Origin: an uncultured Halieaceae bacterium
GTDB lineage: Bacteria; Pseudomonadota; Gammaproteobacteria; Pseudomonadales; Halieaceae
Length of the DNA stretch: 32,670 bases
Direction: 5' to 3'
Assembly (NCBI GenBank): GCA_913051825.1
Contig: CAJXCR010000014.1
Span: 1 to 32,670 of the forward strand
In this document: in pieces, positions 1 through 32,670 of the stretch
Layout of the letters: the number at the start of each line of letters is the position of its first letter
Position numbering within the stretch: the stretch's first letter is position 1
Made by a program: the position numbers and the translations under genes
The notes under the pieces: model-generated
The model's input: only the letters and a program-made list of their open reading frames with translations
What the model was told of the DNA's origin: nothing
Databases searched by the model: none

Positions 1-1
1 C

Positions 2-460
2 TGGAACAAAAACTTTAAGGTTTCACTAGATGCTGCATTTTTGTTGATGCGAGAGACTTTTCCTCACTTAAGGGAAAGTCGCGGAGCGGTGGTGAACGTG
101 TCATCAGTTTGTGGTTTGCTGGGTTCAATAGGGACGGCAGGTTATAGTGCTGCGAAAGCAGGACTTCTAGCTTTAACTAGGAACGCAGCAATTGAATGGG
201 GATCACATGGGGTCCGTGTTAACGCAGTGATTCCTGGTGCTTTTTTGACGCCGCCGACGTTAGAACTAATGCCGGATAATGAATCTCAGGAAGCTACAGC
301 TAGAAGTTTGCCTCTAGGTCGTATTGGTAATCCAGTCGAGTGCGCGAACGCTATTCTATTTCTCGCCAGTTCAGAAGCATCTTATGTAACTGGTGCAGAA
401 CTAATAGTAGATGGTGGTAGAACGGCGGAATTAGTTACCGGAACTGCTAGCTGGGATTGA
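2..460 (+). CDS. SDR-family oxidoreductase, 3' part only (start lies before the window)
   Basis: C-terminal part of a short-chain dehydrogenase/reductase, an NAD(P)H-dependent enzyme acting on alcohol or keto groups of a small molecule. The frame is open from base 2 and the residues before the first ATG (base 41) already match the family (W-N..F.V.L.A.F.L), so the gene enters from outside the window and the ATG at 41 is internal. Visible signatures are the NVSSV strand carrying the catalytic Ser, YSAAK (the catalytic Tyr and Lys), the NAVIPG segment after the active site, and the family-typical end SYVTGAELIVDGG. The Rossmann TGxxxGxG motif is off the window, so cofactor preference cannot be judged. 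The next gene starts 3 bases after the stop, so the two are almost certainly cotranscribed. The substrate is unknown. SDRs paired with SnoaL-like proteins are often catabolic (steroid, aromatic or terpenoid), which is inference here. Confidence 0.9.
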   Translation, partial: WNKNFKVSLDAAFLLMRETFPHLRESRGAVVNVSSVCGLLGSIGTAGYSAAKAGLLALTRNAAIEWGSHGVRVNAVIPGAFLTPPTLELMPDNESQEATARSLPLGRIGNPVECANAILFLASSEASYVTGAELIVDGGRTAELVTGTASWD

Positions 461-462
461 TC

Positions 463-1116
463 ATGAACTGTGACGCTAGCGAAAGTGCTCTTGAGGTTAG
501 GATCGATCGGCTTGAGTCCCTTGATGAAATCAGACAGCTAGCCGCAAAATATTCTTTGTCCTTGGATATGCGTGATTTAGACGCTCATGTGAATTTGTTT
601 GCACCAGATATTCGTGTTAGCAGAGACAAGATCGGAAGAAGTCATTTAAAGCGGTGGTTAGATGATACTCTAAGACAGCAGTTTACTGGAACTTCTCATC
701 ATATTGGTAATCATATAATCGAATTTACTGATTTTGATCATGCGCATGGTGTGGTTTATTCCAAGAACGAGCATGAAACTCCAAGAGATGATGGAGGAAT
801 CGACTGGGTTATAATGCAGATGCTATATTGGGATAGCTACGAACGAATTGATGGGCGCTGGTATTTTCGTAGAAGGCTACCGTGTTATTGGTACGCAAGT
901 GATCTTAATAAGCCTCCAGTAGGACCAAGAAAAATTAGGTGGCCAGATCGAGACAACTATGACGGAGCGTTTCATGATCTCTGGCCTAGTTGGAAGGCCT
1001 TTTGGGATAATCCCCCAGAATCAGATCTGCCTGAAGTGTCAGATCCCTCTCCAATAGATGCTTTTCTCAAAACTATGAGGCGAGGAGCGGCTGATCCATC
1101 TATAAAAGTTCGCTAA
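463..1116 (+). CDS. SnoaL-like (NTF2-fold) domain protein
   Basis: A 217-residue protein with an N-terminal SnoaL-like/NTF2-fold domain of the SnoaL_4 type. The segment D-E-I-R-Q-L-A-A-K-Y-S...D-M-R-D-L-D-A-H-V-N-L-F-A-P-D near the N-terminus is the typical opening helix pair. The family includes ring-hydroxylating dioxygenase small-subunit-like folds, dehydratases, isomerases and polyketide cyclases, so the reaction cannot be assigned. The middle is rich in His, Trp and Tyr (THHIGNH around residue 80, RWYFRRRLPCYWY around 140), which could line an aromatic-substrate pocket. The C-terminal third (WPDRDNYDGAFHDLWPSW and after) lies beyond the core fold. A TTG at 457 is also in frame, but ATG 463 has GGGA about 6 bases upstream and is preferred. 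It follows the SDR gene by 2 bases, implying one operon and a shared pathway. Confidence 0.8.
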   Translation: MNCDASESALEVRIDRLESLDEIRQLAAKYSLSLDMRDLDAHVNLFAPDIRVSRDKIGRSHLKRWLDDTLRQQFTGTSHHIGNHIIEFTDFDHAHGVVYSKNEHETPRDDGGIDWVIMQMLYWDSYERIDGRWYFRRRLPCYWYASDLNKPPVGPRKIRWPDRDNYDGAFHDLWPSWKAFWDNPPESDLPEVSDPSPIDAFLKTMRRGAADPSIKVR

Positions 1117-1142
1117 GATTATAAAATAGCTAGTCAATCTTC

Positions 1143-1823
1143 TTAGAGTAGCGAGGAGACATGGAGGATATAGGGAAGATGCTTATAGGAAATATCGGCA
1201 TTGTCACCGGTGCCACCTTGTTTATTATCCTTGCCATATGTCCAGAGTTTAAAACTACTAGATTTACTGCCGCCCCATTGGACGCTGGTATAATTATACG
1301 GATTGCCCCATGGATCCTCCGGAAGAGCCTCAAGCAGTCCTCTGACTGTGCCATCAGTAATTAGGACATCGAGGCCATTCTTGGATTGAGGCGGCAGCCG
1401 GTCGTTTATTCGCTCATATTCGTAAATCACTGAGAGCAAAGTTGTCAGATCACTTTGTATTTTAGTGATACTTTGCTCCTTCGTATTGCGCAGATCGATG
1501 CCTAAGTTCTCATATAGAGATAGAGAAGGATTTTCTGAGCAATAAATGCCAATTGCCTCTGGCGTATTTGAAGGTCCCATTTTTCCTTTCACTACAATAA
1601 AGGGCCTCCAGCTTGTTACATATCTTAAGCCTCTATCAGGCGATTCAAATTCCCCACAAACCACATCTCCTGGAAAGCTTTCAAGGTTTTTAAATGCTGT
1701 AAATTGTGGGTAAGGAAGATTTCGGGAAGCTATTTTTTTTGCTTTATCAAAACTGGTCGTTGAAGTACAGCCTGATGCAAAAAAAGCAACTAAAATAGCA
1801 AACAAGAAATAGTAGTTTTTCAT
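1143..1823 (-). CDS. Lipoprotein with C-terminal GspG-like (type II pseudopilin) domain
   Basis: A 226-residue protein with a lipoprotein signal (MKNYYFLFAILVAFFASGC): the lipobox is A-S-G-C19, and Thr at +2 fits outer-membrane sorting. Residues about 119-212 look like the periplasmic globular domain of the major type II secretion pseudopilin GspG. They contain a helix (L-L-S-V-I-Y-E-Y-E-R-I-N-D-R-L-P), then K-N-G-L-D-V-L, then L-P-E-D-P-W-G-N-P-Y-N-Y and Y-G-K-D-N-K-Q-G-G-T-G-D-N-A-D-I. That last segment includes the acidic loop that binds calcium in GspG. It lacks the prepilin peptidase site and long N-terminal helix of a true pseudopilin. Residues 20-118 are not recognised; Cys56 and Cys95 could form a disulfide. 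No other secretion gene is in the window. A GGGAG lies about 9 bases before the ATG. Function unknown; an envelope-anchored structural or binding role is inference. Confidence 0.75.
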   Translation of the reverse strand: MKNYYFLFAILVAFFASGCTSTTSFDKAKKIASRNLPYPQFTAFKNLESFPGDVVCGEFESPDRGLRYVTSWRPFIVVKGKMGPSNTPEAIGIYCSENPSLSLYENLGIDLRNTKEQSITKIQSDLTTLLSVIYEYERINDRLPPQSKNGLDVLITDGTVRGLLEALPEDPWGNPYNYTSVQWGGSKSSSFKLWTYGKDNKQGGTGDNADISYKHLPYILHVSSLL

Positions 1824-1911
1824 TCTCGAATCACTCCCGTTACAATTTTGGATCGCGATTATGCTTTTTTAATTTGTGATAGGCAAGATAGATAGAGCAG
1901 ATGATGCTATT

Positions 1912-2661
1912 TTATATTGCGCCTCCATCAGCTGATATAATTTGACCGGTAATAAAGGACGCGCGATCGCTTGCAAGGAAAGCAACAAGTTCTGCCACCT
2001 CAGTCGTCTCACCAAGGCGATTGAGGATTGCCGATTTTTTCAGTTTCTTTTCTATGCTAGGGTTTTCTGAAAAGTATTCCTCTAATCCTGGAGTTCTAAT
2101 TACTCCCGGTGACACGGCGTTAATTCGAATACCTTTTGACCCGTATTCAGCGGCTGCGCTTTTAGTAAGCGCATTCACGCCACTTTTAGCCGCAGAATAG
2201 GCTGAATTGAAAGCCTGTCCTCTTCGCGCTGCGTTAGATGATATGTTTACTATGACTCCCCCAGATGATTCCATCGCCTCCACCTCGTGCTTAATGCACA
2301 TCCAGGTATTCGTGAGACATTTTGACAGGGTTTCATTAAAGCTTTCTGAAGTAAACTTATTTAGAGGTCCCGAATGGCGACTTAGAGCCGCATTATTACA
2401 GGCAATATCTAATTTACCAAAATGTTCTAGTGCAATTTGAATCATTTGCTTTACGGAAGATTCTTGACTCATATCTCCTTCAAAGAAAAACGCGGAGCCG
2501 CCGGTAGTTGTAATGGAATCTCTGGTCTCTTTGCCTTTTTCGCTGTCGATGTCAGTAACAAGTACAGATGCACCCTCTCGAGCAAATACTTCAGCGATAG
2601 CTTTCCCAATTCCTTGGCCGCCGCCGGTAACGATGCTTGATCGATTTTCTAATAGCCTCAT
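1912..2661 (-). CDS. SDR-family oxidoreductase (3-oxoacyl-ACP reductase/glucose dehydrogenase-like)
   Basis: A complete classical short-chain dehydrogenase of 249 residues, the usual size. The cofactor motif T-G-G-G-Q-G-I-G is near residues 12-19, the NNA motif (ACNNA) follows strand 4, catalytic Ser lies in V-N-I-S-S around 141-142, and Y155-S-A-A-K159 supplies Tyr and Lys. The C-terminus FITGQIISADGGAI is standard. Asp after strand 2 (VLVTD) favours NAD(H) over NADP(H), an inference from the family rule. An in-frame extension to 2703 would add 14 residues unlike any SDR start, so the ATG at 2661 is chosen; the ribosome site there is weak (CAGAG). It lies 88 bases downstream of where the minus-strand lipoprotein gene starts and could be transcribed through into it. 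It diverges from the symporter gene. Substrate not identifiable. Confidence 0.9.
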   Translation of the reverse strand: MRLLENRSSIVTGGGQGIGKAIAEVFAREGASVLVTDIDSEKGKETRDSITTTGGSAFFFEGDMSQESSVKQMIQIALEHFGKLDIACNNAALSRHSGPLNKFTSESFNETLSKCLTNTWMCIKHEVEAMESSGGVIVNISSNAARRGQAFNSAYSAAKSGVNALTKSAAAEYGSKGIRINAVSPGVIRTPGLEEYFSENPSIEKKLKKSAILNRLGETTEVAELVAFLASDRASFITGQIISADGGAI

Positions 2662-2814
2662 AAAATACTCTGGTTGGGAGGTAGTAATATATAACTTTAA
2701 CATTATGGAAAATTTTAGAAAATTGATAAAACAAAAGAATAGTGGTTTAGTTTGTTTGCTTATAAAAGTGTGTCAAGCTCTACGGCCCTAAATTTTTAAC
2801 CTCAGGGATAATAC

Positions 2815-4320
2815 ATGTTTCAATTCAGAAGCTATATTGCATTGCTTTGTTTCTTTAGCCAAAAAGTTGCGGCGGTGGGTTTTGACCAGACTGTAGAAAA
2901 TCTAGTCCGCCCCTTAGCAAATAATCTATCTCAATTTGTGTTCTATGAAATAAGTGTCTTTGGAGCGCAAATGCCTTGGATTGTTCTCTGGCTAGCTAGT
3001 GCCGGATTTTTTTTCACATTTTATTTAGGCTTTATAAATGTAAGTGGCTTCACCTGGGCTATTCGCCATGTCCGAGGAGATTTCCATGATCCAGATGCCC
3101 CCGGAGAAATATCGCACTTTAAAGCAGTTTCCACTGCAGTATCCGGCACGGTTGGAATAGGTAATATTGGAGGGGTCGCGGTTGCGATCGTAATTGGGGG
3201 ACCAGGTGCAGCATTCTGGTTACTGGTTGCAGGTTTTTTATCAATGTCTACAAAGCTTGTGGAGTGTACTCTTGGAGTTAAATATAGAAGACATAATAAA
3301 GATGGTTCAGTTTCCGGTGGGCCAATGTTTTATTTGGAGCACTATCTTGCTTCTCGCGGATTTCCGATATTTGGACGATTTTTTGGACTATTTTACGCTT
3401 TGGCCCTCGTCATTGGCTGTTTTGGGATTGGCAATATGTTCCAATCCAATCAAGCTTATGCGCAGTTTGTTGTTATCACTGGAGGAGAAAATAGTTTTTT
3501 CTTCGATAAGGGCTGGCTTTTTGGTATAGGAATAGCAATGGTTGTAGCTATGGTCATCATCGGTGGAATTCGTTCCATCGCGCGAACGGCCAGTCTGATA
3601 GTGCCTTTTATGGGGGGGCTATATTTAATTAGCTGCGTGACAATTGTCTTGATGAGCTACGATCAAATACCAGGAGCAGTTGACCTTATTGTCAGTAATG
3701 CATTCAACCTTGAAAGTGCTACAGGAGGGCTGATTGGTTCTTTAATTGTTGGTTTTCAGCGAGCTGCTTTTTCTAACGAAGCAGGATTAGGTTCTGCATC
3801 GATTGCTCATTCAGCAGTACAAACCAGGCACCCCGCGTCGGAGGGATTGGTCTCATTATTGGAGCCATTTGTCGATACTATAGTGATTTGTAGCCTCACT
3901 TCTTTGGTGATTATTACGACGGCATATCCTTTTGGTCTTGTTGATCAAGGATTTGAGGGTATAGAATTAACCTCTGCATCGTTCGCACATCACTTTTCAT
4001 GGGCGCCATATCCATTGGCTGTGGCTGCGCTTTTATTTGCTTTTTCAAGCAGTATTGCTTGGGCCTACTATGGATTGAAAGGCTGGACCTACCTTTTTGG
4101 TGAAGGTAGAAAAACTCAGTTACTTTTCAAAGGCATTTTTTGTTGCTTTCTTGCTTTGGGCTGCATGATTCAATTGAGAGCTGTTCTTGATTTCTCTGAC
4201 GCCATGACCTTTTTGATCGCCCTTCCTAATGTTCTGGGACTCTATCTATTCGCTCCAGAGGTAAAACGAGAAATATCAAATTACCTAGTCAAACTGAAGT
4301 CAGGAGAATTACAAGCATAA
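2815..4320 (+). CDS. Alanine/glycine:cation symporter family protein (AGCS, AlsT/DagA type)
   Basis: A 501-residue inner-membrane transporter of the AGCS family, which imports alanine or glycine with Na+ or H+. Family signatures are clear: the FFFTFYLGFINV helix, the loop A-V-S-G-T-V-G-I-G-N-I-G-G-V-A near residue 115, G-P-G-A-A-F-W with a following T-K-L-V-E-C-T-L-G-V-K-Y-R, G-G-P-M-F-Y-L near 170, G-N-M-F-Q-S-N-Q near 210, and A-A-F-S-N-E-A-G-L-G-S-A near 320, which is a strongly conserved ion/substrate region. About ten to eleven hydrophobic segments are visible. The N-terminal segment ending KVAAVG resembles a signal peptide and may be a signal anchor. AGGGA sits 7 bases before the ATG. 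The gene stands alone on its strand, diverging from an SDR and converging on the dioxygenase gene with only 7 bases between the stops. The substrate within the family is not certain. Confidence 0.93.
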   Translation: MFQFRSYIALLCFFSQKVAAVGFDQTVENLVRPLANNLSQFVFYEISVFGAQMPWIVLWLASAGFFFTFYLGFINVSGFTWAIRHVRGDFHDPDAPGEISHFKAVSTAVSGTVGIGNIGGVAVAIVIGGPGAAFWLLVAGFLSMSTKLVECTLGVKYRRHNKDGSVSGGPMFYLEHYLASRGFPIFGRFFGLFYALALVIGCFGIGNMFQSNQAYAQFVVITGGENSFFFDKGWLFGIGIAMVVAMVIIGGIRSIARTASLIVPFMGGLYLISCVTIVLMSYDQIPGAVDLIVSNAFNLESATGGLIGSLIVGFQRAAFSNEAGLGSASIAHSAVQTRHPASEGLVSLLEPFVDTIVICSLTSLVIITTAYPFGLVDQGFEGIELTSASFAHHFSWAPYPLAVAALLFAFSSSIAWAYYGLKGWTYLFGEGRKTQLLFKGIFCCFLALGCMIQLRAVLDFSDAMTFLIALPNVLGLYLFAPEVKREISNYLVKLKSGELQA

Positions 4321-4327
4321 TTTATCA

Positions 4328-5152
4328 TTAGTAGGGATTATCACCGTCGATGGTAATTCTTTCCATTCTTCTATGATTAGGGAAGTAGTCGTTAATAGGT
4401 TTGTGCTGAGTGCTGCGGTTATCCCATATGGCAAGGCTATGTGGATGCCATTGAAATCTGCATGTAAATTCTGGAGTAATTATATGTTTATATAGTAAAT
4501 TCAGAATTTCCTCGCTCTCGGATCTTGTTAAACCTTCAATATGAGTTGTGAATAACGAATTGACGAAAATCACCTTTTTACCAGTTTCTGGGTGCGTTCT
4601 TATTACGGGATGTCTAACTGGTGGATTCATGATAATTGCATCTTTTAGGCGTTCTCTACCTCCCGGTTCTGCTAATGTTTCTTTAAATCCATGACTAAAA
4701 TCGTGAACTGCAATAAGGTCTGAAAGAAAGGTCTGCATATGCGAAGATAATCCTTCATAAGCCGCGGTCATACTCGCCCAGAGAGTATCACCACCGCGTT
4801 CTGGCACAATTACAGATTTAAGAACAGTTGCCATAGGCGGATGCTTTTTGAAGGTCATATCAGAATGCCATGCTTCAATTTTTGAAGGTTTCTCCGCGGT
4901 ACTTTCTAAAATTGTTATTTCCGGAAAACCTTCTACAGTTTCATATGCTGGATGAGTTTGGATGGGACCAAAGGCAAGAGCTAGTGATTTATGGTGTAAA
5001 GGGGAAATGTCTTGATTTCGAAAAAATAGAACCTCGTGCTCATTAAGAAGATTTCTCAGTACCTTTTTCTGTGAATTCTCTAGTTCATCATTTAAATCTA
5101 TGCCATTCACTTCAGCTCCAAGAGTGCCTGATATTGGCTTTATCTCTAGCAT
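4328..5152 (-). CDS. TauD/TfdA-family 2-oxoglutarate and Fe(II)-dependent dioxygenase
   Basis: A 274-residue cytosolic oxygenase that couples oxidative decarboxylation of 2-oxoglutarate to hydroxylation of a substrate, often releasing sulfite or opening an ether. Iron ligands are visible as H96-S-D98 (EAWHSDMTF) and the distal His in W-D-N-R-S-T-Q-H near residue 250. The 2-oxoglutarate-binding Arg lies in R-R-M-E-R-I-T-I-D-G-D at the C-terminus. The segment RHPVIRTHPETGKKVIFVN is very typical of taurine/2,4-D/alkylsulfate dioxygenases. Length is normal. It is the last gene of the mnmC-led operon, 13 bases after the M16 peptidase stop. No taurine or sulfonate transporter is nearby, so naming it tauD would be unsupported; alkylsulfatase-type, TfdA-type or another substrate is equally possible. 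Confidence 0.88.
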   Translation of the reverse strand: MLEIKPISGTLGAEVNGIDLNDELENSQKKVLRNLLNEHEVLFFRNQDISPLHHKSLALAFGPIQTHPAYETVEGFPEITILESTAEKPSKIEAWHSDMTFKKHPPMATVLKSVIVPERGGDTLWASMTAAYEGLSSHMQTFLSDLIAVHDFSHGFKETLAEPGGRERLKDAIIMNPPVRHPVIRTHPETGKKVIFVNSLFTTHIEGLTRSESEEILNLLYKHIITPEFTCRFQWHPHSLAIWDNRSTQHKPINDYFPNHRRMERITIDGDNPY

Positions 5153-5165
5153 CCTGAATTTCCCA

Positions 5166-8114
5166 CTAAAGTTTCTTGACGTTTAGGTCGAGTGATTCAA
5201 TCATCGCTTGATTGTTATCTTTGCTTTTTGAATTACTTAGTATAGCCGTGCTACTTAGTTCGGGTTTTAGATATTTTTCAGTCACGTTGCGCAGGTCTGA
5301 CAATTTCACATCCAAAACTTTTTTGCGAAAGTTCTCCCTAAAATCGTGTGTTCGGCCCGACAATTGATTGTGAAAGTGCCGTTTCGCGTCTCCAGCCGGC
5401 GAACCTGGTTTATCTAGGGAGCTGATAACACCCAAGATGGCTTGTTCCAGTGCGCTTTCGTCATGTTTTTCTTCAAGCAGCCAATATATAGATTTCTCGA
5501 AATCATCCAAGGTCTCTGATAAACGAGGATCTCTATAGCTAAAAAATCTAAACGCAGCAATACTTGAGTCCTGACTCGCTCCTCCGCCATAAGCACCGCC
5601 TTGTTCGCGTATAGCACGATGAAGAAAGCCATTTCGTAAAAAACCGCCTAATACCGTAAGTGGTGCTGAATCTGGATGATCTGAAGGTACAGTGGGATAA
5701 GCTTTCGCACAAAAATTAACTTGGGTGTCTGCGATCCAGAATTCTCCACGCTTCTCTCTTATTTTTGAGAGTATCAGATCTTCTTTATAGTTCGCTATCT
5801 CCTCGTTTTTCTTCCAGAGTTCAGGTATTTTTGCCATCATTTCTTTTAGGTTAGTTTCTTCAGCGATAAGCAAAAGATCAATCGGAATGTTTCTGAATTT
5901 TTCATGCAGCGTTTTAAGTTCTTTGGTAAGCGAAAGTAACGTAGCGTTGTCAGATAATGTTTTGTCCAATCGACGTAATTCTTTTGTAGCCTCAAGTCCC
6001 GATAATTTATGATTTAATTCGGCAACTGGACTCATGCCGGCGCATGCTGCGATCATAGCGAGTGAGTGACCGTTCCCAGTGACCGATTGTTCGGCCATCG
6101 CCCGTTTTTGACTGATTATGTCTCTAATACGATCTGTTTCGACGAAACTAACTTCGTTTATTGTTTCCGTCATTAGCAAAGTTTGTTTTTCCAGATTTCT
6201 TGCTAAAGCATTGGAAGATAAAACTAGATTAGCAGATGTATCCTGTTCATCATTGATTTTTGCGTAAAAAGATGAGAAAGCATGAATAGAACCCACACTG
6301 TCAGATTGACGTTCCTGAATGGATAGATAATCTTTTCCATTAATTCCTAATTCAGTTAGAAGGGTAATGTAGTATGGCGTAAGCTTAAGTTCTTCTGTAT
6401 CTAGGTGAGGATACTTTCTTATTGCTTGTTGATAAATTAGACCATTGGTGCCCCTGTTGTATGAAGTAAAATTAAAATTCTTGATCTTTTGCGCAGTAAA
6501 ATCAATGTCGTCTGTAGAGTTGGGGACATCTTTAAGTCCTAGCTTCGGCAGCACACTCTCATCATCCTGAGACATCTGTCGATCCCTGAGATCAGCGGCT
6601 AGTTTTACTAACTCTTTTTTTTCGGTTGTGCTTAGACTTTCTTTTATGGTTTTAAGTCGTTCCATTTCCAGACGATTTCGATATTCAGATAGCTCTGTGT
6701 CGGGAGCAAGCGTCAGTGTAATTCGATGATTATTTTTCAGTAGAAGATTTTCAGCTAAGTCTCGAATGTATTTTGGGTTTTTAATATTTTCTTGAAGTTT
6801 TCTAATTGTGTCTTCTATATCTAAAGCGTTTACCGGTGACTTGTAGTGAGTCGCAAAACTCAAGCCCTGAAGAATCAGGCTAAGACCATAGGGATAGGAG
6901 TCGCCAGTGATTTCACGTTGCTGTAGTTCTAGTTGGTGCAGTACAGCCTCCAAGCGTTTTTCAGGTATGCCTACACTGGCAACAGTCTTCAATGTTTCAA
7001 CAATCTCCAATTCTAATTTTTCTACATACTCTGCCTCGCTTCCTTCGAGTCCGCAGCAAAAGACCATTTCGCGCATTGAATCTTCGATACCACATAATGG
7101 AGATGGCGCTAGACCCATTGGAGTTGTTTCTAAAAAGTGTCGAAGAGGAGCCGCACTATTATCTAAAAGAGCACTTGCAAGGAGTTGTGCTTCTAGTCGC
7201 TGCAAAAGGTTTGTTGATTCTCCAAGCAACCAAGCAATCACGATATGAGTCTTCTGTGTAGCAGGTTCCTTGCTGTCATAGGCATAGGTCTCGGTTATTT
7301 TCGCGGGGGCTTTGAAACGAGATTCGGCTTTTACCTCAATACGATCTTTAAGTCTTTCAAATCTACTAAGTACTTTTTCTTCGAAGACTGTTTGGTGTTC
7401 AATTGCTGGAATATTCCCATAAGTCATAAAAATGGAGTTGGAAGGATGATAATGAGTTTGATAGAAATCTAGCAGTTGTTCGTAGGTTAAGTCAGGTATT
7501 TTAACTGGGTCTCCTCCACTGTTGAAGTGGTAGGTGCTGTTTGGAAAAAGGTGATGGCAGAGCGTTTGCCAAAGCGTACTGGTAATAGAGCTCATTGCTC
7601 CTTTCATCTCGTTGTAAACGACACCCTTAAATACTAGATTTGAGTCTGTATTATCTGATTCGTCAAATTCCAGTCTATGGCCCTCTTGACAAAAATCCAG
7701 CTGATCAAGTCTCGAGAAAAATACCGCGTCTAGATAAACCTCAAGTAGATTACCAAAATCTTTTCTATTTTGTGTAGCGAATGGATAAGCAGTCCAATCG
7801 GAGCTAGTAAAAGCGTTCATAAATGTATTTAGAGATCTTCGGAGCATCATGAAAAATGGATCCCGGACCGGGAAACGCTCGCTTCCGCATAGCGCGGTAT
7901 GTTCAAGTATGTGTGCTACTCCGGTAGAGTCAGTAGGGACGGTTCTAAGCGCCACTAAGAAGACATTTTCAGGGTCATCTGCCTCCATATGATAATGCAT
8001 CGCTCCTGTATGCTGGTGTTCAAAATGTTCTACCTCGATATTTAGAGCATTTATGCTGCTTCTTCCTAAGGATTTAAAGGTGGGATGACATTTTTTTAAC
8101 GTTAGATCATTCAT
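5166..8114 (-). CDS. M16C metallopeptidase (PreP/presequence-protease type, insulinase family)
   Basis: A 982-residue zinc peptidase of the pitrilysin superfamily, subfamily M16C, whose members degrade short unstructured peptides inside a closed chamber made of two homologous halves. The inverted zinc motif is H68-I-L-E71-H72. The third ligand is Glu169 in V-V-Y-N-E-M-K-G-A, 101 residues after H68, the spacing I recall for human PreP. The flanking A-L-C-G-S-E-R-F-P-V-R-D-P-F-F is typical. The C-terminal half keeps the substrate-binding R and Y region (R-A-I-R-E-Q-G-G-A-Y-G-G-G near 870). Length matches PreP (about 970-1000). No signal peptide, so cytosolic peptide turnover is likely. It lies 28 bases after the cyclotransferase gene and 13 before the dioxygenase gene in a minus-strand operon. 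CGAGG lies upstream of the ATG at a long spacing. Confidence 0.92.
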   Translation of the reverse strand: MNDLTLKKCHPTFKSLGRSSINALNIEVEHFEHQHTGAMHYHMEADDPENVFLVALRTVPTDSTGVAHILEHTALCGSERFPVRDPFFMMLRRSLNTFMNAFTSSDWTAYPFATQNRKDFGNLLEVYLDAVFFSRLDQLDFCQEGHRLEFDESDNTDSNLVFKGVVYNEMKGAMSSITSTLWQTLCHHLFPNSTYHFNSGGDPVKIPDLTYEQLLDFYQTHYHPSNSIFMTYGNIPAIEHQTVFEEKVLSRFERLKDRIEVKAESRFKAPAKITETYAYDSKEPATQKTHIVIAWLLGESTNLLQRLEAQLLASALLDNSAAPLRHFLETTPMGLAPSPLCGIEDSMREMVFCCGLEGSEAEYVEKLELEIVETLKTVASVGIPEKRLEAVLHQLELQQREITGDSYPYGLSLILQGLSFATHYKSPVNALDIEDTIRKLQENIKNPKYIRDLAENLLLKNNHRITLTLAPDTELSEYRNRLEMERLKTIKESLSTTEKKELVKLAADLRDRQMSQDDESVLPKLGLKDVPNSTDDIDFTAQKIKNFNFTSYNRGTNGLIYQQAIRKYPHLDTEELKLTPYYITLLTELGINGKDYLSIQERQSDSVGSIHAFSSFYAKINDEQDTSANLVLSSNALARNLEKQTLLMTETINEVSFVETDRIRDIISQKRAMAEQSVTGNGHSLAMIAACAGMSPVAELNHKLSGLEATKELRRLDKTLSDNATLLSLTKELKTLHEKFRNIPIDLLLIAEETNLKEMMAKIPELWKKNEEIANYKEDLILSKIREKRGEFWIADTQVNFCAKAYPTVPSDHPDSAPLTVLGGFLRNGFLHRAIREQGGAYGGGASQDSSIAAFRFFSYRDPRLSETLDDFEKSIYWLLEEKHDESALEQAILGVISSLDKPGSPAGDAKRHFHNQLSGRTHDFRENFRKKVLDVKLSDLRNVTEKYLKPELSSTAILSNSKSKDNNQAMIESLDLNVKKL

Positions 8115-8142
8115 GATTGGAAGAGCCTCGGGAGAAAGCGCG

Positions 8143-8952
8143 CTATTTTAACGCGTTTTTGATGTCGGTGGGGATAGCTTCCGACGTTTCTATCTTGAAA
8201 CGCCAGGGCCAGCGCTTTCCAGTTATCCAAATATGTCTTTCGTTAGAGTCAAGAGCTATGCCATTTAATACGTCAGATGTGGAGCTGGAGTTGATTTCTC
8301 GCACAATTTTGTTGAGATCAAGGAAGGCGATAACTTTCCCAGACTGGGGATCAATCACAATAATTCTATTACTCAGCCAAACATTGGCCCAAATATTGTT
8401 GTTGATATATTCAAGCTCATTTAAATTTTTTACCCTTCTTTTCCCATCTTTGACATGCAATATTCTATCAATTTTTAGAGACGTTGGATTAATAAATCTT
8501 ATCCGGTCTGTGCCATCACTATAGATTAAGTGTGTTTCATTGTGAGTTATGCCCCAACCTTCTCCTGGAATTTTGAAATTCGACAGCAGGTTGAAATTTC
8601 TTGGATCGAAAATCATTGCTCGTTTATTTCGCCAACTTAAAAGATAAAGCTGATTTTTAAAAATAGTTAATCCTTCGGCAAAAATATCAGAGCTTATTTT
8701 GTATTCTAATTCTAGTTCCCCACTTTTAACATCATACTTACGTAAACTTGATTCTCCATAACCACCAGAACTCAAGTACAATTTCTTCTGAAATATTTCT
8801 AGGCCTTGTACAAAGTTATCCAAAGTTTGAGATTGGCGTTCCAGAATTCGGTATGTAAGTTCAGTAGGCGCAGCAGCAGTTTTAATGCTGAGAGTGAATA
8901 CAAAACTCAATATAGTGTATTTCAATTTAGCTTCGTCTCTTGATAATTTCAC
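8143..8952 (-). CDS. Glutaminyl-peptide cyclotransferase-like protein (beta-propeller, plant/bacterial type), exported
   Basis: A 269-residue member of the plant/bacterial glutamine cyclotransferase family (PF05096 type). Its enzymes convert N-terminal glutamine of peptides to pyroglutamate, releasing ammonia, and fold as a five-bladed beta-propeller. Diagnostic segments in order are F-V-Q-G-L-E near residue 50, S-S-G-G-Y-G-E-S-S-L-R-K-Y near 60-75, A-E-G-L-T, P-G-E-G-W-G near 135, Y-S-D-G-T-D, L-N-E-L-E-Y near 185, W-A-N-V-W, and D-V-L-N-G-I-A-L-D followed by I-T-G-K-R-W-P. An N-terminal signal peptide (about KYTILSFVFTLSIKTAAA) points to the periplasm. The start is uncertain: GTG at 8952 overlaps mnmC by 26 bases, while TTG at 8925, just after the mnmC stop, would give a more ordinary signal peptide. 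Translational coupling to mnmC is likely either way. Confidence 0.88.
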   Translation of the reverse strand: MKLSRDEAKLKYTILSFVFTLSIKTAAAPTELTYRILERQSQTLDNFVQGLEIFQKKLYLSSGGYGESSLRKYDVKSGELELEYKISSDIFAEGLTIFKNQLYLLSWRNKRAMIFDPRNFNLLSNFKIPGEGWGITHNETHLIYSDGTDRIRFINPTSLKIDRILHVKDGKRRVKNLNELEYINNNIWANVWLSNRIIVIDPQSGKVIAFLDLNKIVREINSSSTSDVLNGIALDSNERHIWITGKRWPWRFKIETSEAIPTDIKNALK

Positions 8953-10927
8953 GTATTAAGAAACGAGCTGGGGATATCGCTCTCATAAGCCGCCTTGAAA
9001 CTGGAGGAGGCTCTCCTGAAATATTAGATGCCAAAATTTCTGCTGAAATAGCGCTGTAGGTGAGACCTCTTGAGCCATGTCCGGTGGAGATATATAGTCC
9101 TGGGTGTGTTGGTGCTTTTTCCGGAACATGAAGCTTAGCATTTTTGGATAGTGCAGAATAAACGCCATTAAATTTGGAGAGTATTGGGACTGGTCCAACA
9201 ATGGGTAGATAGTCAGGGCTTGTGCATCGGCGTCCAACCCATCCGTCAAAATCTGTTTCTAATATTTTTAGATCATGACTTTTACCTATCGAAGATCGAA
9301 GCTTCTCTATATTTGTCAGATGATCTTCATTACGCAAGATAACGTTTTTTTTATGTAAATGGTAAGTTGATCCGATGCAATGTTCACCAAATCTTGTTGG
9401 TGCAATATAGCCATCGTGACAAAAGACGGCTTTTAGCTGGCTAAGATCATTGCTGCTACGTAGCTGAGTCGTTTGGCCAATATTGGTTCGAAGCGGAAGC
9501 CAGTTTAGGTCTAGAAAATTCTTGCAGGCATCTCCGGCAGCCAGAACGACAAGGTTGGTTTGACACTCAAACTTTTTCTCGCCTTTTACAATCCACACAC
9601 CACCTTGTCTGCGAACAGTCACTTTTCCACAATCTAGAGTAGAATTTATTCCAGGCCTCTCGAGAAGATTTTTACAAATAGAAGGTGGGTGCATCCAGCC
9701 TGATGCTGAAAGCCAATAACCATTTTTAACTACTTCTATACCTAATCTGTTGCTCGCTTCTTTGTGATCCAGCACTTCAGCTATTTCTGGATGTTTGCCA
9801 AGGACGTCCTTTAGATAAGCAAGCAGCTCGGTATCTTCTGATCCTACAAATGCACCACACAAATCTCCATCTTCACCTCTTCTAAAAGTCGGATCGAAAA
9901 ACATTTCTGAATATATCGATGAAGAGAATATCAAAGCCTGGAGGGAAAAATCTGTTAGGAGTGAGTGTTTAGTAGAAAGGCGAGCATACAAAATTGCTTG
10001 ATTATTTCCACTTCCGCCCGCAGCAATTTTATCACTATCGACTACATCTACCTCTATTCCTCTTCTGTTAAGTGCAGCGGCAATATGTGCTCCCGAAAGG
10101 CCTGCTCCGATAACTACCGCATGCTTGATACTTTTTTCATTAGTATTAGTTGAGATATCCCAAGGAGTTATCTTTGAATGATTGGTTGAGGAAATTAATA
10201 ACCTGCCCTTTAAGCAATTACGTTTTTTAGCAAATCCTTTTTGCTTTATTACTTCGAACCCAGCCTGCTCAAGTGCTCTGCGAACGTCGCCAGAAGAAGT
10301 GAAGGTGCCAAATGTTGCTGAAGGCTTGCTGCATTTTGCGATCGACGTAATCAGTTTAGATGACCACATTGATGGATTTAATCTCGGTGCAAATCCATCA
10401 AGGTACCAGGCGTCGAAATATGAGCGATCATACGACGATAGGTCATCGCACATTATGTCGGCGGGACACCACCAGAGATCTAGATGTACATTCCCTTCGT
10501 TAAGAACGATTCTGTGCTGACCTTTAATTGCAACTGGATATTTTTCGATTAATTCGGCAAATAGATGTGATAATTGCGGCCATTTATTATTAGCCTTTTT
10601 TAAATCTTCTAGGGACATAGGATTTAATTCTGCAGCACAGTAACTCAACTTCGGTTTCGGATAAGGTGCGTTTGACCACATTAGCCAAGTGAGAAGAAAA
10701 TTGAGTCCAGATCCAAAGCCGAGTTCTCCAATACAAAATCGTTCCTCTGTATGCGTTTTAAAACGTTTGTGCAAATCATTACTATTTATAAAATAATAAT
10801 TACTTTCATCGATTCCATTTGAATTGGAGTAATATATGTCTCGATTTTCCTCGGAATATGGAATGTTATTTGTTTTCCAAGAGATTGTCGGATGATGCGC
10901 GGGTTTCCAAGGTTGGTTGTCTAGCAT
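8927..10927 (-). CDS. mnmC: Bifunctional tRNA 5-methylaminomethyl-2-thiouridine biosynthesis protein MnmC
   Basis: A 666-residue cytosolic enzyme finishing the wobble-uridine modification mnm5s2U34. The C-terminal FAD domain removes the carboxymethyl group from cmnm5(s2)U and the N-terminal domain methylates the resulting nm5(s2)U using S-adenosylmethionine. The N-terminal MTase part shows the opening N-N-I-P-Y-S-E..D-I-Y-Y-S-N-S-N-G, the SAM motif G-E-L-G-F-G-S-G-L-N-F (about 67-77) and D-A-W-Y-L-D-G-F-A-P-R-L-N-P-S-M-W (about 172-188). The FAD domain begins with V-V-I-G-A-G-L-S-G (about 272-280) and ends with S-T-G-H-G-S-R-G-L. Length matches E. coli MnmC (668). A TTG 10 codons upstream is possible, but the ATG at 10927 is preferred because the family starts close to it. 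It is the first gene of the minus-strand operon and diverges from the gene at 11067. Confidence 0.95.
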   Translation of the reverse strand: MLDNQPWKPAHHPTISWKTNNIPYSEENRDIYYSNSNGIDESNYYFINSNDLHKRFKTHTEERFCIGELGFGSGLNFLLTWLMWSNAPYPKPKLSYCAAELNPMSLEDLKKANNKWPQLSHLFAELIEKYPVAIKGQHRIVLNEGNVHLDLWWCPADIMCDDLSSYDRSYFDAWYLDGFAPRLNPSMWSSKLITSIAKCSKPSATFGTFTSSGDVRRALEQAGFEVIKQKGFAKKRNCLKGRLLISSTNHSKITPWDISTNTNEKSIKHAVVIGAGLSGAHIAAALNRRGIEVDVVDSDKIAAGGSGNNQAILYARLSTKHSLLTDFSLQALIFSSSIYSEMFFDPTFRRGEDGDLCGAFVGSEDTELLAYLKDVLGKHPEIAEVLDHKEASNRLGIEVVKNGYWLSASGWMHPPSICKNLLERPGINSTLDCGKVTVRRQGGVWIVKGEKKFECQTNLVVLAAGDACKNFLDLNWLPLRTNIGQTTQLRSSNDLSQLKAVFCHDGYIAPTRFGEHCIGSTYHLHKKNVILRNEDHLTNIEKLRSSIGKSHDLKILETDFDGWVGRRCTSPDYLPIVGPVPILSKFNGVYSALSKNAKLHVPEKAPTHPGLYISTGHGSRGLTYSAISAEILASNISGEPPPVSRRLMRAISPARFLIREIIKRRS

Positions 10928-10992
10928 AAGGCACACTTTGCTTCGTTGAAAAATCAATGAATCACTACGACTATGATAGACTAACTAATGCG

Positions 10993-11020
10993 TTGCTGCT
11001 TACTAATTGGATCTTATAAA
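10993..11020 (+). promoter_or_regulatory. Candidate sigma70-type promoter for the gene at 11067
   Basis: TTGCTG (-35, 10993-10998), a 16-base spacer and TATAAA (-10, 11015-11020) lie about 46 bases before the ATG of the 163-residue gene, in the divergent region shared with mnmC. The match is by eye and the region is AT-rich, so chance hits are easy. I found no comparably good opposite-strand promoter for mnmC. Confidence 0.4.
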
Positions 11021-11066
11021 ATTTAGTTTAATGTCTGTTTGAGATTGTCTTAACCAAGGAACAGGA

Positions 11067-11558
11067 ATGCCTCAATCCGCTACGATAACACAGCATCAAT
11101 TTCTTACCATGGCAGTTAATTTGCTCCATAAGGCTTTTTTCGAAAACGAGAGAGCCGCCGCAAAATCGCTCTATCGATCGATTAGCTCGGGAGAAGTTAG
11201 ACAATTAACACGAGTTAAAATGGAAGATGGAGAAACAGCGGACTTTGCTTTGGCGCTGGATGCTAGCGAGTATGTGGGAAAATTGCCTTTTAGTGCTTTC
11301 AGAAATAGCTTGAACGCACTTTTACAAAATTTAGTAGTGGCGCTTAAGGACGAGGAAAAAGTAAAAAGTTTTGAAGAGGAAAACTCAACTACAACCCTTT
11401 TTGGTGTTTTTGGAGTTACTAAGTTTAATGGTGAAGCGCTGGTATTGGCTCTTAGTGCAGATATGAATAGACCCAATTTGGGTACGATTTTAAAGTTAAT
11501 GTATCTCGAACCTACCCAGTTTTTAGATTCCAGTCCTGATAAAAATGAAGATAGTTAG
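11067..11558 (+). CDS. Hypothetical protein, 163 residues
   Basis: I do not recognise this protein. It is a soluble, mixed alpha/beta-looking sequence with no signal peptide, membrane segment, cysteine or evident catalytic motif. The first half is helical in character (FLTMAVNLLHKAFFENERAAAKSLYRSI, given with charged and hydrophobic alternation, residues about 13-42). The middle holds D-G-E-T-A-D-F-A-L-A-L-D-A-S-E-Y, and a third part has a likely beta pair (TTLFGVFGVTKFNGEALVLALSAD, residues about 108-131). The C-terminus is acidic. It has a good ribosome site (AAGGAACAGGA ending just before ATG), real coding character, and no competing frame, so it is very probably expressed. It is followed 91 bases later by hrpA on the same strand with no visible terminator between, so cotranscription is plausible. 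A function linked to RNA or translation would be only neighbourhood guesswork. Confidence 0.75.
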   Translation: MPQSATITQHQFLTMAVNLLHKAFFENERAAAKSLYRSISSGEVRQLTRVKMEDGETADFALALDASEYVGKLPFSAFRNSLNALLQNLVVALKDEEKVKSFEEENSTTTLFGVFGVTKFNGEALVLALSADMNRPNLGTILKLMYLEPTQFLDSSPDKNEDS

Positions 11559-11649
11559 TTAAGCTAGATGATAGTTAGGATTTTATAGCTTCAATTGGTT
11601 TATCAAGCAGCACTGAAACAATAGAATTCATTTTTTATCGCTATTTAGT

Positions 11650-14600
11650 ATGGAAAATAGTTTGATCCATAGTCGTCTGTCTAATCATATCCTCACCTTT
11701 GATCCAGATCTTCCTATAAATTTAAATAGGGAAGAAATCGCAAAGGCTTTAAAAGAAAATCAAGTCGTGATTGTGACAGGAGATACTGGTTCTGGAAAAA
11801 CTACTCAGTTGCCTAAAATTTGTCTCGATTTGGGGTATGCAATTGAGGGTCAAATAGGCCTCACTCAGCCGAGACGGTTAGCTGCTCGAACCGTGGCTGC
11901 TCGAATTGCAAGTGAAATAGGAACCCCGGTTGGTAGTCATGTGGGTTTTAAAATTCGTTTTGAAGATCAATTGTCGGATGATACGTTAATTAAAATCATG
12001 ACCGATGGTATTTTATTAAGTGAATTACAGCAAGACCCCGACCTTCTTCAATACAGTACTTTGATTATAGACGAAGCGCATGAGCGGAGTCTGAATATAG
12101 ATTTTATTCTAGGTTATCTAAAGAATTTGTTACCGCGCCGACAGGACCTCAAGGTTTTGATTACATCAGCTACATTTGATGTGCAGAGTTTCGCGAATCA
12201 TTTTAATAATGCTCCGATCATAACTGTCGAAGGACGCAGGTATCCAATAAATACAATTTATAGGGAGGAGAGCTCTGGTGGTGAAGACATCTTTTTTGAT
12301 ATCGAAAGTGCGCTTAGTGACATCGTCAAAGGGGACTTTGGTGAGCCAGGAGATATTTTAATCTTTTTACCCACAGAATGGCATATCCGTCAGCTTTCAA
12401 AAGTCCTGAGGGTTAGGAAGAATCTCCAAGTTTTACCCTTATATGCTCGACTCACGCACGTTGAGCAAAATCGTGTTTTCAATACCGAGCCAGGACGTTC
12501 TATTCGTGCAGTGCTAGCTACTAATGTAGCTGAAACCTCAATAACAGTCCCTGGTATAAGATATGTGATCGATCCTGGTACAGCTCGCTTGGGTCGCTAT
12601 AGTTATCGCAACCAAATGCAGAGATTACCTATCGAACCTATCTCTCGTGCAAGCGCAGATCAACGAAGAGGGCGCTGTGGAAGAATGAGAGCGGGAGTAT
12701 GTCTTAGACTTTATTCTGAAGAAGAGTATCTTAGCCGGCCAGAATTTACGGAACCAGAAATCCGCAGGACCAATTTAGCTTCAGTTGTATTGAAAATGCT
12801 CAGTTTAGATCTAGGTGAGATAGAGAAATTTAGTTTTTTGGATCCGCCTGAACGAGCATTTATCCGTGATGGTTATCGTTTACTTCGTGAACTTAATGCT
12901 GTTACTGCTGAGGGTAGGCTTACAGAGACCGGAAAGGAAATGGTGGTCTTGCCAATAGATCCTGTGTTGGCCAAGATGTTGATAGCCGCACGAGAGAAGA
13001 ATTGTCTGGGTGAACTTCTGGTTATCGTGAGTGCTATGTCTATCAAGGATCCCAGAGAACGGCCGTTAAAGAAAACAGCTGCAGCTGATGAGCAGCATGC
13101 TCGTTTCAGACATCCAAAGTCAGATTTTATATCGTGGCTTCAGCTTTGGATCTATTTTGAAGATCGGCGAAAAATGCTCAATCAAAATCAACTTAGAAAG
13201 CTTTGCCGTAAAGAATATTTATCGTTTTCGAGCATGTGCGAATGGAGAGACGTTCATAGACAGCTGGCGATTGCATATAGGCGACGCGGAGTAAAATTCT
13301 CAACCAAATTTGAAATTGATGCCAAATACAAGGCTATCCATACTTCGATACTCTCAGGTTTGCTAAGTAATATTGCAAGACGTGATAAAGGCAAAGAATT
13401 TATAGCAGCTCGCAATAGACGGACGAATATTTTTCCGGGTTCTGTCCTTTATCGAAAGCCGCCCGAATGGATTGTTTGTGGTGAGATATTGGAAACATCT
13501 AAAGTGTTTGCGTTATCTGCTGCTGCAATAGAGCCATCTTGGCTATTGGGAGTAAATCAAAGTCTACTTAAGTACAAGTATTATGAACCGCATTGGCATA
13601 GACGAAGTGGTCGCGTCGTAGCTTTCAAAAAGATAAGCCTTTTTGGGTTGACTATATCCGATCGTCAGTTAGTGCATTACGGATCGATAAATCATGATGA
13701 ATCTCGAGAGATATTTATTCAAAGTGCTTTAATTGACCAAGCCAGTATTCGATTGCCGAAATTTTTAAAATATAATATATCTCTAATTCAATCTATCTTA
13801 AATCTTGAAGCTCGCAAGCGAAAGAAAGATATTCTAGTAGCAGAGGAAGTCTTATTTAGATTTTACGATGAAAGAATCCCGCGTAATATTATTACCTTAC
13901 GAAAACTAGAGAATTGGCTCAAGAAAAATCCTCAGGAAGATGCGAATTTAAGGTTCTCCAAGAAATTTCTTATTTCCAGTAATTCAGAAATAACTTTCAA
14001 TCAATATCCTAACTCAATTACTTGGAATGAGATCGACTTCCCGCTCAGTTATGAGTTTTCTCCGGGTGCTATCACGGATGGAGTGACCGTAACGGTTCCA
14101 GTTGGAGTATTAAATCGATTGCCAAGATATCTTTTTGACTGGCTAGTACCAGGAATGTTGCGTGAAAAATGTATTCGACTAGTCAAAGGCTTGCCAAAAA
14201 ATGTCAGGAAGAACCTGGTGCCGGTTCCTGATTTTGTTGATGAGGCTCTTCTGAAGCTTGTTCCTTCTGATATTAGTCTTACTTACTCTCTAGCACAATG
14301 TTTGTCGAACTCAAAGGAAATTTCTCTTACGGAAAAGGATTTTTCTAATGTAATTCTTGAAGACTTCTTTTATATGAATATACGAGTTGTTGATCATAGA
14401 GGCAAATTTTTAAGGCAAAGTAGAGATCTCATGTCCCTAGTCGCCGAAGTTAAAGAGATGAAAGATGAAGAAACTGTATCATCTGACAGTGTTGAACTTG
14501 CGCAAGAAGGTTTAAAAGAATGGGCAGTCGAAGAGATTCCTATTTCCTGGCGGTTTCGTCAAGCTGGTATCGACATTATATCCTATCCTGCACTTGTTGA

Positions 14601-15390
14601 TTGTTCGGAAAGCGTAGCGATTAGGGTTTTTGATTATCCGTTGACAGCACAGTCGGCTCATATCAAAGGAGTTGTTAGGATGGCTCAACTAAATAATTCT
14701 AAAGATGTGCGGGTGCTGCGTAAGGAGATGTTAAGAAGTAGTGAATCAAGCCTGTTACTCGCGGCAGTTAGTCTATCTAGAAAAGAAGTCGTGAGGTCGC
14801 TAATTGATGGAGCAATACTAGAGTCACTATCAATTAAGGATAAGATTCCTCGAAAAAAAAATGAATTTGAGGTATCGCTTTCGAATTGTCGGAGAGAATT
14901 GTTACTAATCGGTTTTGAGTTAGAAGCAATCTTTATCGATACACTGAGACCAATTGTAAAAGCCATGGGGAAACTTGCCCTATTGGCGGACGATATTTAT
15001 AAAGACAGCCGACGAGATTTCATGCAACAAATCGATAGACTTTTTGGGAAAGAAGTGTTGCTAAGTGCATCTTATGAGTGGCTAAAGCAATATCCTAGAT
15101 ATGGGCAAGCAATGGAAATAAGGATTGATCGTCTGCCTGGTAACATTGCTAAAGAGACAAAAAGTATTTCTTCGCTGTCGCGGCTCGCTAAGCCATTAGA
15201 TATTGTTTTAGAGAAAAATCCAGAGTTGTTAATCCTTAATTCCCCAATTAAAGATTATAAATGGATGTTAGAGGAATATAGAGTCTCACTATTTGCACAG
15301 CACTTAGGGACTTACAAAGGGGTCTCGGAAAAAAGATTGAAGCTTTTATGGGAGTCTGTAGAGGAGTGGTTGTCTAATAATCGTTTTTAG
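11650..15390 (+). CDS. hrpA: ATP-dependent RNA helicase HrpA (DEAH box)
   Basis: A 1246-residue DEAH-box RNA helicase of the HrpA family, which in Escherichia coli unwinds RNA and has been linked to mRNA processing and to rescue of stalled ribosomes. Motifs in order: Walker A G-D-T-G-S-G-K-T (44-51), motif Ia T-Q-P-R-R (72-76), DEAH (141-144), S-A-T (173-175), the motif V region T-N-V-A-E-T-S-I-T-V-P, and motif VI Q-R-R-G-R-C-G-R with the Cys usual in HrpA. After the winged-helix/HA2 segment come the OB-like domain and a long DUF3418-type C-terminus (about 700-1240) that separates HrpA from the shorter HrpB. It is slightly shorter than E. coli HrpA (1300), mainly at the N-terminus. An in-frame stop at 11614-11616 bounds the start, and ATG 11650 is the only good candidate although no clear Shine-Dalgarno precedes it. 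Confidence 0.96.
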   Translation: MENSLIHSRLSNHILTFDPDLPINLNREEIAKALKENQVVIVTGDTGSGKTTQLPKICLDLGYAIEGQIGLTQPRRLAARTVAARIASEIGTPVGSHVGFKIRFEDQLSDDTLIKIMTDGILLSELQQDPDLLQYSTLIIDEAHERSLNIDFILGYLKNLLPRRQDLKVLITSATFDVQSFANHFNNAPIITVEGRRYPINTIYREESSGGEDIFFDIESALSDIVKGDFGEPGDILIFLPTEWHIRQLSKVLRVRKNLQVLPLYARLTHVEQNRVFNTEPGRSIRAVLATNVAETSITVPGIRYVIDPGTARLGRYSYRNQMQRLPIEPISRASADQRRGRCGRMRAGVCLRLYSEEEYLSRPEFTEPEIRRTNLASVVLKMLSLDLGEIEKFSFLDPPERAFIRDGYRLLRELNAVTAEGRLTETGKEMVVLPIDPVLAKMLIAAREKNCLGELLVIVSAMSIKDPRERPLKKTAAADEQHARFRHPKSDFISWLQLWIYFEDRRKMLNQNQLRKLCRKEYLSFSSMCEWRDVHRQLAIAYRRRGVKFSTKFEIDAKYKAIHTSILSGLLSNIARRDKGKEFIAARNRRTNIFPGSVLYRKPPEWIVCGEILETSKVFALSAAAIEPSWLLGVNQSLLKYKYYEPHWHRRSGRVVAFKKISLFGLTISDRQLVHYGSINHDESREIFIQSALIDQASIRLPKFLKYNISLIQSILNLEARKRKKDILVAEEVLFRFYDERIPRNIITLRKLENWLKKNPQEDANLRFSKKFLISSNSEITFNQYPNSITWNEIDFPLSYEFSPGAITDGVTVTVPVGVLNRLPRYLFDWLVPGMLREKCIRLVKGLPKNVRKNLVPVPDFVDEALLKLVPSDISLTYSLAQCLSNSKEISLTEKDFSNVILEDFFYMNIRVVDHRGKFLRQSRDLMSLVAEVKEMKDEETVSSDSVELAQEGLKEWAVEEIPISWRFRQAGIDIISYPALVDCSESVAIRVFDYPLTAQSAHIKGVVRMAQLNNSKDVRVLRKEMLRSSESSLLLAAVSLSRKEVVRSLIDGAILESLSIKDKIPRKKNEFEVSLSNCRRELLLIGFELEAIFIDTLRPIVKAMGKLALLADDIYKDSRRDFMQQIDRLFGKEVLLSASYEWLKQYPRYGQAMEIRIDRLPGNIAKETKSISSLSRLAKPLDIVLEKNPELLILNSPIKDYKWMLEEYRVSLFAQHLGTYKGVSEKRLKLLWESVEEWLSNNRF

Positions 15391-15477
15391 TAAAAAGTGG
15401 ATCGTTTTTGCTTGCTCGTAACACTTGTAACCACCTAAAATACTTTCCTAGCACGTAATTTATTAGAGTCTATTCAT

Positions 15478-16194
15478 ATGAAATTTCCTGTTTTACTATC
15501 GTTTTTGTTTTTCCTTACGTCTCTATCAGTCATGGCCGAAAAAGAGGTCGTTGGGTACTCAAATTCAGATCCTTTAGAATCAATCAACCGACCAATTTTT
15601 GCACTTAACGATAGGCTAGATCGTTTTATTCTACGACCTGTTGCCGTTGGATATGACACTATTTCGCCTGATTTTATACAAAGAGGGGTCGGTAATATTT
15701 TTTCAAATACTGGTGATTTTACTACTAGCCTGAATCGTATTCTTCAAGGAGACTTTGTTGGCGCGACCTCAAGTGGTGGAAGATTTTTAGTAAACACAAC
15801 TTTGGGTCTTCTGGGTATCTTTGATGTGGCGTCTGAGATGGGCATAAATGAAGCAAAAAGCGACTTCGGCCAAACTTTATCCGTTTGGGGCTTTTCTAGC
15901 GGACCTTATCTTATGGTTCCTATGTTTGGACCAAGAACAGTTCGGTCAGGAGCAGGCTCGATCGTAGATTCTTTTTCCTCAGTTGAGAAGCAAATAGATA
16001 ATGTTCCTTTGCGTAATAGTGTCTGGGGAATAAAAGTGATTGATGGTAGGGCGGAGTTACTGAAGGCTGATGATCTTATCACGGGAGATAGATATATTTT
16101 TGTACGCGATGCTTATTTGCAAAGGCGCAAAGCTCTTGAGAGTGGCGATGTCGTTATTGATAATTTTGAGTATGAGACCGAAGAAGAATTCTAA
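15478..16194 (+). CDS. mlaA: MlaA/VacJ-family outer-membrane lipid asymmetry protein (no lipobox)
   Basis: A 238-residue MlaA protein. In the Mla pathway this outer-membrane component extracts misplaced phospholipids from the outer leaflet and hands them to periplasmic MlaC. Family signatures: D-P-L-E-S-I-N-R-P-I-F-A-L-N-D-R-L-D near 32-50, L-R-P-V-A-V-G-Y, N-I-F-S-N-T-G-D-F near 75, G-R-F-L-V-N-T-T-L-G-L-L-G-I-F-D-V-A near 105-122, D-F-G-Q-T-L-S-V-W-G and G-P-Y-L-M-V-P-M-F-G-P-R near 145-165. The signal peptide (MKFPVLLSFLFFLTSLSVMA) ends with an A-type cleavage site and has no cysteine, so unlike E. coli MlaA it should not be lipidated. mlaBCDEF are not in this window, as in many gammaproteobacteria where mlaA is separate. 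The PP2C regulator gene follows after 129 bases on the same strand. Confidence 0.93.
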   Translation: MKFPVLLSFLFFLTSLSVMAEKEVVGYSNSDPLESINRPIFALNDRLDRFILRPVAVGYDTISPDFIQRGVGNIFSNTGDFTTSLNRILQGDFVGATSSGGRFLVNTTLGLLGIFDVASEMGINEAKSDFGQTLSVWGFSSGPYLMVPMFGPRTVRSGAGSIVDSFSSVEKQIDNVPLRNSVWGIKVIDGRAELLKADDLITGDRYIFVRDAYLQRRKALESGDVVIDNFEYETEEEF

Positions 16195-16223
16195 AATCGT
16201 AAGCTAGAACTTAATCTTATAAG

Positions 16224-16241
16224 CAACTTTGTGAAAAGTTG
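16224..16241. other. Small inverted repeat between mlaA and the regulator gene
   Basis: CAACTTT (16224-16230), loop GTGA, AAAGTTG (16235-16241): a perfect 7-base-pair hairpin 30 bases after the mlaA stop. No T-run follows on the plus strand, so it is not a standard terminator. It could be an operator half-site pair, an mRNA 3'-end structure, or chance. Confidence 0.3.
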
Positions 16242-16323
16242 TCAAAGCACAGCTTCACCTATTGCTGCTGCCACTATATAGGGGTACTGTCAGCCCAAGT
16301 ATTTGTAAGACATTTGTGCTGCG

Positions 16324-17481
16324 ATGTACGAAGGAAACGTTCTTGTAATAGATGACGACCCTGGGCGTGCCCAGACGTTAGCTGAGTCGGTAAGAAAAGT
16401 AGGCTTCGATGCTCAAATAATCACTGACGCTTTCAATGAGGAATTTTCTCTTAATAGCGATAGTCAATTAGATGTAGTTCTTTGCGAAATGGATCTAAAG
16501 GATTTTTCTTGGAGAGAGGCTAGTCACGCTCTAAAAAAGATGGATGTCCAAGTGCCTGCCATTATGCTTAGTGATGAGTTTCAATCTGATCAAATGATAA
16601 CGGCATTGAGATTGGGTGCTAGTGATTTTTTTGTTCGTCCGCTTGATAGTAAAGCTTTATTCAAATCAATCAAACGTTGTGTTCGTCAGCGGAGACTCAA
16701 GCGAGAACTTAAAGATTCTAGAATTAAACTCGAAAATTCAATAAAAGTCTTGGAGCAAGATCAGCTAGCTGGTCGTCAAGCACAATTAGCTATGCTCCCT
16801 GATTCACCAATGCATCTTGATCATTATTCCTTTAGTCATATGGTAATCCCATCGCTTTATTTGAGCGGTGACTTTATAGATTATTTTACCGTAGGTGATC
16901 GATACATTACTTTTTTTATAGCGGACGTATCAGGTCACGGAAGTTCCTCAGCTTTTGCTACGGTGTTAATGAAGAATTTATTTGCGCGTAAGAGATCAGA
17001 TTTTTTTAGGCGGGACGACGATACAATTCGTTGGCCAGCAAAAATGTTAAGTAGAGCAAATAAAGAGCTTTTGGATTTGGGTGTTGATAAGTTTGCGACA
17101 ATGGTGGTGGGCGTTATCGATATTATTAATAATTCTTTGTCCTATAGCATAGCGGGGCATTTGCCCCTTCCTGTCCTGATTACACCTGGAGAAGATGCTC
17201 GATTCCTGTCTGGAGAAGGTCCTCCGGTAGGTTTGATATCCGATGCTGAATTTAAGGAACAACAAATTCAATTGCCAGATGTCTTTATGCTTTCAATATT
17301 TTCTGATGGTATTTTAGAAATTCTTCCAGCTTCAAATCTTATATCTAAAGAATCGTGTTTTCTGGAGAAATTCGAGAGATCAGTTGTTCCTTCCGATGAC
17401 CTTATAAAATCGCTCGGGCTTTTGGATGCGCAACCTGCACCTGATGATATAGCAGGATTGTTCATAAGTAGGAAGCATTGA
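16324..17481 (+). CDS. Response-regulator-like protein with PP2C (SpoIIE-type) phosphatase domain; degenerate receiver
   Basis: A 385-residue cytosolic regulator. Residues 1-118 are a CheY-like receiver (acidic cluster D10-D11-D12), 118-155 a charged linker helix, probably a coiled coil, and 155-385 a PPM/SpoIIE-type Ser/Thr phosphatase. Phosphatase metal ligands are intact: D183 and D186 (S-G-D-F-I-D), D201 in D-V-S-G-H-G and D374-D375 in D-D-I-A-G-L, so catalysis is expected. The receiver is odd: the phospho-accepting Asp is Glu55 (V-V-L-C-E-M-D-L) and the conserved Lys is Arg105 (F-F-V-R-P-L), while the switch Ser83 is kept. Known relatives (RssB-like and HsbR-like regulators) dephosphorylate a STAS anti-sigma antagonist, and a STAS gene follows after a 1-base gap, fitting a partner switch. 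The ATG has no strong ribosome site. A GTPase-free, phosphorylation-independent receiver is inference. Confidence 0.92.
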   Translation: MYEGNVLVIDDDPGRAQTLAESVRKVGFDAQIITDAFNEEFSLNSDSQLDVVLCEMDLKDFSWREASHALKKMDVQVPAIMLSDEFQSDQMITALRLGASDFFVRPLDSKALFKSIKRCVRQRRLKRELKDSRIKLENSIKVLEQDQLAGRQAQLAMLPDSPMHLDHYSFSHMVIPSLYLSGDFIDYFTVGDRYITFFIADVSGHGSSSAFATVLMKNLFARKRSDFFRRDDDTIRWPAKMLSRANKELLDLGVDKFATMVVGVIDIINNSLSYSIAGHLPLPVLITPGEDARFLSGEGPPVGLISDAEFKEQQIQLPDVFMLSIFSDGILEILPASNLISKESCFLEKFERSVVPSDDLIKSLGLLDAQPAPDDIAGLFISRKH

Positions 17482-17482
17482 T

Positions 17483-17968
17483 ATGAAGCAAGCGAAGATA
17501 CAGGGAGCTAGCCATAATGGAGCATATGTGATTCGATTTCAGGGAGATATCAGATTAACACTTAGCGCAAGTGTTGATGATTATTTCAGTGACATGTGCA
17601 AGGATCCTGATTTTGCCAGTGTGTGGCTTGATCTTGGTGATGCAGATGGCCTGGATAGCACTACGCTTGGAATTTTGGCTAAACTAGCGCTTAAAATTCG
17701 CAAGAATTTTGGGTTTTCTCCGGCTATATTTACCAGTCAGCCGGGTATTACTCGATTACTCCGGAGTATGGAGTTCCATAAGTTATTTGATCTTCGGGAA
17801 GAATGTTGTGTTACCTCTGAAGTGCCTCGAGATTTACCAATGGTTAGTGGCGATGAAACAGAATTGCGCCATAAAGTCATTGAAGCTCACAAAGTATTGA
17901 TGAATATTTCTGACGAAAACGAAGTAAAATTTAAAAATCTTGTTACTTCTTTAGAGCAAGCTATCTAA
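17483..17968 (+). CDS. STAS-domain protein, anti-sigma factor antagonist type
   Basis: A 161-residue protein whose first 110 residues form a STAS domain like SpoIIAA/HsbA: strand Y-V-I-R-F-Q-G-D-I-R-L-T, then V-W-L-D-L-G-D-A-D-G-L-D58-S59-T60-T-L-G, where S59 or T60 is the expected phosphorylation site, and later F-T-S-Q-P-G-I-T-R-L-L-R-S-M-E-F-H-K-L-F-D-L. In partner switching, the unphosphorylated STAS protein captures an anti-sigma factor and releases the sigma factor or another target; a PP2C phosphatase reactivates it. Its gene begins one base after the stop of the PP2C gene, so the two are a functional pair. Residues 110-161 form an acidic, helical tail (V-I-E-A-H-K-V-L-M-N-I-S-D-E-N-E) not part of the core. 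The kinase and the final target are not in this window. Confidence 0.9.
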   Translation: MKQAKIQGASHNGAYVIRFQGDIRLTLSASVDDYFSDMCKDPDFASVWLDLGDADGLDSTTLGILAKLALKIRKNFGFSPAIFTSQPGITRLLRSMEFHKLFDLREECCVTSEVPRDLPMVSGDETELRHKVIEAHKVLMNISDENEVKFKNLVTSLEQAI

Positions 17969-17975
17969 AGTTTTA

Positions 17976-17992
17976 AGCTTTATTTTAAAGCT
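17976..17992. terminator. Possible bidirectional terminator between convergent STAS and TerB-like genes
   Basis: AGCTTTA (17976-17982), TTT loop, TAAAGCT (17986-17992): a perfect 7-base-pair stem with AT-rich flanks, T-rich on both exits (AATAATTTT on plus, TAAAACTTT on minus). It sits just after the plus-strand stop at 17968 and overlaps the last codons and stop of the minus-strand gene. Only two G-C pairs make it weak. Confidence 0.4.
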
Positions 17993-18417
17993 AATAATTT
18001 TGCCCTAATGTAGTCAGAATGACTGAGATGTATCAGCTCGGAGACTCTTCTTATTATGTGCTCTTCGTAACGATCTATATCTCCATCTGCATGTGCGATA
18101 TGCCACATAGCGCACATTAGGGAAAATTTTTGATCATTTGAACAGTTCTCGTTAATGAGGCTGGTAAATTCGTATAGAGAGGTGGCCTTGTCAACTTTAT
18201 CCGTTGCACTTGAAATAATGCTTCTGACTTCTTCACTAGGTAGTTTTAAAAAAGTCTCTAAATGTACGGCCAAAGCTTTCTCTTCTTCAGCAGTTCTTTC
18301 AAAATCTGCTCTAGCCACCTCAACTAGGAGCGCAGCCGTGGCTAATCGTAAATCTTTTACAATATCTTTTTCATCGGGTTCTGATATTGATATAAAGTCT
18401 CGAAATTTCTTCAGCAT
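17980..18417 (-). CDS. TerB-like (tellurite-resistance fold) protein
   Basis: A 145-residue all-helical protein of the TerB-like family. It carries the characteristic repeated acidic helix-loop motifs: L-L-V-E-V-A-R-A-D-F-E-R-T-A-E-E-E near residues 31-47 and M-W-H-I-A-H-A-D-G-D-I-D-R-Y-E-E near 107-122, the latter resembling the metal-binding D-G-x-I/D-x-x-E signature of the fold. No signal peptide or membrane segment. TerB-like single-domain proteins are widespread and mostly uncharacterised; the family name does not imply tellurite resistance, and no terC, terD or terZ is here. The ATG overlaps the dusA stop (ATGCTGA arrangement), so it is translationally coupled to dusA as second gene of a two-gene unit. 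Confidence 0.85.
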   Translation of the reverse strand: MLKKFRDFISISEPDEKDIVKDLRLATAALLVEVARADFERTAEEEKALAVHLETFLKLPSEEVRSIISSATDKVDKATSLYEFTSLINENCSNDQKFSLMCAMWHIAHADGDIDRYEEHIIRRVSELIHLSHSDYIRAKLLALK

Positions 18418-19430
18418 ATGCTAGGGTTCCTTATGTGCCGCGGGCTATTTGTTAGAGTTTTTTGAGCTATCACAGAAGCCTCGACCAAAGTTTTATAGTC
18501 TGCATCTTTACTGTGCGCATAGTCTGCTAAATACCTACGGAACTTCCGCCCTCCTGGTTCGCCTTTGTATAAGCCTACCAAGTGACGAGTAATATGGTTA
18601 AGTTTCTCGCCGTTGGATACTTCTTCTTTGATATATGGAATCATTTTTTCAATTATTTCTGTTCTGGTTTTTCTGCTTGATGTTTTTTTAAATAAAAGAG
18701 AATCCACTTTAGCTAGAAACCAGGGATCTTCATATGCCTTTCTTCCTAGCATCACTCCGTCTATGTGAGTAAGATGAGTACTGATTTCTGACATTGATGT
18801 TATTCCTCCATTAAGCACGATCGTCAACGAAGGAAATTCTTTTTTTAGTCGATATATCCATGGATAATTTAAGGGTGGGATTTCTCTATTCTCTCTTGGA
18901 GAAAGTCCGCTAAGCCATGCTTTTCTTGCATGAATAATAAAAACTTCACAACCCGCGCTGGAGACTAAGCCTACAAAATTTTCGAGTTCATCATAGCTAT
19001 CCATGTCGTCCACACCTAGCCGGTGTTTGATTGTTACTGGTATAGAGCAAGCTGTTCGCATGGAATCGATACAGTCTACTACTCTATCTGGTCTCAACAT
19101 GAGGCTCGCACCAAATTCTCCTGATTGAACTCGATTAGATGGGCAACCGCAATTTAAATTTACCTCATCGAACCCTTTTTGTTCTGCCAGCTTCGAACAC
19201 TTGGCGAGGTCTTTTGGATTAGAGCCTCCAAGTTGTAACGAAATTGGTTGATCGGATGCATTACGTTTTAGTAGACGAGCGCTATTACCATGTATTAACG
19301 CACCAGTTGTTATCATTTCCGTATACAAACGTGCTTCTGAACTTAAAAGGCGCCAGAAATAACGGCAGTGACGATCCGATCTACCCATCATAGGTGCAAT
19401 AGAAAATTTCCAATGATTCGTTACTGCCAT
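18411..19430 (-). CDS. dusA: tRNA-dihydrouridine synthase DusA
   Basis: A 339-residue FMN-dependent, NADPH-using enzyme that reduces U20/U20a in the D-loop of tRNA. It shows the (beta/alpha)8 Dus features: F-S-I-A-P-M-M near residue 9-15, D-R-H-C-R-Y-F-W-R-L-L-S near 19-30, Q-L-G-G-S-N-P near 66-72, the active-site N-L-N-C-G-C96-P-S segment, I-K-H-R-L-G near 133, H-A-R-K-A-W-L-S-G-L-S-P-R-E-N-R-E-I-P-P-L near 168-188, diagnostic of DusA, and L-N-G-G-I near 208 with V-M-L-G-R-K-A-Y near 228 for FMN phosphate. Oddity: after APMM the usual D-W-T-D is G-R-S-D here. Length matches DusA (330-345). No strong Shine-Dalgarno before the ATG. Cotranscribed with the TerB-like gene. Confidence 0.95.
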   Translation of the reverse strand: MAVTNHWKFSIAPMMGRSDRHCRYFWRLLSSEARLYTEMITTGALIHGNSARLLKRNASDQPISLQLGGSNPKDLAKCSKLAEQKGFDEVNLNCGCPSNRVQSGEFGASLMLRPDRVVDCIDSMRTACSIPVTIKHRLGVDDMDSYDELENFVGLVSSAGCEVFIIHARKAWLSGLSPRENREIPPLNYPWIYRLKKEFPSLTIVLNGGITSMSEISTHLTHIDGVMLGRKAYEDPWFLAKVDSLLFKKTSSRKTRTEIIEKMIPYIKEEVSNGEKLNHITRHLVGLYKGEPGGRKFRRYLADYAHSKDADYKTLVEASVIAQKTLTNSPRHIRNPSIC

Positions 19431-19515
19431 TTTGAATTAACTTGAAAAGTCTAAGACAGCGAGCTTCTTCGAAACCTTAGCTATAACTGAATGGTGAATC
19501 ATGATAAATGACTTT

Positions 19516-20892
19516 TTATAGTGGAGAAAGTTCAAGGGGTAGATCATCAGCCGGTTTTGCAAATGGGAAATGCTGCATTTTACTGGGATATTGATCTTTC
19601 GAAGCAAATTTAAAATTATATTTTTTAATCATTTCCGATAGCGTACATTTAAACAACATGTCGGCGAAGTGTAAGCCTATGCACTTGTGAGCACCGCCTC
19701 CAAAGGGTGCCCAGAGGAATGGATGCTGCTTATTTTCTTCTTCGCCGAATCTATCGGGGTTAAAACAATGAGGGTCCTTCCACCATTTTTCCATCTGGTG
19801 AGTATAAAGAGGCGAAACCTGAATCATGGTGTGTGGAGCAATTTCATAAGACCCTAATTCAACTGTCTTTACGGTGCGCCTCATTATCATAGGAACCGGG
19901 GGATTTAATCTAAGTGTTTCTTTGAAACAGTGATCCAAATGAGGAACATTGATTCCCAAGTCATCGTACTCGAGATCTGAATTATTTAATTCGAACAGTT
20001 CTTCGCGTAGTTTTTGTTGCCATGCCTGATCTCTTGCTAAATAGTAGGCTGCCATAGTCAGTGCGCTAGCTGTTGTATCATGCGCTGCAAGCAGAAGAAA
20101 AATCAGATGTTCACCGACCACTCTTTCAGAAAAATAATTACCTTCAGTGTCTCGTTCATTTGAAAAATAAGTGGCCATATCAACACCAGATTTACCTCTA
20201 CGCTGTGGCACGATGCTGGTAAAATATTTTTCAAGAAGTCGTCTCCCATCCATTGCTTTGCGATACTTCATGCCGGGCCAATCTTTTCTTATCAGGGCAA
20301 CCGTACCAGCATTCATATCAATGAAGGCTTTATTAAGGCGTTTAGTTTCTTCTCCTTCGAGATCTAGACCTAGGAAAACTTTAGCTCCAACATCAAGTAG
20401 TAGTGTTTTCATTTTTGGATATAGCGTAAAATTATCACCTTGTTTCTTCCAGGAAGCGACTCCATCTTTTATGATTGGTAGCATTAGATCGACGTATGAA
20501 CGCATCGCATCAATCTTAAAAGCCGTCTGCATGATACGCCTATGAACCTTATGGTCAGCAAAATCTCGCATTAGCAGACCTCCGGCAAAAAAGTCACCCA
20601 GTGGAGCGTCATATCCCATGCGCGCGGAAAAAACTTGCTGACTGTCTAGCATTAGTTGCTGAATATATTCTGGTCCAAGTGCCACCACCATCTTTTGAAA
20701 GGTCATGTTTACCTTAAAGATAGGGCCGTATTTCTTGTAATTTGTATCCAGCGTCTTGAATGGTTCGGTAACGAAAGGAAAAGTTTGTCCGAAGAGAGGA
20801 GTTCCGTAGTCGCCCGGTATGTGTTGTAGATCCTTATTATCGCGCTGGACGATATAATCTTCTGATGCTGCCTGCATGAGACTGTTTCTCAT
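19516..20892 (-). CDS. Cytochrome P450
   Basis: A 458-residue soluble heme monooxygenase. The I-helix oxygen-activation segment is L-L-L-A-A-H-D-T-T-A-S (around 270), the ExxR motif K-E-T-L-R is in helix K, the P-x-R region is D-P-H-C-F-N-P-D-R-F-G, and the heme loop is F-G-G-G-A-H-K-C404-I-G with Cys404 as the axial ligand. The N-terminus has P-G-D-Y-G-T-P-L-F-G and no membrane anchor, so it is cytosolic like most bacterial P450s. The heme loop (FGGGxHxC) and overall size look closer to the CYP51/CYP26/CYP120-like group than to the CAM type, suggesting a hydrophobic substrate such as a sterol, terpenoid or fatty acid; this is inference. No ferredoxin or reductase gene is next to it. The start could also be the Met at 20877. 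It diverges from the FAD oxidoreductase. Confidence 0.94.
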   Translation of the reverse strand: MRNSLMQAASEDYIVQRDNKDLQHIPGDYGTPLFGQTFPFVTEPFKTLDTNYKKYGPIFKVNMTFQKMVVALGPEYIQQLMLDSQQVFSARMGYDAPLGDFFAGGLLMRDFADHKVHRRIMQTAFKIDAMRSYVDLMLPIIKDGVASWKKQGDNFTLYPKMKTLLLDVGAKVFLGLDLEGEETKRLNKAFIDMNAGTVALIRKDWPGMKYRKAMDGRRLLEKYFTSIVPQRRGKSGVDMATYFSNERDTEGNYFSERVVGEHLIFLLLAAHDTTASALTMAAYYLARDQAWQQKLREELFELNNSDLEYDDLGINVPHLDHCFKETLRLNPPVPMIMRRTVKTVELGSYEIAPHTMIQVSPLYTHQMEKWWKDPHCFNPDRFGEEENKQHPFLWAPFGGGAHKCIGLHFADMLFKCTLSEMIKKYNFKFASKDQYPSKMQHFPFAKPADDLPLELSPL

Positions 20893-20959
20893 TTAAATTA
20901 TTTCATGGTGCAGTTTAACTGGCTCTGAAAGAAGCGGCAAATCGAAGTTTCTATGTTGT

Positions 20960-20987
20960 TATATATTTAAATTAAGAAGATCGTTAA
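20960..20987 (-). promoter_or_regulatory. Candidate promoter for the cytochrome P450 gene
   Basis: Read on the minus strand: TTAACG (20982-20987), a 16-base spacer and TATATA (20960-20965), about 68 bases before the P450 ATG. The divergent region is very AT-rich, so this is only a suggestion. No clear plus-strand promoter for the FAD oxidoreductase was found in the same region. Confidence 0.28.
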
Positions 20988-21057
20988 CCTTTAATTGTCG
21001 ATAAGATATTGCTTGATAAAAGAAGTGGTTTAGCGCAAATCTAGACGGAGTAATTTT

Positions 21058-22956
21058 ATGAGAAAAACAGATGATCAGCTCGGAATGGGAAGAAAGATCA
21101 CGCGGCGTGATTTTCTAGGCGACGTATCCGTTGGAGCAATTGGTCTTGGGCTTACAGACACTTTACTCTCCGCAAGCGCAAGCTCAAATATAGATTATCG
21201 AGATAAAAATCTTTTAGATTCTACTGATTACCCTCCAGTTCGCACTGGGTTGAGAGGAGCTCATCAAGGCTCTTTTGAGGCTGCTCACGCACTACGTGAT
21301 CAGAAGATTTCTATGCATAATCCTTTTGATAAAGAAGATTATGATTTAGTGGTCGTGGGTGGTGGAATCAGTGGCCTTTCGGCAGCCTACTTTTATACGA
21401 AGGAACATGGAGAGCAAAGTCGAATTTTGGTTTTAGACAACCATGATGATTTTGGAGGGCATGCTAAGCGAAATGAATTTCACCAGGGCGAGAAAATGCG
21501 ATTGGCCATCGGCGGAACTCATAATCTCGAGTACAAGAACTTTAGTCCAGTAGTTTGGGATCTAATGGATGATCTAAAAATTGATATTGATAGATTGATT
21601 GAACAGACAGATTTTCATTATGGAGAGTCAGGAATAGGTCCGACATCGATCTTCTTTGATGAAGAGACTTTTGGTGAAAATCGTCTTGTGAAGCGAGCGG
21701 ACTTTCGTTTTTCGGGACTTAGAGAAATGCACCGTCTCGTGAAACAATTCCCTGTCAGTGCCAAATCTATTGAGCGTTGGCAGCGGTTTTATTCGATGCG
21801 GAAGAATGTTTTCGAAGGAATAGATTCAATTCAGATAGAGCTTGAATTGCGAAAGATGACCTACTTTGCTTTTTTATCAAAATATGCCGGCTTGGGAGAT
21901 GAGGAATTTAAGCTGCTTAGAAATATATCCCATGGATCTGAAGGATTTGGTCTTGATGGATTGTCAGCAATGGAAGCGCTTCGGTTATCTTTGCCCGGAT
22001 GGCATTTGCTTGGAGATTTCTTAAATGGGGAAGACGATTATAGTATGGTGATGTTCCCAGATGGAAATGCTTCGATAGCAAGATTATTGGTGCAAAAATT
22101 AATCCCAACTGTTGCGGAGAATGCTTCTCCAGATAACATTGCGGTAACAAGATTTGACTATTCGCAGTTAGATGTTCCTAATGCAACAAAACGTATCCGC
22201 CTAAATTCAACTGCTGTGAATGTTGTCAATACATCTAAAGGAACTGAAATAACCTACCTGAGAGAAGGCGTCCTTGAAAGGGTGTTCGCTCGCCAGAGTG
22301 TTTTGGCGTGTAATCACTCCATGATTCCGTACATTTGTCCCGAGATGTCCTCTAAACAGAGAGCAGCCCAGGCTTATCAGGTAAAATGTCCTTTGATACT
22401 CACTAATGTATTGTTAAAAAATAGTGATGCATTTAGAAAATTAGGTATTAGTGGTGCGTATTGTCCGGGAAGTATGCATGCTGAAATGTATTTGCTTCAA
22501 GGCGTCAATAGCGGCGGATATGAGCATCAGTGGAGAGATAAAACCGGACCAGCTACAGTTATGTTCTGGGGATCAATTTCTACTCCAGAGAATTTACGAT
22601 CTAATTCAGTAAAGGCACAATTGGATGGATCTCGGAAAAAGATGATAAATCTTAGTTTTGCAGATTATGAGAGAGAAGTGAGGCGCGTCTTGGATGGCCT
22701 GTTAGTAGGACAGGGTTTCAATGTTGAGGAAGATGTCATGGCGATCACAGTTAATCGTTGGCCCCATGGATACTCCTACTGGTATCTGGATTTGTGGGAT
22801 CAAGAGTTTAATGATGGAGAGTATCCTCATCAAATTGCTCGAGAACGATTTGGTAACATCGCTATTGCTAATTCCGATGCGGGCGCTGATGCTTATACAC
22901 ATTCGGCCATTGATCAGGCATGGCGAGCTGTTCAGGAGCTTAAGTCGATCGCTTAA
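21058..22956 (+). CDS. Tat-exported FAD-dependent oxidoreductase, spermidine dehydrogenase (SpdH)-like
   Basis: A 632-residue flavoprotein. The N-terminus has a twin-arginine signal (T-R16-R17-D-F-L-G followed by VSVGAIGLGLTDTLL), predicting folded export to the periplasm with cofactor bound. Residues 59-80 (Y-P-P-V-R-T-G-L-R-G-A-H-Q-G-S-F-E-A-A-H-A-L-R) and then D-Y-D-L-V-V-V-G101-G-G-I-S-G106 with L-D-N-H-D-D-F-G-G-H-A-K-R give an amine-oxidase-like FAD domain. The combination with L-G-M-x-R-x-I-T-R-R-D-F-L matches what I recall of the Pseudomonas SpdH family, which oxidises spermidine in the periplasm; family is fairly sure, substrate is not. The C-terminus (A-I-A-N-S-D-A-G-A-D-A-Y-T-H-S-A-I-D-Q-A-W-R-A) is the usual second FAD contact. 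GGAG lies 8 bases before the ATG. It diverges from the P450 and converges on the iron transporter operon. Confidence 0.85.
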   Translation: MRKTDDQLGMGRKITRRDFLGDVSVGAIGLGLTDTLLSASASSNIDYRDKNLLDSTDYPPVRTGLRGAHQGSFEAAHALRDQKISMHNPFDKEDYDLVVVGGGISGLSAAYFYTKEHGEQSRILVLDNHDDFGGHAKRNEFHQGEKMRLAIGGTHNLEYKNFSPVVWDLMDDLKIDIDRLIEQTDFHYGESGIGPTSIFFDEETFGENRLVKRADFRFSGLREMHRLVKQFPVSAKSIERWQRFYSMRKNVFEGIDSIQIELELRKMTYFAFLSKYAGLGDEEFKLLRNISHGSEGFGLDGLSAMEALRLSLPGWHLLGDFLNGEDDYSMVMFPDGNASIARLLVQKLIPTVAENASPDNIAVTRFDYSQLDVPNATKRIRLNSTAVNVVNTSKGTEITYLREGVLERVFARQSVLACNHSMIPYICPEMSSKQRAAQAYQVKCPLILTNVLLKNSDAFRKLGISGAYCPGSMHAEMYLLQGVNSGGYEHQWRDKTGPATVMFWGSISTPENLRSNSVKAQLDGSRKKMINLSFADYEREVRRVLDGLLVGQGFNVEEDVMAITVNRWPHGYSYWYLDLWDQEFNDGEYPHQIARERFGNIAIANSDAGADAYTHSAIDQAWRAVQELKSIA

Positions 22957-22992
22957 TCAAGCAGTAAAAAAGCGCATAATCTTCGTTCATTT

Positions 22993-24012
22993 CTAGTTGT
23001 TAATACGAGGCGCATGTTCAAGATTAAAGGACACCTCGATTGCTTTTCCCACTTCGATATCTTCATTTGAATTGTGCATGCAAAGCACAGATTGGCCATC
23101 CTTGAGTTGAATTTCTATAAGGGTATGGTCACCTTTAAATTGTCTTGATATTACGGGAAATTTTAATCCACTGCCTGAAGAAAAAGACACATGCTCTGGC
23201 CTTATCAACACAAGCGTTTTTTCGCTGTCTGGATTCTCTATGCCTTGAAAAGGGATTCCAGTTTTTCCTTGTGTTAGATCTACGATTCGCCCTTCGCCTA
23301 GAAACTGGGCCGTAAATCGAGTTTTTGGATTTTTATAAAGATCTGAAGGTGAGCCAGATTCAATGCAACGACCTTCATGAATCAAGAAAAGTTTGTCCGC
23401 AAAGGAAAAAGCTTCTTGCTGATCATGGGTTACCAAAATAGCAGTTACATTTTTTTCAAGTAGAAGAGATCGAATTTCTGTGACAAGTTGATTTTTTAAG
23501 CGAGTGTCGACATTCGAAAATGGCTCGTCTAGTAACATTAGATCTGGTTCTACTACTAAAGCTCTTGCGATTGCGACGCGTTGCTGCTGTCCGCCCGATA
23601 GTTGGTAAGGCATCGCATTTTCTAGACCGGATAGTCCGACCAGGCTAATCATTTTCTCCGAAAGTTTCAGGCGGATGTCGCGATCTAAATCATGAATTCC
23701 AAATTCAATATTCTGTTCCACGCTTAGGTGGGGAAAGAGGGCAAAGTCTTGAAAAATCATACCTATCTTTCTTTTCTCTGGAGCCAATGTCTTATTTGAA
23801 TTACTAAGTTGATTTCCATTTAGAGCGACAAAGCCAGTATTGATATTCTCGAAGCCTGCTATCGCTCTGAGCAGCGTTGTTTTGCCGCTGCCGGACGCCC
23901 CTATCAAACAGCCAATCTCTCCTTTTTCTAACGACAGATCAACATTCGACAATATCTCAGTCTCTCCATAGCTGCAGCAAAGTGAATTTATTTCGAGGTG
24001 AGAATTCACCAC
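22993..24012 (-). CDS. fbpC: Iron(III) ABC transporter, ATP-binding protein (FbpC type)
   Basis: A 339-residue ABC ATPase that powers uptake of ferric iron through the FbpB permease. Walker A is G-A-S-G-S-G-K-T-T (38-46), the Q-loop F-Q-D near 88, the ABC signature L-S-G-G-Q-Q-Q-R (138-145), Walker B L-M-L-L-D-E-P (158-164) and the switch His in V-T-H-D. The last ~100 residues are a TOBE-like regulatory domain (V-L-I-R-P-E-H-V near 270). The start codon is GTG at 24012, overlapping the permease stop (GTGGTGA), so translation is coupled; a second GTG one codon later is an alternative. Last gene of fbpABC, 36 bases from the convergent FAD oxidoreductase stop with no obvious terminator. Confidence 0.92.
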
Positions 24013-25604
24013 TTTTGACCTGTTTTAGAAAGGTTTTTCGTGAGTAATATGACTGGGATAATGCCGGCCATCACTATTGTCAAGGCTGGTAGGGATGCGT
24101 CGGCAAGTCGTTCATCTCCAGCTAGCTCGTAAGTTTTTACGGCAAGAGTATTAAAATCAAATGGTCTAAGTATCAGCGTTGCAGGAAGCTCCTTTAATAC
24201 ATCAACAAATACCAATAGAGAGGCTGTAATCATGCTGCCTCTAATAAGCGGGAAATGAATCGATCTTATCATTCTAAAAGAAGTCGCTCCCAAGATCTGA
24301 GAAGATTCGTCGATATTTGGTCTAATTTGTTCTAAACCAGACTCTATAGATTGAGTAGAAATCGCAATAAATCGCACCGTATAAGCAAACAAAAGTGCGA
24401 GTATACTGCCACTGACAAAGACATTAGTGACATGATCAATAAACGATAGCACCATCAAAACACCGATCGCGATTACTGTTCCGGGGATTGCGTATCCACT
24501 AGTGGCCAAGCGAAGAGCGGCAGCACTAATTTTCCCGGATGTTAAGCGTTTGCCATAAACAAGTAAGACTGCTAACGAAAGACACAAGATGGATGCAGAT
24601 GCAGCGATTGAAAAGGTATTCCAAATTAGCACAAGAAAATCTAGATTAATTGATGACAGTCCGTCTTTAGCAGAGAGTGCTAGAAGTCGTAGCGCTGGAA
24701 ATAAAAATCCAACACAAACAGGGATCATTCCGAGGAAAAAGCAAAAATTACCAAGTGCTTTTGAGAGTTGATGCCTACTTGTTCTTAAGTTCCTGGTTGG
24801 ATTGTAAAATCGTAATTTTTCTCTGGAGATCCGTTCTAGCATCATTAGTGCTAGTACAGCCAATAGAAGCATCGCTGAAAGCTGGGAGGCAGTTTGTAAA
24901 TCGCCTAAACCATACCAAGTTCGGAAAATTCCTGTCGTAAAAACACCAATGCCGAAATATTCCACGGTTCCAAAGTCAGCCAACGTTTCCATTAAAGCTA
25001 GACTTAGACCAGCTACTATTGCGGGTCTAGCAATTGGTAGCGCTATTTTCCTGAAACATTGCCAAGAATTGAGCCCCAGACTCCTGCCAGTTTCCATTAA
25101 ACTGCCAGATTGATTCAGGAATGCGATTCTAGCTAAAAGATAAACATAAGGATAAAGTACAAAGGACATTACGAAGATTGCTCCTCCGATGGAGCGAATG
25201 GGTGGAAAGACATATTCGCCGACTTCCCAGTCGAATGCCATTCGTAATCCAGTTTGGATTGGGCCAAGTACATCCATTAGATCTGTGTATGCATAGGCAA
25301 TTATGTAGGTGGGCATTGCAAGTGGCAGAAGAAGTCCCCAGCTCAAAAAATTCCTGCCTGGGAATTCGCACATAGCGACAAGCCAAGCTGTACCTACGCC
25401 TATAAAAATTGTTCCTAAACCAACTCCTACTAAAAGTATAGTTGAATTGGCTATATAGCTAATCAGTACGGTATTGCGAAGGTGTTCCCATGTCTCAGAA
25501 TACGGTCCTAGCAAATCGGACAAGATAAAAAGGCTTGGTAGTGCCAGAAAGATGCCAATTAATACTTGTCCTAAGAGCCAATTGCTTGATTTTAGTTTCG
25601 CCAC
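24006..25604 (-). CDS. fbpB: Iron(III) ABC transporter, fused permease (FbpB type)
   Basis: A 532-residue inner-membrane permease made of two fused binding-protein-dependent transport domains, each with about six hydrophobic segments, as usual for FbpB/SfuB/AfuB. The EAA-like loops that dock on the ATPase are visible in both halves: E-T-G-R-S-L-G-L-N-S-W-Q-C-F-R-K-I-A-L-P near residue 170-190, and D-E-S-S-Q-I-L-G-A-T-S-F-R-M-I-R-S-I-H-F-P-L near 430-450. The start codon is GTG at 25604; no ATG lies near, and the ribosome site is weak. It follows the binding-protein gene by 20 bases and overlaps fbpC. It provides the membrane channel for ferric iron handed over by the periplasmic protein. Related permeases carry other anions (phosphonate, putrescine), but the partner protein argues for iron. 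Confidence 0.92.
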   Translation of the reverse strand: MAKLKSSNWLLGQVLIGIFLALPSLFILSDLLGPYSETWEHLRNTVLISYIANSTILLVGVGLGTIFIGVGTAWLVAMCEFPGRNFLSWGLLLPLAMPTYIIAYAYTDLMDVLGPIQTGLRMAFDWEVGEYVFPPIRSIGGAIFVMSFVLYPYVYLLARIAFLNQSGSLMETGRSLGLNSWQCFRKIALPIARPAIVAGLSLALMETLADFGTVEYFGIGVFTTGIFRTWYGLGDLQTASQLSAMLLLAVLALMMLERISREKLRFYNPTRNLRTSRHQLSKALGNFCFFLGMIPVCVGFLFPALRLLALSAKDGLSSINLDFLVLIWNTFSIAASASILCLSLAVLLVYGKRLTSGKISAAALRLATSGYAIPGTVIAIGVLMVLSFIDHVTNVFVSGSILALLFAYTVRFIAISTQSIESGLEQIRPNIDESSQILGATSFRMIRSIHFPLIRGSMITASLLVFVDVLKELPATLILRPFDFNTLAVKTYELAGDERLADASLPALTIVMAGIIPVILLTKNLSKTGQKW

Positions 25605-25624
25605 GAAATAAATTCAGCAAATCG

Positions 25625-26656
25625 CTATGGCCAGCCTGCTTTATCCATGGACTTAACAGCCTCCATATTTAACTTACCAAGGGTGTCTACAGGAAGTGAA
25701 TCAGATTTAAAGTCGCCCCAGTTCTTAAGGATCTGACTTGCTCCGACCTTTGGATCAACGGGATATTCATTGTTAACTTTTGCATACCACCTTTGACTAT
25801 TTGGACTAGTTAAAAATTCGAGCAATTTTTTGGCGTTTTCTGGGGATTGTGAAGCCTTAGTTATCCCTGCACCTGAAATATTAACATGTGCGCCTCGCCC
25901 TAATTGATTTGGCCAGAACACATCTACTTTCATCGCTGCCTCTTGTTGACTCTCATTGCTTGACTTCAGCATTCCACCTAGATAGTAAGTGTTAATAACG
26001 GCAATGTCACACACTCCCGCCGCCACTGCCATGACCTGATCTCGATCACCTCCTTGGGGCTTTCGTGCAAAGTTAGATGTGATGCCTTTAAGCCACATTT
26101 CTGTCGCGACTGTGCCATTGTTAGCTAGTAAGCTGGCCACTAAAGATTGGTTATATATATTGCCTGACGACCGGATGCATAGCCTTTGAGCCCATTTTGG
26201 ATTCGCTAATTCTTCGTAAGTGGAAAGCTCTTCTGGTGAGACTCGTTCTTTAGAATAAATAATGGTTCGTGCCCGCATGCTTAGTCCGTACCAGAGGTTG
26301 TCTTTGCTACGAAGGTGTTTAGGGACATTATTTGATAATTTTTCTGAGAATACCGGTTGAAAAATCCCAGCCTCCTGCGCTCTATATAGCCTACCTGCAT
26401 CTATAGTGATTAGAATGTCTGCTGGAGAATTGGCACCCTCAAGTTTTAACCTTGTCAGCAGGGCATCACCTTTTCCGGTAACTAACTTTACTTGAATTCC
26501 AGAAGAATCAGTAAATTGATCTAACAAAGGTTTAATTAAGCCTTCTTGTCTTGCCGAATAAACATTAATGGACTCACTATAAGTTATGCTCGATAGGCAT
26601 AAGAAGCTTATAGTACCTACGGTCTGCAAAAATCTGTGCTTTAATGAGAGTGGCAT
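25625..26656 (-). CDS. fbpA: Iron(III) ABC transporter, periplasmic substrate-binding protein (FbpA type)
   Basis: A 343-residue periplasmic binding protein for ferric iron. The signal peptide (QTVGTISFLCLSSITYS) is followed by E-S-I-N-V-Y-S-A-R-Q-E-G-L-I-K-P-L-L-D-Q-F-T, the standard FbpA opening where the Tyr-Ser-x-Arg strand begins domain 1. V-T-G-K-G-D-A-L-L-T-R-L near 59-70 and the adjacent Tyr pair Y224-Y225 in I-N-T-Y-Y-L-G correspond to the iron-ligand tyrosines of FbpA. Cys20 falls inside the signal h-region without a proper lipobox, so a soluble periplasmic protein is expected. AAGGA sits about 6 bases before the ATG. First gene of the operon; a Fur box and promoter lie 31 to 65 bases upstream, so expression should rise when iron is scarce. 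Confidence 0.93.
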   Translation of the reverse strand: MPLSLKHRFLQTVGTISFLCLSSITYSESINVYSARQEGLIKPLLDQFTDSSGIQVKLVTGKGDALLTRLKLEGANSPADILITIDAGRLYRAQEAGIFQPVFSEKLSNNVPKHLRSKDNLWYGLSMRARTIIYSKERVSPEELSTYEELANPKWAQRLCIRSSGNIYNQSLVASLLANNGTVATEMWLKGITSNFARKPQGGDRDQVMAVAAGVCDIAVINTYYLGGMLKSSNESQQEAAMKVDVFWPNQLGRGAHVNISGAGITKASQSPENAKKLLEFLTSPNSQRWYAKVNNEYPVDPKVGASQILKNWGDFKSDSLPVDTLGKLNMEAVKSMDKAGWP

Positions 26657-26686
26657 TTCATGTCCTTTGTCTTGATTTTAATTAAG

Positions 26687-26705
26687 AATGCGTATTATTC
26701 TCATT
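26687..26705 (-). promoter_or_regulatory. Fur box upstream of fbpA
   Basis: On the minus strand the 19 bases read AATGAGAATAATACGCATT. Compared with the palindromic Fur consensus AATGATAAT-N-ATTATCATT, 14 of 18 paired positions agree, and the left half has only one mismatch. It overlaps the candidate -10 of the fbpA promoter, the classical position for iron-dependent repression. It lies between the divergent fbpA and nadK genes and is much closer to fbpA. Confidence 0.75.
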
Positions 26706-26721
26706 TGAGAGAAGAAAGCAA
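26692..26721 (-). promoter_or_regulatory. Candidate sigma70-type promoter for fbpABC
   Basis: On the minus strand: TTGCTT (-35, 26716-26721), an 18-base spacer, TAATAC (-10, 26692-26697), about 36 bases before the fbpA ATG. The Fur box covers the -10, which supports the assignment. The opposite strand has a good -10-like TATACT at 26778-26783 for nadK, but no matching -35. Confidence 0.5.
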
Positions 26722-26818
26722 TCAACTAGATTAAGTATCTTACAGTGTCTTGCTGCATGCCTCAGTCTATGGCAGGTTATACTGTCTCTCAAGTAGAGTC
26801 TTTGGAGTAAGGAAGTTA

Positions 26819-27700
26819 ATGACTGCTGTTTTCAAAAAGGTTGGGGTGGTTGGACGTAGCGATCCTGAAAAGATTTCTCCTGTTTTATCGGATGTGATTT
26901 CCTATCTTCTGGAGCGATCTTTAGAAATCATGGTGCTTAAAAAGTTAGAGAAATCGGTCACTGGCATATCAGATTTTTTTTCCATGGAAGAGATCGGTAC
27001 GAAAGCCGATCTTGTCGTGGTAGTCGGTGGCGATGGCAGTCTTCTTAAAGCAGCAAGAACACTCGCACTTTATGATACTCCAGTCATTGGTGTGAATCGC
27101 GGACGTCTCGGATTTTTGGCAGATATTAATCCAGACGATATTACAAATCAGTTGAACGCTGTATTTGAAGGAGAATTCACGCGTGAGAAACGATTTTTGC
27201 TGAATACAAGTGTGTCCCGTGATAAAAAAGTAGTTTCATCAGCCGACGCCTTAAACGATGTAGTAGTAAATTCTGGAACCTCTGCACAAATGATAGAATT
27301 GGAATTATACATTGACGAGATTTTTGTCTATCGACAAAGATCGGATGGACTGATCGTATCATCTCCCACCGGGTCAACAGCTTATTCTCTTTCTGGAGGT
27401 GGACCAATAATGCATCCAACCCTTGATGCTATGCTGTTAGTACCAATGTATCCGCATGCGTTGAGTAGTCGACCGATTGTGATTGATGGGAATAGTGAAA
27501 TACGAATTGATTTGATTGAACGGAATGAAATTGACTCACCGGTAACTTGCGATGGGCAAGTCAAATTGACGGCTAAACCTGGTGACACGGTTCATGTTCG
27601 AAAAAAACCAGAAAAGTTAACTCTCCTTCATCCAAAAGGGCATAATTTCTATGCGAGTTGCAGAGACAAACTTCGCTGGAGCAATGCGTTAGTAGGCTAA
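26819..27700 (+). CDS. nadK: NAD kinase
   Basis: A 293-residue cytosolic enzyme that phosphorylates NAD+ with ATP to NADP+. The catalytic/nucleotide motif G-G-D-G-S lies at 70-74 (Asp72 is the catalytic residue by family comparison), followed by N-R-G-R-L-G-F-L-A-D near 96-105, N-D-V-V-V-N near 145, and the glycine-rich S-P-T-G-S-T-A-Y-S-L-S-G-G-G-P near 180-195 with P-H-A-L-S-S-R-P near 214. Length is normal (about 290-300). A TTG-started extension to 26750 adds 23 residues unlike the family, whereas AAGGA sits 6 bases before the ATG at 26819, so that start is used. The stop TAA overlaps the rhomboid ATG by one base (TAATG). The gene opens the conserved nadK-to-pepN cluster. Confidence 0.95.
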   Translation: MTAVFKKVGVVGRSDPEKISPVLSDVISYLLERSLEIMVLKKLEKSVTGISDFFSMEEIGTKADLVVVVGGDGSLLKAARTLALYDTPVIGVNRGRLGFLADINPDDITNQLNAVFEGEFTREKRFLLNTSVSRDKKVVSSADALNDVVVNSGTSAQMIELELYIDEIFVYRQRSDGLIVSSPTGSTAYSLSGGGPIMHPTLDAMLLVPMYPHALSSRPIVIDGNSEIRIDLIERNEIDSPVTCDGQVKLTAKPGDTVHVRKKPEKLTLLHPKGHNFYASCRDKLRWSNALVG

Positions 27701-28563
27701 TGGAAGGCATCGTCGAAGCGCTTCGAGAAGGCATCTCGATTGATTTGATGCCCTTTTCCACATACCTGTTTCAAAAAAATATTCCTCATCGCATTTTCGA
27801 GGATAAAGGATGTCAGGTTTTAGTAGTATCGAAAGATACCGATGCTCAGTTAGTTAAAAGATTTTACGCTGCCTGGCGGAGCGGTGACCTGGAAATGCGA
27901 GAAAATCCTAATGCAAGGTATAGATTTAATTTAGAGAAGCTATTTAACCTAAGAGGTCAAAATCCAGTTTGCCTTTCACTAATTTTTTTGAGTTGCCTTG
28001 GGTTTGTGTGTACATATTGGCTACCTTCTTATGAAATAGTTTCTTGGCTTACATTTTTACCGTTTACCTTCGAAACAGGGCAAATACAGTACGGCTTTTT
28101 TGAACATCAATATTGGAGAATTTTATCACCATCATTTCTGCACTTTGGTTGGCTTCATTTAGTCTTTAACTGTCTATGGTTGTGGGAGTTGGGTGGAAAA
28201 ATCGAAAGATCCTTTGGATCCTTAGTTCTTTTGGCACATTTTTTTTTCATCGCCGCAATTTCAAATTTAGCGCAATACCTATGGACAGGTCCAAGCCTGT
28301 TCGGAGGAATGTCTGGAGTTGTATATGGACTATTAGGTTTTTGTTGGCTCGAATCTAGAACAAATCCAGACTCTTCTTTGCGTCTTCCACCGGTGTTGAT
28401 ATGGTTCATGTTGGGTTGGCTCTTCGTATGCATGACTGGTCTGATAGAAGCTGTTGGCTTTGGTGCGATAGCAAATTCAGCCCATGTGGGTGGGCTGTTG
28501 TCAGGTGCGTTCCTGGGAGTTGTGGCGGGGTTTTGGCGCAGGAGCGATCCAACTTCTCAATAA
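27700..28563 (+). CDS. Rhomboid-family intramembrane serine protease
   Basis: A 287-residue inner-membrane protease of the rhomboid family (GlpG-like), which cleaves transmembrane segments of other proteins. Residues 1-70 form a small soluble N-terminal domain (F-Q-K-N-I-P-H-R-I-F-E-D-K-G-C-Q-V-L-V), like the GlpG cytosolic NRho fold. About six hydrophobic segments follow. Catalytic Ser205 is in F-G-G-M-S-G-V-V-Y-G, His262 in S-A-H-V-G-G, and the oxyanion-helper motif H153-L-V-F-N157 sits in W-L-H-L-V-F-N. These three sites keep almost exactly the spacing of E. coli GlpG (H150, N154, S201, H254). The start is the ATG at 27700 inside TAATG shared with nadK; an upstream in-frame TTG (27658) would overlap nadK further. 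Translational coupling to nadK is likely. Confidence 0.92.
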   Translation: MEGIVEALREGISIDLMPFSTYLFQKNIPHRIFEDKGCQVLVVSKDTDAQLVKRFYAAWRSGDLEMRENPNARYRFNLEKLFNLRGQNPVCLSLIFLSCLGFVCTYWLPSYEIVSWLTFLPFTFETGQIQYGFFEHQYWRILSPSFLHFGWLHLVFNCLWLWELGGKIERSFGSLVLLAHFFFIAAISNLAQYLWTGPSLFGGMSGVVYGLLGFCWLESRTNPDSSLRLPPVLIWFMLGWLFVCMTGLIEAVGFGAIANSAHVGGLLSGAFLGVVAGFWRRSDPTSQ

Positions 28564-28588
28564 ATAATTATTTCTAAGTGATCTAAAT

Positions 28589-28858
28589 ATGGAATATTTG
28601 AAGGTGTTAGAGCATTTAAATCCGACCATCTATGAGCAACTTAAGCAGTCTCTTGAGGTTGGTAAATGGCCTGACGGAGAACGACTAACAGAGCGACAAA
28701 AAGAAATAGTCATGCAGGCGCTGATTGGTTGGGGTGAAATTCATCTTCCAGCTGAGCAACGGATTGGCTACATTGATAAAGGTAAAAAAGAGAAGTCTCG
28801 GAACGGTGGTACTTCTAGTGATGTAGATTCATTGGCTAACATTATTAGTAGGAGCTAG
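28589..28858 (+). CDS. DUF1315 family protein (YeaC-like)
   Basis: An 89-residue soluble protein of the DUF1315/YeaC family, of unknown function. Typical features are the opening L-N-P-T-I-Y-E-Q-L-K-Q-S-L-E-V-G-K-W-P-D-G near residues 8-28, then L-T-E-R-Q-K-E-I-V-M-Q-A-L-I-G-W-G near 31-47 and H-L-P-A-E-Q-R-I-G-Y-I-D-K-G. The C-terminal 25 residues are charged and variable. It sits 25 bases after the rhomboid gene and 5 before the DUF2797 gene, in the order known from Pseudomonas, so cotranscription is expected. In related bacteria the gene is almost always next to DUF2797, which hints at a shared but unknown role. Confidence 0.88.
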   Translation: MEYLKVLEHLNPTIYEQLKQSLEVGKWPDGERLTERQKEIVMQALIGWGEIHLPAEQRIGYIDKGKKEKSRNGGTSSDVDSLANIISRS

Positions 28859-28863
28859 TCGAG

Positions 28864-29700
28864 ATGACTAATCGAGGTCACTCTGGATCATTAAGGAAAA
28901 TGCGAGCAGTATTATCTGACCCGGTAGACTATTTCTTGGTTCTAGATAAGACTGAAGTTCCTCTTAATGAGATGCTTGGATGTAATATAAAACTTGAGTT
29001 TCATGGTCTTATTCATTGCATTTATTGTGGCAGGAAAACCAGCAAAAGTTTTAACCAAGGTTATTGCTTTCCTTGTTTTCGTAAGCTTGCTCAATGTGAT
29101 CTTTGCATTGTTAGCCCGGAAAAATGTCATTATCACGAAGGAACCTGTAGGGAACCCACTTGGGGACAGGAAAATTGTATGACAAAACATATAGTTTATC
29201 TTTCGATTACATCTGGGCTTAAAGTCGGAATTACTCGTTCTACACAAGTCCCCACTCGCTGGATTGATCAAGGAGCTACACAAGCTCAGCCAATATTCAT
29301 CGTAAGTACGCGATACCAATCCGGTATTATCGAAAATATTTTTTCTAAGCATGTGGCAGATAAAACCAATTGGCGGGCGATGCTAAAAGGAAACCAATCT
29401 CCAAGAGATTTGCAAGAAGAGAGAGCTGTTTTGGTTGAGGATTGTAAGTTGGAGATTGAAGCAGTTGCTGAAAAACATGGTGAAGATGCTATTCGCATGG
29501 TCGATTCTCCTGAAGATACTTTGATTAATTATCCAGTCCTAGAATTTCCGACCAAAGTGAGTTCTCATAATTTTGAAAAAAATCCGATCGTCTCTGGACG
29601 TTTAATGGGGATAAAGGGGCAGTACCTGCTTCTGGATTCAGGTGTCATTAATCTTCGCAAATTTGGAGGTTATGAAATAACTTTTAGCGTGCTGGACTAA
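28864..29700 (+). CDS. DUF2797 family protein with cysteine-rich and GIY-YIG-like segments
   Basis: A 278-residue DUF2797 protein, function unknown. Residues 52-95 contain paired cysteines suited to zinc binding: C52-x2-C55, C68-x2-C71, C78-x2-C81, C88 and C95, with His89/91 nearby. Residues 110-140 read I-V-Y-L-S...G-L-K-V-G-I-T-R...T-R-W-I-D-Q-G-A, which resembles the first motifs of the GIY-YIG nuclease-like fold (two hydrophobic strands, Lys-Val-Gly-x-(S/T)-x, then Arg and Gly-Ala). Whether the catalytic glutamate is present is unclear (I-E near 150 is a candidate). AGGAG lies about 9 bases before the ATG. No signal peptide. It is followed by pepN after 124 bases. Nucleic-acid binding is inferred from the motif, not shown. 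Confidence 0.85.
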   Translation: MTNRGHSGSLRKMRAVLSDPVDYFLVLDKTEVPLNEMLGCNIKLEFHGLIHCIYCGRKTSKSFNQGYCFPCFRKLAQCDLCIVSPEKCHYHEGTCREPTWGQENCMTKHIVYLSITSGLKVGITRSTQVPTRWIDQGATQAQPIFIVSTRYQSGIIENIFSKHVADKTNWRAMLKGNQSPRDLQEERAVLVEDCKLEIEAVAEKHGEDAIRMVDSPEDTLINYPVLEFPTKVSSHNFEKNPIVSGRLMGIKGQYLLLDSGVINLRKFGGYEITFSVLD

Positions 29701-29766
29701 GGATTTCTGACTTTTAGAAAAATCATATCCAACGAAGCTGAAATTCTTAAATAAAATCTACTAGCT

Positions 29767-29797
29767 ATGACAAGAAATTGCGCTAATTTGCTAAAAT
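29767..29797 (+). promoter_or_regulatory. Weak candidate promoter for pepN
   Basis: ATGACA (29767-29772) and TAAAAT (29792-29797) separated by 19 bases, about 27 bases before the pepN ATG. The spacer is long and -35 imperfect, so pepN may equally be read through from the upstream cluster; a gap of 124 bases without clear terminator leaves both open. Confidence 0.28.
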
Positions 29798-29824
29798 AGA
29801 GCAACATTGTAAGAGAGTAAAACT

Positions 29825-32473
29825 ATGCGAGAAGCTCAACCTTCACCAATTTTTCTTGAAGATTATTTACCGCCACCTTTTCTTGTCGATAATGTCTATC
29901 TGGAGTTTCTGCTAAATGAAGATTATACACGAGTTAATTCCACATTAAGTGTGAGGAAGAATCCTGTTGCTGAAAATAGCCAAGACATTTTCCTTAATGG
30001 AGAGGAATTAGAATTAGAAGATATTCTAATCAATGGTGAAACTCTCGAAGAGGCTCAATATCAGATACAGGAAAAAGGGCTGTCAATTTTTTGTGTTCCC
30101 GATGAATTTGAACTTATTATTTCGGTAAAAATTAAACCTCAGCTAAACACTCGTTTAGAAGGCTTGTACAAATCAAAAAAAATGTTTTGTACTCAATGTG
30201 AGGCAGAAGGGTTTCGGAGAATAACTTATTACCCTGATCGACCAGATGTTTTGGCTAAATTTGTGGTCATTATCGATGCCGATGAGCAGCGCTATCCGGT
30301 GTTGCTTAGCAATGGTGATTTGAAGGCCGAGCACTCTGAAGCTGGTCGCAAGAGAGTTACTTGGATCGATCCACATCCAAAACCTTCCTACCTGTTCGCA
30401 CTCGTTGCAGGTGATTTGTCCTGCGTGGTTGATCAGTTTGTGACCTGCAGAGATCGAATAGTTGATCTAAGAATCTATGTAGAAGAAAGGGATCTTGACA
30501 AGTGCGCGCATGCCATGAGCTCACTGAAAAGCGCCATGAGATGGGACGAAAAAATGTTCGGCAGGGAATATGACCTAGATATTTTCAATATAGTTGCAGT
30601 AGACGATTTCAATATGGGCGCTATGGAAAATAAGAGCCTTAACATCTTTAATACGGCGTGTGTTTTAGCTAACGCAGAGACCACTACTGATCTTGGATTC
30701 CAGAGAGTTGAATCTATAGTGGCTCATGAGTATTTCCACAATTGGTCAGGAAATAGGGTCACTTGTAGAGATTGGTTTCAACTCAGTTTAAAAGAGGGTT
30801 TTACTGTTTATCGAGATGCAGAATTTTCATCCGATATGGGTTCAAGATCAGTCAAAAGAATCGAAGATACTATGACAATGCGCACAGCCCAGTTTGCTGA
30901 GGATGCAGGTCCAATGGCTCATCCTGTTAGGCCTGCTTCTTATATTGAAATATCGAACTTTTATACACTGACGGTCTACGAGAAAGGTGCAGAAGTCGTG
31001 AGGATGATGAGAGTTCTTTTAGGAGAACAACTATTCCGTGAAGGAACAGATTTATATTTTGATCGCCACGACGGTCAAGCGGTCACATGTGAAGAATTTG
31101 TAGTTGCGATGGAAGATGTATCTGGTCTTGATTTAAACCAATTTCGTCTATGGTATTCGCAGGCTGGCACGCCGGTTTTAACTATAAATGACAGCTACAA
31201 TGAAAGCGATCGGACTTATCGCTTAAGTATTCGTCAAGACTGTCCTTCAACTCCTGGTCAGGATCAAAAGAAACCTTTTGTCATCCCTCTAGCTATGGGA
31301 TTGCTCGGTAAATCCGGCAATTTATCTCTGACATTGGCGAATAATCCTAAAGAGCTCAACATGGATTCGCATAGGGTGCTCGTTATTGATGAGGAGCTTC
31401 AAGAGTATGTATTTACAAATGTAGAGGAGAAACCGATACCATCTTTGCTGCGTGGATTTTCGGCCCCGGTAAGATTGAATTACAACTATTCTAGGTTCGA
31501 TTTATGTGCGCTGATTAGTCGAGATGAAGATGAATTTGTCAGATGGGATGCGAGTCAGCAATTAGCGATCCAGATTATTAATGAGGTAGAGCTTGCAATG
31601 CAGCAAGACTTGCCGGTTTCGATAGATCCTATAATTTTGGAAGCATGGAGAAACCTCTTAAAAGACGATACGCTGGATCCCGCGATCATTGCAGCAATGG
31701 TTCGTTTGCCCGGTGAAGTTTATTTGGGTGAGCTCGCTAGTCAGAAATCCGGAATTAATGTTGATAGTATTCGAAAGTCGCGAGAACTAGTTCGCCGTTA
31801 TTTGGCTCAAGCATTGGAAGAGGAATGGCTTTCCACCTATGAGAAATTCAGAGTACACCAAGCATATGAAGCCTCAGGTTCGCAGATAGCCCATCGTAGT
31901 TTGAGTAATATATCTCTAGAATTTCTCTCCTGTAAGGGAGAATTAGGTATTGAGCTAGCCACGGTTCAATTAGCAGAATCTGACAACATGACAGATAGGT
32001 TATCCGCTCTTAGAGTGCTCGCTTTCGAAGGAAATGAAAGTAAACGTGAACAAGCTCTAGACTCATTTTATCAGACTTGGAAAAATGAAACCTTGGTGGT
32101 TAATCAATGGTTGCAGGTTCAGGCATCGATTCCAGATAACACATGCCTTGATCGTATTGAGAAATTAATTTGTCATGAAGCGTTCGATTTACGTAATCCC
32201 AATAAAGTTAGAAGTCTTATCGGATGTTATGCGCAAAACAATCCTACTCAATTTCATAGAATTGATGGGGCTGGATATAAATTTCTTATAGAGAAAATTT
32301 TCGAACTAAATAGCCTCAATCCGCAAATTGCAGCGAGACTACTTGCCCCGCTTACTAAATGGAAGCATTATCTTGGTCGAGAACAGTTAATTAAAGAGCA
32401 ACTTGAGAACTTAGCAAATACTGAAAATTTGTCGAAAGATGTGTTTGAGGTGGTGAGCAAATCACTTGAATAA
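29825..32473 (+). CDS. pepN: Aminopeptidase N (M1 family)
   Basis: An 882-residue zinc aminopeptidase, the major cytosolic enzyme removing N-terminal residues from peptides during protein turnover. The exopeptidase motif G265-A-M-E-N269 binds the free amino terminus; the zinc motif is H301-E302-Y-F-H305 with third ligand Glu324 in L-S-L-K-E-G. These positions lie 4 residues after the E. coli PepN ones (261, 297/301, 320). Segments W-S-G-N-R-V-T-C-R-D-W-F-Q and the catalytic Tyr region Y-T-L-T-V-Y-E-K-G-A near 382-391 are family-typical. The C-terminal 330 residues are the DUF3458-type helical superhelix. Length is close to E. coli (870). No signal peptide. AGAGAG lies about 9 bases before the ATG. 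A clear intrinsic terminator follows the stop. Confidence 0.97.
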   Translation: MREAQPSPIFLEDYLPPPFLVDNVYLEFLLNEDYTRVNSTLSVRKNPVAENSQDIFLNGEELELEDILINGETLEEAQYQIQEKGLSIFCVPDEFELIISVKIKPQLNTRLEGLYKSKKMFCTQCEAEGFRRITYYPDRPDVLAKFVVIIDADEQRYPVLLSNGDLKAEHSEAGRKRVTWIDPHPKPSYLFALVAGDLSCVVDQFVTCRDRIVDLRIYVEERDLDKCAHAMSSLKSAMRWDEKMFGREYDLDIFNIVAVDDFNMGAMENKSLNIFNTACVLANAETTTDLGFQRVESIVAHEYFHNWSGNRVTCRDWFQLSLKEGFTVYRDAEFSSDMGSRSVKRIEDTMTMRTAQFAEDAGPMAHPVRPASYIEISNFYTLTVYEKGAEVVRMMRVLLGEQLFREGTDLYFDRHDGQAVTCEEFVVAMEDVSGLDLNQFRLWYSQAGTPVLTINDSYNESDRTYRLSIRQDCPSTPGQDQKKPFVIPLAMGLLGKSGNLSLTLANNPKELNMDSHRVLVIDEELQEYVFTNVEEKPIPSLLRGFSAPVRLNYNYSRFDLCALISRDEDEFVRWDASQQLAIQIINEVELAMQQDLPVSIDPIILEAWRNLLKDDTLDPAIIAAMVRLPGEVYLGELASQKSGINVDSIRKSRELVRRYLAQALEEEWLSTYEKFRVHQAYEASGSQIAHRSLSNISLEFLSCKGELGIELATVQLAESDNMTDRLSALRVLAFEGNESKREQALDSFYQTWKNETLVVNQWLQVQASIPDNTCLDRIEKLICHEAFDLRNPNKVRSLIGCYAQNNPTQFHRIDGAGYKFLIEKIFELNSLNPQIAARLLAPLTKWKHYLGREQLIKEQLENLANTENLSKDVFEVVSKSLE

Positions 32474-32490
32474 TATCGTTCTTCAGCACC

Positions 32491-32524
32491 AAGTACTACT
32501 GAGTGGGAGTAGTGCTTAGATTTT
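32491..32524 (+). terminator. Rho-independent terminator after pepN
   Basis: Stem AAGTACTACT (32491-32500) pairs with AGTAGTGCTT (32508-32517), ten pairs including one T-G wobble, with loop GAGTGGG, and then a short T-run (TTTT at 32521-32524). It begins 18 bases after the pepN stop. It separates pepN from the minus-strand gene whose stop is at 32523-32525; on that strand the exit is T-poor, so it mainly serves pepN. Confidence 0.75.
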
Positions 32525-32670
32525 AAAAGTATCTTTTTGCCAGAAGCCAAAATAAGAAAGGTATTAGAGCAATACCAATGAAGGCTAATGAAGCAGACTG
32601 ACTGGTAAGGGCTGTGGTTCCTATGAAGGCGTAGACTACTGAAATCAATAAATTGCTAAGAATCATTACA
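32523..32670 (-). CDS. Small hydrophobic membrane protein, possibly partial
   Basis: Minus-strand frame open from the window edge to a stop at 32523-32525. Its 47 or more residues are strongly hydrophobic: N-L-L-I-S-V-V-Y-A-F-I-G-T-T-A-L, then S-L-A-F-I-G-I-A-L-I-P-F-L-F-W-L-L-A-K-R-Y-F, that is two likely membrane segments with a positively charged end. An ATG at 32664-32666 could make it a complete 47-residue protein, but the frame also stays open to the last base, so it may be the C-terminus of a larger membrane protein outside the window. Clear codon-like structure and hydrophobic pattern argue it is real. Family not recognised. Confidence 0.5.
   Translation of the reverse strand, partial: VMILSNLLISVVYAFIGTTALTSQSASLAFIGIALIPFLFWLLAKRYF

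Follow-up and report, generated by a model that had tools for sequence, protein, structure and literature searches.

The RssB-like PP2C regulator of a Halieaceae bacterium carries a receiver with Glu and Arg in place of the acceptor Asp and the conserved Lys

In the closest described system, the RssB-RssC pair of P. aeruginosa, RssB (PA2798) consists of a receiver with the residues D56 and K106, a linker and a PP2C domain, and its gene shares an operon with rssC. The reported target is RpoS, for whose degradation A. vinelandii and P. aeruginosa need both RssB and RssC (reported in PMC12923157), and the RssB dimer of P. aeruginosa has crossing linkers, much like RsbU (PMC12143880). The RssB of E. 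coli has a homologous receiver (D58 and K108) and a truncated PP2C domain that is dead; no rssC adjoins its gene in NC_000913. Two of its receiver mutants have been characterized: D58E showed an in vivo RpoS activity like that of the wild type (PMC10957080) and in vitro reached ~75% of the sigma-S binding of RssB~P, to which acetyl phosphate added nothing, while K108R had a lower sigma-S binding and its response to phosphorylation was abolished (PMC7226468). Receiver-PP2C regulators that work with an anti-sigma antagonist are also known from the HsbR-HsbA and CrsR-CrsA pairs (PMC6482189). Receiver folds without the acceptor Asp, the pseudo-receivers or ALR (e.g., ChxR, RitR, and the plant PRRs), most commonly have Glu as the replacement of the acceptor (26%; PMC4395418), and Arg is a common replacement of the Lys (PMC12632262). 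In ChxR, a Glu pseudo-receiver, activity survives the replacement of this Glu (PMC4395418), and how pseudo-receivers are switched is considered an open question (PMC12632262).

Here, we analyzed an rssB-like gene of an uncultured Halieaceae bacterium, located in a stretch of 32,670 nt that is referred to in its entirety as the window (Table 1); the closest match to the host was the single-cell assembly AG-333-E20 (84% identity). The best NCBIfam match of the protein, NF045505 (E 4e-94), scored 315.8 bits, under the genus-tuned strict cut-off of 700, and P. aeruginosa RssB (3eq2 and 3f7a) was the closest PDB entry both by sequence and by fold. The gene order mlaA-rssB-rssC was found in essentially all of the 80 named Halieaceae loci, with rssC present in 79 of them, and in the window only 1 nt separates the rssB stop from rssC. 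Based on this order together with the NCBIfam and PDB matches, we assign the gene to an rssB-rssC operon, as the orthologue that Halieaceae have of Pseudomonas-type RssB. The upstream gene is one that we take, from sequence resemblance, to be mlaA/vacJ, and a 145-aa gene on the reverse strand (17980-18417), convergent with rssC and with a match in 53 of the 80 named loci, is presumably TerB-like, again named by resemblance.

The protein resembles P. aeruginosa RssB in the receiver-linker-PP2C order, in having rssC in the operon and in the PP2C metal aspartates (D183, D201, D328, and D375, aligned with D192, D210, D336, and D383), at ~36% identity. These four aspartates were invariant in 81/81 Halieaceae sequences, confirming the intact phosphatase site noted in the preliminary description and setting the protein apart from E. 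coli RssB with its dead PP2C domain. The only Pfam domains were Response_reg (residues 6-116) and SpoIIE (residues 192-383), with no kinase domain: unlike HsbR and CrsR, which have an extra kinase/anti-sigma domain, the protein ends after PP2C. By analogy with RsbV/SpoIIAA, the PP2C domain presumably has the phosphorylated Ser59 of the adjoining RssC as its substrate.

Table 1 Features of the rssB-rssC locus in the window
Feature	Coordinates	Strand	Basis or remark
mlaA/vacJ-like gene, upstream neighbour	15478..16194	+	Same-strand match 5' of rssB in 80/80 named Halieaceae loci
rssB-like gene, 385 aa	16324..17481	+	Top NCBIfam match NF045505 RR_RssB_Pseudo; P. aeruginosa RssB 3eq2/3f7a
Pseudo-receiver domain	16324..16680	+	Pfam Response_reg (residues 6-116, over cut-off); AlphaFold model
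D10-D11-D12, acidic metal-site residues	16351..16359	+	Alignment
Codon GAA of Glu55; acceptor position, D58 in E. coli	16486..16488	+	Alignment, model
Asp57, loop residue two past the acceptor, varies in orthologues	16492..16494	+	Alignment
Trp63, without variation in Halieaceae; RssB of E. coli and P. aeruginosa has Gly	16510..16512	+	Alignment, tree
Ser83, conserved Thr/Ser position	16570..16572	+	Alignment
Codon CGT of Arg105; conserved-Lys position, K108 in E. coli	16636..16638	+	Alignment
Helical linker, residues 121-165, receiver to PP2C	16684..16818	+	Model helix 109-156
PP2C/SpoIIE phosphatase domain, D183, D201, D328, D375 intact	16819..17478	+	Pfam SpoIIE, E 1e-28
rssC-like STAS anti-sigma-antagonist gene	17483..17968	+	NF045506 antisigant_RssC_Pseudo, E 6e-43
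RssC Ser59, in motif DST	17657..17659	+	Motif invariant in 197/197 sequences

Translation of positions 16324-16680 reproduced the D10-D11-D12, Glu55, Ser83, and Arg105 that had been described for the receiver, together with D57. In an alignment of 116 sequences that included the RssB of E. coli (from NC_000913) and of P. aeruginosa, E55 was paired with D58/D56 (E. coli/P. aeruginosa), R105 with K108/K106, S83 with S86/S84, and D57 with A60/R58, and a pairwise match to PDB 3eq2 agreed on these positions. In the AlphaFold model (mean pLDDT 84) strand 3 ends at residue 55, strand 4 at residue 83, and strand 5 comprises residues 101-104, so that E55, S83, and R105 occupy the D, T, and K places of a receiver. 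The preliminary description, which had assigned Glu55 to the acceptor place and Arg105 to that of the conserved Lys, was thus upheld by the RssB alignment and the model alike. With the receiver fold recognised, the acceptor Asp absent and hence at least one of the five active-site residues lacking, the domain is a pseudo-receiver (ALR), and the phosphorylatable Asp and conserved Lys of Pseudomonas-type RssB receivers are both replaced; the other five receivers of the same genome keep D, T/S, and K and are canonical. A sequencing error or an oddity confined to the window was ruled out, as a congener also has E55 and R105, and Glu55 occurs in 54 of the 67 members of the clade described below.

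We consider it very unlikely that the receiver is still phosphorylated, be it on Asp57, with the acceptor moved by two residues, or weakly on another residue. An Asp at this position, absent from the RssB of both E. coli and P. aeruginosa, does occur in 50 of the 81 named Halieaceae sequences, but the others have Glu, Gly, Asn, His, or Ala. The receiver has, moreover, no conserved Lys. It had been set out beforehand that Asp57 might prove to be the acceptor or the conserved site; with its alignment to A60/R58, its place past the end of strand 3 in the model and its variability, Asp57 was ruled out as the acceptor.

In order to follow the spread of the two replacements, orthologues were gathered from 146 related genomes plus the named genomes, and the tree was computed without the trait columns. 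The Halieaceae sequences formed one clade (75 rows, SH-aLRT 100), within which 67 sequences grouped together (SH-aLRT 99) and eight early rows fell outside. In the clade of 67, the acceptor position was occupied by Glu (54), Asp (5), Thr (2), His (2), Gly, Gln, Lys, or Asn, and the Lys position by Arg (58), Thr (4), His (2), Lys (2), or Leu (1). Glu and Arg were found together in 52/67 sequences, which answers the count called for in the preliminary description, and the combination of Asp and Lys in 0/67, as compared to 5/8 of the early Halieaceae rows and 32 of the 39 orthologues from other families, none of which had Glu. The simplest history consistent with these sequences would be that Glu/Arg was acquired once, on the stem branch of this clade, followed by repeated changes, including an Asp regained without the Lys. 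The paired changes at E55 and R105 ran in the same direction, at a number of independent events too small for a co-variation signal (5-7 pairs, median p 0.25-0.5).

Several observations concern individual receivers. Trp63 was present in all 75 Halieaceae rows, including those with Asp and Lys, while other families mostly have Gly; judging from the alignment and the tree, this Trp is older than the Glu/Arg change, and it may pack near the receiver pocket. In a Luminiphilus-like genus (g12; e.g., genomes G013, G075, and G084) the RssB acceptor was Asn, His, or Thr instead of Glu, and RpoS and RssB were lost independently. Furthermore, a 1.7-Mb genome (G023, locus L124) had a Halieaceae RssB whose receiver has diverged strongly, with Ala at the acceptor and nothing aligned to the acidic pair, next to a recognisable PP2C part.

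In this genome, no RpoS was found over the model cut-off, and the sole hit (2e-84) scored like RpoD-type hits elsewhere; RpoS was likewise not found in two congeners, the three assemblies being 88% (this genome), 70%, and 60% complete, levels at which such an absence by itself is no proof. Across the 72 Halieaceae genomes that were at least 90% complete, 55 had both RssB and RpoS, nine RssB only, four RpoS only, and four neither, so that RssB-RssC and RpoS are separable. The nine genomes with RssB and without RpoS include the single-contig genomes G041 and G084; in two genomes (G082 and G087) the RpoD-type hit was also missing, which weakens the absence calls there. Since RpoS was found neither in this genome nor in these nine, the RssB-RssC pair probably has another output in the Halieaceae where RpoS was not found. 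Glu stood at the acceptor in 47 of the 55 genomes that keep RpoS, so a tie between the Glu change and the loss of RpoS was ruled out, and the change came first.

It is possible, though in our view somewhat less likely than not, that in the RpoS-keeping Halieaceae RssB would still serve with RssC as an adaptor between RpoS and ClpXP, untuned by phosphorylation, and that it would be a leftover RssC phosphatase where RpoS is lacking. This reading, drawn by analogy, is in line with the joint requirement for RssB and RssC in A. vinelandii and P. aeruginosa and with the joint presence of RssB and RpoS in most of the near-complete genomes; the nine genomes with RssB alone and the four with RpoS alone argue against it.

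The lack of an RpoS hit in the genus could also point to ordinary decay, with the RssB receiver drifting after its function was lost along with RpoS. The receiver was indeed more variable across the clade than PP2C (mean entropy 1.51 vs. 0.86 bits), but W63, D10, F103, and P106 were invariant, and Glu and Arg are also the norm where RpoS is kept. In comparison with the congener, dN/dS was 0.083 for the receiver, 0.079 for PP2C, and lowest for the linker (0.045), values that are rough at a dS of ~1.3; the dN/dS of many other pairs was near saturation and served as a rough check only. By these sequence comparisons, strong purifying selection acts on the receiver, which is therefore used and not decaying, and we regard decay as very improbable. 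The phospho-acceptor chemistry is gone, but the phosphatase-substrate pair looks to have been kept.

We also searched for a kinase that could act on RssC. Neither this genome nor G084 yielded an RsbW-type kinase (PF13581), and the PF13581 hits in G033 and G041 were weak only and typical of ordinary histidine kinases, which leaves the RssC partner-switch loop incomplete on paper. Elsewhere in this genus (G000:C39, locus L208, 2088-9596) a SiaB-like DUF6272 kinase (3229-3750) lies beside a SiaC-like protein of 119 aa, accompanied by cyclic-nucleotide-binding, adenylate-cyclase-like, and HDOD genes and by a gene for a HAMP-PP2C protein (785 aa) that is SiaA-like. Among the 61 Halieaceae genomes searched, DUF6272 was found in this genus only. 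As the SiaB-like protein has its own SiaC-like and SiaA-like genes adjoining, its candidacy as the RssC kinase is only a lead, and cross-talk between the SiaA/SiaB/SiaC-like set and RssC is speculation.

Taken together, the sequences, the model, and the analogy to related systems favor, with a probability of about 0.75 in our estimate, a phosphorylation-independent pseudo-receiver that gates an active PP2C phosphatase. With Glu55 at the acceptor and Arg105 in place of the phosphate-binding Lys, the receiver would lack the capacity for an aspartyl phosphate, which puts standard phospho-Asp chemistry out of reach and makes input from a histidine kinase unlikely, as had been suggested previously. 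The domain, which keeps the fold, the acidic pair, and Ser83, would act as a phosphorylation-independent regulatory, dimer-side domain, and its signal would pass via the conserved helical linker to PP2C; the crossing-linker dimer of P. aeruginosa RssB offers a route by which a receiver could act on PP2C without phosphate. The PP2C domain would most likely dephosphorylate phospho-Ser59 of the neighbouring RssC, and the input would come from protein partners or from the supply of phospho-RssC. Ligand control, proposed in the preliminary description, is possible for such an RssB-like phosphatase, and acetyl phosphate or His phosphorylation might act on another residue. E55 and R105 would keep the receiver in a single state, which may be the active one, and in this organism the output would be other than RpoS turnover.

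Whether this state amounts to a locked-on one is a narrower matter. The preliminary description had read Glu55 as a mimic of the phosphorylated state and the phosphatase as constitutively set, i.e., Glu55 and Arg105 would fix a phosphorylated-like state, and the activity of PP2C, along with any adaptor activity, would be constitutive and limited by expression or antagonists. Glu is retained in most of the clade, and the behavior of E. coli D58E, which mimics phosphorylated RssB and is blind to acetyl phosphate, indicates that Glu at this site can act as a mimic in RssB. On the other hand, K108R alone impairs E. coli RssB, so Arg is not neutral, at least next to Asp, ChxR stays active after its Glu is replaced, and the 13/67 clade members with Gly, Gln, Lys, Thr, His, Asn, or Asp at position 55 argue against a strict phosphomimic. 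Mimicry by Glu55 was therefore retained in part, a constitutively set phosphatase was not established, and we hold the locked-on state as a tentative possibility within the gating pseudo-receiver that we prefer.

A Glu/Arg pseudo-receiver is of a kind already known. In the literature searched, we found no description of an RssB that was converted throughout a family while its phosphatase stayed intact, or of its persistence where RpoS was not found, nor an RssB called a pseudo-receiver, and for Halieaceae and RpoS only an oil-exposure metatranscriptome study was retrieved. Few pseudo-receivers are tied to an assayable enzymatic output; as opposed to the DNA-binding domain of ChxR, RitR, and the plant PRRs, the predicted output here is a PP2C phosphatase in a partner-switch operon, with the gene of its presumed substrate adjoining. 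Evolution has combined two changes that in E. coli RssB were examined one at a time and has provided natural variants at the acceptor (Asp, Gly, Gln, Lys, Thr, His, and Asn). The reported target of P. aeruginosa RssB is RpoS, whereas no RpoS was found here, and our results suggest for RssB-RssC a role apart from RpoS turnover in some marine bacteria. As a wider view, which we put forward with reservation, the RssB-RssC pair of streamlined marine Halieaceae may have been cut off from aspartyl phosphorylation, RpoS, and an RsbW-type kinase, and would work as a partner switch with another RssC kinase and another target, its phosphatase being gated by a Glu/Arg pseudo-receiver.
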